Source: Henricia sp. BOLD:AAB3569
Taxonomy: Eukaryota > Echinodermata > Asteroidea > Spinulosida > Echinasteridae
NCBI GenBank assembly: GCA_037783545.1
Contig: JBBELK010000213.1
Coordinates: forward strand, 558,001-622,000
Length of the DNA: 64,000 bases
Direction of reading: 5' to 3'
The first letter of the stretch is position 1. Each line of letters opens with the position of its first letter. Below are positions 1-64,000 of this stretch, piece after piece. Made by a program: the position numbers and the translations under genes. The notes beneath the pieces are model-generated. The model was not told the DNA's origin. It was given only the letters and a program-made list of their open reading frames with translations, and did not search any database.

Positions 1-3000
1 GAAATGGCCGAGAAATTTCAGAGTTTAGGGAAAACTGGGCTCGGGCTTCCTGCCTGGTCTGCAGACCGTGGCTGTCCGTGTACTCCTGACTCGTGCGCAT
101 GCTCAGTCTTGTTTGGGACGGGAATTTGGTCAAAGTGTGGTCCAAACGTCGGCAAATTTGGAAGTCAAGAAATTTTCCGACGAACTTCAAATTGTGCATG
201 CTCCAAACAGTCTATATTCCGTACTTGTCCAGGAAAATTGACAGACTTTCGCCGGGAAATGGCAGAGAAATTTCAGAGTTTAGGGAAAACTGGGCTCGGG
301 CTTCCTGCCTGCTCTGCAGACCGTGGCTGTCCGTGTACTCCTGATCTCTTGTGCGCATGCTCAGTCTTGTTTGGGACCGGAATTTGGTCAAAGTGTGGTC
401 CAAACGTAGGCAAATTTGGAAGTCAAGAAATTTTCCGACGAACTTCAAATTTTGCATGCTCCAAACAGTCTATATTCCGCACTTGTCCTGAAAAATTGAC
501 AGACTTTCGCCGGGAAATGGCCGAGAAATTTCAGAGTTTACGGAAAACTGGGCTGGGGCTTCCTGCCTGCTCTGAGACCGTGGCTGTCCGTGTACTCCTG
601 ACTCGTGCGCATGCTCAGTCTTGTTTGGGACGGGAATTTGGTCAAAGTGTGGTCCAAACGTCGGCAAATTTGGAAGTCATGAAATTTTCGGACGAACTTC
701 AAATTTTGCATGTTCTAAACAGTCTATATTCCGCACTTGTCCTGAAAAATTGGCAGACTTTCGCCCGGAAATGGCCGAGAAATTTCAGAGTTGAAGGGAA
801 AACTGGGCTTGGGCTTCCTGCCTGCTCTGCAGACCGTGGCTGTCCGTGTACTCCTGATCACTCGTGCGCATGCTCAGTCTTGTTTGGGACGGGAATTTGG
901 TCAAAGTGTGGTCCAAACGTCGGCAAATTTGGAAGTCAAGAAATTTTCCGACGAACTTCAAATTGTGCATGCTCCAAACAGTCTATATTCCGCACTTGTC
1001 CTGAAAAATTGACAGACTTTCGCCGGGAAATGGCCGAGAAATTTCAGAGTTTAGGGAAAACTGGGCTCGGGCTTCCTGCCTGCTCTGCAGACCGTGGCTG
1101 TCCGTGTACTCCTGATCACTCGTGCGCATGCTCAGTCTTGTTTGGGACGGGAATTTGGTCAAAGTGTGGTCTAAACGTCGGCAAATTTGGAAGTCAAGAA
1201 ATTATCCGACGAACTTCAAATTTTGCATGCCCCAAACAGTCTATATTCCGCACTTGTCTTGAAAAATTGACAGATTTTCGCCGGGAAATGGTCGAGAAAT
1301 TTCAGAGTTTAGGGAAAACTGGGCTCGGGCTTCCTGCCTGCTCTGCAGACCGTGGCTGTCCGTGTACTCATGATCACTCGTGCGCATGCTCAGTCTTGTT
1401 TGGGACGGGAATATGGTCAAAGTGTGGTCCAAACGTCGACAAATTTGGAATTCAAGAAATTTTCCGACTAACTTCAAATTGTGCATGCTCCAAACAGTCT
1501 ATATTCCGCACTTGTCCTGAAAATTTGACAGACTTTCGCCGGGAAATGGCCGAGAAATGTCAGAGTTTAGGGAAAACTGGGCTCGTGCTTCCTGCCTGGT
1601 CTGCATACCGTGGCTGTCCGTGTACTCCTGATCACTCGTGCGCATGCTCAGTCTTGTTTGGGACGGGAATTTGGTCAAAGTCAAGTCCAAACGTCGGCAA
1701 ATGTGGAAGTCAAGAAATTTTCCGACGAACTTCAAATTTTGCATGCTCCAAACAGTCTATATTCCGCACGTGTCTTGAAAAATTGACAGACTTTCGCCGG
1801 GAAATGGCCGAGAAATTTCAGAGTTTAGGGAAAACTGGGCTCGGGCTTCCTGCCTGCTCTGCAGACCGTGGCTGTCCGTGTACTCCTGATCACTCGTGCG
1901 CATGCTCAGTCTTGTTTGGGACGGGAATTTGGTCAAAGTGTGGTCTAAACGTCGGCAAATTTGGAAGTCAAGAAATTATCCGACGAACTTCAAATTTTGC
2001 ATGCCCCAAACAGTCTATATTCCGCACTTGTCTTGAAAAATTGACAGACTTTCGCCGGGAAATGGTCGAGAAATTTCAGAGTTTAGGGAAAACTGGGCTC
2101 GGGCTTCTTGCCTGCTCTGCAGACCGTGGCTGTCCGTGTACTCATGATCACTCGTGCGCATGCTCGGTCTTGTTTGGGACAGGAATTTGGTCAAAGTGTG
2201 GTCCAAACGTCGTCAAATTTGGAAGTCAAGACATTTTCCGACGAACTTCAAATTTTGCACGCTCTAAACAGTCTATATTCCGCACTTGTCCTGAAAATTT
2301 GACAGACTTTCGCCGGGAAATGGCCGAGAAATGTCAGAGTTTAGGGAAAACTGGGCTCGTGCTTCCTGCCTGGTCTGCATACCGTGGCTGTCCGTGTACT
2401 CCTGATCACTCGTGCGCATGCTCAGTCTTGTTTGGGACGGGAATTTGGTCAAAGTCAAGTCCAAACGTCCGCAAATGTGGAAGTCAATAAATTTTCCGAC
2501 GCACTTCAAATTTTGCATGCTCCAAACAGTCTATATTCCGCACTTGTCCTGAAAAATTGGCAGACTTTCGCCCGGAAATGGCCGAGAAATTTCAGAGTTG
2601 AAGGGAAAACTGGGCTTGGGCTTCCTGCCTGCTCTGCAGACCGTGGCTGTCCGTGTACTCCTGATCACTCGTGCGCATGCTCAGTCTTGTTTGGGACGGG
2701 AATTTGGTCAAAGTGTGGTCCAAACGTCGTCAAATTTGGAAGTCAATAAATTTTCCGACGAACTTCAAATTTTGCATGCTCCAAACAGTCTATATTCCGC
2801 ACTTGTCTTGAAAAATTGACAGACTTTCGCCGGGAAATGGCCGAGAAATTTCAGAGTTTAGGGAAAACTGGGCTCGGGCTTCCTGCCTGCTCTGCAGACC
2901 GTGGCTGTCCGTGTACTCCTGATCACTCGTGCGCATGCTCAGTCTTGTTTGGGACGGGAATTTGGTCAAAGTGTGGTCTAAACGTCGGCAAATTTGGAAG

Positions 3001-3349
3001 TCAAGAAATTATCCGACGAACTTCAAATTTTGCATGCCCCAAACAGTCTATATTCCGCACTTGTCTTGAAAAATTGACAGACTTTCGCCGGGAAATGGTC
3101 GAGAAATTTCAGAGTTTAGGGAAAACTGGGCTCGGGCTTCCTGCCTGCTCTGCAGACCGTGGCTGTCCGTGTACTCCTGATCACTCGTGCGCATGCTCAG
3201 TCTTGTTTGGGACGGGAATTTGGTCAAAGTGTGGTCCAAACGTCGGCAAATTTGGAAGTCAAGAAATTTTCCGACGAACTTCAAATTGTGCATGCTCCAA
3301 ACAGTCTATATTCCGCACTTGTCCTGAAAAATTGACAGACTTTCGCCGG

Positions 3350-3607
3350 GAAATGGCCGAGAAATTTCAGAGTTTAGGGAAAACTGGGCTCGGGCTTCCT
3401 GCCTGCTCTGCAGACCGTGGCTGTCCGTGTACTCCTGATCACTCGTGCGCATGCTCAGTCTTGTTTGGGACGGGAATTTGGTCAAAGTGTGGTCCAAACG
3501 TCGGCAAATTTGGAAGTCAAGAAATTTTCCGACGAACTTCAAATTTTGCATGCTCCAAACAGTCTATATTCCGCACTTGTCTTGAAAAATTGACAGACTT
3601 TCGCCGG
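3350..3607. repeat. Representative consensus-type satellite monomer (258 bp)
   Basis: This copy has the majority base at every diagnostic site and is given as a reference unit. From GAAATGGCC to GCCGG it holds: a GAAATTTC palindrome near the start; a PstI-like CTGCAG; TGATCA; two GCATGC palindromes; and an imperfect dyad at 3502-3531. It contains about 14 CpG dinucleotides. One forward frame has no stop codon, and translated it has about eight cysteines per 86 residues. The next forward frame and one reverse frame each carry only one stop per monomer. I do not recognise it as a named satellite and found no CENP-B-box match; the nearest candidate, around TTTCGCCGGG, lacks the required A. Confidence 0.9.
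3502..3531. repeat. Imperfect dyad inside the monomer (one instance)
   Basis: The left arm CGGCAAATTT (3502-3511) and right arm AAATTTTCCG (3522-3531) are complementary at 9 of 10 positions around a 10-base spacer. The element recurs once in most monomers, so it is present at roughly 258-bp spacing through the array. In the monomer type carrying TTATCC or TTATTC the right arm is weakened by further mismatches. It could form a hairpin or a binding site for a dimeric protein; neither is shown by the sequence. Confidence 0.6.
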
Positions 3608-4706
3608 GAAATGGCCGAGAAATTTCAGAGTTTAGGGAAAACTGGGCTCGGGCTTCCTGCCTGCTCTGCAGACCGTGGCTGTCCGTGTACTCATGATCAC
3701 TCGTGCGCATGCTCAGTCTTGTTTGGGACGGGAATATGGTCAAAGTGTGGTCCAAACGTCGACAAATTTGGAATTCAAGAAATTTTCCGACTAACTTCAA
3801 ATTGTGCATGCTCCAAACAGTCTATATTCCGCACTTGTCCTGAAAATTTGACAGACTTTCGCCGGGAAATGGCCGAGAAATGTCAGAGTTTAGGGAAAAC
3901 TGGGCTCGTGCTTCCTGCCTGGTCTGCATACCGTGGCTGTCCGTGTACTCCTGATCACTCGTGCGCATGCTCAGTCTTGTTTGGGACGGGAATTTGGTCA
4001 AAGTCAAGTCCAAACGTCGGCAAATGTGGAAGTCAAGAAATTTTCCGACGAACTTCAAATTTTGCATGCTCCAAACAGTCTATATTCCGCACGTGTCTTG
4101 AAAAATTGACAGACTTTCGCCGGGAAATGGCCGAGAAATTTCAGAGTTTAGGGAAAACTGGGCTCGGGCTTCCTGCCTGCTCTGCAGACCGTGGCTGTCC
4201 GTGTACTCCTGATCACTCGTGCGCATGCTCAGTCTTGTTTGGGACGGGAATTTGGTCAAAGTGTGGTCTAAACGTCGGCAAATTTGGAAGTCAAGAAATT
4301 ATCCGACGAACTTCAAATTTTGCATGCCCCAAACAGTCTATATTCCGCACTTGTCTTGAAAAATTGACAGACTTTCGCCGGGAAATGGTCGAGAAATTTC
4401 AGAGTTTAGGGAAAACTGGGCTCGGGCTTCTTGCCTGCTCTGCAGACCGTGGCTGTCCGTGTACTCATGATCACTCGTGCGCATGCTCGGTCTTGTTTGG
4501 GACAGGAATTTGGTCAAAGTGTGGTCCAAACGTCGTCAAATTTGGAAGTCAAGACATTTTCCGACGAACTTCAAATTTTGCACGCTCTAAACAGTCTATA
4601 TTCCGCACTTGTCCTGAAAATTTGACAGACTTTCGCCGGGAAATGGCCGAGAAATGTCAGAGTTTAGGGAAAACTGGGCTCGTGCTTCCTGCCTGGTCTG
4701 CATACC

Positions 4707-7700
4707 GTGGCTGTCCGTGTACTCCTGATCACTCGTGCGCATGCTCAGTCTTGTTTGGGACGGGAATTTGGTCAAAGTCAAGTCCAAACGTCCGCAAATG
4801 TGGAAGTCAATAAATTTTCCGACGCACTTCAAATTTTGCATGCTCCAAACAGTCTATATTCCGCACTTGTCCTGAAAAATTGGCAGACTTTCGCCCGGAA
4901 ATGGCCGAGAAATTTCAGAGTTGAAGGGAAAACTGGGCTTGGGCTTCCTGCCTGCTCTGCAGACCGTGGCTGTCCGTGTACTCCTGATCACTCGTGCGCA
5001 TGCTCAGTCTTGTTTGGGACGGGAATTTGGTCAAAGTGTGGTCCAAACGTCGTCAAATTTGGAAGTCAAGAAATTTTCCGACGAACTTCAAATTTTGCAT
5101 GCTCCAAACAGTCTATATTCCGCACTTGTCTTGAAAAATTGACAGACTTTCGCCGGGAAATGGCCGAGAAATTTCAGAGTTTAGGGAAAACTGGGCTCGG
5201 GCTTCCTGCCTGCTCTGCAGACCGTGGCTGTCCGTGTACTCCTGATCACTCGTGCGCATGCTCAGTCTTGTTTGGGACGGGAATTTGGTCAAAGTGTGGT
5301 CTAAACGTCGGCAAATTTGGAAGTCAAGAAATTATCCGACGAACTTCAAATTTTGCATGCCCCAAACAGTCTATATTCCGCACTTGTCTTGAAAAATTGA
5401 CAGACTTTCGCCGGGAAATGGTCGAGAAATTTCAGAGTTTAGGGAAAACTGGGCTCGGGCTTCCTGCCTGCTCTGCAGACCGTGGCTGTCCGTGTACTCC
5501 TGATCACTCGTGCGCATGCTCAGTCTTGTTTGGGACGGGAATTTGGTCAAAGTGTGGTCCAAACGTCGGCAAATTTGGAAGTCAAGAAATTTTCCGACGA
5601 ACTTCAAATTGTGCATGCTCCAAACAGTCTATATTCCGCACTTGTCCTGAAAAATTGACAGACTTTCGCCGGGAAATGGCCGAGAAATTTCAGAGTTTAG
5701 GGAAAACTGGGCTCGGGCTTCCTGCCTGCTCTGCAGACCGTGGCTGTCCGTGTACTCCTGATCACTCGTGCGCATGCTCAGTCTTGTTTGGGACGGGAAT
5801 TTGGTCAAAGTGTGGTCCAAACGTCGGCAAATTTGGAAGTCAAGAAATTTTCCGACGAACTTCAAATTTTGCATGCTCCAAACAGTCTATATTCCGCACT
5901 TGTCTTGAAAAATTGACAGACTTTCGCCGGGAAATGGCCGAGAAATTTCAGAGTTTAGGGAAAACTGGGCTCGGGCTTCCTGCCTGCTCTGCAGACCGTG
6001 GCTGTCCGTGTACTCCTGATCACTCGTGCGCATGCTCAGTCTTGTTTGGGACGGGAATTTGGTCAAAGTGTGGTCCAAACGTCGGCAAATTTGGAAGTCA
6101 AGAAATTTTCCGACGAACTTCAAATTTTGCATGCTCCAAACAGTCTATATTCCGCACTTGTCTTGAAAAATTGACAGACTTTCGCCGGGAAATGGCCGAG
6201 AAATTTCAGAGTTTAGGGAAAACTGGGCTCGGGCTTCCTGCCTGCTCTGCAGACCGTGGCTGTCCGTGTACTCCTGATCACTCGTGCGCATGCTCAGTCT
6301 TGTTTGGGACGGGAATTTGGTCAAAGTGTGGTCTAAACGTCGGCAAATTTGGAAGTCAAGAAATTATCCGACGAACTTCAAATTTTGCATGCCCCAAACA
6401 GTCTATATTCCGCACTTGTCTTGAAAAATTGACAGACTTTCGCCGGGAAATGGTCGAGAAATTTCAGAGTTTAGGGAAAACTGGGCTCGGGCTTCCTGCC
6501 TGCTCTGCAGACCGTGGCTGTCCGTGTACTCATGATCACTCGTGCGCATGCTCGGTCTTGTTTGGGACAGGAATTTGGTCAAAGTGTGGTCCAAACGTCG
6601 GCAAATTTGGAAGTCAAGACATTTTCCGACGAACTTCAAATTTTGCACGCTCTAAACAGTCTATATTCCGCACTTGTCCTGAAAAATTGACAGACTTTCG
6701 CCGGGAAATGGCCGAGAAATTTCAGAGTTTAGGGAAAACTGGGCTCGGGCTTCCTGCCTGGTCTGCAGACCGTGGCTGTCCGTGTACTCCTGACTCGTGC
6801 GCATGCTCAGTCTTGTTTGGGACGGGAATTTGGTCAAAGTGTGGTCCAAACGTCGGCAAATTTGGAAGTCAAGAAATTTTCCGACGAACTTCAAATTGTG
6901 CATGCTCCAAACAGTCTATATTCCGTACTTGTCGTTGAAAATTGACAGACTTTCGCCGGAAAATGGCCGAGAAATTTCAGAGTTTAGGGAAAACTGGGCT
7001 GGGGCTTCCTGCCTGCTCTGCAGACCGTGGCTGTCCGTGTACTCATGATCACTCGTGCGCATGCTTGGTCTTGTTTGTGACAGGAATTTGATCAAAGTGT
7101 GGTCCAAACGTCGGCAAATTTGGAAGTCAAGACATTTTCCGACGAACTTCAAATTTTGCACGCTCTAAACAGTCTATATTCCGCACTTGTCCTGAAAATT
7201 TGACAGACTTTCGCCGGGAAATGGCCGAGAAATGTCAGAGTTTAGGGAAAACTGGGCTCGTGCTTCCTGCCTGGTCTGCAGACCGTGGCTGTCCGTGTAC
7301 TCCTGATCACTCGTGCGCATGCTCAGTCTTGTTTGGGACGGGAATTTGGTCAAAGTCAAGTCCAAACGTCGGCAAATGTGGAAGTCAATAAATTTTCCGA
7401 CGCACTTCAAATTTTGCATGCTCCAAACAGTCTATATTCCGCACTTGTCCTGAAAAATTGGCAGACTTTCGCCCGGAAATGGCCGAGAAATTTCAGAGTT
7501 GAAGGGAAAACTGGGCTTGGGCTTCCTGCCTGCTCTGCAGACCGTGGCTGTCCGTGTACTCCTGATCACTCGTGCGCATGCTCAGTCTTGTTTGGGACGG
7601 GAATTTGGTCAAAGTGTGGTCCAAACGTCGGCAAATTTGGAAGTCAAGAAATTTTCCGACGAACTTCAAATTGTGCATGCTCCAAACAGTCTATATTCCG

Positions 7701-7801
7701 CACTTGTCCTGAAAAATTGACAGACTTTCGCCGGGAAATGGCCGAGAAATTTCAGAGTTTAGGGAAAACTGGGCTCGGGCTTCCTGCCTGCTCTGCAGAC
7801 C
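4707..7801. repeat. 12-mer HOR (3,095 bp), copy 1
   Basis: Twelve monomers totalling 3,095 bp (12 x 258, plus 2 for two 259-bp monomers, minus 3 for one 255-bp monomer). The order starts with a GTCAAGTCC/AATAAAT monomer and a GTTGAAGGG monomer and ends with a repeat of the same pair. It contains the monomer with TTGTGACAGGAATTTGATC (about 7075-7095), whose TGA interrupts the forward frame. Reading-frame landmarks recur at the same offsets in copies 2 and 3. Confidence 0.85.
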
Positions 7802-9350
7802 GTGGCTGTCCGTGTACTCCTGATCACTCGTGCGCATGCTCAGTCTTGTTTGGGACGGGAATTTGGTCAAAGTCAAGTCCAAACGTCCGCAAATGTGGAA
7901 GTCAATAAATTTTCCGACGCACTTCAAATTTTGCATGCTCCAAACAGTCTATATTCCGCACTTGTCCTGAAAAATTGGCAGACTTTCGCCCGGAAATGGC
8001 CGAGAAATTTCAGAGTTGAAGGGAAAACTGGGCTTGGGCTTCCTGCCTGCTCTGCAGACCGTGGCTGTCCGTGTACTCCTGATCACTCGTGCGCATGCTC
8101 AGTCTTGTTTGGGACGGGAATTTGGTCAAAGTGTGGTCCAAACGTCGTCAAATTTGGAAGTCAAGAAATTTTCCGACGAACTTCAAATTTTGCATGCTCC
8201 AAACAGTCTATATTCCGCACTTGTCTTGAAAAATTGACAGACTTTCGCCGGGAAATGGCCGAGAAATTTCAGAGTTTAGGGAAAACTGGGCTCGGGCTTC
8301 CTGCCTGCTCTGCAGACCGTGGCTGTCCGTGTACTCCTGATCACTCGTGCGCATGCTCAGTCTTGTTTGGGACGGGAATTTGGTCAAAGTGTGGTCTAAA
8401 CGTCGGCAAATTTGGAAGTCAAGAAATTATCCGACGAACTTCAAATTTTGCATGCCCCAAACAGTCTATATTCCGCACTTGTCTTGAAAAATTGACAGAC
8501 TTTCGCCGGGAAATGGTCGAGAAATTTCAGAGTTTAGGGAAAACTGGGCTCGGGCTTCCTGCCTGCTCTGCAGACCGTGGCTGTCCGTGTACTCCTGATC
8601 ACTCGTGCGCATGCTCAGTCTTGTTTGGGACGGGAATTTGGTCAAAGTGTGGTCCAAACGTCGGCAAATTTGGAAGTCAAGAAATTTTCCGACGAACTTC
8701 AAATTGTGCATGCTCCAAACAGTCTATATTCCGCACTTGTCCTGAAAAATTGACAGACTTTCGCCGGGAAATGGCCGAGAAATTTCAGAGTTTAGGGAAA
8801 ACTGGGCTCGGGCTTCCTGCCTGCTCTGCAGACCGTGGCTGTCCGTGTACTCCTGATCACTCGTGCGCATGCTCAGTCTTGTTTGGGACGGGAATTTGGT
8901 CAAAGTGTGGTCTAAACGTCGGCAAATTTGGAAGTCAAGAAATTATCCGACGAACTTCAAATTTTGCATGCCCCAAACAGTCTATATTCCGCACTTGTCT
9001 TGAAAAATTGACAGACTTTCGCCGGGAAATGGTCGAGAAATTTCAGAGTTTAGGGAAAACTGGGCTCGGGCTTCTTGCCTGCTCTGCAGACCGTGGCTGT
9101 CCGTGTACTCATGATCACTCGTGCGCATGCTCGGTCTTGTTTGGGACAGGAATTTGGTCAAAGTGTGGTCCAAACGTCGTCAAATTTGGAAGTCAAGACA
9201 TTTTCCGACGAACTTCAAATTTTGCACGCTCTAAACAGTCTATATTCCGCACTTGTCCTGAAAATTTGACAGACTTTCGCCGGGAAATGGCCGAGAAATG
9301 TCAGAGTTTAGGGAAAACTGGGCTCGTGCTTCCTGCCTGGTCTGCATACC
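7802..9350. repeat. Shortened 6-monomer block between 12-mer copies
   Basis: This 1,549-bp block begins exactly like a 12-mer copy (first four monomers in the same order). It then passes directly to the TTAT/GCCCC type, the CTTCTTGCC/CATGATC type and the GCATACC type seen in the 2,323-bp units. It looks like a hybrid of the 12-mer and the 9-mer, as expected from unequal exchange between them. Confidence 0.7.
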
Positions 9351-12300
9351 GTGGCTGTCCGTGTACTCCTGATCACTCGTGCGCATGCTCAGTCTTGTTT
9401 GGGACGGGAATTTGGTCAAAGTCAAGTCCAAACGTCCGCAAATGTGGAAGTCAATAAATTTTCAGACGCACTTCAAATTTTGCATGCTCCAAACAGTCTA
9501 TATTCCGCACTTGTCCTGAAAAATTGGCAGACTTTCGCCCGGAAATGGCCGAGAAATTTCAGAGTTGAAGGGAAAACTGGGCTTGGGCTTCCTGCCTGCT
9601 CTGCAGACCGTGGCTGTCCGTGTACTCCTGATCACTCGTGCGCATGCTCAGTCTTGTTTGGGACGGGAATTTGGTCAAAGTGTGGTCCAAACGTCGTCAA
9701 ATTTGGAAGTCAAGAAATTTTCCGACGAACTTCAAATTTTGCATGCTCCAAACAGTCTATATTCCGCACTTGTCTTGAAAAATTGACAGACTTTCGCCGG
9801 GAAATGGCCGAGAAATTTCAGAGTTTAGGGAAAACTGGGCTCGGGCTTCCTGCCTGCTCTGCAGACCGTGGCTGTCCGTGTACTCCTGATCACTCGTGCG
9901 CATGCTCAGTCTTGTTTGGGACGGGAATTTGGTCAAAGTGTGGTCTAAACGTCGGCAAATTTGGAAGTCAAGAAATTATCCGACGAACTTCAAATTTTGC
10001 ATGCCCCAAACAGTCTATATTCCGCACTTGTCTTGAAAAATTGACAGACTTTCGCCGGGAAATGGTCGAGAAATTTCAGAGTTTAGGGAAAACTGGGCTC
10101 GGGCTTCCTGCCTGCTCTGCAGACCGTGGCTGTCCGTGTACTCCTGATCACTCGTGCGCATGCTCAGTCTTGTTTGGGACGGGAATTTGGTCAAAGTGTG
10201 GTCCAAACGTCGGCAAATTTGGAAGTCAAGAAATTTTCCGACGAACTTCAAATTGTGCATGCTCCAAACAGTCTATATTCCGCACTTGTCCTGAAAAATT
10301 GACAGACTTTCGCCGGGAAATGGCCGAGAAATTTCAGAGTTTAGGGAAAACTGGGCTCGGGCTTCCTGCCTGCTCTGCAGACCGTGGCTGTCCGTGTACT
10401 CCTGATCACTCGTGCGCATGCTCAGTCTTGTTTGGGACGGGAATTTGGTCAAAGTGTGGTCCAAACGTCGGCAAATTTGGAAGTCAAGAAATTTTCCGAC
10501 GAACTTCAAATTTTGCATGCTCCAAACAGTCTATATTCCGCACTTGTCTTGAAAAATTGACAGACTTTCGCCGGGAAATGGCCGAGAAATTTCAGAGTTT
10601 AGGGAAAACTGGGCTCGGGCTTCCTGCCTGCTCTGCAGACCGTGGCTGTCCGTGTACTCCTGATCACTCGTGCGCATGCTCAGTCTTGTTTGGGACGGGA
10701 ATTTGGTCAAAGTGTGGTCCAAACGTCGGCAAATTTGGAAGTCAAGAAATTTTCCGACGAACTTCAAATTTTGCATGCTCCAAACAGTCTATATTCCGCA
10801 CTTGTCTTGAAAAATTGACAGACTTTCGCCGGGAAATGGCCGAGAAATTTCAGAGTTTAGGGAAAACTGGGCTCGGGCTTCCTGCCTGCTCTGCAGACCG
10901 TGGCTGTCCGTGTACTCCTGATCACTCGTGCGCATGCTCAGTCTTGTTTGGGACGGGAATTTGGTCAAAGTGTGGTCTAAACGTCGGCAAATTTGGAAGT
11001 CAAGAAATTATCCGACGAACTTCAAATTTTGCATGCCCCAAACAGTCTATATTCCGCACTTGTCTTGAAAAATTGACAGACTTTCGCCGGGAAATGGTCG
11101 AGAAATTTCAGAGTTTAGGGAAAACTGGGCTCGGGCTTCCTGCCTGCTCTGCAGACCGTGGCTGTCCGTGTACTCATGATCACTCGTGCGCATGCTCGGT
11201 CTTGTTTGGGACAGGAATTTGGTCAAAGTGTGGTCCAAACGTCGGCAAATTTGGAAGTCAAGACATTTTCCGACGAACTTCAAATTTTGCACGCTCTAAA
11301 CAGTCTATATTCCGCACTTGTCCTGAAAAATTGACAGACTTTCGCCGGGAAATGGCCGAGAAATTTCAGAGTTTAGGGAAAACTGGGCTCGGGCTTCCTG
11401 CCTGGTCTGCAGACCGTGGCTGTCCGTGTACTCCTGACTCGTGCGCATGCTCAGTCTTGTTTGGGACGGGAATTTGGTCAAAGTGTGGTCCAAACGTCGG
11501 CAAATTTGGAAGTCAAGAAATTTTCCGACGAACTTCAAATTGTGCATGCTCCAAACAGTCTATATTCCGTACTTGTCGTTGAAAATTGACAGACTTTCGC
11601 CGGAAAATGGCCGAGAAATTTCAGAGTTTAGGGAAAACTGGGCTGGGGCTTCCTGCCTGCTCTGCAGACCGTGGCTGTCCGTGTACTCATGATCACTCGT
11701 GCGCATGCTTGGTCTTGTTTGTGACAGGAATTTGATCAAAGTGTGGTCCAAACGTCGGCAAATTTGGAAGTCAAGACATTTTCCGACGAACTTCAAATTT
11801 TGCACGCTCTAAACAGTCTATATTCCGCACTTGTCCTGAAAATTTGACAGACTTTCGCCGGGAAATGGCCGAGAAATGTCAGAGTTTAGGGAAAACTGGG
11901 CTCGTGCTTCCTGCCTGGTCTGCAGACCGTGGCTGTCCGTGTACTCCTGATCACTCGTGCGCATGCTCAGTCTTGTTTGGGACGGGAATTTGGTCAAAGT
12001 CAAGTCCAAACGTCGGCAAATGTGGAAGTCAATAAATTTTCCGACGCACTTCAAATTTTGCATGCTCCAAACAGTCTATATTCCGCACTTGTCCTGAAAA
12101 ATTGGCAGACTTTCGCCCGGAAATGGCCGAGAAATTTCAGAGTTGAAGGGAAAACTGGGCTTGGGCTTCCTGCCTGCTCTGCAGACCGTGGCTGTCCGTG
12201 TACTCCTGATCACTCGTGCGCATGCTCAGTCTTGTTTGGGACGGGAATTTGGTCAAAGTGTGGTCCAAACGTCGGCAAATTTGGAAGTCAAGAAATTTTC

Positions 12301-12445
12301 CGACGAACTTCAAATTGTGCATGCTCCAAACAGTCTATATTCCGCACTTGTCCTGAAAAATTGACAGACTTTCGCCGGGAAATGGCCGAGAAATTTCAGA
12401 GTTTAGGGAAAACTGGGCTCGGGCTTCCTGCCTGCTCTGCAGACC
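9351..12445. repeat. 12-mer HOR (3,095 bp), copy 2
   Basis: Same twelve-monomer order and length as 4707-7801. I found one base difference from the other copies: TTCAGACGCA instead of TTCCGACGCA at 9464. All long reading frames have the same lengths and translated sequences as in copies 1 and 3. Such near-identity over 3 kb implies recent copying of the whole unit. Confidence 0.85.
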
Positions 12446-15400
12446 GTGGCTGTCCGTGTACTCCTGATCACTCGTGCGCATGCTCAGTCTTGTTTGGGAC
12501 GGGAATTTGGTCAAAGTCAAGTCCAAACGTCCGCAAATGTGGAAGTCAATAAATTTTCCGACGCACTTCAAATTTTGCATGCTCCAAACAGTCTATATTC
12601 CGCACTTGTCCTGAAAAATTGGCAGACTTTCGCCCGGAAATGGCCGAGAAATTTCAGAGTTGAAGGGAAAACTGGGCTTGGGCTTCCTGCCTGCTCTGCA
12701 GACCGTGGCTGTCCGTGTACTCCTGATCACTCGTGCGCATGCTCAGTCTTGTTTGGGACGGGAATTTGGTCAAAGTGTGGTCCAAACGTCGTCAAATTTG
12801 GAAGTCAAGAAATTTTCCGACGAACTTCAAATTTTGCATGCTCCAAACAGTCTATATTCCGCACTTGTCTTGAAAAATTGACAGACTTTCGCCGGGAAAT
12901 GGCCGAGAAATTTCAGAGTTTAGGGAAAACTGGGCTCGGGCTTCCTGCCTGCTCTGCAGACCGTGGCTGTCCGTGTACTCCTGATCACTCGTGCGCATGC
13001 TCAGTCTTGTTTGGGACGGGAATTTGGTCAAAGTGTGGTCTAAACGTCGGCAAATTTGGAAGTCAAGAAATTATCCGACGAACTTCAAATTTTGCATGCC
13101 CCAAACAGTCTATATTCCGCACTTGTCTTGAAAAATTGACAGACTTTCGCCGGGAAATGGTCGAGAAATTTCAGAGTTTAGGGAAAACTGGGCTCGGGCT
13201 TCCTGCCTGCTCTGCAGACCGTGGCTGTCCGTGTACTCCTGATCACTCGTGCGCATGCTCAGTCTTGTTTGGGACGGGAATTTGGTCAAAGTGTGGTCCA
13301 AACGTCGGCAAATTTGGAAGTCAAGAAATTTTCCGACGAACTTCAAATTGTGCATGCTCCAAACAGTCTATATTCCGCACTTGTCCTGAAAAATTGACAG
13401 ACTTTCGCCGGGAAATGGCCGAGAAATTTCAGAGTTTAGGGAAAACTGGGCTCGGGCTTCCTGCCTGCTCTGCAGACCGTGGCTGTCCGTGTACTCCTGA
13501 TCACTCGTGCGCATGCTCAGTCTTGTTTGGGACGGGAATTTGGTCAAAGTGTGGTCCAAACGTCGGCAAATTTGGAAGTCAAGAAATTTTCCGACGAACT
13601 TCAAATTTTGCATGCTCCAAACAGTCTATATTCCGCACTTGTCTTGAAAAATTGACAGACTTTCGCCGGGAAATGGCCGAGAAATTTCAGAGTTTAGGGA
13701 AAACTGGGCTCGGGCTTCCTGCCTGCTCTGCAGACCGTGGCTGTCCGTGTACTCCTGATCACTCGTGCGCATGCTCAGTCTTGTTTGGGACGGGAATTTG
13801 GTCAAAGTGTGGTCCAAACGTCGGCAAATTTGGAAGTCAAGAAATTTTCCGACGAACTTCAAATTTTGCATGCTCCAAACAGTCTATATTCCGCACTTGT
13901 CTTGAAAAATTGACAGACTTTCGCCGGGAAATGGCCGAGAAATTTCAGAGTTTAGGGAAAACTGGGCTCGGGCTTCCTGCCTGCTCTGCAGACCGTGGCT
14001 GTCCGTGTACTCCTGATCACTCGTGCGCATGCTCAGTCTTGTTTGGGACGGGAATTTGGTCAAAGTGTGGTCTAAACGTCGGCAAATTTGGAAGTCAAGA
14101 AATTATCCGACGAACTTCAAATTTTGCATGCCCCAAACAGTCTATATTCCGCACTTGTCTTGAAAAATTGACAGACTTTCGCCGGGAAATGGTCGAGAAA
14201 TTTCAGAGTTTAGGGAAAACTGGGCTCGGGCTTCCTGCCTGCTCTGCAGACCGTGGCTGTCCGTGTACTCATGATCACTCGTGCGCATGCTCGGTCTTGT
14301 TTGGGACAGGAATTTGGTCAAAGTGTGGTCCAAACGTCGGCAAATTTGGAAGTCAAGACATTTTCCGACGAACTTCAAATTTTGCACGCTCTAAACAGTC
14401 TATATTCCGCACTTGTCCTGAAAAATTGACAGACTTTCGCCGGGAAATGGCCGAGAAATTTCAGAGTTTAGGGAAAACTGGGCTCGGGCTTCCTGCCTGG
14501 TCTGCAGACCGTGGCTGTCCGTGTACTCCTGACTCGTGCGCATGCTCAGTCTTGTTTGGGACGGGAATTTGGTCAAAGTGTGGTCCAAACGTCGGCAAAT
14601 TTGGAAGTCAAGAAATTTTCCGACGAACTTCAAATTGTGCATGCTCCAAACAGTCTATATTCCGTACTTGTCGTTGAAAATTGACAGACTTTCGCCGGAA
14701 AATGGCCGAGAAATTTCAGAGTTTAGGGAAAACTGGGCTGGGGCTTCCTGCCTGCTCTGCAGACCGTGGCTGTCCGTGTACTCATGATCACTCGTGCGCA
14801 TGCTTGGTCTTGTTTGTGACAGGAATTTGATCAAAGTGTGGTCCAAACGTCGGCAAATTTGGAAGTCAAGACATTTTCCGACGAACTTCAAATTTTGCAC
14901 GCTCTAAACAGTCTATATTCCGCACTTGTCCTGAAAATTTGACAGACTTTCGCCGGGAAATGGCCGAGAAATGTCAGAGTTTAGGGAAAACTGGGCTCGT
15001 GCTTCCTGCCTGGTCTGCAGACCGTGGCTGTCCGTGTACTCCTGATCACTCGTGCGCATGCTCAGTCTTGTTTGGGACGGGAATTTGGTCAAAGTCAAGT
15101 CCAAACGTCGGCAAATGTGGAAGTCAATAAATTTTCCGACGCACTTCAAATTTTGCATGCTCCAAACAGTCTATATTCCGCACTTGTCCTGAAAAATTGG
15201 CAGACTTTCGCCCGGAAATGGCCGAGAAATTTCAGAGTTGAAGGGAAAACTGGGCTTGGGCTTCCTGCCTGCTCTGCAGACCGTGGCTGTCCGTGTACTC
15301 CTGATCACTCGTGCGCATGCTCAGTCTTGTTTGGGACGGGAATTTGGTCAAAGTGTGGTCCAAACGTCGGCAAATTTGGAAGTCAAGAAATTTTCCGACG

Positions 15401-15540
15401 AACTTCAAATTGTGCATGCTCCAAACAGTCTATATTCCGCACTTGTCCTGAAAAATTGACAGACTTTCGCCGGGAAATGGCCGAGAAATTTCAGAGTTTA
15501 GGGAAAACTGGGCTCGGGCTTCCTGCCTGCTCTGCAGACC
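12446..15540. repeat. 12-mer HOR (3,095 bp), copy 3
   Basis: Directly adjacent to copy 2 and matching it monomer for monomer. The following block starts the same way but carries GTCGGCAAATG (15624 region) where the first monomer of each 12-mer copy has GTCCGCAAATG, marking the end of the strict 12-mer series. Confidence 0.85.
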
Positions 15541-18500
15541 GTGGCTGTCCGTGTACTCCTGATCACTCGTGCGCATGCTCAGTCTTGTTTGGGACGGGAA
15601 TTTGGTCAAAGTCAAGTCCAAACGTCGGCAAATGTGGAAGTCAATAAATTTTCCGACGCACTTCAAATTTTGCATGCTCCAAACAGTCTATATTCCGCAC
15701 TTGTCCTGAAAAATTGGCAGACTTTCGCCCGGAAATGGCCGAGAAATTTCAGAGTTGAAGGGAAAACTGGGCTTGGGCTTCCTGCCTGCTCTGCAGACCG
15801 TGGCTGTCCGTGTACTCCTGATCACTCGTGCGCATGCTCAGTCTTGTTTGGGACGGGAATTTGGTCAAAGTGTGGTCCAAACGTCGGCAAATTTGGAAGT
15901 CAAGAAATTTTCCGACGAACTTCAAATTGTGCATGCTCCAAACAGTCTATATTCCGCACTTGTCCTGAAAAATTGACAGACTTTCGCCGGGAAATGGCCG
16001 AGAAATTTCAGAGTTTAGGGAAAACTGGGCTCGGGCTTCCTGCCTGCTCTGCAGACCGTGGCTGTCCGTGTACTCCTGATCACTCGTGCGCATGCTCAGT
16101 CTTGTTTGGGACGGGAATTTGGTCAAAGTGTGGTCCAAACGTCGGCAAATTTGGAAGTCAAGAAATTTTCCGACGAACTTCAAATTTTGCATGCTCCAAA
16201 CAGTCTATATTCCGCACTTGTCTTGAAAAATTGACAGACTTTCGCCGGGAAATGGCCGAGAAATTTCAGAGTTTAGGGAAAACTGGGCTCGGGCTTCCTG
16301 CCTGCTCTGCAGACCGTGGCTGTCCGTGTACTCCTGATCACTCGTGCGCATGCTCAGTCTTGTTTGGGACGGGAATTTGGTCAAAGTGTGGTCCAAACGT
16401 CGGCAAATTTGGAGGTCAAGTAATTTTCCGACGAACTTCAAATTTTGCATGCTCCAAACAGTCTATATTCCGCACTTGTCTTGAAAAATTGACAGACTTT
16501 CGCCGGGAAATGGCCGAGAAATTTCAGAGTTTAGGGAAAACTGGGCTCGGGCTTCCTGCCTGCTCTGCAGACCGTGGCTGTCCGTGTACTCCTGATCACT
16601 CGTGCGCATGCTCAGTCTTGTTTGGGACGGGAATTTGGTCAAAGTGTGGTCTAAACGTCGGCAAATTTGGAAGTCAAGAAATTATCCGACGAACTTCAAA
16701 TTTTGCATGCCCCAAACAGTCTATATTCCGCACTTGTCTTGAAAAATTGACAGACTTTCGCCGGGAAATGGTCGAGAAATTTCAGAGTTTAGGGAAAACT
16801 GGGCTCGGGCTTCCTGCCTGCTCTGCAGACCGTGGCTGTCCGTGTACTCATGATCACTCGTGCGCATGCTCGGTCTTGTTTGGGACAGGAATTTGGTCAA
16901 AGTGTGGTCCAAACGTCGGCAAATTTGGAAGTCAAGACATTTTCCGACGAACTTCAAATTTTGCACGCTCTAAACAGTCTATATTCCGCACTTGTCCTGA
17001 AAAATTGACAGACTTTCGCCGGGAAATGGCCGAGAAATTTCAGAGTTTAGGGAAAACTGGGCTCGGGCTTCCTGCCTGGTCTGCAGACCGTGGCTGTCCG
17101 TGTACTCCTGACTCGTGCGCATGCTCAGTCTTGTTTGGGACGGGAATTTGGTCAAAGTGTGGTCCAAACGTCGGCAAATTTGGAAGTCAAGAAATTTTCC
17201 GACGAACTTCAAATTGTGCATGCTCCAAACAGTCTATATTCCGTACTTGTCGTTGAAAATTGACAGACTTTCGCCGGAAAATGGCCGAGAAATTTCAGAG
17301 TTTAGGGAAAACTGGGCTGGGGCTTCCTGCCTGCTCTGCAGACCGTGGCTGTCCGTGTACTCATGATCACTCGTGCGCATGCTTGGTCTTGTTTGTGACA
17401 GGAATTTGATCAAAGTGTGGTCCAAACGTCGGCAAATTTGGAAGTCAAGACATTTTCCGACGAACTTCAAATTTTGCACGCTCTAAACAGTCTATATTCC
17501 GCACTTGTCCTGAAAAATTGACAGACTTTCGCCGGGAAATGGCCGAGAAATTTCAGAGTTTAGGGAAAACTGAGCTCGGGCTTCCTGCCTGGTCTGCAGA
17601 CCGTGGCTGTCCGTGTACTCCTGACTCGTGCGCATGCTCAGTCTTGTTTGGGACGGGAATTTGGTCAAAGTGTGGTCCAAACGTCGGCAAATTTGGAAGT
17701 CAAGAAATTTTCCGACGAACTTCAAATTGTGCATGCTCCAAACAGTCTATATTCCGTACTTGTCCAGGAAAATTGACAGACTTTCGCCGGGAAATGGCAG
17801 AGAAATTTCAGAGTTTAGGGAAAACTGGGCTGGGGCTTCCTGCCTGCTCTGCAGACGTGGCTGTGCGTGGTACTCCTGATCACTCGTGCGCATGCTCAGT
17901 CTTGTTTGGGACGGGAATTTGGTCAAAGTGTGGTCCAAACGTCGGCAAATTTGGAAGTCAAGAAATTTTCCGACGAACTTCAAATTTTGCATGCTCCAAA
18001 CAGTCTATATTCCGCACTTGTCTTGAAAAATTGACAGACTTTCGCCGGGAAATGGTCGAGAAATTTCAGAGTTTAGGGAAAACTGGGCTCGGGCTTCCTG
18101 CCTGCTCTGCAGACCGTGGCTGTCCGTGTACTCCTGATCACTCGTGCGCATGCTCAGTCTTGTTTGGGACGGGAATTTGGTCAAAGTGTGGTCCAAACGT
18201 CGGCAAATTTGGAAGTCAAGAAATTTTCCGACGAACTTCAAATTTTGCATGCTCCAAACAGTCTATATTCCGCACTTGTCTTGAAAAATTGACAGACTTT
18301 CGCCGGGAAATGGCCGAGAAATTTCAGAGTTTAGGGAAAACTGGGCTCGGGCTTCCTGCCTGCTCTGCAGACCGTGGCTGTCCGTGTACTCCTGATCACT
18401 CGTGCGCATGCTCAGTCTTGTTTGGGACGGGAATTTGGTCAAAGTGTGGTCTAAACGTCGGCAAATTTGGAAGTCAAGAAATTATCCGACGAACTTCAAA

Positions 18501-18917
18501 TTTTGCATGCCCCAAACAGTCTATATTCCGCACTTGTCTTGAAAAATTGACAGACTTTCGCCGGGAAATGGTCGAGAAATTTCAGAGTTTAGGGAAAACT
18601 GGGCTCGGGCTTCCTGCCTGCTCTGCAGACCGTGGCTGTCCGTGTACTCATGATCACTCGTGCGCATGCTCGGTCTTGTTTGGGACAGGAATTTGGTCAA
18701 AGTGTGGTCCAAACGTCGGCAAATTTGGAAGTCAAGACATTTTCCGACGAACTTCAAATTTTGCACGCTCTAAACAGTCTATATTCCGCACTTGTCCTGA
18801 AAAATTGACAGACTTTCGCCGGGAAATGGCCGAGAAATTTCAGAGTTTAGGGAAAACTGGGCTCGGGCTTCCTGCCTGCTCTGCAGACCGTGGCTGTCCG
18901 TGTACTCATGATCACTC
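15541..18917. repeat. Transition block between 12-mer and 14-mer HORs
   Basis: Starts in 12-mer order and lacks several internal monomers, then changes to an arrangement in which 255-bp monomers with GAGCTCGGG and GTCCAGGAAAATTG appear. Unique variants here include GGAGGTCAAGTAATTTTCC (about 16411) and the double-indel monomer at 17851-17880. No clean internal HOR period longer than a few monomers was found. Confidence 0.6.
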
Positions 18918-21900
18918 GTGCGCATGCTCGGTCTTGTTTGGGACAGGAATTTGGTCAAAGTGTGGTCCAAACGTCGGCAAATTTGGAAGTCAAGAAATTT
19001 TCCGACGAACTTCAAATTGTGCATGCTCCAAACAGTCTATATTCCGTACTTGTCGTGGAAAATTGACAGACTTTCGCCGGAAAATGGCCGAGAAATTTCA
19101 GAGTTTAGGGAAAACTGGGCTGGGGCTTCCTGCCTGCTCTGCAGACCGTGGCTGTCCGTGTACTCATGATCACTCGTGCGCATGCTTGGTCTTGTTTGTG
19201 ACAGGAATTTGATCAAAGTGTGGTCCAAACGTCGGCAAATTTGGAAGTCAAGACATTTTCCGACGAACTTCAAATTTTGCACGCTCTAAACAGTCTATAT
19301 TCCGCACTTGTCCTGAAAAATTGACAGACTTTCGCCGGGAAATGGCCGAGAAATTTCAGAGTTTAGGGAAAACTGAGCTCGGGCTTCCTTCCTGGTCTGC
19401 AGACCGTGGCTGTCCGTGTACTCCTGACTCGTGCGCATGCTCAGTCTTGTTTGGGACGGGAATTTGGTCAAAGTGTGGTCCAAACGTCGGCAAATTTGGA
19501 AGTCAAGAAATTTTCCGACGAACTTCAAATTGTGCATGCTCCAAACAGTCTATATTCCGTACTTGTCCAGGAAAATTGACAGACTTTCGCCGGGAAATGG
19601 CAGAGAAATTTCAGAGTTTAGGGAAAACTGGGCTGGGGCTTCCTGCCTGCTCTGCAGACGTGGCTGTCCGTGTACTCCTGACTCGTGCGCATGCTCAGTC
19701 TTGTTTGGGACGGGAATTTGGTCAAAGTGTGGTCCAAACGTCGGCAAATTTGGAAGTCATGAAATTTTCGGACGAACTTCAAATTTTGCATGCTCAAAAC
19801 AGTCTATATTCCGCACTTGTCCTGAAAAATTGACAGACTTTCGCCGGGAAATGGCCGAGAAATTTCAGAGTTTAGGGAAAACTGGGCTCGGGCTTCCTGC
19901 CTGCTCTGCAGACCGTGGCTGTCCGTGTACTCCTGATCACTCGTGCGCATGCTCAGTCTTGTTTGGGACGGGAATTTGGTCAAAGTGTGGTCCAAACGTC
20001 GGCAAATTTGGAAGTCAATAAATTTTCCGACGAACTTCAAATTTTGCATGCTCCAAACAGTCTATATTCCGCACTTGTCTTGAAAAATTGACAGACTTTC
20101 GCCGGGAAATGGCCGAGAAATTTCAGAGTTTAGGGAAAACTGGGCTCGGGCTTCTTGCCTGCTCTGCAGACCGTGGCTGTCCGTGTACTCCTGATCACTC
20201 GTGCGCATGCTCAGTCTTGTTTGGGACGGGAATTTGGTCAAAGTGTGGTCTAAACGTCGGCAAATTTGGAAGTCAAGAAATTATTCGACGAACTTCAAAT
20301 TTTGCATGCCCCAAACAGTCTATATTCCGCACTTGTCTTGAAAAATTGACAGACTTTCGCCGGGAAATGGTCGAGAAATTTCAGAGTTTAGGGAAAACTG
20401 GGCTCGGGCTTCCTGCCTGCTCTGCAGACGTGGCTGTCCGTGTACTCCTGATCACTCGTGCGCATGCTCAGTCTTGTTTGGGACGGGAATTTGGTCAAAG
20501 TGTGGTCCAAACGTCGGCAAATTTGGAAGTCAAGAAATTTTCCGACGAACTTCAAATTGTGCATGCTCCAAACAGTCTATATTCCGCACTTGTCCTGAAA
20601 AATTGACAGACTTTCGCCGGGAAATGGCCGAGAAATTTCAGAGTTTAGGGAAAACTGGGCTCGGGCTTCCTGCCTGCTCTGCAGACCGTGGCTGTCCGTG
20701 TACTCCTGATCACTCGTGCGCATGCTCAGTCTTGTTTGGGACGGGAATTTGGTCAAAGTGTGGTCCAAACGTCGGCAAATTTGGAAGTCAAGAAATTTTC
20801 CGACGAACTTCAAATTTTGCATGCTCCAAACAGTCTATATTCCGCACTTGTCTTGAAAAATTGACAGACTTTCGCCGGGAAATGGCCGAGAAATTTCAGA
20901 GTTTAGGGAAAACTGGGCTCGGGCTTCCTGCCTGCTCTGCAGACTGTGGCTGTCCGTGTACTCCTGATCACTCGTGCGCATGCTCAGTCTTGTTTGGGAC
21001 GGGAATTTGGTCAAAGTGTGGTCCAAACGTCGGCAAATTTGGAAGTCAAGAAATTTTCCGACGAACTTCAAATTTTGCATGCTCCAAACAGTCTATATTC
21101 CGCACTTGTCTTGAAAAATTGACAGACTTTCGCCGGGAAATGGCCGAGAAATTTCAGAGTTTAGGGAAAACTGGGCTCGGGCTTCCTGCCTGCTCTGCAG
21201 ACCGTGGCTGTCCGTGTACTCCTGATCACTCGTGCGCATGCTCAGTCTTGTTTGGGACGGGAATTTGGTCAAAGTGTGGTCCAAACGTCGGCAAATTTGG
21301 AAGTCAAGAAATTTTCCGACGAACTTCAAATTGTGCATGCTCCAAACAGTCTATATTCCGTACTTGTCCTGGAAAATTGACAGACTTTCGCCGGGAAATG
21401 GCCGAGAAATTTCAGAGTTTATGGAAAACTGGGCTGGGGCTTCCTGCCTGCTCTGCAGACCGTGGCTGTCCGTGTACTCATGATCACTCGTGCGCATGCT
21501 CAGTCTTGTTTGGGACGGGAATTTGGTCAAAGTGTGGTCCAAACGTCGGCAAATTTGGAAGTCAAGAAATTTTCCGACGAACTTCAAATTTTGCATGCTC
21601 CAAACAGTCTATATTCCGCACTTGTCTTGAAAAATTGACAGACTTTCGCCGGGAAATGGTCGAGAAATTTCAGAGTTTAGGGAAAACTGGGCTCGGGCTT
21701 CCTGCCTGCTCTGCAGACCGTGGCTGTCCGTGTACTCCTGATCACTCGTGCGCATGCTCAGTCTTGTTTGGGACGGGAATTTGGTCAAAGTGTGGTCCAA
21801 ACGTCGGCAAATTTGGAAGTCAAGAAATTTTCCGACGAACTTCAAATTTTGCATGCTCCAAACAGTCTATATTCCGCACTTGTCTTGAAAAATTGACAGA

Positions 21901-22521
21901 CTTTCGCCGGGAAATGGCCGAGAAATTTCAGAGTTTAGGGAAAACTGGGCTCGGGCTTCCTGCCTGCTCTGCAGACCGTGGCTGTCCGTGTACTCCTGAT
22001 CACTCGTGCGCATGCTCAGTCTTGTTTGGGACGGGAATTTGGTCAAAGTGTGGTCTAAACGTCGGCAAATTTGGAAGTCAAGAAATTATCCGACGAACTT
22101 CAAATTTTGCATGCCCCAAACAGTCTATATTCCGCACTTGTCTTGAAAAATTGACAGACTTTCGCCGGGAAATGGTCGAGAAATTTCAGAGTTTAGGGAA
22201 AACTGGGCTCGGGCTTCCTGCCTGCTCTGCAGACCGTGGCTGTCCGTGTACTCATGATCACTCGTGCGCATGCTCGGTCTTGTTTGGGACAGGAATTTGG
22301 TCAAAGTGTGGTCCAAACGTCGGCAAATTTGGAAGTCAAGACATTTTCCGACGAACTTCAAATTTTGCACGCTCTAAACAGTCTATATTCCGCACTTGTC
22401 CTGAAAAATTGACAGACTTTCGCCGGGAAATGGCCGAGAAATTTCAGAGTTTAGGGAAAACTGGGCTCGGGCTTCCTGCCTGCTCTGCAGACCGTGGCTG
22501 TCCGTGTACTCATGATCACTC
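18918..22521. repeat. 14-mer HOR (3,604 bp), copy 1
   Basis: Monomer order and all frame landmarks recur at +3,604 bp (14 x 258 - 8). Diagnostic sites are CTTCCTTCCTGG (19387), GTCATGAAATTTTCGG (19756), AATAAAT (20017), CTTCTTGCC (20151), TTATTCGACG (20281), GCAGACTGTGG (20939) and GTTTATGG (21418). Each has a counterpart 3,604 bp downstream. Confidence 0.85.
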
Positions 22522-25142
22522 GTGCGCATGCTCGGTCTTGTTTGGGACAGGAATTTGGTCAAAGTGTGGTCCAAACGTCGGCAAATTTGGAAGTCAAGAA
22601 ATTTTCCGACGAACTTCAAATTGTGCATGCTCCAAACAGTCTATATTCCGTACTTGTCGTGGAAAATTGACAGACTTTCGCCGGAAAATGGCCGAGAAAT
22701 TTCAGAGTTTAGGGAAAACTGGGCTGGGGCTTCCTGCCTGCTCTGCAGACCGTGGCTGTCCGTGTACTCATGATCACTCGTGCGCATGCTTGGTCTTGTT
22801 TGTGACAGGAATTTGATCAAAGTGTGGTCCAAACGTCGGCAAATTTGGAAGTCAAGACATTTTCCGACGAACTTCAAATTTTGCACGCTCTAAACAGTCT
22901 ATATTCCGCACTTGTCCTGAAAAATTGACAGACTTTCGCCGGGAAATGGCCGAGAAATTTCAGAGTTTAGGGAAAACTGAGCTCGGGCTTCCTTCCTGGT
23001 CTGCAGACCGTGGCTGTCCGTGTACTCCTGACTCGTGCGCATGCTCAGTCTTGTTTGGGACGGGAATTTGGTCAAAGTGTGGTCCAAACGTCGGCAAATT
23101 TGGAAGTCAAGAAATTTTCCGACGAACTTCAAATTGTGCATGCTCCAAACAGTCTATATTCCGTACTTGTCCAGGAAAATTGACAGACTTTCGCCGGGAA
23201 ATGGCAGAGAAATTTCAGAGTTTAGGGAAAACTGGGCTGGGGCTTCCTGCCTGCTCTGCAGACGTGGCTGTCCGTGTACTCCTGACTCGTGCGCATGCTC
23301 AGTCTTGTTTGGGACGGGAATTTGGTCAAAGTGTGGTCCAAACGTCGGCAAATTTGGAAGTCATGAAATTTTCGGACGAACTTCAAATTTTGCATGCTCA
23401 AAACAGTCTATATTCCGCACTTGTCCTGAAAAATTGACAGACTTTCGCCGGGAAATGGCCGAGAAATTTCAGAGTTTAGGGAAAACTGGGCTCGGGCTTC
23501 CTGCCTGCTCTGCAGACCGTGGCTGTCCGTGTACTCCTGATCACTCGTGCGCATGCTCAGTCTTGTTTGGGACGGGAATTTGGTCAAAGTGTGGTCCAAA
23601 CGTCGGCAAATTTGGAAGTCAATAAATTTTCCGACGAACTTCAAATTTTGCATGCTCCAAACAGTCTATATTCCGCACTTGTCTTGAAAAATTGACAGAC
23701 TTTCGCCGGGAAATGGCCGAGAAATTTCAGAGTTTAGGGAAAACTGGGCTCGGGCTTCTTGCCTGCTCTGCAGACCGTGGCTGTCCGTGTACTCCTGATC
23801 ACTCGTGCGCATGCTCAGTCTTGTTTGGGACGGGAATTTGGTCAAAGTGTGGTCTAAACGTCGGCAAATTTGGAAGTCAAGAAATTATTCGACGAACTTC
23901 AAATTTTGCATGCCCCAAACAGTCTATATTCCGCACTTGTCTTGAAAAATTGACAGACTTTCGCCGGGAAATGGTCGAGAAATTTCAGAGTTTAGGGAAA
24001 ACTGGGCTCGGGCTTCCTGCCTGCTCTGCAGACGTGGCTGTCCGTGTACTCCTGATCACTCGTGCGCATGCTCAGTCTTGTTTGGGACGGGAATTTGGTC
24101 AAAGTGTGGTCCAAACGTCGGCAAATTTGGAAGTCAAGAAATTTTCCGACGAACTTCAAATTGTGCATGCTCCAAACAGTCTATATTCCGCACTTGTCCT
24201 GAAAAATTGACAGACTTTCGCCGGGAAATGGCCGAGAAATTTCAGAGTTTAGGGAAAACTGGGCTCGGGCTTCCTGCCTGCTCTGCAGACCGTGGCTGTC
24301 CGTGTACTCCTGATCACTCGTGCGCATGCTCAGTCTTGTTTGGGACGGGAATTTGGTCAAAGTGTGGTCCAAACGTCGGCAAATTTGGAAGTCAAGAAAT
24401 TTTCCGACGAACTTCAAATTTTGCATGCTCCAAACAGTCTATATTCCGCACTTGTCTTGAAAAATTGACAGACTTTCGCCGGGAAATGGCCGAGAAATTT
24501 CAGAGTTTAGGGAAAACTGGGCTCGGGCTTCCTGCCTGCTCTGCAGACTGTGGCTGTCCGTGTACTCCTGATCACTCGTGCGCATGCTCAGTCTTGTTTG
24601 GGACGGGAATTTGGTCAAAGTGTGGTCCAAACGTCGGCAAATTTGGAAGTCAAGAAATTTTCCGACGAACTTCAAATTTTGCATGCTCCAAACAGTCTAT
24701 ATTCCGCACTTGTCTTGAAAAATTGACAGACTTTCGCCGGGAAATGGCCGAGAAATTTCAGAGTTTAGGGAAAACTGGGCTCGGGCTTCCTGCCTGCTCT
24801 GCAGACCGTGGCTGTCCGTGTACTCCTGATCACTCGTGCGCATGCTCAGTCTTGTTTGGGACGGGAATTTGGTCAAAGTGTGGTCCAAACGTCGGCAAAT
24901 TTGGAAGTCAAGAAATTTTCCGACGAACTTCAAATTGTGCATGCTCCAAACAGTCTATATTCCGTACTTGTCCTGGAAAATTGACAGACTTTCGCCGGGA
25001 AATGGCCGAGAAATTTCAGAGTTTATGGAAAACTGGGCTGGGGCTTCCTGCCTGCTCTGCAGACCGTGGCTGTCCGTGTACTCATGATCACTCGTGCGCA
25101 TGCTCAGTCTTGTTTGGGACGGGAATTTGGTCAAAGTGTGGT
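22522..25142. repeat. 14-mer HOR (3,604 bp), copy 2, truncated
   Basis: Matches copy 1 from 22522 until about 25142. There GGTCTAAACG replaces GGTCCAAACG, and the following monomers belong to the 1,545-bp HOR. About ten of fourteen monomers are present. The switch occurs inside a monomer, producing the chimera listed in the findings. Confidence 0.8.
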
Positions 25143-25212
25143 CTAAACGTCGGCAAATTTGGAAGTCAAGAAATTTTCCGACGAACTTCAAATTTTGCAT
25201 GCCCCAAACAGT

Positions 25213-26757
25213 CTATATTCCGCACTTGTCTTGAAAAATTGACAGACTTTCGCCGTGAAATGGTCGAGAAATTTCAGAGTTTAGGGAAAACTGGGCTCGG
25301 GCTTCCTGCCTGCTCTGCAGACCGTGGCTGTCCGTGTACTCATGATCACTCGTGCGCATGCTCGGTCTTGTTTGGGACAGGAATTTGGTCAAAGTGTGGT
25401 CCAAACGTCGGCAAATTTGGAAGTCAAGACATTTTCCGACGAACTTCAAATTTTGCACGCTCTAAACAGTCTATATTCCGCACTTGTCCTGAAAAATTGA
25501 CAGACTTTCGCCGGGAAATGGCCGAGAAATTTCAGAGTTTAGGGAAAACTGGGCTCGGGCTTCCTGCCTGGTCTGCAGACCGTGGCTGTCCGTGTACTCC
25601 TGACTCGTGCGCATGCTCAGTCTTGTTTGGGACGGGAATTTGGTCAAAGTGTGGTCCAAACGTCGGCAAATTTGGAAGTCAAGAAATTTTCCGACGAACT
25701 TCAAATTGTGCATGCTCCAAACAGTCTATATTCCGTACTTGTCCAGGAAAATTGACAGACTTTCGCCGGGAAATGGCAGAGAAATTTCAGAGTTTAGGGA
25801 AAACTGGGCTCGGGCTTCCTGCCTGCTCTGCAGACCGTGGCTGTCCGTGTACTCCTGATCACTCGTGCGCATGCTCAGTCTTGTTTGGGACGGGAATTTG
25901 GTCAAAGTGTGGTCTAAACGTCGGCAAATTTGGAAGTCAAGAAATTATTCGACGAACTTCAAATTTTGCATGCCCCAAACAGTCTATATTCCGCACTTGT
26001 CTTGAAAAATTGACAGACTTTCGCCGGGAAATGGTCGAGAAATTTCAGAGTTTAGGGAAAACTGGGCTCGGGCTTCCTGCCTGCTCTGCAGACCGTGGCT
26101 GTCCGTGTACTCCTGATCACTCGTGCGCATGCTCAGTCTTGTTTGGGACGGGAATTTGGTCAAAGTGTGGTCCAAACGTCGGCAAATTTGGAAGTCAAGA
26201 AATTTTCCGACGAACTTCAAATTGTGCATGCTCCAAACAGTCTATATTCCGTACTTGTCCTGGAAAATTGACAGACTTTCGCCGGGAAATGGCCGAGAAA
26301 TTTCAGAGTTTATGGAAAACTGGGCTGGGGCTTCCTGCCTGCTCTGCAGACCGTGGCTGTCCGTGTACTCATGATCACTCGTGCGCATGCTTGGTCTTGT
26401 TTGGGACAGGAATTTGGTCAAAGTGTGGTCCAAACGTCGGCAAATTTGGAAGTCAAGAAATTTTCCGACGAACTTCAAATTTTGCACGCTCTAAACAGTC
26501 TATATTCCGCACTTGTCCTGAAAAATTGACAGACTTTCGCCGGGAAATGGCCGAGAAATTTCAGAGTTTAGGGAAAACTGGGCTCGGGCTTCCTGCCTGC
26601 TCTGCAGACCGTGGCTGTCCGTGTACTCCTGATCACTCGTGCGCATGCTCAGTCTTGTTTGGGACGGGAATTTGGTCAAAGTGTGGTCTAAACGTCGGCA
26701 AATTTGGAAGTCAAGAAATTATTCGACGAACTTCAAATTTTGCATGCCCCAAACAGT
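25213..26757. repeat. 6-mer HOR (1,545 bp), copy 1
   Basis: Six monomers, one of 255 bp, with landmarks recurring at +1,545 bp. Diagnostic sites are CGCCGTGAAATGG (25251), GTCCAGGAAAATTG (25741) and GTTTATGG (26309) followed by GCTTGGTCTTGTTTGGGAC. Confidence 0.8.
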
Positions 26758-28044
26758 CTATATTCCGCACTTGTCTTGAAAAATTTACAGACTTTCGCCG
26801 TGAAATGGTCGAGAAATTTCAGAGTTTAGGGAAAACTGGGCTCGGGCTTCCTGCCTGCTCTGCAGACCGTGGCTGTCCGTGTACTCATGATCACTCGTGC
26901 GCATGCTCGGTCTTGTTTGGGACAGGAATTTGGTCAAAGTGTGGTCCAAACGTCGGCAAATTTGGAAGTCAAGACATTTTCCGACGAACTTCAAATTTTG
27001 CACGCTCTAAACAGTCTATATTCCGCACTTGTCCTGAAAAATTGACAGACTTTCGCCGGGAAATGGCCGAGAAATTTCAGAGTTTAGGGAAAACTGGGCT
27101 CGGGCTTCCTGCCTGGTCTGCAGACCGTGGCTGTCCGTGTACTCCTGACTCGTGCGCATGCTCAGTCTTGTTTGGGACGGGAATTTGGTCAAAGTGTGGT
27201 CCAAACGTCGGCAAATTTGGAAGTCAAGAAATTTTCCGACGAACTTCAAATTGTGCATGCTCCAAACAGTCTATATTCCGTACTTGTCCAGGAAAATTGA
27301 CAGACTTTCGCCGGGAAATGGCAGAGAAATTTCAGAGTTTAGGGAAAACTGGGCTCGGGCTTCCTGCCTGCTCTGCAGACCGTGGCTGTCCGTGTACTCC
27401 TGATCACTCGTGCGCATGCTCAGTCTTGTTTGGGACGGGAATTTGGTCAAAGTGTGGTCTAAACGTCGGCAAATTTGGAAGTCAAGAAATTATTCGACGA
27501 ACTTCAAATTTTGCATGCCCCAAACAGTCTATATTCCGCACTTGTCTTGAAAAATTGACAGACTTTCGCCGGGAAATGGTCGAGAAATTTCAGAGTTTAG
27601 GGAAAACTGGGCTCGGGCTTCCTGCCTGCTCTGCAGACCGTGGCTGTCCGTGTACTCCTGATCACTCGTGCGCATGCTCAGTCTTGTTTGGGACGGGAAT
27701 TTGGTCAAAGTGTGGTCCAAACGTCGGCAAATTTGGAAGTCAAGAAATTTTCCGACGAACTTCAAATTGTGCATGCTCCAAACAGTCTATATTCCGTACT
27801 TGTCCTGGAAAATTGACAGACTTTCGCCGGGAAATGGCCGAGAAATTTCAGAGTTTATGGAAAACTGGGCTGGGGCTTCCTGCCTGCTCTGCAGACCGTG
27901 GCTGTCCGTGTACTCATGATCACTCGTGCGCATGCTTGGTCTTGTTTGGGACAGGAATTTGGTCAAAGTGTGGTCCAAACGTCGGCAAATTTGGAAGTCA
28001 AGAAATTTTCCGACGAACTTCAAATTTTGCACGCTCTAAACAGT
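26758..28044. repeat. 6-mer HOR (1,545 bp), copy 2, five monomers
   Basis: Repeats copy 1 for five monomers, with a private change GAAAAATTTACAG (26778 region) in place of GAAAAATTGACAG. The sixth position is occupied by a 255-bp GAGCTCGGG monomer from another order, so the HOR ends at about 28044. Confidence 0.75.
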
Positions 28045-28811
28045 CTATATTCCGCACTTGTCCTGAAAAATTGACAGACTTTCGCCGGGAAATGGCCGAG
28101 AAATTTCAGAGTTTAGGGAAAACTGAGCTCGGGCTTCCTGCCTGGTCTGCAGACCGTGGCTGTCCGTGTACTCCTGACTCGTGCGCATGCTCAGTCTTGT
28201 TTGGGACGGGAATTTGGTCAAAGTGTGGTCCAAACGTCGGCAAATTTGGAAGTCAAGAAATTTTCCGACGAACTTCAAATTGTGCATGCTCCAAACAGTC
28301 TATATTCCGTACTTGTCCAGGAAAATTGACAGACTTTCGCCGGGAAATGGCAGAGAAATTTCAGAGTTTAGGGAAAACTGGGCTGGGGCTTCCTGCCTGC
28401 TCTGCAGACGTGGCTGTCCGTGTACTCCTGACTCGTGCGCATGCTCAGTCTTGTTTGGGACGGGAATTTGGTCAAAGTGTGGTACAAACGTCGGCAAATT
28501 TGGAAGTCATGAAATTTTCGGACGAACTTCAAATTTTGCATGCTCAAAACAGTCTATATTCCGCACTTGTCCTGAAAAATTGACAGACTTTCGCCGGGAA
28601 ATGGCCGAGAAATTTCAGAGTTTAGGGAAAACTGGGCTCGGGCTTCCTGCCTGCTCTGCAGACCGTGGCTGTCCGTGTACTCCTGATCACTCGTGCGCAT
28701 GCTCAGTCTTGTTTGGGACGGGAATTTGGTCAAAGTGTGGTCCAAACGTCGGCAAATTTGGAAGTCAAGAAATTTTCCGACGAACTTCAAATTTTGCATG
28801 CTCCAAACAGT

Positions 28812-30353
28812 CTATATTCCGCACTTGTCTTGAAAAATTGACAGACTTTCGCCGGGAAATGGCCGAGAAATTTCAGAGTTTAGGGAAAACTGGGCTCGGG
28901 CTTCCTGCCTGCTCTGCAGACCGTGGCTGTCCGTGTACTCCTGATCACTCGTGCGCATGCTCAGTCTTGTTTGGGACGGGAATTTGGTCAAAGTGTGGTC
29001 TAAACGTCGGCAAATTTGGAAGTCAAGAAATTATTCGACGAACTTCAAATTTTGCATGCCCCAAACAGTCTATATTCCGCACTTGTCTTGAAAAATTGAC
29101 AGACTTTCGCCGGGAAATGGTCGAGAAATTTCAGAGTTTAGGGAAAACTGGGCTCGGGCTTCCTGCCTGCTCTGCAGACCGTGGCTGTCCGTGTACTCAT
29201 GATCACTCGTGCGCATGCTCGGTCTTGTTTGGGACAGGAATTTGGTCAAAGTGTGGTCCAAACGTCGGCAAATTTGGAAGTCAAGACATTTTCCGACGAA
29301 CTTCAAATTTTGCACGCTCTAAACAGTCTATATTCCGCACTTGTCCTGAAAAATTGACAGACTTTCGCCGGGAAATGGCCGAGAAATTTCAGAGTTTAGG
29401 GAAAACTGGGCTCGGGCTTCCTGCCTGGTCTGCAGACCGTGGCTGTCCGTGTACTCCTGACTCGTGCGCATGCTCAGTCTTGTTTGGGACGGGAATTTGG
29501 TCAAAGTGTGGTCCAAACGTCGGCAAATTTGGAAGTCAAGAAATTTTCCGACGAACTTCAAATTGTGCATGCTCCAAACAGTCTATATTCCGTACTTGTC
29601 CAGGAAAATTGACAGACTTTCGCCGGGAAATGGCAGAGAAATTTCAGAGTTTAGGGAAAACTGGGCTCGGGCTTCCTGCCTGCTCTGCAGACCGTGGCTG
29701 TCCGTGTACTCCTGATCACTCGTGCGCATGCTCAGTCTTGTTTGGGACGGGAATTTGGTCAAAGTGTGGTCTAAACGTCGGCAAATTTGGAAGTCAAGAA
29801 ATTATTCGACGAACTTCAAATTTTGCATGCCCCAAACAGTCTATATTCCGCACTTGTCTTGAAAAATTGACAGACTTTCGCCGGGAAATGGTCGAGAAAT
29901 TTCAGAGTTTAGGGAAAACTGGGCTCGGGCTTCCTGCCTGCTCTGCAGACCGTGGCTGTCCGTGTACTCATGATCACTCGTGCGCATGCTCGGTCTTGTT
30001 TGGGACAGGAATTTGGTCAAAGTGTGGTCCAAACGTCGGCAAATTTGGAAGTCAAGACATTTTCCGACGAACTTCAAATTTTGCACGCTCTAAACAGTCT
30101 ATATTCCGCACTTGTCCTGAAAAATTGACAGACTTTCGCCGGGAAATGGCCGAGAAATTTCAGAGTTTAGGGAAAACTGGGCTCGGGCTTCCTGCCTGGT
30201 CTGCAGACCGTGGCTGTCCGTGTACTCCTGACTCGTGCGCATGCTCAGTCTTGTTTGGGACGGGAATTTGGTCAAAGTGTGGTCCAAACGTCGGCAAATT
30301 TGGAAGTCAAGACATTTTCCGACGAACTTCAAATTGTGCATGCTCCAAACAGT
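28812..30353. repeat. Trimer HOR (771 bp), two copies
   Basis: Two successive trimers (28812-29582 and 29583-30353), each 258 + 258 + 255 bp. The order is: the TCTAAAC/TTATTC/GCCCC type; the CATGATC/CTCGGTC/GACATTTTCC/GCACGCTC type; the 255-bp CCTGGTCTGC type. This A-B-C order is embedded in most larger HORs of the window and looks like an ancestral building block. The third monomer of copy 2 ends with GACATT instead of GAAATT. Confidence 0.75.
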
Positions 30354-33300
30354 CTATATTCCGCACTTGTCCTGAAAAATTGACAGACTTTCGCCGGGAA
30401 ATGGCCGAGAAATTTCAGAGTTTACGGAAAACTGGGCTGGGGCTTCCTGCCTGCTCTGCAGACCGTGGCTGTCCGTGTACTCCTGACTCGTGCGCATGCT
30501 CAGTCTTGTTTGGGACGGGAATTTGGTCAAAGTGTGGTCCAAACGTCGACAAATTTGGAATTCAAGAAATTTTCCGACTAACTTCAAATTGTGCATGCTC
30601 CAAACAGTCTATATTCCGCACTTGTCCTGAAAATTTGACAGACTTTCGCCGGGAAATGGCCGAGAAATGTCAGAGTTTAGGGAAAACTGGGCCCGGGCTT
30701 CCTGCCTGCTCTGCAGACGTGGCTGTCCGTGTACTCCTGATCACTCGTGCGCATGCTCAGTCTTGTTTGGGACGGGAATTTGGTCAAAGTCAAGTCCAAA
30801 CGTCGGCAAATGTGGAAGTCAATAAATTTTCCGACGCACTTCAAATTTTGCATGCTCCAAACAGTCTATATTCCGCACTTGTCCTGAAAAATTGGCAGAC
30901 TTTCGCCCGGAAATGGCCGAGAAATTTCAGAGTTGAAGGGAAAACTGGGCTTGGGCTTCCTGCCTGCTCTGATCTGCAGACCGTGGCTGTCCGTGTACTC
31001 CTGATCACTCGTGCGCATGCTCAGTCTTGTTTGGGACGGGAATTTGGTCAAAGTGTGGTCCAAACGTCGGCAAATTTGGAAGTCAAGAAATTTTCCGACG
31101 AACTTCAAATTTTGCATGCTCCAAACAGTCTATATTCCGCACTTGTCTTGAAAAATTGACATACTTTCGCCGGGAAATGGTCGAGAAATTTCAGAGTTTA
31201 GGGAAAACTGGGCTCGGGCTTCCTGCCTGCTCTGCAGACCGTGGCTGTCCGTGTACTCATGATCACTCGTGCGCATGCTCGGTCTTGTTTGGGACAGGAA
31301 TTTGGTCAAAGTGTGGTCCAAACGTCGGCAAATTTGGAAGTCAAGACATTTTCCGACGAACTTCAAATTTTACACGCTCTAAACAGTCTATATTCCGCAC
31401 TTGTCCTGAAAAATTGACAGACTTTCGCCGGGAAATGGCCGAGAAATTTCAGAGTTTAGGGAAAACTGGGCTCGGGCTTCCTGCCTGGTCTGCAGACCGT
31501 GGCTGTCCGTGTACTCCTGACTCGTGCGCATGCTCAGTCTTGTTTGGGACGGGAATGTGGTCAAAGTGTGGTCCAAACGTCGACAAATTTGGAATTCAAG
31601 AAATTTTCCGACTAACTTCAAATTGTGCATGCTCCAAACAGTCTATATTCCGCACTTGTCCTGAAAATTTGACAGACTTTCGCCGGGAAATGGCCGAGAA
31701 ATGTCAGAGTTTAGGGAAAACTGGGCCCGGGCTTCCTGCCTGCTCTGCAGACGTGGCTGTCCGTGTACTCCTGATCACTCGTGCGCATGCTCAGTCTTGT
31801 TTGGGACGGGAATTTGGTCAAAGTCAAGTCCAAACGTCGGCAAATGTGGAAGTCAATAAATTTTCCGACGCACTTCAAATTTTGCATGCTCCAAACAGTC
31901 TATATTCCGCACTTGTCCTGAAAAATTGGCAGACTTTCGCCCGGAAATGGCCGAGAAATTTCAGAGTTGAAGGGAAAACTGGGCTTGGGCTTCCTGCCTG
32001 CTCTGCAGACCGTGGCTGTCCGTGTACTCCTGATCACTCGTGCGCATGCTCAGTCTTGTTTGGGACGGGAATTTGGTCAAAGTGTGGTCCAAACGTCGGC
32101 AAATTTGGAAGTCAAGAAATTTTCCGACGAACTTCAAATTGTGCATGCTTCAAACAGTCTATATTCCGCACTTGTCCTGAAAAATTGACAGACTTTCGCC
32201 GGGAAATGGCCGAGAAATTTCAGAGTTTAGGGAAAACTGGGCTTGGGCTTCCTGCCTGCTCTGCAGACCGTGGCTGTCCGTGTACTCCTGATCACTCGTG
32301 TGCATGCTCAGTCTTGTTTGGGACGGCAATTTGGTCAAAGTGTGGTCCAAACGTCGGCAAATTTGGAAGTCAAGAAATTTTCCGACGAACTTCAAATTTT
32401 GCATGCTCCAAACAGTCTATATTCCGCACTTGTCTTGAAAAATTGACAGACTTTCGCCGGGAAATGGCCGAGAAATTTCAGAGTTTAGGGAAAACTGGGC
32501 TCGGGCTTCCTGCCTGCTCTGCAGACCGTGGCTGTCCGTGTACTCCTGATCACTCGTGCGCATGCTCAGTCTTGTTTGGGACGGGAATTTGGTCAAAGTG
32601 TGGTCTAAACGTCGGCAAATTTGGAAGTCAAGAAATTATCCGACGAACTTCAAATTTTGCATCCCCCAAACAGTCTATATTCCGCACTTGTCTTGAAAAA
32701 TTGACAGACTTTCGCCGGGAAATGGTCGAGAAATTTCAGAGTTTAGGGAAAACTGGGCTCGGGCTTCCTGCCTGCTCTGCAGACCGTGGCTGTCCGTGTA
32801 CTCATGATCACTCGTGCGCATGCTCGGTCTTGTTTGGGACAGGAATTTGGTCAAAGTGTGGTCCAAACGTCGGCAAATTTGGAAGTCAAGACATTTTCCG
32901 ACGAACTTCAAATTTTGCACGCTCTAAACAGTCTATATTCCGCACTTGTCCTGAAAAATTGACAGACTTTCGCCGGGAAATGGCCGAGAAATTTCAGAGT
33001 TTAGGGAAAACTGGGCTCGGGCTTCCTGCCTGGTCTGCAGACCGTGGCTGTCCGTGTACTCCTGACTCGTGCGCATGCTCAGTCTTGTTTGGGACGGGAA
33101 TTTGGTCAAAGTGTGGTCCAAACGTCGGCAAATTTGGAAGTCAAGAAATTTTCCGACGAACTTCAAATTGTGCATGCTCCAAACAGTCTATATTCCGTAC
33201 TTGTCCTGGAAAATTGACAGACTTTCGCCGGAAAATGGCCGAGAAATTTCAGAGTTTAGGGAAAACTGGGCTGGGGCTTCCTGCCTGCTCTGCAGACCGT

Positions 33301-34736
33301 GGCTGTCCGTGTACTCATGATCACTCGTGCGCATGCTTGGTCTTGTTTGTGACAGGAATTTGGTCAAAGTGTGGTCCAAACGTCGGCAAATTTGGAAGTC
33401 AAGAAATTTTCCGACGAACTTCAAATTGTGCATGCTCCAAACAGTCTATATTCCGTACTTGTCCAGGAAAATTGACAGACTTTCGCCGGGAAATGGCCGA
33501 GAAATTTCAGAGTTTAGGGAAAACTGGGCCCGGGCTTCCTGCCTGCTCTGCAGACGTGGCTGTCCGTGTACTCCTGATCACTCGTGCGCATGCTCAGTCT
33601 TGTTTGGGACGGGAATTTGGTCAAAGTCAAGTCCAAACGTCGGCAAATGTGGAAGTCAATAACTTTTCCGACGCACTTCAAATTTTGCATGCTCCAAACA
33701 GTCTATTTTCCGCACTTGTCCTGAAAAATTGGCAGACTTTCGCCCGGAAATGGCCGAGAAATTTCAGAGTTGAAGGGAAAACTGGGCTTGGGCTTCCTGC
33801 CTGCTCTGCAGACCGTGGCTGTCCGTGTACTCCTGATCACTCGTGCGCATGCTCAGTCTTGTTTGGGACGGGAATTTGGTCAAAGTGTGGTCCAAACGTC
33901 GGCAAATTTGGAAGTCAAGAAATTTTCCGACGAACTTCAAATTGTGCATGCTTCAAACAGTCTATATTCCGCACTTGTCCTGAAAAATTGACAGACTTTC
34001 GCCGGGAAATGGCCGAGAAATTTCAGAGTTTAGGGAAAACTGGGCTTGGGCTTCCTGCCTGCTCTGCAGACCGTGGCTGTCCGTGTACTCCTGATCACTC
34101 GTGCGCATGCTCAGTCTTGTTTGGGACGGGAATTTGGTCAAAGTGTGGTCCAAACGTCGGCAAATTTGGAAGTCAAGAAATTTTCCGACGAACTTCAAAT
34201 TTTGCATGCTCCAAACAGTCTATATTCCGCACTTGTCCTGAAAAATTGGCAGACTTTCGCCCGGAAATGGCCGAGAAATTTCAGAGTTGAAGGGAAAACT
34301 GGGCTTGGGCTTCCTGCCTGCTCTGCAGACCGTGGCTGTCAGTGTACTCCTGATCACTCGTGCGCATGCTCAGTCTTGTTTGGGACGGGAATTTGGTCAA
34401 AGTGTGGTCCAAACGTCGGCAAATTTGGAAGTCAAGAAATTTTCCGACGAACTTCAAATTGTGCATGCTTCAAACAGTCTATATTCCGCACTTGTCCTGA
34501 AAAATTGACAGACTTTCGCCGGGAAATGGCCGAGAAATGTCAGAGTTTAGGGAAAACTGGGCTTGGGCTTCCTGCCTGCTCTGCAGACCGTGGCTGTCCG
34601 TGTACTCCTGATCACTCGTGTGCATGCTCAGTCTTGTTTGGGACGGGAATTTGGTCAAAGTGTGGTCCAAACGTCGGCAAATTTGGAAGTCAATAAATTT
34701 TCCGACGAACTTCAAATTTTGCATGCTCCAAACAGT
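30354..34736. repeat. Mosaic satellite block with a 1,803-bp step
   Basis: Frame landmarks repeat at +1,803 bp (7 monomers) between 31967 and 33770, then at +517 bp (258 + 259) to 34287. The block is rich in the pair 'GCAGACGTGG monomer followed by GTTGAAGGG monomer' and in CATGCTTCAAACAG variants. It contains the length-outlier monomer near 30971 and private variants such as GGGACGGCAATTTGG (32329). Confidence 0.65.
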
Positions 34737-37700
34737 CTATATTCCGCACTTGTCTTGAAAAATTGACAGACTTTCGCCGGGAAATGGCCGAGAAATTTCA
34801 GAGTTTAGGGAAAACTGGGCTCGGGCTTCCTGCCTGCTCTGCAGACCGTGGCTGTCCGTGTACTCCTGATCACTCGTGCGCATGCTCAGTCTTGTTTGGG
34901 ACGGGAATTTGGTCAAAGTGTGGTCTAAACGTCGGCAAATTTGGAAGTCAAGAAATTATCCGACGAACTTCAAATTTTGCATGCCCCAAACAGTCTATAT
35001 TCCGCACTTGTCCTGAAAAATTGACAGACTTTCGCCGGGAAATGGCCGAGAAATTTCAGAGTTTAGGGAAAACTGGGCTCGGGCTTCCTGCCTGGTCTGC
35101 AGACCGTGGCTGTCCGTGTACTCCTGACTCGTGCGCATGCTCAGTCTTGTTTGGGACGGGAATTTGGTCAAAGTGTGGTCCAAACGTCGGCAAGTTTGGA
35201 AGTCAAGAAATTTTCCGACGAACTTCAAATTGTGCATGCTCCAAACAGTCTATATTCCGTACTTGTCCTGGAAAATTGACAGACTTTCGCCGTAAAATGG
35301 CCGAGAAATTTCAGAGTTTAGGGAAAACTGGGCTGGGGCTTCCTGCCTGCTCTGCAGACCGTGGCTGTCCGTGTACTCATGATCACTCGTGCGCATGCTT
35401 GGTCTTGTTTGTGACAGGAATTTGGTCAAAGTGTGGTCCAAACGTCGGCAAATTTGGAAGTCAAGACATTTTCCGACGAACTTCAAATTTTGCACGCTCT
35501 AAACAGTCTATATTCCGCACTTGTCCTGAAAAATTGACAGACTTTCGCCGGGAAATGGCCGAGAAATTTCAGAGTTTAGGGAAAACTGGGCTCGGGCTTC
35601 CTGCCTGGTCTGCAGACCGTGGCTGTCCGTGTACTCCTGACTCGTGCGCATGCTCAGTCTTGTTTGGGACGGGAATTTGGTCAAAGTGTGGTCCAAACGT
35701 CGGCAAATTTGGAAGTCAAGAAATTTTCCGACGAACTTCAAATTGTGCATGCTCCAAACAGTCTATATTCCGTACTTGTCCAGGAAAATTGACAGACTTT
35801 CGCCGGGAAATGGCAGAGAAATTTCAGAGTTTAGGGAAAACTGGGCTCGGGCTTCCTGCCTGCTCTGCAGACCGTGGCTGTCCGTGTACTCCTGATCACT
35901 CGTGCGCATGCTCAGTCTTGTTTGGGACGGGAATTTGGTCAAAGTGTGGTCTAAACGTCGGCAAATTTGGAAGTCAAGAAATTATTCGACGAACTTCAAA
36001 TTTTGCATGCCCCAAACAGTCTATATTCCGCACTTGTCTTGAAAAATTGACAGACTTTCGCCGGGAAATGGTCGAGAAATTTCAGAGTTTAGGGAAAACT
36101 GGGCTCGGGCTTCCTGCCTGCTCTGCAGACCGTGGCTGTCCGTGTACTCATGATCACTCGTGCGCATGCTCGGTCTTGTTTGGGACAGGAATTTGGTCAA
36201 AGTGTGGTCCAAACGTAGGCAAATTTGGAAGTCAAGATATTTTCCGACGAACTTCAAATTGTGCATGCTCCAAACAGTCTATATTCCGTACTTGTCCAGG
36301 AAAATTGACAGACTTTCGCCGGGAAATGGCAGAGAAATTTCAGAGTTTAGGGAAAACTGGGCTCAGGCTTCCTGCCTGCTCTGCAGACCGTGGCTGTCCG
36401 TGTACTCCTGATCACTCGTGCGCATGCTCAGTCTTGTTTGGGACGGGAATTTGGTCAAAGTGTGGTCTAAACGTCGGCAAATTTGGAAGTCAAGAAATTA
36501 TTCGACGAACTTCAAATTTTGCATGCCCCAAACAGTCTATATTCCGCACTTGTCTTGAAAAATTGACAGACTTTCGCCGGGAAATGGTCGAGAAATTTCA
36601 GAGTTTAGGGAAAACTGGGCTCGGGCTTCCTGCCTGCTCTGCAGACCGTGGCTGTCCGTGTACTCATGATCACTCGTGCGCATGCTCGGTCTTGTTTGGG
36701 ACAGGAATTTGGTCAAAGTGTGGTCCAAACGTCGGCAAATTTGGAAGTCAAGACATTTTCCGACGAACTTCAAATTTTGCACGCTCTAAACAGTCTATAT
36801 TCCGCACTTGTCCTGAAAAATTGACAGACTTTCGCCGGGAAATGGCCGAGAAATTTCAGAGTTTAGGGAAAACTGGGCTCGGGCTTCCTGCCTGGTCTGC
36901 AGACCGTGGCTGTCCGTGTACTCCTGACTCGTGCGCATGCTCAGTCTTGTTTGGGACGGGAATTTGGTCAAAGTGTGGTCCAAACGTCGGCAAATTTGGA
37001 AGTCAAGAAATTTTCCGACGAACTTCAAATTGTGCATGCTCCAAACAGTCTATATTCCGTACTTGTCCAGAAAAATTGGCAGACTTTCGCCCGGAAATGG
37101 CCGAGAAATTTCAGAGTTGAAGGGAAAACTGGGCTTGGGCTTCCTGCCTGCTCTGCAGACCGTGGCTGTCCGTGTACTCCTGATCACTCGTGCGCATGCT
37201 CAGTCTTGTTTGGGACGGGAATTTGGTCAAAGTGTGGTCCAAACGTCGGCAAATTTGGAAGTCAAGAAATTTTCCGACGAACTTCAAATTGTGCATGCTT
37301 CAAACAGTCTATATTCCGCACTTGTCCTGAAAAATGGACAGACTTTCGCCGGGAAATGGCCGAGAAATTTCAGAGTTTAGGGAAAACTGGGCTTGGGCTT
37401 CCTGCCTGCTCTGCAGACCGTGGCTGTCCGTGTACTCCTGATCACTCGTGCGCATGCTCAGTCTTGTTTGGGACGGGAATTTGGTCAAAGTGTGGTCCAA
37501 ACGTCGGCAAATTTGGAAGTCAAGAAATTTTCCGACGAACTTCAAATTTTGCATGCTCCAAACAGTCTATATTCCGCACTTGTCTTGAAAAATTGACAGA
37601 CTTTCGCCGGGAAATGGCCGAGAAATTTCAGAGTTTAGGGAAAACTGGGCTCGGGCTTCCTGCCTGCTCTGCAGACCGTGGCTGTCCGTGTACTCCTGAT

Positions 37701-37824
37701 CACTCGTGCGCATGCTCAGTCTTGTTTGGGACGGGAATTTGGTCAAAGTGTGGTCCAAACGTCGGCAAATTTGGAAGTCAAGAAATTTTCCGACGAACTT
37801 CAAATTTTGCATGCTCCAAACAGT
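34737..37824. repeat. 12-mer HOR (3,088 bp), copy 1
   Basis: Twelve monomers of total length 3,088 bp with landmarks repeated at +3,088 bp. Diagnostic sites are GGCAAGTTTGG (35190), CGCCGTAAAATGG (35289) and CCAAACGTAGGC (36213). This 12-mer is distinct in order and composition from the 3,095-bp 12-mer at 4707-15540. Confidence 0.8.
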
Positions 37825-39624
37825 CTATAATCCGCACTTGTCTTGAAAAATTGACAGACTTTCGCCGGGAAATGGCCGAGAAATTTCAGAGTTTAGGGAA
37901 AACTGGGCTCGGGCTTCCTGCCTGCTCTGCAGACCGTGGCTGTCCGTGTACTCCTGATCACTCGTGCGCATGCTCAGTCTTGTTTGGGACGGGAATTTGG
38001 TCAAAGTGTGGTCTAAACGTCGGCAAATTTGGAAGTCAAGAAATTATCCGACGAACTTCAAATTTTGCATGCCCCAAACAGTCTATATTCCGCACTTGTC
38101 CTGAAAAATTGACAGACTTTCGCCGGGAAATGGCCGAGAAATTTCAGAGTTTAGGGAAAACTGGGCTCGGGCTTCCTGCCTGGTCTGCAGACCGTGGCTG
38201 TCCGTGTACTCCTGACTCGTGCGCATGCTCAGTCTTGTTTGGGACGGGAATTTGGTCAAAGTGTGGTCCAAACGTCGGCAAGTTTGGAAGTCAAGAAATT
38301 TTCCGACGAACTTCAAATTGTGCATGCTCCAAACAGTCTATATTCCGTACTTGTCCTGGAAAATTGACAGACTTTCGCCGTAAAATGGCCGAGAAATTTC
38401 AGAGTTTAGGGAAAACTGGGCTGGGGCTTCCTGCCTGCTCTGCAGACCGTGGCTGTCCGTGTACTCATGATCACTCGTGCGCATGCTTGGTCTTGTTTGT
38501 GACAGGAATTTGGTCAAAGTGTGGTCCAAACGTCGGCAAATTTGGAAGTCAAGACATTTTCCGACGAACTTCAAATTTTGCACGCTCTAAACAGTCTATA
38601 TTCCGCACTTGTCCTGAAAAATTGACAGACTTTCGCCGGGAAATGGCCGAGAAATTTCAGAGTTTAGGGAAAACTGGGCTCGGGCTTCCTGCCTGGTCTG
38701 CAGACCGTGGCTGTCCGTGTACTCCTGACTCGTGCGCATGCTCAGTCTTGTTTGGGACGGGAATTTGGTCAAAGTGTGGTCCAAACGTCGGCAAATTTGG
38801 AAGTCAAGAAATTTTCCGACGAACTTCAAATTGTGCATGCTCCAAACAGTCTATATTCCGTACTTGTCCAGGAAAATTGACAGACTTTCGCCGGGAAATG
38901 GCAGAGAAATTTCAGAGTTTAGGGAAAACTGGGCTCGGGCTTCCTGCCTGCTCTGCAGACCGTGGCTGTCCGTGTACTCCTGATCACTCGTGCGCATGCT
39001 CAGTCTTGTTTGGGACGGGAATTTGGTCAAAGTGTGGTCTAAACGTCGGCAAATTTGGAAGTCAAGAAATTATTCGACGAACTTCAAATTTTGCATGCCC
39101 CAAACAGTCTATATTCCGCACTTGTCTTGAAAAATTGACAGACTTTCGCCGGGAAATGGTCGAGAAATTTCAGAGTTTAGGGAAAACTGGGCTCGGGCTT
39201 CCTGCCTGCTCTGCAGACCGTGGCTGTCCGTGTACTCATGATCACTCGTGCGCATGCTCGGTCTTGTTTGGGACAGGAATTTGGTCAAAGTGTGGTCCAA
39301 ACGTAGGCAAATTTGGAAGTCAAGAAATTTTCCGACGAACTTCAAATTGTGCATGCTCCAAACAGTCTATATTCCGTACTTGTCCAGGAAAATTGACAGA
39401 CTTTCGCCGGGAAATGGCAGAGAAATTTCAGAGTTTAGGGAAAACTGGGCTCGGGCTTCCTGCCTGCTCTGCAGACCGTGGCTGTCCATGTACTCCTGAT
39501 CACTCGTGCGCATGCTCAGTCTTGTTTGGGACGGGAATTTGGTCAAAGTGTGGTCTAAACGTCGGCAAATTTGGAAGTCAAGAAATTATTCGACGAACTT
39601 CAAATTTTGCATGCCCCAAACAGT
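37825..39624. repeat. 12-mer HOR (3,088 bp), copy 2, truncated
   Basis: Repeats the first seven monomers of the 34737 unit, including GGCAAGTTTGG (38278), CGCCGTAAAATGG (38377) and CCAAACGTAGGC (39297). It then departs at the monomer beginning about 39625, which has CCTTGTCTGC. Confidence 0.75.
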
Positions 39625-42600
39625 CTATATTCCGCACTTGTCTTGAAAAATTGACAGACTTTCGCCGGGAAATGGCCGAGAAATTTCAGAGTTTAGGGAA
39701 AACTGGGCTCGGGCTTCCTGCCTTGTCTGCAGACCGTGGCTGTCCGTGTACTCCTGACTCGTGCGCATGCTCAGTCTTGTTTGGGACGGGAATTTGGTCA
39801 AAGTGTGGTCCAAACGTCGGCAAATTTGGAAGTCAAGAAATTTTCCGACGAACTTCAAATTGTGCATGCTCCAAACAGTCTATATTCCGTACTTGTCCAG
39901 GAAAATTGACAGACTTTCGCCGGGAAATGGCAGAGAAATTTCAGAGTTTAGGGAAAACTGGGCTCGGGCTTCCTGCCTGCTCTGCAGACCGTGGCTGTCC
40001 GTGTACTCCTGATCACTTGTGCGCATGCTCAGTCTTGTTTGGGACCGGAATTTGGTCAAAGTGTGGTCCAAACGTAGGCAAATTTGGAAGTCAAGAAATT
40101 TTCCGACGAACTTCAAATTTTGCATGCTCCAAACAGTCTATATTCCGCACTTGTCCTGAAAATTTGACAGACTTTCGCCGGGAAATGGCCGAGAAATGTC
40201 AGAGTTTAGGGAAAACTGGGCCCGGGCTTCCTGCCTGCTCTGCAGACGTGGCTGTCCGTGTACTCCTGATCACTCGTGCGCATGCTCAGTCTTGTTTGGG
40301 ACGGGAATTTGGTCAAAGTCAAGTCCAAACGTCGGCAAATGTGGAAGTCAATAAATTTTCCGACGCACTTCTAATTTGGCATGCTCCAAACAGTCTATAT
40401 TCCGCACTTGTCCTGAAAAATTGGCAGACTTTCGCCCGGAAATGGCCGAGAAATTTCAGAGTTGAAGGGAAAACTGGGCTTGGGCTTCCTGCCTGCTCTG
40501 CAGACCGTGGCTGTCCGTGTACTCCTGATCACTCGTGCGCATGCTCAGTCTTGTTTGGGACGGGAATTTGGTCAAAGTGTGGTCCAAACGTCGGCAAATT
40601 TGGAAGTCAAGAAATTTTCCGACGAACTTCAAATTGTGCATGCTTCAAACAGTCTATATTCCGCACTTGTCCTGAAAAATTGACAGACTTTCGCCGGGAA
40701 ATGGCCGAGAAATTTCAGAGTTTAGGGAAAACTGGGCTTGGGCTTCCTGCCTGCTCTGCAGACCGTGGCTGTCCGTGTACTCCTGATCACTCGTGCGCAT
40801 GCTCAGTCTTGTTTGGGACGGGAATTTGGTCAAAGTGTGGTCCAAACGTCGGCAAATTTGGAAGTCAATAAATTTTCCGACGAACTTCAAATTTTGCATG
40901 CTCCAAACAGTCTATATTCCGCACTTGTCTTGAAAAATTGACAGACTTTCGCCGGGAAATGGTCGAGAAATTTCAGAGTTTAGGGAAAACTGGGCTCGGG
41001 CTTCCTGCCTGCTCTGCAGACCGTGGCTGTCCGTGTACTCATGATCACTCGTGCGCATGCTCGGTCTTGTTTGGGACAGGAATTTGGTCAAAGTGTGGTC
41101 CAAACGTCGGCAAATTTGGAAGTCAAGACATTTTCCGACGAACTTCAAATTTTGCACGCTCTAAACAGTCTATATTCCGCACTTGTCCTGAAAAATTGAC
41201 AGACTTTCGCCGGGAAATGGCCGAGAAATTTCAGAGTTTAGGGAAAACTGGGCTCGGGCTTCCTGCCTGGTCTGCAGACCGTGGCTGTCCGTGTACTCCT
41301 GACTCGTGCGCATGCTCAGTCTTGTTTGGGACGGGAATTTGGTCAAAGTGTGGTCCAAACGTCGACAAATTTGGAATTCAAGAAATTTTCCGACTAACTT
41401 CAAATTGTGCATGCTCCAAACAGTCTATATTCCGCACTTGTCCTGAAAATTTGACAGACTTTCGCCGGGAAATGGCCGAGAAATGTCAGAGTTTAGGGAA
41501 AACTGGTCCCGGGCTTCCTGCCTGCTCTGCAGACGTGGCTGTCCGTGTACTCCTGATCACTCGTGCGCATGCTCAGTATTGTTTGGGACGGGAATTTGGT
41601 CAAAGTCAAGTCCAAACGTCGGCAAATGTGGAAGTCAATAAATTTTCCGACGCACTTCAAATTGTGCATGCTTCAAACAGTCTATATTCCGCACTTGTCC
41701 TGAAAAATTGACAGACTTTCGCCGGGAAATGGCCGAGAAATTTCAGAGTTTAGGGAAAACTGGGCTTGGGCTTCCTGCCTGCTCTGCAGACCGTGGCTGT
41801 CCGTGTACTCCTGATCACTCGTGCGCATGCTCAGTCTTGTTTGGGACGGGAATTTGGTCAAAGTGTGGTCCAAACGTCGGCAAATTTGGAAGTCAAGAAA
41901 TTTTCCGACGAACTTCAAATTTTGCATGCTCCAAACAGTCTATATTCCGCACTTGTCTTGAAAAATTGACAGACTTTCGCCGGGAAATGGCCGAGAAATT
42001 TCAGAGTTTAGGGAAAACTGGGCTCGGGCTTCCTGCCTGCTCTGCAGACCGTGGCTGTCCGTGTACTCCTGATCACTCGTGCGCATGCTCAGTCTTGTTT
42101 GGGACGGGAATTTGGTCAAAGTGTGGTCCAAACGTCGGCAAATTTGGAAGTCAAGAAATTTTCCGACGAACTTCAAATTTTGCATGCTCCAAACAGTCTA
42201 TAATCCGCACTTGTCTTGAAAAATTGACAGACTTTCGCCGGGAAATGGCCGAGAAATTTCAGAGTTTAGGGAAAACTGGGCTCGGGCTTCCTGCCTGCTC
42301 TGCAGACCGTGGCTGTCCGTGTACTCCTGATTACTCGTGCGCATGCTCAGTCTTGTTTGGGACGGGAATTTGGTCAAAGTGTGGTCTAAACGTCGGCAAA
42401 TTTGGAAGTCAAGAAATTATCCGACGAACTTCAAATTTTGCATGCCCCAAACAGTCTATATTCCGCACTTGTCTTGAAAAATTGACAGACTTTCGCCGGG
42501 AAATGGTCGAGAAATTTCAGAGTTTAGGGAAAACTGGGCTCGGGCTTCCTGCCTGCTCTGCAGACGTGGCTGTCCGTGTACTCCTGATCACTCGTGCGCA

Positions 42601-43055
42601 TGCTCAGTCTTGTTTGGGACGGGAATTTGGTCAAAGTCAAGTCCAAACGTCGGCAAATGTGGAAGTCAATAAATTTTCCGACGCACTTCAAATTTTGCAT
42701 GCTCCAAACAGTCTATATTCCGCACTTGTCCTGAAAAATTGGCAGACTTTCGCCCGGAAATGGCCGAGAAATTTCAGAGTTGAAGGGAAAACTGGGCTTG
42801 GGCTTCCTGCCTGCTCTGCAGACCGTGGCTGTCCGTGTACTCCTGATCACTCGTGCGCATGCTCAGTCTTGTTTGGGACGGGAATTTGGTCAAAGTGTGG
42901 TCCAAACGTCGGCAAATTTGGAAGTCAAGAAATTTTCCGACGAACTTCAAATTGTGCATGCTTCAAACAGTCTATATTCCGCACTTGTCCTGAAAAATTG
43001 ACAGACTTTCGCCGGGAAATGGTCGAGAAATTTCAGAGTTTAGGGAAAACTGGGC
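39625..43055. repeat. Mosaic block leading into the 16-mer HOR
   Basis: Contains a monomer with GATCACTTGTGCGC and GGGACCGG (about 40010-40045), and the pairs GCAGACGTGG/GTTGAAGGG. It also holds the first occurrence of a five-monomer run (about 41708-43000) that recurs at +1,290 bp inside the next block. Private variants include TTCTAATTTGGCATG (40369) and CAGTATTGTTTGG (41574). Confidence 0.65.
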
Positions 43056-46000
43056 TTGGGCTTCCTGCCTGCTCTGCAGACCGTGGCTGTCCGTGTACTC
43101 CTGATCACTCGTGCGCATGCTCAGTCTTGTTTGGGACGGGAATTTGGTCAAAGTGTGGTCCAAACGTCGGCAAATTTGGAAGTCAAGAAATTTTCCGACG
43201 AACTTCAAATTTTGCATGCTCCAAACAGTCTATATTCCGCACTTGTCTTGAAAAATTGACAGACTTTCGCCGGGAAATGGCCGAGAAATTTCAGAGTTTA
43301 GGGAAAACTGGGCTCGGGCTTCCTGCCTGCTCTGCAGACCGTGGCTGTCCGTGTACTCCTGATCACTCGTGCGCATGCTCAGTCTTGTTTGGGACGGGAA
43401 TTTGGTCAAAGTGTGGTCCAAACGTCGGCAAATTTGGAAGTCAAGAAATTTTCCGACGAACTTCAAATTTTGCATGCTCCAAACAGTCTATAATCCGCAC
43501 TTGTCTTGAAAAATTGACAGACTTTCGCCGGGAAATGGCCGAGAAATTTCAGAGTTTAGGGAAAACTGGGCTCGGGCTTCCTGCCTGCTCTGCAGACCGT
43601 GGCTGTCCGTGTACTCCTGATTACTCGTGCGCATGCTCAGTCTTGTTTGGGACGGGAATTTGGTCAAAGTGTGGTCTAAACGTCGGCAAATTTGGAAGTC
43701 AAAAAATTATCCGACGAACTTCAAATTTTGCATGCCCCAAACAGTCTATATTCCGCACTTGTCTTGAAAAATTGACAGACTTTCGCCGGGAAATGGTCGA
43801 GAAATTTCAGAGTTTAGGGAAAACTGGGCTCGGGCTTCCTGCCTGCTCTGCAGACGTGGCTGTCCGTGTACTCCTGATCACTCGTGCGCATGCTCAGTCT
43901 TGTTTGGGACGGGAATTTGGTCAAAGTCAAGTCCAAACGTCGGCAAATGTGGAAGTCAATAAATTTTCCGACGCACTTCAAATTTTGCGTGCTCCAAACA
44001 GTCTATATTCCGCACTTGTCCTGAAAAATTGGCAGACTTTCGCCCGGAAATGGCCGAGAAATTTCAGAGTTGAAGGGAAAACTGGGCTTGGGCTTCCTGC
44101 CTGCACTGCAGACCGTGGCTGTCCGTGTACTCCTGATCACTCGTGCGCATGCTCAGTCTTGTTTGGGACGGGAATTTGGTCAAAGTGTGGTCCAAACGTC
44201 GGCAAATTTGGAAGTCAAGAAATTTTCCGACGAACTTCAAATTGTGCATGCTTCAAACAGTCTATATTCCGCACTTGTCCTGAAAAATTGACAGACTTTC
44301 GCCGGGAAATGGCCGAGAAATTTCAGAGTTTAGGGAAAACTGGGCTTGGGCTTCCTGCCTGCTCTGCAGACCGTGGCTGTCCGTGTACTCCTGATCACTC
44401 GTGCGCATGCTCAGTCTTGTTTGGGACGGGAATTTGGTCAAAGTGTGGTCCAAACGTCGGCAAATTTGGAAGTCAAGAAATTTTCCGACGAACTTCAAAT
44501 TTTGCATGCTCCAAACAGTCTATATTCCGCACTTGTCTTGAAAAATTGACAGACTTTCGCCGGGAAATGGTCGAGAAATTTCAGAGTTTAGGGAAAACTG
44601 GGCTCGGGCTTCCTGCCTGCTCTGCAGACCGTGGCTGTCCGTGTACTCATGATCACTCGTGCGCATGCTCGGTCTTGTTTGGGACAGGAATTTGGTCAAA
44701 GTGTGGTCCAAACGTCGGCAAATTTGGAAGTCAAGACATTTTCCGACGAACTTCAAATTTTGCACGCTCTAAACAGTCTATATTCCGCACTTGTCCTGAA
44801 AAATTGACAGACTTTCGCCGGGAAATGGCCGAGAAATTTCAGAGTTTAGGGAAAACTGGGCTCGGGCTTCCTGCCTGGTCTGCAGACCGTGGCTGTCCGT
44901 GTACTCCTGACTCGTGCGCATGCTCAGTCTTGTTTGGGACGGGAATTTGGTCAAAGTGTGGTCCAAACGTCGACAAATTTGGAATTCAAGAAATTTTCCG
45001 ACTAACTTCAAATTGTGCATGCTCCAAACAGTCTATATTCCGCACTTGTCCTGAAAATTTGACAGACTTTCGCCGGGAAATGGCCGAGAAATGTCAGAGT
45101 TTAGGGAAAACTGGGCCCGGGCTTCCTGCCTGCTCTGCAGACGTGGCTGTCCGTGTACTCCTGATCACTCGTGCGCATGCTCAGTCTTGTTTGGGACGGG
45201 AATTTGGTCAAAGTCAAGTCCAAACGTCGGCAAATGTGGAAGTCAATAAATTTTCCGACGCACTTCAAATTTTGCATGCTCCAAACAGTCTATATTCCGC
45301 ACTTGTCCTGAAAAATTGGCAGACTTTCGCCCGGAAATGGCCGAGAAATTTCAGAGTTGAAGGGAAAACTGGGCTTGGGCTTCCTGCCTGCTCTGCAGAC
45401 CGTGGCTGTCCGTGTACTCCTGATCACTCGTGCGCATGCTCAGTCTTGTTTGGGACGGGAATTTGGTCAAAGTGTGGTCCAAACGTCGGCAAATTTGGAA
45501 GTCAAGAAATTTTCCGACGAACTTCAAATTGTGCATGCTTCAAACAGTCTATATTCCGCACTTGTCCTGAAAAATTGACAGACTTTCGCCGGGAAATGGC
45601 CGAGAAATTTCAGAGTTTAGGGAAAACTGGGCTTGGGCTTCCTGCCTGCTCTGCAGACCGTGGCTGTCCGTGTACTCCTGATCACTCGTGCGCATGCTCA
45701 GTCTTGTTTGGGACGGGAATTTGGTCAAAGTGTGGTCCAAACGTCGGCAAATTTGGAAGTCAAGAAATTTTCCGACGAACTTCAAATTTTGCATGCTCCA
45801 AACAGTCTATATTCCGCACTTGTCTTGAAAAATTGACAGACTTTCGCCGGGAAATGGCCGAGAAATTTCAGAGTTTAGGGAAAACTGGGCTCGGGCTTCC
45901 TGCCTGCTCTGCAGACCGTGGCTGTCCGTGTACTCCTGATCACTCGTGCGCATGCTCAGTCTTGTTTGGGACGGGAATTTGGTCAAAGTGTGGTCCAAAC

Positions 46001-47173
46001 GTCGGCAAATTTGGAAGTCAAGAAATTTTCCGACGAACTTCAAATTTTGCATGCTCCAAACAGTCTATAATCCGCACTTGTCTTGAAAAATTGACAGACT
46101 TTCGCCGGGAAATGGCCGAGAAATTTCAGAGTTTAGGGAAAACTGGGCTCGGGCTTCCTGCCTGCTCTGCAGACCGTGGCTGTCCGTGTACTCCTGATCA
46201 CTCGTGCGCATGCTCAGTCTTGTTTGGGACGGGAATTTGGTCAAAGTGTGGTCTAAACGTCGGCAAATTTGGAAGTCAAGAAATTATCCGACGAACTTCA
46301 AATTTTGCATGCCCCAAACAGTCTATATTCCGCACTTGTCTTGAAAAATTGACAGACTTTCGCCGGGAAATGGTCGAGAAATTTCAGAGTTTAGGGAAAA
46401 CTGGGCTCGGGCTTCCTGCCTGCTCTGCAGACCGTGGCTGTCCGTGTACTCATGATCACTCGTGCGCATGCTCGGTCTTGTTTGGGACAGGAATTTGGTC
46501 AAAGTGTGGTCCAAACGTCGGCAAATTTGGAAGTCAAGACATTTTCCGACGAACTTCAAATTTTGCACGCTCTAAACAGTCTATATTCCGCACTTGTCCT
46601 GAAAAATTGACAGACTTTCGCCGGGAAATGGCCGAGAAATTTCAGAGTTTAGGGAAAACTGAGCTCGGGCTTCCTGCCTGGTCTGCAGACCGTGGCTGTC
46701 CGTGTACTCCTGACTCGTGCGCATGCTCAGTCTTGTTTGGGACGGGAATTTGGTCAAAGTGTGGTCCAAACGTCGGCAAATTTGGAAGTCAAGAAATTTT
46801 CCGACGAACTTCAAATTGTGCATGCTCCAAACAGTCTATATTCCGTACTTGTCCAGGAAAATTGACAGACTTTCGCCGGGAAATGGCAGAGAAATTTCAG
46901 AGTTTAGGGAAAACTGGGCTGGGGCTTCCTGCCTGCTCTGCAGACGTGGCTGTCCGTGTACTCCTGACTCGTGCGCATGCTCAGTCTTGTTTGGGACGGG
47001 AATTTGGTCAAAGTGTGGTCCAAACGTCGGCAAATTTGGAAGTCATGAAATTTTCGGACGAACTTCAAATTTTGCATGCTCAAAACAGTCTATATTACGC
47101 ACTTGTCCTGAAAAATTGATAGACTTTCGCCGGGAAATGGCCGAGAAATTTCAGAGTTTAGGGAAAACTGGGC
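43056..47173. repeat. 16-mer HOR (4,118 bp), copy 1
   Basis: Sixteen monomers: 16 x 258 minus 10, explained by two 255-bp monomers, one 254-bp monomer and two or more length-cancelling 257/259 pairs. The order is repeated exactly in the adjacent copy. Private variants in this copy are GATTACTCG with GTCAAAAAATTATCC (43700), TTTGCGTGCTCC (43985) and CTGCACTGCAG (44102). Confidence 0.85.
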
Positions 47174-50100
47174 TTGGGCTTCCTGCCTGCTCTGCAGACC
47201 GTGGCTGTCCGTGTACTCCTGATCACTCGTGCGCATGCTCAGTCTTGTTTGGGACGGGAATTTGGTCAAAGTGTGGTCCAAACGTCGGCAAATTTGGAAG
47301 TCAAGAAATTTTCCGACGAACTTCAAATTTTGCATGCTCCAAACAGTCTATATTCCGCACTTGTCTTGAAAAATTGACAGACTTTCGCCGGGAAATGGCC
47401 GAGAAATTTCAGAGTTTAGGGAAAACTGGGCTCGGGCTTCCTGCCTGCTCTGCAGACCGTGGCTGTCCGTGTACTCCTGATCACTCGTGCGCATGCTCAG
47501 TCTTGTTTGGGACGGGAATTTGGTCAAAGTGTGGTCCAAACGTCGGCAAATTTGGAAGTCAAGAAATTTTCCGACGAACTTCAAATTTTGCATGCTCCAA
47601 ACAGTCTATAATCCGCACTTGTCTTGAAAAATTGACAGACTTTCGCCGGGAAATGGCCGAGAAATTTCAGAGTTTAGGGAAAACTGGGCTCGGGCTTCCT
47701 GCCTGCTCTGCAGACCGTGGCTGTCCGTGTACTCCTGATTACTCGTGCGCATGCTCAGTCTTGTTTGGGACGGGAATTTGGTCAAAGTGTGGTCTAAACG
47801 TCGGCAAATTTGGAAGTCAAGAAATTATCCGACGAACTTCAAATTTTGCATGCCCCAAACAGTCTATATTCCGCACTTGTCTTGAAAAATTGACAGACTT
47901 TCGCCGGGAAATGGTCGAGAAATTTCAGAGTTTAGGGAAAACTGGGCTCGGGCTTCCTGCCTGCTCTGCAGACGTGGCTGTCCGTGTACTCCTGATCACT
48001 CGTGCGCATGCTCAGTCTTGTTTGGGACGGGAATTTGGTCAAAGTCAAGTCCAAACGTCGGCAAATGTGGAAGTCAATAAATTTTCCGACGCACTTCAAA
48101 TTTTGCATGCTCCAAACAGTCTATATTCCGCACTTGTCCTGAAAAATTGGCAGACTTTCGCCCGGAAATGGCCGAGAAATTTCAGAGTTGAAGGGAAAAC
48201 TGGGCTTGGGCTTCCTGCCTGCTCTGCAGACCGTGGCTGTCCGTGTACTCCTGATCACTCGTGCGCATGCTCAGTCTTGTTTGGGACGGGAATTTGGTCA
48301 AAGTGTGGTCCAAACGTCGGCAAATTTGGAAGTCAAGAAATTTTCCGACGAACTTCAAATTGTGCATGCTTCAAACAGTCTATATTCCGCACTTGTCCTG
48401 AAAAATTGACAGACTTTCGCCGGGAAATGGCCGAGAAATTTCAGAGTTTAGGGAAAACTGGGCTTGGGCTTCCTGCCTGCTCTGCAGACCGTGGCTGTCC
48501 GTGTACTCCTGATCACTCGTGCGCATGCTCAGTCTTGTTTGGGACGGGAATTTGGTCAAAGTGTGGTCCAAACGTCGGCAAATTTGGAAGTCAAGAAATT
48601 TTCCGACGAACTTCAAATTTTGCATGCTCCAAACAGTCTATATTCCGCACTTGTCTTGAAAAATTGACAGACTTTCGCCGGGAAATGGTCGAGAAATTTC
48701 AGAGTTTAGGGAAAACTGGGCTCGGGCTTCCTGCCTGCTCTGCAGACCGTGGCTGTCCGTGTACTCATGATCACTCGTGCGCATGCTCGGTCTTGTTTGG
48801 GACAGGAATTTGGTCAAAGTGTGGTCCAAACGTCGGCAAATTTGGAAGTCAAGACATTTTCCGACGAACTTCAAATTTTGCACGCTCTAAACAGTCTATA
48901 TTCCGCACTTGTCCTGAAAAATTGACAGACTTTCGCCGGGAAATGGCCGAGAAATTTCAGAGTTTAGGGAAAACTGGGCTCGGGCTTCCTGCCTGGTCTG
49001 CAGACCGTGGCTGTCCGTGTACTCCTGACTCGTGCGCATGCTCAGTCTTGTTTGGGACGGGAATTTGGTCAAAGTGTGGTCCAAACGTCGACAAATTTGG
49101 AATTCAAGAAATTTTCCGACTAACTTCAAATTGTGCATGCTCCAAACAGTCTATATTCCGCACTTGTCCTGAAAATTTGACAGACTTTCGCCGGGAAATG
49201 GCCGAGAAATGTCAGAGTTTAGGGAAAACTGGGCCCGGGCTTCCTGCCTGCTCTGCAGACGTGGCTGTCCGTGTACTCCTGATCACTCGTGCGCATGCTC
49301 AGTCTTGTTTGGGACGGGAATTTGGTCAAAGTCAAGTCCAAACGTCGGCAAATGTGGAAGTCAATAAATTTTCCGACGCACTTCAAATTTTGCATGCTCC
49401 AAACAGTCTATATTCCGCACTTGTCCTGAAAAATTGGCAGACTTTCGCCCGGAAATGGCCGAGAAATTTCAGAGTTGAAGGGAAAACTGGGCTTGGGCTT
49501 CCTGCCTGCTCTGCAGACCGTGGCTGTCCGTGTACTCCTGATCACTCGTGCGCATGCTCAGTCTTGTTTGGGACGGGAATTTGGTCAAAGTGTGGTCCAA
49601 ACGTCGGCAAATTTGGAAGTCAAGAAATTTTCCGACGAACTTCAAATTGTGCATGCTTCAAACAGTCTATATTCCGCACTTGTCCTGAAAAATTGACAGA
49701 CTTTCGCCGGGAAATGGCCGAGAAATTTCAGAGTTTAGGGAAAACTGGGCTTGGGCTTCCTGCCTGCTCTGCAGACCGTGGCTGTCCGTGTACTCCTGAT
49801 CACTCGTGCGCATGCTCAGTCTTGTTTGGGACGGGAATTTGGTCAAAGTGTGGTCCAAACGTCGGCAAATTTGGAAGTCAAGAAATTTTCCGACGAACTT
49901 CAAATTTTGCATGCTCCAAACAGTCTATATTCCGCACTTGTCTTGAAAAATTGACAGACTTTCGCCGGGAAATGGCCGAGAAATTTCAGAGTTTAGGGAA
50001 AACTGGGCTCGGGCTTCCTGCCTGCTCTGCAGACCGTGGCTGTCCGTGTACTCCTGATCACTCGTGCGCATGCTCAGTCTTGTTTGGGACGGGAATTTGG

Positions 50101-51291
50101 TCAAAGTGTGGTCCAAACGTCGGCAAATTTGGAAGTCAAGAAATTTTCCGACGAACTTCAAATTTTGCATGCTCCAAACAGTCTATAATCCGCACTTGTC
50201 TTGAAAAATTGACAGACTTTCGCCGGGAAATGGCCGAGAAATTTCAGAGTTTAGGGAAAACTGGGCTCGGGCTTCCTGCCTGCTCTGCAGACCGTGGCTG
50301 TCCGTGTACTCCTGATCACTCGTGCGCATGCTCAGTCTTGTTTGGGACGGGAATTTGGTCAAAGTGTGGTCTAAACGTCGGCAAATTTGGAAGTCAAGAA
50401 ATTATCCGACGAACTTCAAATTTTGCATGCCCCAAACAGTCTATATTCCGCACTTGTCTTGAAAAATTGACAGACTTTCGCCGGGAAATGGTCGAGAAAT
50501 TTCAGAGTTTAGGGAAAACTGGGCTCGGGCTTCCTGCCTGCTCTGCAGACCGTGGCTGTCCGTGTACTCATGATCACTCGTGCGCATGCTCGGTCTTGTT
50601 TGGGACAGGAATTTGGTCAAAGTGTGGTCCAAACGTCGGCAAATTTGGAAGTCAAGACATTTTCCGACGAACTTCAAATTTTGCACGCTCTAAACAGTCT
50701 ATATTCCGCACTTGTCCTGAAAAATTGACAGACTTTCGCCGGGAAATGGCCGAGAAATTTCAGAGTTTAGGGAAAACTGAGCTCGGGCTTCCTGCCTGGT
50801 CTGCAGACCGTGGCTGTCCGTGTACTCCTGACTCGTGCGCATGCTCAGTCTTGTTTGGGACGGGAATTTGGTCAAAGTGTGGTCCAAACGTCGGCAAATT
50901 TGGAAGTCAAGAAATTTTCCGACGAACTTCAAATTGTGCATGCTCCAAACAGTCTATATTCCGTACTTGTCCAGGAAAATTGACAGACTTTCGCCGGGAA
51001 ATGGCAGAGAAATTTCAGAGTTTAGGGAAAACTGGGCTGGGGCTTCCTGCCTGCTCTGCAGACGTGGCTGTCCGTGTACTCCTGACTCGTGCGCATGCTC
51101 AGTCTTGTTTGGGACGGGAATTTGGTCAAAGTGTGGTCCAAACGTCGGCAAATTTGGAAGTCATGAAATTTTCGGACGAACTTCAAATTTTGCATGCTCA
51201 AAACAGTCTATATTACGCACTTGTCCTGAAAAATTGATAGACTTTCGCCGGGAAATGGCCGAGAAATTTCAGAGTTTAGGGAAAACTGGGC
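47174..51291. repeat. 16-mer HOR (4,118 bp), copy 2
   Basis: All frame landmarks of the preceding unit recur here at +4,118 bp, including the 254-bp monomer with GTCATGAAATTTTCGG and TATATTACGC (51168-51216) and the TATAATCCGC monomers. Both copies end with GAAAAATTGATAGAC, a private replacement of GAAAAATTGACAGAC. Confidence 0.85.
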
Positions 51292-53797
51292 TTGGGCTTC
51301 CTGCCTGCTCTGCAGACCGTGGCTGTCCGTGTACTCCTGATCACTCGTGCGCATGCTCAGTCTTGTTTGGGACGGAAATTTGGTCAAAGTGTGGTCCAAA
51401 CGTCGGCAAATTTGGAAGTCAAGAAATTTTCCGACGAACTTCAAATTTTGCATGCTCCAAACAGTCTATATTCCGCACTTGTCTTGAAAAATTGACAGAC
51501 TTTCGCCGGGAAATGGCCGAGAAATTTCAGAGTTTAGGGAAAACTGGGCTCGGGCTTCCTGCCTGATCTGCAGACCGTGGCTGTCCGTGTACTCCTGATC
51601 ACTCGTGCGCATGCTCAGTCTTGTTTGGGACGGGAATTTGGTCAAAGTGTGGTCCAAACGTCGGCAAATTTGGAAGTCAAGAAATTTTCCGACGAACTTC
51701 AAATTTTGCATGCTCCAAACAGTCTATATTCCGCACTTGTCTTGAAAAATTGACAGACTTTCGCCGGGAAATGGCCGAGAAATTTCAGAGTTTAGGGAAA
51801 ACTGGGCTCGGGCTTCCTGCCTGCTCTGCAGACCGTGGCTGTCCGTGTACTCCTGATCACTCGTGCGCATGCTCAGTCTTGTTTGGGACGGGAATTTGGT
51901 CAAAATGTGGTCTAAACGTCGGCAAATTTGGAAGTCAAGAAATTATCCGACGAACTTCAAATTTTGCATGCCCCAAACAGTCTATATTCCGCACTTGTCT
52001 TGAAAAATTGACAGACTTTCGCCGGGAAATGGTCGAGAAATTTCAGAGTTTAGGGAAAACTGGGCTCGGGCTTCCTGCCTGCTCTGCAGACCGTGGCTGT
52101 CCGTGTACTCATGATCACTCGTGCGCATGCTCGGTCTTGTTTGGGACAGGAATTTGGTCAAAGTGTGGTCCAAACGTCGGCAAATTTGGAAGTCAAGACA
52201 TTTTCCGACGAACTTCAAATTTTGCACGCTCTAAACAGTCTATATTCCGCACTTGTCCTGAAAAATTGACAGACTTTCGCCGGGAAATGGCCGAGAAATT
52301 TCAGAGTTTAGGGAAAACTGGGCTCGGGCTTCCTGCCTGGTCTGCAGACCGTGGCTGTCCGTGTACTCCTGACTCGTGCGCATGCTCAGTCTTGTTTGGG
52401 ACGGGAATTTGGTCAAAGTGTGGTCCAAACGTCGGCAAATTTGGAAGTCAAGAAATTTTCCGACGAACTTCAAATTGTGCCTGCTCCAAACAGTCTATAT
52501 TCCGTACTTGTCCTGGAAAATTGACAGACTTTCGCCGGAAAATGGCCGAGAAATTTCAGAGTTTAGGGAAAACTGGGCTGGGGCTTCCTGCCTGCTCTGC
52601 AGACCGTGGCTGTCAGTGTACTCATGATCACTCGTGCGCATGCTTGGTCTTGTTTGTGACAGGAATTTGGTCAAAGTGTGGTCCAAACGTCGGCAAATTT
52701 GGAAGTCAAGACATTTTCCGACGAACTTCAAATTTTGCACGCTCTAAACAGTCTATATTCCGCACTTGTCCTGAAAAATTGACAGACTTTCGCCGGGAAA
52801 TGGCCGAGAAATTTCAGAGTTTAGGGAAAACTGAGCTCGGGCTTCCTGCCTGGTATGCAGACCGTGGCTGTCCGTGTACTCCTGACTCGTGCGCATGCTC
52901 AGTCTTGTTTGGGACGGGAATTTGGTCAAAGTGTGGTCCAAACGTCGGCAAATTTGGAAGTCAAGAAATTTTCCGACGAACTTCAAATTGTGCATGCTCC
53001 AAACAGTCTATATTCCGTACTTGTCCAGGAAAATTTACAGACTTTCGCCGGGAAATGGCAGAGAAATTTCAGAGTTTAGGGAAAACTGGGCTGGGGCTTC
53101 CTGCCTGCTCTGCAGACGTGGCTGTCCGTGTACTCCTGACTCGTGCGCATGCTCAGTCTTGTTTGGGACGGGAATTTGGTCAAAGTGTGGTTCAAACGTC
53201 GGCAAATTTGGAAGTCATGAAATTTTCGGACGAACTTCAAATTTTGCATGCTCAAAACAGTCTATATTCCGCACTTGTCCTGAAAAATTGACAGACTTTC
53301 GCCGGGAAATGGCCGAGAAATTTCAGAGTTTAGGGAAAACTGGGCTTGGGCTTCCTGCCTGCTCTGCAGACCGTGGCTGTCCGTGTACTCCTGATCACTC
53401 GTGCGCATGCTCAGTCTTGTTTGGGACGGGAATTTGGTCAAAGTGTGGTCCAAACGTCGGCAAATTTGGAAGTCAAGAAATTTTCCGACGAACTTCAAAT
53501 TTTGCATGCTCCAAACAGTCTATATTCCGCACTTGTCTTGAAAAATTGACAGACTTTCGCCGGGAAATGGCCGAGAAATTTCAGAGTTTAGGGAAAACTG
53601 GGCTCGGGCTTCCTGCCTGCTCTGCAGACCGTGGCTGTCCGTGTACTCCTGATCACTCGTGCGCATGCTCAGTCTTGTTTGGGACGGGAATTTGGTCAAA
53701 GTGTGGTCCAAACGTCGGCAAATTTGGAAGTCAAGAAATTTTCCGACGAACTTAAAATTTTGCATGCTCCAAACAGTCTATAATCCGCACTTGTCTT
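51292..53797. repeat. Satellite block between 16-mer copy 2 and the island
   Basis: Begins like a third 16-mer copy, but after about one monomer changes to a run also found at 61606-63401 on the far side of the island (offset 10,140 bp). Shared marks are CCTGATCTGCAG, GTCAAAATGTGG, TTGTGACAGG and GTCATGAAATTTTCGG. The last monomer carries TATAATCCGC and is cut after CACTTGTCTT by the island. Confidence 0.75.
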
Positions 53798-53821
53798 CAT
53801 TACGAATTTCTCCCATTTAAA
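53798..53821 (+). repeat. Left terminal inverted repeat (24 bp)
   Basis: Runs from CATTACGAA to CCATTTAAA and pairs perfectly with 57745-57768. The base before it is T (end of CTTGTCTT in the monomer), and identity to the right end stops immediately inside 53821. Confidence 0.9.
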
Positions 53822-54323
53822 ATTCTCTAAAAATCCCACATCCTTTTCGGAGAGAAGATTAATGGGAACGTGTCTCCTCTGGGGATAAGTATTAGTCTAA
53901 TCACTCAACCCCTCCTAAAACATGCCAATTGTGATATGCTAACAGTCTACAAACGTCACCAACATGTGGTCCAGGGGAATTCCCAACTGATGGTGCTCTG
54001 AACCTGGGTCAACTAAGTTCAATCCATTAGCACTCCTCTGAGAATTTCCACACAAACTTGGGGGAAAATTATAATAAGTGGCCCACATTGTACATGTAGG
54101 CTATCTCATACACAATTGTTCGTACAAGTAGTTATTTGATGCAGGGTTCCCTCCATTGTACATGTAGTACTGAATCTATATTCAGATTATGCACACCCAA
54201 ATGCTGAGAAAGTTTAAACCCCAGATTGTTTTTCAACACAGTGAAATGAATATTAATTTATATTTGTTGTTTCCAAAGGGAATGGCGAAGGAAGTCCACT
54301 ACCCCACTTGTTTGTGTGTGGGG
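53822..54323. other. Island left arm, no gene seen
   Basis: AT-rich unique-looking sequence with no convincing reading frame or known repeat. It holds several ACATGTA words (for example GTACATGTAGG near 54090 and GTACATGTAGTAC near 54160). A 75-codon frame at 54189-54413 is low in complexity and unlikely to be coding. Confidence 0.5.
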
Positions 54324-54392
54324 ATAATAATAAATAATAATAATGAGATTTGTAAAGCGCACATATCCACCCTGCAGGGTGCTCAAGGAGCT
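54324..54392. repeat. AATAAT run plus palindromic segment, dispersed-repeat-like
   Basis: An ATAATAATAAATAATAATAA tract (54324-54345) is followed by GAGATTTGTAAAGCGC and a perfect 14-bp palindrome CACCCTGCAGGGTG (54368-54381), then GCTCAAGGAGCT. A trinucleotide A/T run next to a short GCGC...GCT stem resembles short interspersed repeats that I recall from marine invertebrate genomes. I cannot name the family, and the assignment is from memory of the pattern only. Confidence 0.4.
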
Positions 54393-55830
54393 GAAACAAC
54401 AAAAATTAAGTAATTAATTCTTGAAAATTTGCGACATCAAGTAAGTCTTTAGGGGTACATGTATGCCCCCATTTCAAAATGTTTGTATTTGTTGTCCCCA
54501 TTTTTACAATCTTCAATGATCCATTTTATTCAAGGTGTTTGTAGGGGGAGGGGTACGTGTTCACTTGCCAATGTGTAAATTGTGTCCTAAGGTCTCAACA
54601 ACCCTGTCATGGCAGATACAGCATTTTTCACACAATGTAGATTTGATTCAATAAAACTTGACTAATGATGTACAGCTGATCAGAGCGCTAACACAACAAC
54701 AACATAAGTATTTTGTTCCTATGCGACCGAATGTTTGTTGAATATTATTTGCAACAAATAAACTGTTGGCGCAGCTTTACACAAAATCAAAGATGCGGCA
54801 TATTTAATTATGCAAGCACATGTAGCAGGTTTTTCTTTGGCAAAATGTCAAGTTTGAAGTGCTGTGAGGCAATTTCATAAATCAAAAAAATCACAAAACG
54901 TAACAACTTAGGTATTTTAAACAGCTAGGACCTGGGTCACTGATGAAGGTTTAAATTTGGTAGCTTCACGTGTTAAGTGTATTTGCACTCAAATAAGTTA
55001 ACCAATAAAAGCAAACACTAATACAGGTTTATTAACAGTAGGCCTAATGGAGTTCTAAAAACAAAACCTACAAAAATAGGGAAAATAAAGCAGCCCAAAA
55101 CATGAAGAACCTCAAAACGTATGCACATACAATGGGCAATGAAGTGGAAATGACAAAATATGACAATCACCAGATTCTCTGGTAAAATGAAACGTTAATA
55201 TAATACATGTAGTGAAGATACATGTACATGTACTCTGAAATAAAGTAGGCCATACATAAGAACATTGATACAAAAAACTTCCAAGCCGAAGCAAATATAA
55301 ATCACCGAGTCTTGTGTTTTTATCAGAACAAATTCTCAAAGAATATTCACAAATAAATCTTGTATTTTCATTTGAAACAATTCAAGTCTGCATGTGCAAA
55401 CTTGTACAAACCATGTGCAGCTGTATATCGTCCATAATTTCAAATGTTAATTACACTGAATTTATTCGTTGTTCCGAATTTTAAATTAAATCATCCACGT
55501 TGGCATTTTGCTTTTTCTGTTCGATGCTTGGCCTGTTTTCGCTTTCCACATTTCCATATTTGTGTTTTTCAACATTAGACAGCCCTGAATACTCTTTGCA
55601 GCCGGCCAAATAACTTTGCTTGTTCAGGGAAATAACCTAGCTTGTGAGTACTTAAATGATGCTTTCTTTTTAAGTTTGCGTAAAATAAAACAAAATATTT
55701 TTTTCAACATTGAGATTGTTAGCAGACTGTTTTGATTTACATGATGCATGTATCTTTCTTTTGTTTTTTTTAATGAGGCTTATCATTCGGGTTTTCTTAC
55801 AAAAAATTGCCATGAAGTGTTGGTTGCTGA
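54393..55830. other. Island centre-left, noncoding
   Basis: AT-rich sequence with no supported gene. Small frames (for example 55112-55339 and 55670-55882, minus) are low in complexity. For the minus-strand coding remnant ending at 55831 this would be 3' sequence: a TTTATT at 55461-55466 is an AATAAA on the minus strand, about 370 bases past the stop. TAGGCCTAA near 55040 and ACATGTACATGTAC near 55220 are typical of the island's texture. Confidence 0.45.
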
Positions 55831-56428
55831 TTAATTTTTCCTGAGTAGTTTGATTAGGTCCGGCATGTAATTGTCTTTGCAAACTTGGGTGTTGCTTTCA
55901 ATACTGTCGAAGATGAATTTGTATTCTACAACCGGATATCTCCGTTGTATGGCCTCTCTTGCAATATCTGGAATTTTCTTGGAATTGATTATTGCTTGCT
56001 CATTGACAGGGATATGGTAAATTTTTGTTGACTGTCACTTACAATTATGTAGTGTTGCCTGGTAGGGCATTGCTTACTTTGCCACGAAGAGAAACTAGTT
56101 TTTGCTGAAGTGTCTCATGAGTCCATTTATTCCCAGCCTGTTTAGGGACTGCACCAACTAAAACAAATGTGACACCTGCAAAGAGCCCTTTATTTGATGG
56201 ATACTCTGCTTTTGATGGGTGTAATATTGAATGGATTTCGTCAACAACCTCAACTTTGTCCACTCTTTGTACGTAGAGATGGATTATATTTTGTTCCGAA
56301 CAACTTTCGACGGAGTAATATAACCCCGAAATACCGCTTGTATCAAGCAAGCTAGCAGCGACATGTTTCTTAACATGTACACGCCATATGCTTCGATCGT
56401 TTCTCCAACTGTTCTTTCTGATGAACAC
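55831..56428 (-). pseudogene. Frameshifted BRCT-like domain coding remnant
   Basis: Reading leftwards from 56428, one frame gives a 127-codon stretch ending at TAA 56045-56047. It contains FAGVTFVLVGAVPKQ and then ETLQQKLVSLRGKV, matching the first strand and helix of a BRCT fold (hydrophobic strand, G, helix, (G)GKV). The reading continues in a second frame as HYIIVSDSQQ (about 56025-56054, the usual T/H-x-I-V strand). A third frame follows as NSKKIPDIAREAI, YPVVEYKFIFDSIES and CKDNYM, ending at TAA 55831-55833; this matches the helix, the 'pivs-x-x-W/F-x-x-DSI' element and the final Y of the family. Two small indels are therefore needed, so the copy is inactive as written. The roughly 60 residues before the domain are not recognised. 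BRCT domains bind phosphoproteins or partners in DNA repair; which protein this came from is unknown. F replaces the usual W. Confidence 0.6.
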
Positions 56429-56514
56429 ATGATTTGATATGATAATTGTCTATACATGTACATGGTTGATAATAGAGAGAGCTAGAGTAATGGGTCGGTC
56501 TTTGTTTTGCCACC

Positions 56515-56712
56515 ATGTCTAGTCGTGTGTTGAAAATAATGGCGACTCATATAGTTGAGGTGCGCTCTCCACCCGCTCAGTTTGAAAACGTACATGGGAA
56601 AATCTGCGTGGTCCATGAAATATCTGGTTCTGTACGGGGTAATATTTTTCCCAGGTATAGGCCTATGCTTACAGAGCAATTGATAGAAACACACTGCATG
56701 TTTCTTATTTAA
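56515..56712 (+). CDS. Doubtful 65-codon plus-strand frame
   Basis: An ATG at 56515 sits in a good Kozak-like context (GCCACCATGT) and opens 65 codons to TAA. An internal CCCAGGTATAGG (about 56650) could be a splice donor. The product resembles nothing I know. The opposite strand is also open here for 70 codons (56482-56694), and neither can be preferred from sequence alone. It may simply be antisense to the minus-strand remnant. Listed because the start context is unusual for the island. Confidence 0.15.
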   Translation: MSSRVLKIMATHIVEVRSPPAQFENVHGKICVVHEISGSVRGNIFPRYRPMLTEQLIETHCMFLI

Positions 56713-57285
56713 AGCATGGAGCTATAAAAGGTTGTTTCGTACTGTACCCCCCATATATAATATTCTGTATTCAAATAAATTGGGAAGAGGACAGACAAAT
56801 TGGATTGAGAGACGTTTAATCTGTGAAAAATACAAGAAAGTACGGAACGTCAGAGCCTTGAAGTTTTACTAGTAACAATTGTGGTTCTGGATCTGTCTTT
56901 AAAATGTCATACATTACATAAATGCTGTTCCAATTTGTTGGGGACAACATTTTCATAACATGGGAAAATTGCTTTTCTCCCAAGTGGAACAGGACTAATT
57001 ATAATGCATGATCTTTGCTAAGACTGATGGGTTCTTGTTTTCCGCTTTTATTAAAATTAATTTGAAAATTGCCTTGTCGGATACTCATTTTATTGATATT
57101 TGAAACTAAATTGTCGATAAGTTGCTTCATTGAAGGTGTGCTTTGTTTTAGTTGTTGTGCCTTGTGTCTTTCGGACAATTTTTTTTGGGAGTTCAAGGTT
57201 CAACAACTTTTCTACTACCCTGGTCAAACCATACATTGTGTCAAATACATTATGCTTAACAGGTATGAATGGCACGAGTGACTCC
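56708..57285 (-). pseudogene. Degenerate coding remnant upstream of the BRCT fragment, family unknown
   Basis: On the minus strand an open stretch starts at 57285, just after a CACAG that could be a splice acceptor, and reads VPFIPVKHNVFDTMYG. At a run of eight T (57179-57186) the coding signal moves to another frame, which stays open for about 126 codons down to 56819. Its only interruption is one TAA at 56999-57001. It includes STPSMKQLIDNLVSNI before that stop, and KMLSPTNWNSIYVMYD and QGSDVPYFLVFF after it. A further frame change near 56817 leads to LFPIYLNTEYYIWGVQ and a TAA at 56709. The residue composition is protein-like, but I recognise no family. Order and strand suggest it belonged to the same gene as the BRCT remnant. 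No normal start codon was found. Confidence 0.45.
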
Positions 57286-57744
57286 CTGTGTACTATGTAA
57301 ATCAGTCCTTAAACCATTTCAATTAGCAACGTACATGTACTTCACACTTTTGTGCTTTTCCTGCTACATGTAGGCCTAAGTGATAAAAATGCCACCCAAA
57401 CTCTGAGACAGGACCGAGTTGTTTGGACCCAACAAAATTAACATATAGATTATTAAATTTAACTTAGTGATAATGACTTAATTTCCACGTTTTCTTATTT
57501 TTATATTCCTACGCATGAAGCTGGTGGTTATTGCAGCAACCACATGTAACTACCATCAGTGGATAAAAAAAACCAGTCAATTCCATTACCCATGTGGCAC
57601 ACTGTACACTTATAGAGGTCAATAGGCTATTACTACCTTGGCTGTGACCCACAAGGGGCTATTACAATTATGTCCGCTGGGGACAGCTGTCACTTTTGAA
57701 TGCGATGCGCTATTTCCGAGTTAGAAAGCTCCAACTCGGATTCG
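57286..57744. other. Island right arm, noncoding
   Basis: AT-rich sequence without a supported gene, between the minus-strand coding remnant and the right TIR. It contains GCTACATGTAGGCCTAAG (57363-57380), a short AAAAAAA tract (about 57566) and the subterminal hairpin at 57715-57740. If the minus-strand remnant was a gene, its promoter or first intron would lie here; no TATA element could be tied to a start. Confidence 0.45.
57715..57740. repeat. Subterminal hairpin near the right end of the island
   Basis: TCCGAGTT (57715-57722) and AACTCGGA (57733-57740) are perfect 8-bp inverted arms around a 10-base loop, four bases inside the right TIR. No matching hairpin was seen near the left end. 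A 3'-subterminal hairpin is a Helitron-like trait, but the other Helitron terminal features are missing. Confidence 0.6.
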
Positions 57745-57768
57745 TTTAAATGGGAGAAATTCGTAATG
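57745..57768 (-). repeat. Right terminal inverted repeat (24 bp)
   Basis: TTTAAATGGG...TTCGTAATG is the exact reverse complement of 53798-53821. The following bases, GAAAAATTGACAG, resume the satellite monomer at the point where it was interrupted. Confidence 0.9.
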
Positions 57769-60318
57769 GAAAAATTGACAGACTTTCGCCGGGAAATGGC
57801 CGAGAAATTTCAGAGTTTAGGGAAAACTGGGCTCGGGCTTCCTACCTGCTCTGCAGACCGTGGCTGTCCGTGTACTCCTGATAACTCGTGCGCATGCTCA
57901 GTCTTGTTTGGGACGGGAATTTGGTCAAAGTGTGGTCTAAACGTCGGCAAATTTGGAAGTCAAGAAATTATCCGACGAACTTCAAATTTTGCATGCCCCA
58001 AACAGTCTATATTCCGCACTTGTCTTGAAAAATTGACAGACTTTCGCCGGGAAATGGTCGAGAAATTTCAGAGTTTAGGGAAAACTGGGCTCGGGCTTCC
58101 TGCCTGCTCTGCAGACGTGGCTGTCCGTGTACTCCTGATCACTCGTGCGCATGCTCAGTCTTGTTTGGGACGGGAATTTGGTCAAAGTCAAGTCCAAACG
58201 TCGGCAAATGTGGAAGTCAATAAATTTTCCGACGCACTTCAAATTTTGCATGCTCCAAACAGTCTATATTCCGCACTTGTCCTGAAAAATTGGCAGACTT
58301 TCGCCCGGAAATGGCCGAGAAATTTCAGAGTTTAGGGAAAACTGGGCTTGGGCTTCCTGCCTGCTCTGCAGACCGTGGCTGTCCGTGTACTCCTGATCAC
58401 TCGTGCGCATGCTCGGTCTTGTTTGGGACAGGAATTTGGTCAAAGTGTGGTCCAAACGTCGGCAAATTTGGAAGTCAAGACATTTTCCGACGAACTTCAA
58501 ATTTTGCACGCTCTAAACAGTCTATATTCCGCACTTGTCCTGAAAAATTGACAGACTTTCGCCGGGAAATGGCCGAGAAATTTCAGAGTTTAGGGAAAAC
58601 TGGGCTCGGGCTTCCTGCCTGGTCTGCAGACCGTGGCTGTCCGTGTACTCCTGACTCGTGCGCATGCTCAGTCTTGTTTGGGACGGGAATTTGGTCAAAG
58701 TGTGGTCCAAACGTCGACAAATTTGGAATTCAAGAAATTTTCCGACTAACTTCAAATTGTGCATGCTCCAAACAGTCTATATTCCGCACTTGTCCTGAAA
58801 ATTTGACAGACTTTCGCCGGGAAATGGCCGAGAAATGTCAGAGTTTAGGGAAAACTGGGCGCGGGCTTCCTGCCTGCTCTGCAGACGTGGCTGTCCGTGT
58901 ACTCCTGATCACTCGTGCGCATGCTCAGTCTTGTTTGGGACGGGAATTTGGTCAAAGTCAAGTCCAAACGTCGGCAAATGTGGAAGTCAATAAATTTTCC
59001 GACGCACTTCAAATTTTGCATGCTCCAAACAGTCTATATTCCGCACTTGTCCTGAAAAATTGGCAGACTTTCGCCCGGAAATGGCCGAGAAATTTCAGAG
59101 TTGAAGGGAAAACTGGGCTTGGGCTTCCTGCCTGCTCTGCAGACCGTGGCTGTCCGTGTACTCCTGATCACTCGTGCGCATGCTCAGTCTTGTTTGGGAC
59201 GGGAATTTGGTCAAAGTGTGGTCCAAACGTCGGCAAATTTGGAAGTCAAGAAATTTTCCGACGAACTTCAAATTTTGCATGCTCCAAACAGTCTATATTC
59301 CGCACTTGTCTTGAAAAATTGACAGACTTTCGCCGGGAAATGGCCGAGAAATTTCAGAGTTTAGGGAAAACTGGGCTCGGGCTTCCTGCCTGGTCTGCAG
59401 ACCGTGGCTGTCCGTGTACTCCTGACTCGTGCGCATGCTCAGTCTTGTTTGGGACGGGAATTTGGTCAAAGTGTGGTCCAAACGTCGGCAAATTTGGAAG
59501 TCAAGAAATTTTCCGACGAACTTCAAATTGTGCATGCTCCAAACAGTCTATATTCCGTACTTGTCCTGGAAAATTGACAGACTTTCGCAGGAAAATGGCC
59601 GAGAAATTTCAGAGTTTAGGGAAAACTGGGCTGGGGCTTCCTGCCTGCTCTGCAGACCGTGGCTGTCCGTGTACTCATGATCACTCGTGCGCATGCTTGG
59701 TCTTGTTTGTGACAGGAATTTGGTCAAAGTGTGGTCCAAACGTCGGCAAATTTGGAAGTCAAGACATTTTCCGACGAACTTCAAATTTTGCACGCTCTAA
59801 ACAGTCTATATTCCGCACTTGTCCTGAAAAATTGACAGACTTTCGCCGGGAAATGGCCGAGAAATTTCAGAGTTTAGGGAAAACTGAGCTCGGGCTTCCT
59901 GCCTGGTCTGCAGACCGTGGCTGTCCGTGTACTCCTGACTCGTGCGCATGCTCAGTCTTGTTTGGGACGGGAATTTGGTCAAAGTGTGGTCCAAACGTCG
60001 GCAAATTTGGAAGTCAAGAAATTTTCCGACGAACTTCAAATTGTGCATGCTCCAAACAGTCTATATTCCGTACTTGTCCAGGACAATTGACAGACTTTCG
60101 CCGGGAAATGGCAGAGAAATTTCAGAGTTTAGGGAAAACTGGGCTGGGGCTTCCTGCCTGCTCTGCAGACCGTGGCTGTCCGTGTACTCCTGATCACTCG
60201 TGCGCATACTCAGTCTTGTTTGGGACGGAAATTTGGTCAAAGTGTGGTCCAAACGTCGGCAAATTTGGAAGTCAAGAAATTTTCCGACGAACTTCAAATT
60301 TTGCATGCTCCAAACAGT

Positions 60319-61605
60319 CTATATTCCGCACTTGTCTTGAAAAATTGACAGACTTTCGCCGGGAAATGGCCGAGAAATTTCAGAGTTTAGGGAAAACTGG
60401 GCTCGGGCTTCCTGCCTGATCTGCAGACCGTGGCTGTCCGTGTACTCCTGATCACTCGTGCGCATGCTCAGTCTTGTTTGGGACGGGAATTTGGTCAAAG
60501 TGTGGTCCAAACGTCGGCAAATTTGGAAGTCAAGAAATTTTCCGACGAACTTCAAATTTTGCATGCTCCAAACAGTCTATATTCCGCACTTGTCTTGAAA
60601 AATTGACAGACTTTCGCCGGGAAATGGCCGAGAAATTTCAGAGTTTAGGGAAAACTGGGCTCGGGCTTCCTGCCTGCTCTGCAGACCGTGGCTGTCCGTG
60701 TACTCCTGATCACTCGTGCGCATGCTCAGTCTTGTTTGGGACGGGAATTTGGTCAAAATGTGGTCTAAACGTCGGCAAATTTGGAAGTCAAGAAATTATC
60801 CGACGAACTTCAAATTTTGCATGCCCCAAACAGTCTATATTCCGCACTTGTCTTGAAAAATTGACAGACTTTCGCCGGGAAATGGTCGAGAAATTTCAGA
60901 GTTTAGGGAAAACTGGGCTCGGGCTTCCTGCCTGCTCTGCAGACCGTGGCTGTCCGTGTACTCATGATCACTCGTGCGCATGCTCGGTCTTGTTTGGGAC
61001 AGGAATTTGGTCAAAGTGTGGTCCAAACGTCGGCAAATTTGGAAGTCAAGACATTTTCCGACGAACTTCAAATTTTGCACGCTCTAAACAGTCTATATTC
61101 CGCACTTGTCCTGAAAAATTGACAGACTTTCGCCGGGAAATGGCCGAGAAATTTCAGAGTTTAGGGAAAACTGGGCTCGGGCTTCCTGCCTGGTCTGCAG
61201 ACCGTGGCTGTCCGTGTACTCCTGACTCGTGCGCATGCTCAGTCTTGTTTGGGACGGGAATTTGGTCAAAGTGTGGTCCAAACGTCGGCAAATTTGGAAG
61301 TCAAGAAATTTTCCGACGAACTTCAAATTGTGCATGCTCCAAACAGTCTATATTCCGTACTTGTCCTGGAAAATTGACAGACTTTCGCCGGAAAATGGCC
61401 GAGAAATTTCAGAGTTTAGGGAAAACTGGGCTGGGGCTTCCTGCCTGCTCTGCAGACCGTGGCTGTCCGTGTACTCCTGATCACTCGTGCGCATACTCAG
61501 TCTTGTTTGGGACGGAAATTTGGTCAAAGTGTGGTCCAAACGTCGGCAAATTTGGAAGTCAAGAAATTTTCCGACGAACTTCAAATTTTGCATGCTCCAA
61601 ACAGT
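60319..61605. repeat. 5-mer HOR (1,287 bp), copy 1
   Basis: Five monomers including one of 255 bp, with marks repeated at +1,287 bp: CCTGATCTGCAG (60413 and 61700), GTCAAAATGTGG (60753 and 62040), and the A-B-C trimer order. The fifth monomer has GCGCATACTCAG and GGGACGGAAATTTGG (61490-61520), also seen just before this unit at 60203. Confidence 0.75.
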
Positions 61606-63401
61606 CTATATTCCGCACTTGTCTTGAAAAATTGACAGACTTTCGCCGGGAAATGGCCGAGAAATTTCAGAGTTTAGGGAAAACTGGGCTCGGGCTTCCT
61701 GCCTGATCTGCAGACCGTGGCTGTCCGTGTACTCCTGATCACTCGTGCGCATGCTCAGTCTTGTTTGGGACGGGAATTTGGTCAAAGTGTGGTCCAAACG
61801 TCGGCAAATTTGGAAGTCAAGAAATTTTCCGACGAACTTCAAATTTTGCATGCTCCAAACAGTCTATATTCCGCACTTGTCTTGAAAAATTGACAGACTT
61901 TCGCCGGGAAATGGCCGAGAAATTTCAGAGTTTAGGGAAAACTGGGCTCGGGCTTCCTGCCTGCTCTGCAGACCGTGGCTGTCCGTGTACTCCTGATCAC
62001 TCGTGCGCATGCTCAGTCTTGTTTGGGACGGGAATTTGGTCAAAATGTGGTCTAAACGTCGGCAAATTTGGAAGTCAAGAAATTATCCGACGAACTTCAA
62101 ATTTTGCATGCCCCAAACAGTCTATATTCCGCACTTGTCTTGAAAAATTGACAGACTTTCGCCGGGAAATGGTCGAGAAATTTCAGAGTTTAGGGAAAAC
62201 TGGGCTCGGGCTTCCTGCCTGCTCTGCAGACCGTGGCTGTCCGTGTACTCATGATCACTCGTGCGCATGCTCGGTCTTGTTTGGGACAGGAATTTGGTCA
62301 AAGTGTGGTCCAAACGTCGGCAAATTTGGAAGTCAAGACATTTTCCGACGAACTTCAAATTTTGCACGCTCTAAACAGTCTATATTCCGCACTTGTCCTG
62401 AAAAATTGACAGACTTTCGCCGGGAAATGGCCGAGAAATTTCAGAGTTTAGGGAAAACTGGGCTCGGGCTTCCTGCCTGGTCTGCAGACCGTGGCTGTCC
62501 GTGTACTCCTGACTCGTGCGCATGCTCAGTCTTGTTTGGGACGGGAATTTGGTCAAAGTGTGGTCCAAACGTCGGCAAATTTGGAAGTCAAGAAATTTTC
62601 CGACGAACTTCAAATTGTGCATGCTCCAAACAGTCTATATTCCGTACTTGTCCTGGAAAATTGACAGACTTTCGCCGGAAAATGGCCGAGAAATTTCAGA
62701 GTTTAGGGAAAACTGGGCTGGGGCTTCCTGCCTGCTCTGCAGACCGTGGCTGTCCGTGTACTCATGATCACTCGTGCGCATGCTTGGTCTTGTTTGTGAC
62801 AGGAATTTGGTCAAAGTGTGGTCCAAACGTCGGCAAATTTGGAAGTCAAGACATTTTCCGACGAACTTCAAATTTTGCACGCTCTAAACAGTCTATATTC
62901 CGCACTTGTCCTGAAAAATTGACAGACTTTCGCCGGGAAATGGCCGAGAAATTTCAGAGTTTAGGGAAAACTGAGCTCGGGCTTCCTGCCTGGTCTGCAG
63001 ACCGTGGCTGTCCGTGTACTCCTGACTCGTGCGCATGCTCAGTCTTGTTTGGGACGGGAATTTGGTCAAAGTGTGGTCCAAACGTCGGCAAATTTGGAAG
63101 TCAAGAAATTTTCCGACGAACTTCAAATTGTGCATGCTCCAAACAGTCTATATTCCGTACTTGTCCTGGAAAATTGACAGACTTTCGCCGGGAAATGGCA
63201 GAGAAATTTCAGAGTTTAGGGAAAACTGGGCTGGGGCTTCCTGCCTGCTCTGCAGACGTGGCTGTCCGTGTACTCCTGACTCGTGCGCATGCTCAGTCTT
63301 GTTTGGGACGGGAATTTGGTCAAAGTGTGGTCCAAACGTCGGCAAATTTGGAAGTCATGAAATTTTCGGACGAACTTCAAATTTTGCATGCTCAAAACAG
63401 T
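61606..63401. repeat. 5-mer HOR copy 2 merging into a block shared with 51466-53261
   Basis: Repeats four monomers of the 60319 unit and then follows the order TTGTGACAGG monomer, GAGCTCGGG 255-bp monomer, 254-bp monomer with GTCATGAAATTTTCGG. That whole run matches 51466-53261 left of the island at an offset of 10,140 bp, with the same long frame (556 codons) in both. Confidence 0.75.
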
Positions 63402-64000
63402 CTATATTCCGCACTTGTCCTGAAAAATTGACAGACTTTCGCCGGGAAATGGCCGAGAAATTTCAGAGTTTAGGGAAAACTGGGCTCGGGCTTCCTGCCT
63501 GCTCTGCAGACCGTGGCTGTCCGTGTACTCCTGATCACTCGTGCGCATGCTCAGTCTTGTTTGGGACGGGAATTTGGTCAAAGTGTGGTCCAAACGTCGG
63601 CAAATTTGGAAGTCAAGAACATTTCCGACGAACTTCAAATTTTGCATGCTCCAAACAGTCTATATTCCGCACTTGTCTTGAAAAATTGACAGACTTTCGC
63701 CGGGAAATGGTCGAGAAATTTCAGAGTTTAGGGAAAACTGGGCTCGGGCTTCCTGCCTGCTCTGCAGACGTGGCTGTCCGTGTACTCCTGATCACTCGTG
63801 CGCATGCTCAGTCTTGTTTGGGACGGGAATTTGGTCAAAGTCAAGTCCAAACGTCGGCAAATGTGGAAGTCAATAAATTTTCCGACGCACTTCAAATTTT
63901 GCATGCTCCAAACAGTCTATATTCCGCACTTGTCCTGAAAAATTGGCAGACTTTCGCCCGGAAATGGCCGAGAAATTTCAGAGTTGAAGTGAAAACTGGG

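Follow-up and report, generated by a model that had tools for sequence, protein, structure and literature searches.

The window analyzed here, i.e. the whole stretch of 64,000 nucleotides from Henricia sp., contains an ordered satellite array which is interrupted by an island of 3971 bp (53798-57768) between perfect 24-bp inverted ends (Table 1). These terminal inverted repeats (TIRs; 53798-53821 and 57745-57768) are complementary at 24 of 24 positions, and the terminal 24-mer, searched with up to three mismatches, occurred twice in the window with zero occurrences expected (100 shuffles). Removal of the island restores the satellite exactly, joining CACTTGTCTT directly to GAAAAATTGACAG, and the junction is fixed without any possible sliding because the flanking bases differ. 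The satellite motif TATAATCCGC is found at 37826, 42199, 43489, 46066, 47607, and 50184, at all six sites followed 185 bp downstream by GTCTAAAC, and the same spacing is kept around the island. The empty junction was present in all six equivalent repeat copies of the window, with 1170-1193 identities per 1200 bp. In the excised window, TTGAAA was counted 88 times and CTGAAA 86 times at the junction and other lengths were not encountered, the counts covering only places where the search pattern matched. A sequence-only reading of this DNA had described a TIR-bounded insertion into an ordered satellite array without duplication at this site, and the exact excision and the six empty sites bear this out: the island is a precise insertion into the satellite, with a target duplication of zero at the window site. 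The six satellite sites which that reading had listed as neighbor pairs were found again, with their exact positions shifted by 2-8 bases.

Table 1. Features of the island and its satellite surroundings (positions within the window)
Feature	Position	Strand	Basis
Left flank, satellite monomer with TATAATCCGC, ending in CTTGTCTT	53778..53797	+	Sequence
Inserted element, 3971 bp, apparent internal-deletion copy of a 12-kb transposon	53798..57768	.	TIRs, empty sites, copies elsewhere
Left TIR, 24 bp	53798..53821	+	24/24 match; 24-mer at 104 assembly places
Decayed IQ and BRCT region, putatively of the same long frame, with stops and frame changes	55493..56506	-	tblastn; Pfam on L081 protein
Additional remnants resembling coding sequence, two frames (57308-57090, 57199-56999)	56999..57308	-	Putatively same frame, by position
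Degenerate piece of the 12-kb copy's long frame (GSKQL..GWHFYHL..AGKAQK)	57341..57430	-	tblastn
Possible stem-loop immediately inward of the right TIR, outer stem of 8 bp	57715..57740	+	Folding, weak
Right TIR, 24 bp	57745..57768	-	24/24 match; 24-mer at 104 assembly places
Right flank, monomer resumes with GAAAAATTGACAG	57769..57790	+	Sequence
Closest empty site of the window, junction before 47626	47607..47640	+	1193 identities/1200 bases

The island belongs to a dispersed family with many copies, as had been proposed from the sequence. In the 741-Mb assembly, 104 termini were detected with the 24-mer (up to three mismatches; 53 forward and 51 reverse), while the reversed-pattern control gave 0 and 1, and a similarity search with the island yielded 65 matches. 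Two copies at unrelated sites, L009 and L010, match the island over its whole length with 99.6% and 99.5% identity, respectively, and both differ from it by 0.2% substitutions. At unrelated sites, the TIRs are nearly identical among the copies and lie at their exact borders, and the outer hexamers CATTAC and GTAATG are unbroken in 41 of 44 copies (32 determined by script and nine, inside tandem repeats, read separately), the exceptions being L021, L026, and C258. A nested reading, in which an element targeting TA or TTAA would sit within an older insertion represented by a palindrome of 8 bp (CATTAATG) or of 42 bp, was rejected, because perfect TIRs of this sequence permit it by construction and the full outer ends are common to those 41 copies. 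The copies bear many short indels, and none of the 17 copies scanned for open frames had one longer than 199 aa.

An element of 12,006 bp on contig 641 (C641; TIR to TIR 102068-114073) contains two hits in one phase and carries an open frame of 1624 aa, to whose C-terminal part IQ and BRCT matches (Pfam, on the L081 protein) are assigned from phase and reported frame lengths. An exon-like match was noted at C641:113245-113367, and C1512 has a second, broken relative of this element. For 482 residues of the frame, no Pfam family was obtained at E <= 10, tyrosine recombinases included; the same threshold gave no match for 399 residues of L082, and a 241-residue string including decayed pieces gave just PilZN1 (E 0.22). 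PDB searches with pieces of the frame stayed at chance level (E 0.32, 1.5; 0.98), and structure models predicted from single sequences were of unusable quality (pLDDT 34 and 36). Relatives of the C641 piece were found neither in viral nor in prokaryote collections, and viral contigs contained neither relatives of the IQ-BRCT protein nor the exact terminal 24-mer. In the 4-kb copies, the right 338 bp directly abut the frame, at residue 458 of the C641 piece, as expected from internal deletion, and C232 derives from this parent element by another deletion. Judged from these sequence junctions, internal deletion of the 12-kb element appears to have given rise to the 4-kb and 4.65-kb copies, and C641 is likely the master copy. 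Other candidates for the master were discarded: in C96, a frame judged gag-like by eye is accompanied by much unrelated sequence, C6 contains an additional internal stretch, and in C258 the end bases are altered and a long frame resembling that of the family is absent. C919 and C203 have only one end in common with the island. Internal-deletion derivatives of P and Ac/Ds elements keep the ends and lose the middle, and occur in several deletion classes, each multi-copy. The family described here likewise has kept ends, lost middles, and several multi-copy deletion classes, but the 1624-aa frame of its likely master, with IQ and BRCT, is of no recognised type.

Remnants of this frame were detected in the island by tblastn, using a 483-aa piece of C641 (77% identity over 30 residues at 57341..57430, E 1.5e-9) and L081:1856-2938 (55493..56506, E 5.9e-69). 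Pfam searches with six read-through frames of the island gave just weak matches to BRCT_2 (E 0.12) and DUF1266 (E 0.11), and a PDB sequence search with its BRCT pieces and the L081 protein had no match. Folding of the island ends was weak on both sides (z -1.6 at the right end, -1.5 for the left 73 nt), and the left end folds differently; the stem of the right end is also present at the right end of C641 and partly at that of C232.

The duplication length was assessed in two ways. An identical base stands on either side of the junction in 28 of 44 distinct insertions (27/43 without C232), compared with a mean of 11.2 and a maximum of 22 in 5000 shuffled pairings as control for 27/43. Comparison with empty sites was achieved for 19 insertions (identity as low as 80-85% for L013 and L010, and 90% for L016) and revealed a duplication of 0 bp in seven cases including the window copy, 1 bp in ten, and 2 bp in two; target loss was absent from these 19 accepted sites, and the L047 site (86%), which resembled a one-base loss, was excluded as ambiguous. 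Thus, the claim that no duplication is made holds at the window site and fails for the family, in which a gain of 1-2 bases is seen for 12 of the 19 empty sites. A constant target duplication, which the sequence-only reading had named as evidence against itself, was looked for, and the length was found to vary from 0 to 2. The fixed-length duplication usual for TIR transposons was not encountered in this family; a variable duplication of 0-2 bp is unusual for a single transposase. We consider it likely that the island is a non-autonomous copy which moved recently and belongs to a family of TIR DNA transposons with a 12-kb parent and target duplications of 0-2 bp.

The insertion data are best read as the work of a transposon of the cut-and-paste type whose target cut is nearly blunt and variable. 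The 1624-aa frame of C641 would encode the transposase, which would bind the TIRs and cut the element out at its exact ends; these ends would then be joined to the target, the joining positions on its two strands being 0-2 nt apart, and gap filling would produce the duplication of 0-2 bp. Internally deleted copies may arise by incomplete gap repair and be mobilized in trans, and, as a guess, the IQ and BRCT parts could recruit host repair or replication factors.

Alternatively, the transposase might only excise the element, which is then captured at double-strand breaks with nearly blunt ends by ordinary end joining. Gains of 0-2 bp agree with filled short overhangs, the many short indels of the copies fit as well, and at 10 of 44 insertion sites at least one flank matches the window satellite; however, zero target losses in 19 sites and 41 of 44 copies with intact outer ends are too clean for such capture, which we regard as unlikely. 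If the duplication were always one base, and the cases with zero or two bases products of later mutation, the commonest class (10/19) would be accounted for. This reading is quite improbable, as in the zero cases the element ends are intact and the flanks exact (six of seven match the empty site at 98-100% identity, C611 at 93%), and the few substitutions relative to L009 and L010 leave scant time for a precise loss in the window copy.

Excerpts of published work describe insertion of Spy between AAA and TTT without duplication (PMC4482050, PMC11304231). A constant zero-duplication element of this type, with a blunt target cut, would resemble the family in its bounding TIRs, its length of several kb, and its duplication-free insertions, among them L017 and L028, whose empty sites match at 100% over 120 bp, and L028 was inserted between AAA and TTT. 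However, this target occurs in just one of 44 insertions and no strong target motif was found across the sites, one base was gained at ten and two bases at two of the 19 empty sites, equal junction bases are far above shuffles, and L024, L019, C96, C520, C232, and L040 refute such a cut for the family, leaving it very unlikely. A DDE_Tnp_4 domain (PHIS-type) was absent from the 482 residues of C641 searched, and in the genome search for it C641 was not among the matches listed (150 of 606 candidates scored). In Helentrons, as described in PMC4067079, the distance of the inverted repeats from the element end is 2-4 nt on the 5′ side and 38-60 bp on the 3′ side, and the targets are TT. A rolling-circle element of the Helentron/Helitron2 type can hardly be entertained despite the duplication-free part of the copies and the possible, weak stem-loop near the right end, since the TIRs are symmetric and at the very ends, one- and two-base duplications occur at most judged sites, and C641 had no Helitron_like_N match among the matches listed (150 of 173 candidates scored). 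Cryptons are without TIRs and use a tyrosine recombinase, whereas the present family has TIRs. The features tested (ends, targets, duplications) agree with the earlier setting aside of Spy, Crypton, and Helitron.

Kolobok elements, also TIR DNA transposons, duplicate TTAA. KolobokP is reported from seven animal phyla including Echinodermata and has long terminal direct repeats (PMC9587614); in the family studied here, neither these repeats nor a TTAA duplication were seen. ISL2EU, Pangu, NuwaI, NuwaII, and PIF-Harbinger share TIRs and short target duplications with the family, but their duplications, according to excerpts of PMC4482050, are fixed at 2 or 3 bp with fixed motifs, in contrast to 0-2 bp and no strong motif here. 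A search for the KDZ (Kyakuja, Dileera, Zisupton) transposase domain gave no genome match, and its control also matched nowhere.

The length of the target duplication mirrors how far apart the two sites of strand transfer lie and is a main key in the classification of DNA transposons. To our knowledge, the duplication length of described families is fixed or nearly so, or there is none, as in Spy. A literature search (titles and abstract openings, few subscription papers) gave neither a BRCT-bearing transposase nor a transposon with a variable duplication of 0-2 bp. It is possible, at somewhat less than even chances in our estimate, that the family represents an undescribed superfamily of animal DNA transposons with a transposase of about 1600 residues, C-terminal IQ and BRCT parts, and strand joining 0-2 nt apart, so that one enzyme would produce both duplication-free and 1-2 bp insertions. 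As a caution, a zero-duplication family should not be called from a single copy. With the 0-2 variation in length obtained from paralogous empty sites and a candidate master at hand, near-blunt joining becomes directly testable.

The island, the window copy of a transposon family with terminal inverted repeats (TIRs), is richer in AT than the surrounding satellite, and its perfect 24-bp inverted ends, proposed in the sequence-only reading, were confirmed. In silico removal from the window regained the satellite monomer, CACTTGTCTT being directly followed by GAAAAATTGACAG, and six upstream places had the same pattern of neighboring monomers, all six with an uninterrupted junction; both points agree with that reading. 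The flanks had 1170-1193 identities per 1200 bp to these empty places. Since the junction cannot be slid, the target duplication of the island is exactly zero.

Features of the island, the long element and neighboring frames
Feature	Position	Strand	Details
Island	window 53798-57768		3971 bp; perfect 24-bp inverted repeats at both ends
Frame remnant in island	jump at window 57430 to residue 458 of C641 piece (GSKQL...)	minus	77% over 30 residues, E 1.5e-9
TIRs of C641 element	102068-102091 and 114050-114073		variant-TIR search; element 12,006 bp
Mariner/Tc1-like frames, C919	3866-4621 and 6233-6799		counted inwards from family end

A search of the 741-Mb assembly (2104 contigs; the window is C213:558001-622000) with the terminus and the whole island established the island as one copy of a family, as had been proposed. 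With up to three mismatches, the 24-mer terminus occurred at 104 places (53 forward, 51 reverse; reversed-pattern control, 0 and 1). The island had at least 65 matches (40 candidates scored of 416), and among those at least 12 copies, including that of the window, were full-length at 93-100% identity. Copies were extracted in one set of 20, then 20 more stretches, then end flanks of others (L numbers; C numbers denote contigs or the copies there). The insertion set comprised 44 distinct cases in which both ends could be read (43, and C232 added); C1969 was left out because it has the same flanks as C520 and is a duplicate. Outer hexamers CATTAC/GTAATG were present in 41 of the 44 (32 placed by script, nine in tandem repeats read individually), the exceptions being L021, L026 and C258.

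The last left base equaled the first right base in 27 of 43 insertions, compared with a mean of 11.2 and a maximum of 22 under random pairing of left and right flanks (5000 trials). Two-base matches numbered nine (random mean 3.3, maximum 10), six of them without a one-base match; three- or four-base matches were absent from the 43, and a five-base match occurred once (L035; average under random pairing 0.09, with at least one in 8.6% of trials). Empty sites, i.e. related sequences without the insertion, were drawn from the same satellite, other tandem repeats or dispersed copies. Of 21 entries with a spanning match, C1969 (duplicate of C520), L046 (match to its own end) and L047 (ambiguous, an apparent one-base loss in an 86%-identity match that has further gaps) were left out; C232, with the tandem repeat of L018 as empty site, was judged separately. 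No base was gained in the island, L017, L028, L025, L048, C301 and C611, one base in L018 (besides one substitution adjoining the junction), L024, L019, C96, L034, L036, C520, L016 (90% identity), L013 (80%) and C232, and two bases in L040 and L010 (85%). Flank matches and empty-site gains thus give a duplication of variable length, 0-2 bases, with one base commonest, so that the proposed lack of a target-site duplication holds for the island but not for the family. No strong target motif was found in 88 half-sites (ten columns tested; largest chi-square 10.0, 3 degrees of freedom), which had a weak base bias 3-5 positions from the junction. At 10 of the 44 sites, at least one flank matched the window satellite.

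The presence of TIRs speaks against a Crypton, end structure and duplication against a Helitron, and target and duplication against Spy. For Helitron Rep, C641 was not among the matches listed (150 of 173 candidates scored). In behavior the family resembles a TIR transposon of the cut-and-paste type, and from its repeats the host would seem to be a marine invertebrate.

In 17 scanned copies (3.7-4.1 kb), frames were at most 199 aa long. In C232, a divergent relative of 4650 bp, a 361-aa frame gave Pfam matches to IQ (E 2.3e-4) and BRCT_2 (E 6.4e-7). The protein of this frame had a 97% match within a long frame at C641:104903-105859, while its residues 1-41 matched C641:113245-113367, 7.4 kb from the main match and in the same phase. 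The 12,006-bp element on C641 that spans both places is the likely master copy of the family. A 1.45-kb read of the C641 frame gave 483 residues without a stop (482 searched), the first 399 of which fall within a 1624-aa frame; as query, these 399 residues found two genomic loci only at E <= 0.001, the intact one on C641 and one at 82% on C1512 that is broken. The IQ-BRCT match on C641 came with a frame length of 1719 that includes one TAA; we take this to be 1624 residues, then the stop, then another 94. Judging from coordinates and reported frame lengths, the stop would lie after the BRCT part. The read part includes IRLWGDGREIGG and YYLSGDEMFIIKILDGS, followed in decayed copies by DTMYGLTRVVEKLLNLE; as a guess, these motifs may represent the acidic sites of an enzyme of RNase H-like type. 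For the read piece, about 0.3 of the frame, no Pfam family was found at E <= 10, a PDB sequence search gave chance-level matches only, and structure prediction gave no usable model.

Further observations concern the copies and their surroundings. Among 12 aligned full-length copies of this family alone (the island, L009-L018, L025), substitutions reached 2.3% and indels 40 per 4 kb, with an indel to substitution ratio of 0.32-0.58; many indels were short duplications or insertions, e.g. TAGGCC(TA), reminiscent of scars left by repair or excision. Immediately inwards of the right TIR (window 57715-57740), and also at the C641 right end, the sequence may form a stem-loop; the left end of the island folds differently, and neither end differs strongly from shuffles. 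Within a single satellite stretch, C188:220955-226795 (L043) carries two family right ends that share orientation and target bases, possibly an array duplication of an insertion; at the first, the island match ends after ~730 bp. The C96 copy contains a 337-aa frame, gag-like by eye, followed by an acidic frame (L031 2511-4189), probably a nested retroelement. A lone family end on C919 (L079, L071) is followed, on its inner side, by two different frames that look mariner/Tc1-like by eye. The C6 copy is adjoined by a simple repeat (L020 2-775) in which several reading frames stay open over long stretches, and C657, C1030 and other contigs of the same genome have Helitron_like_N matches within open frames of 2,000-4,000 aa.

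The right 338 bp of the island match C641, and by C641 coordinates ~6.9 kb of the 12-kb form are absent from the island at the 57430 jump. The IQ-BRCT part follows further on, on the minus strand (E 5.9e-69 with the C232 protein as query). The C232 deletion differs from that of the island; other copies lack island bases 1081-1940 (e.g. L033, L034, L039) or 1586-3003 (L036, L037, L038, L040, L041). Judged by sequence, these classes would be what is usually seen when internally deleted copies are moved in trans. Movement of the family was recent, since the island, L009 and L010, which sit at unrelated sites, have substitution differences of 0.18-0.20%.
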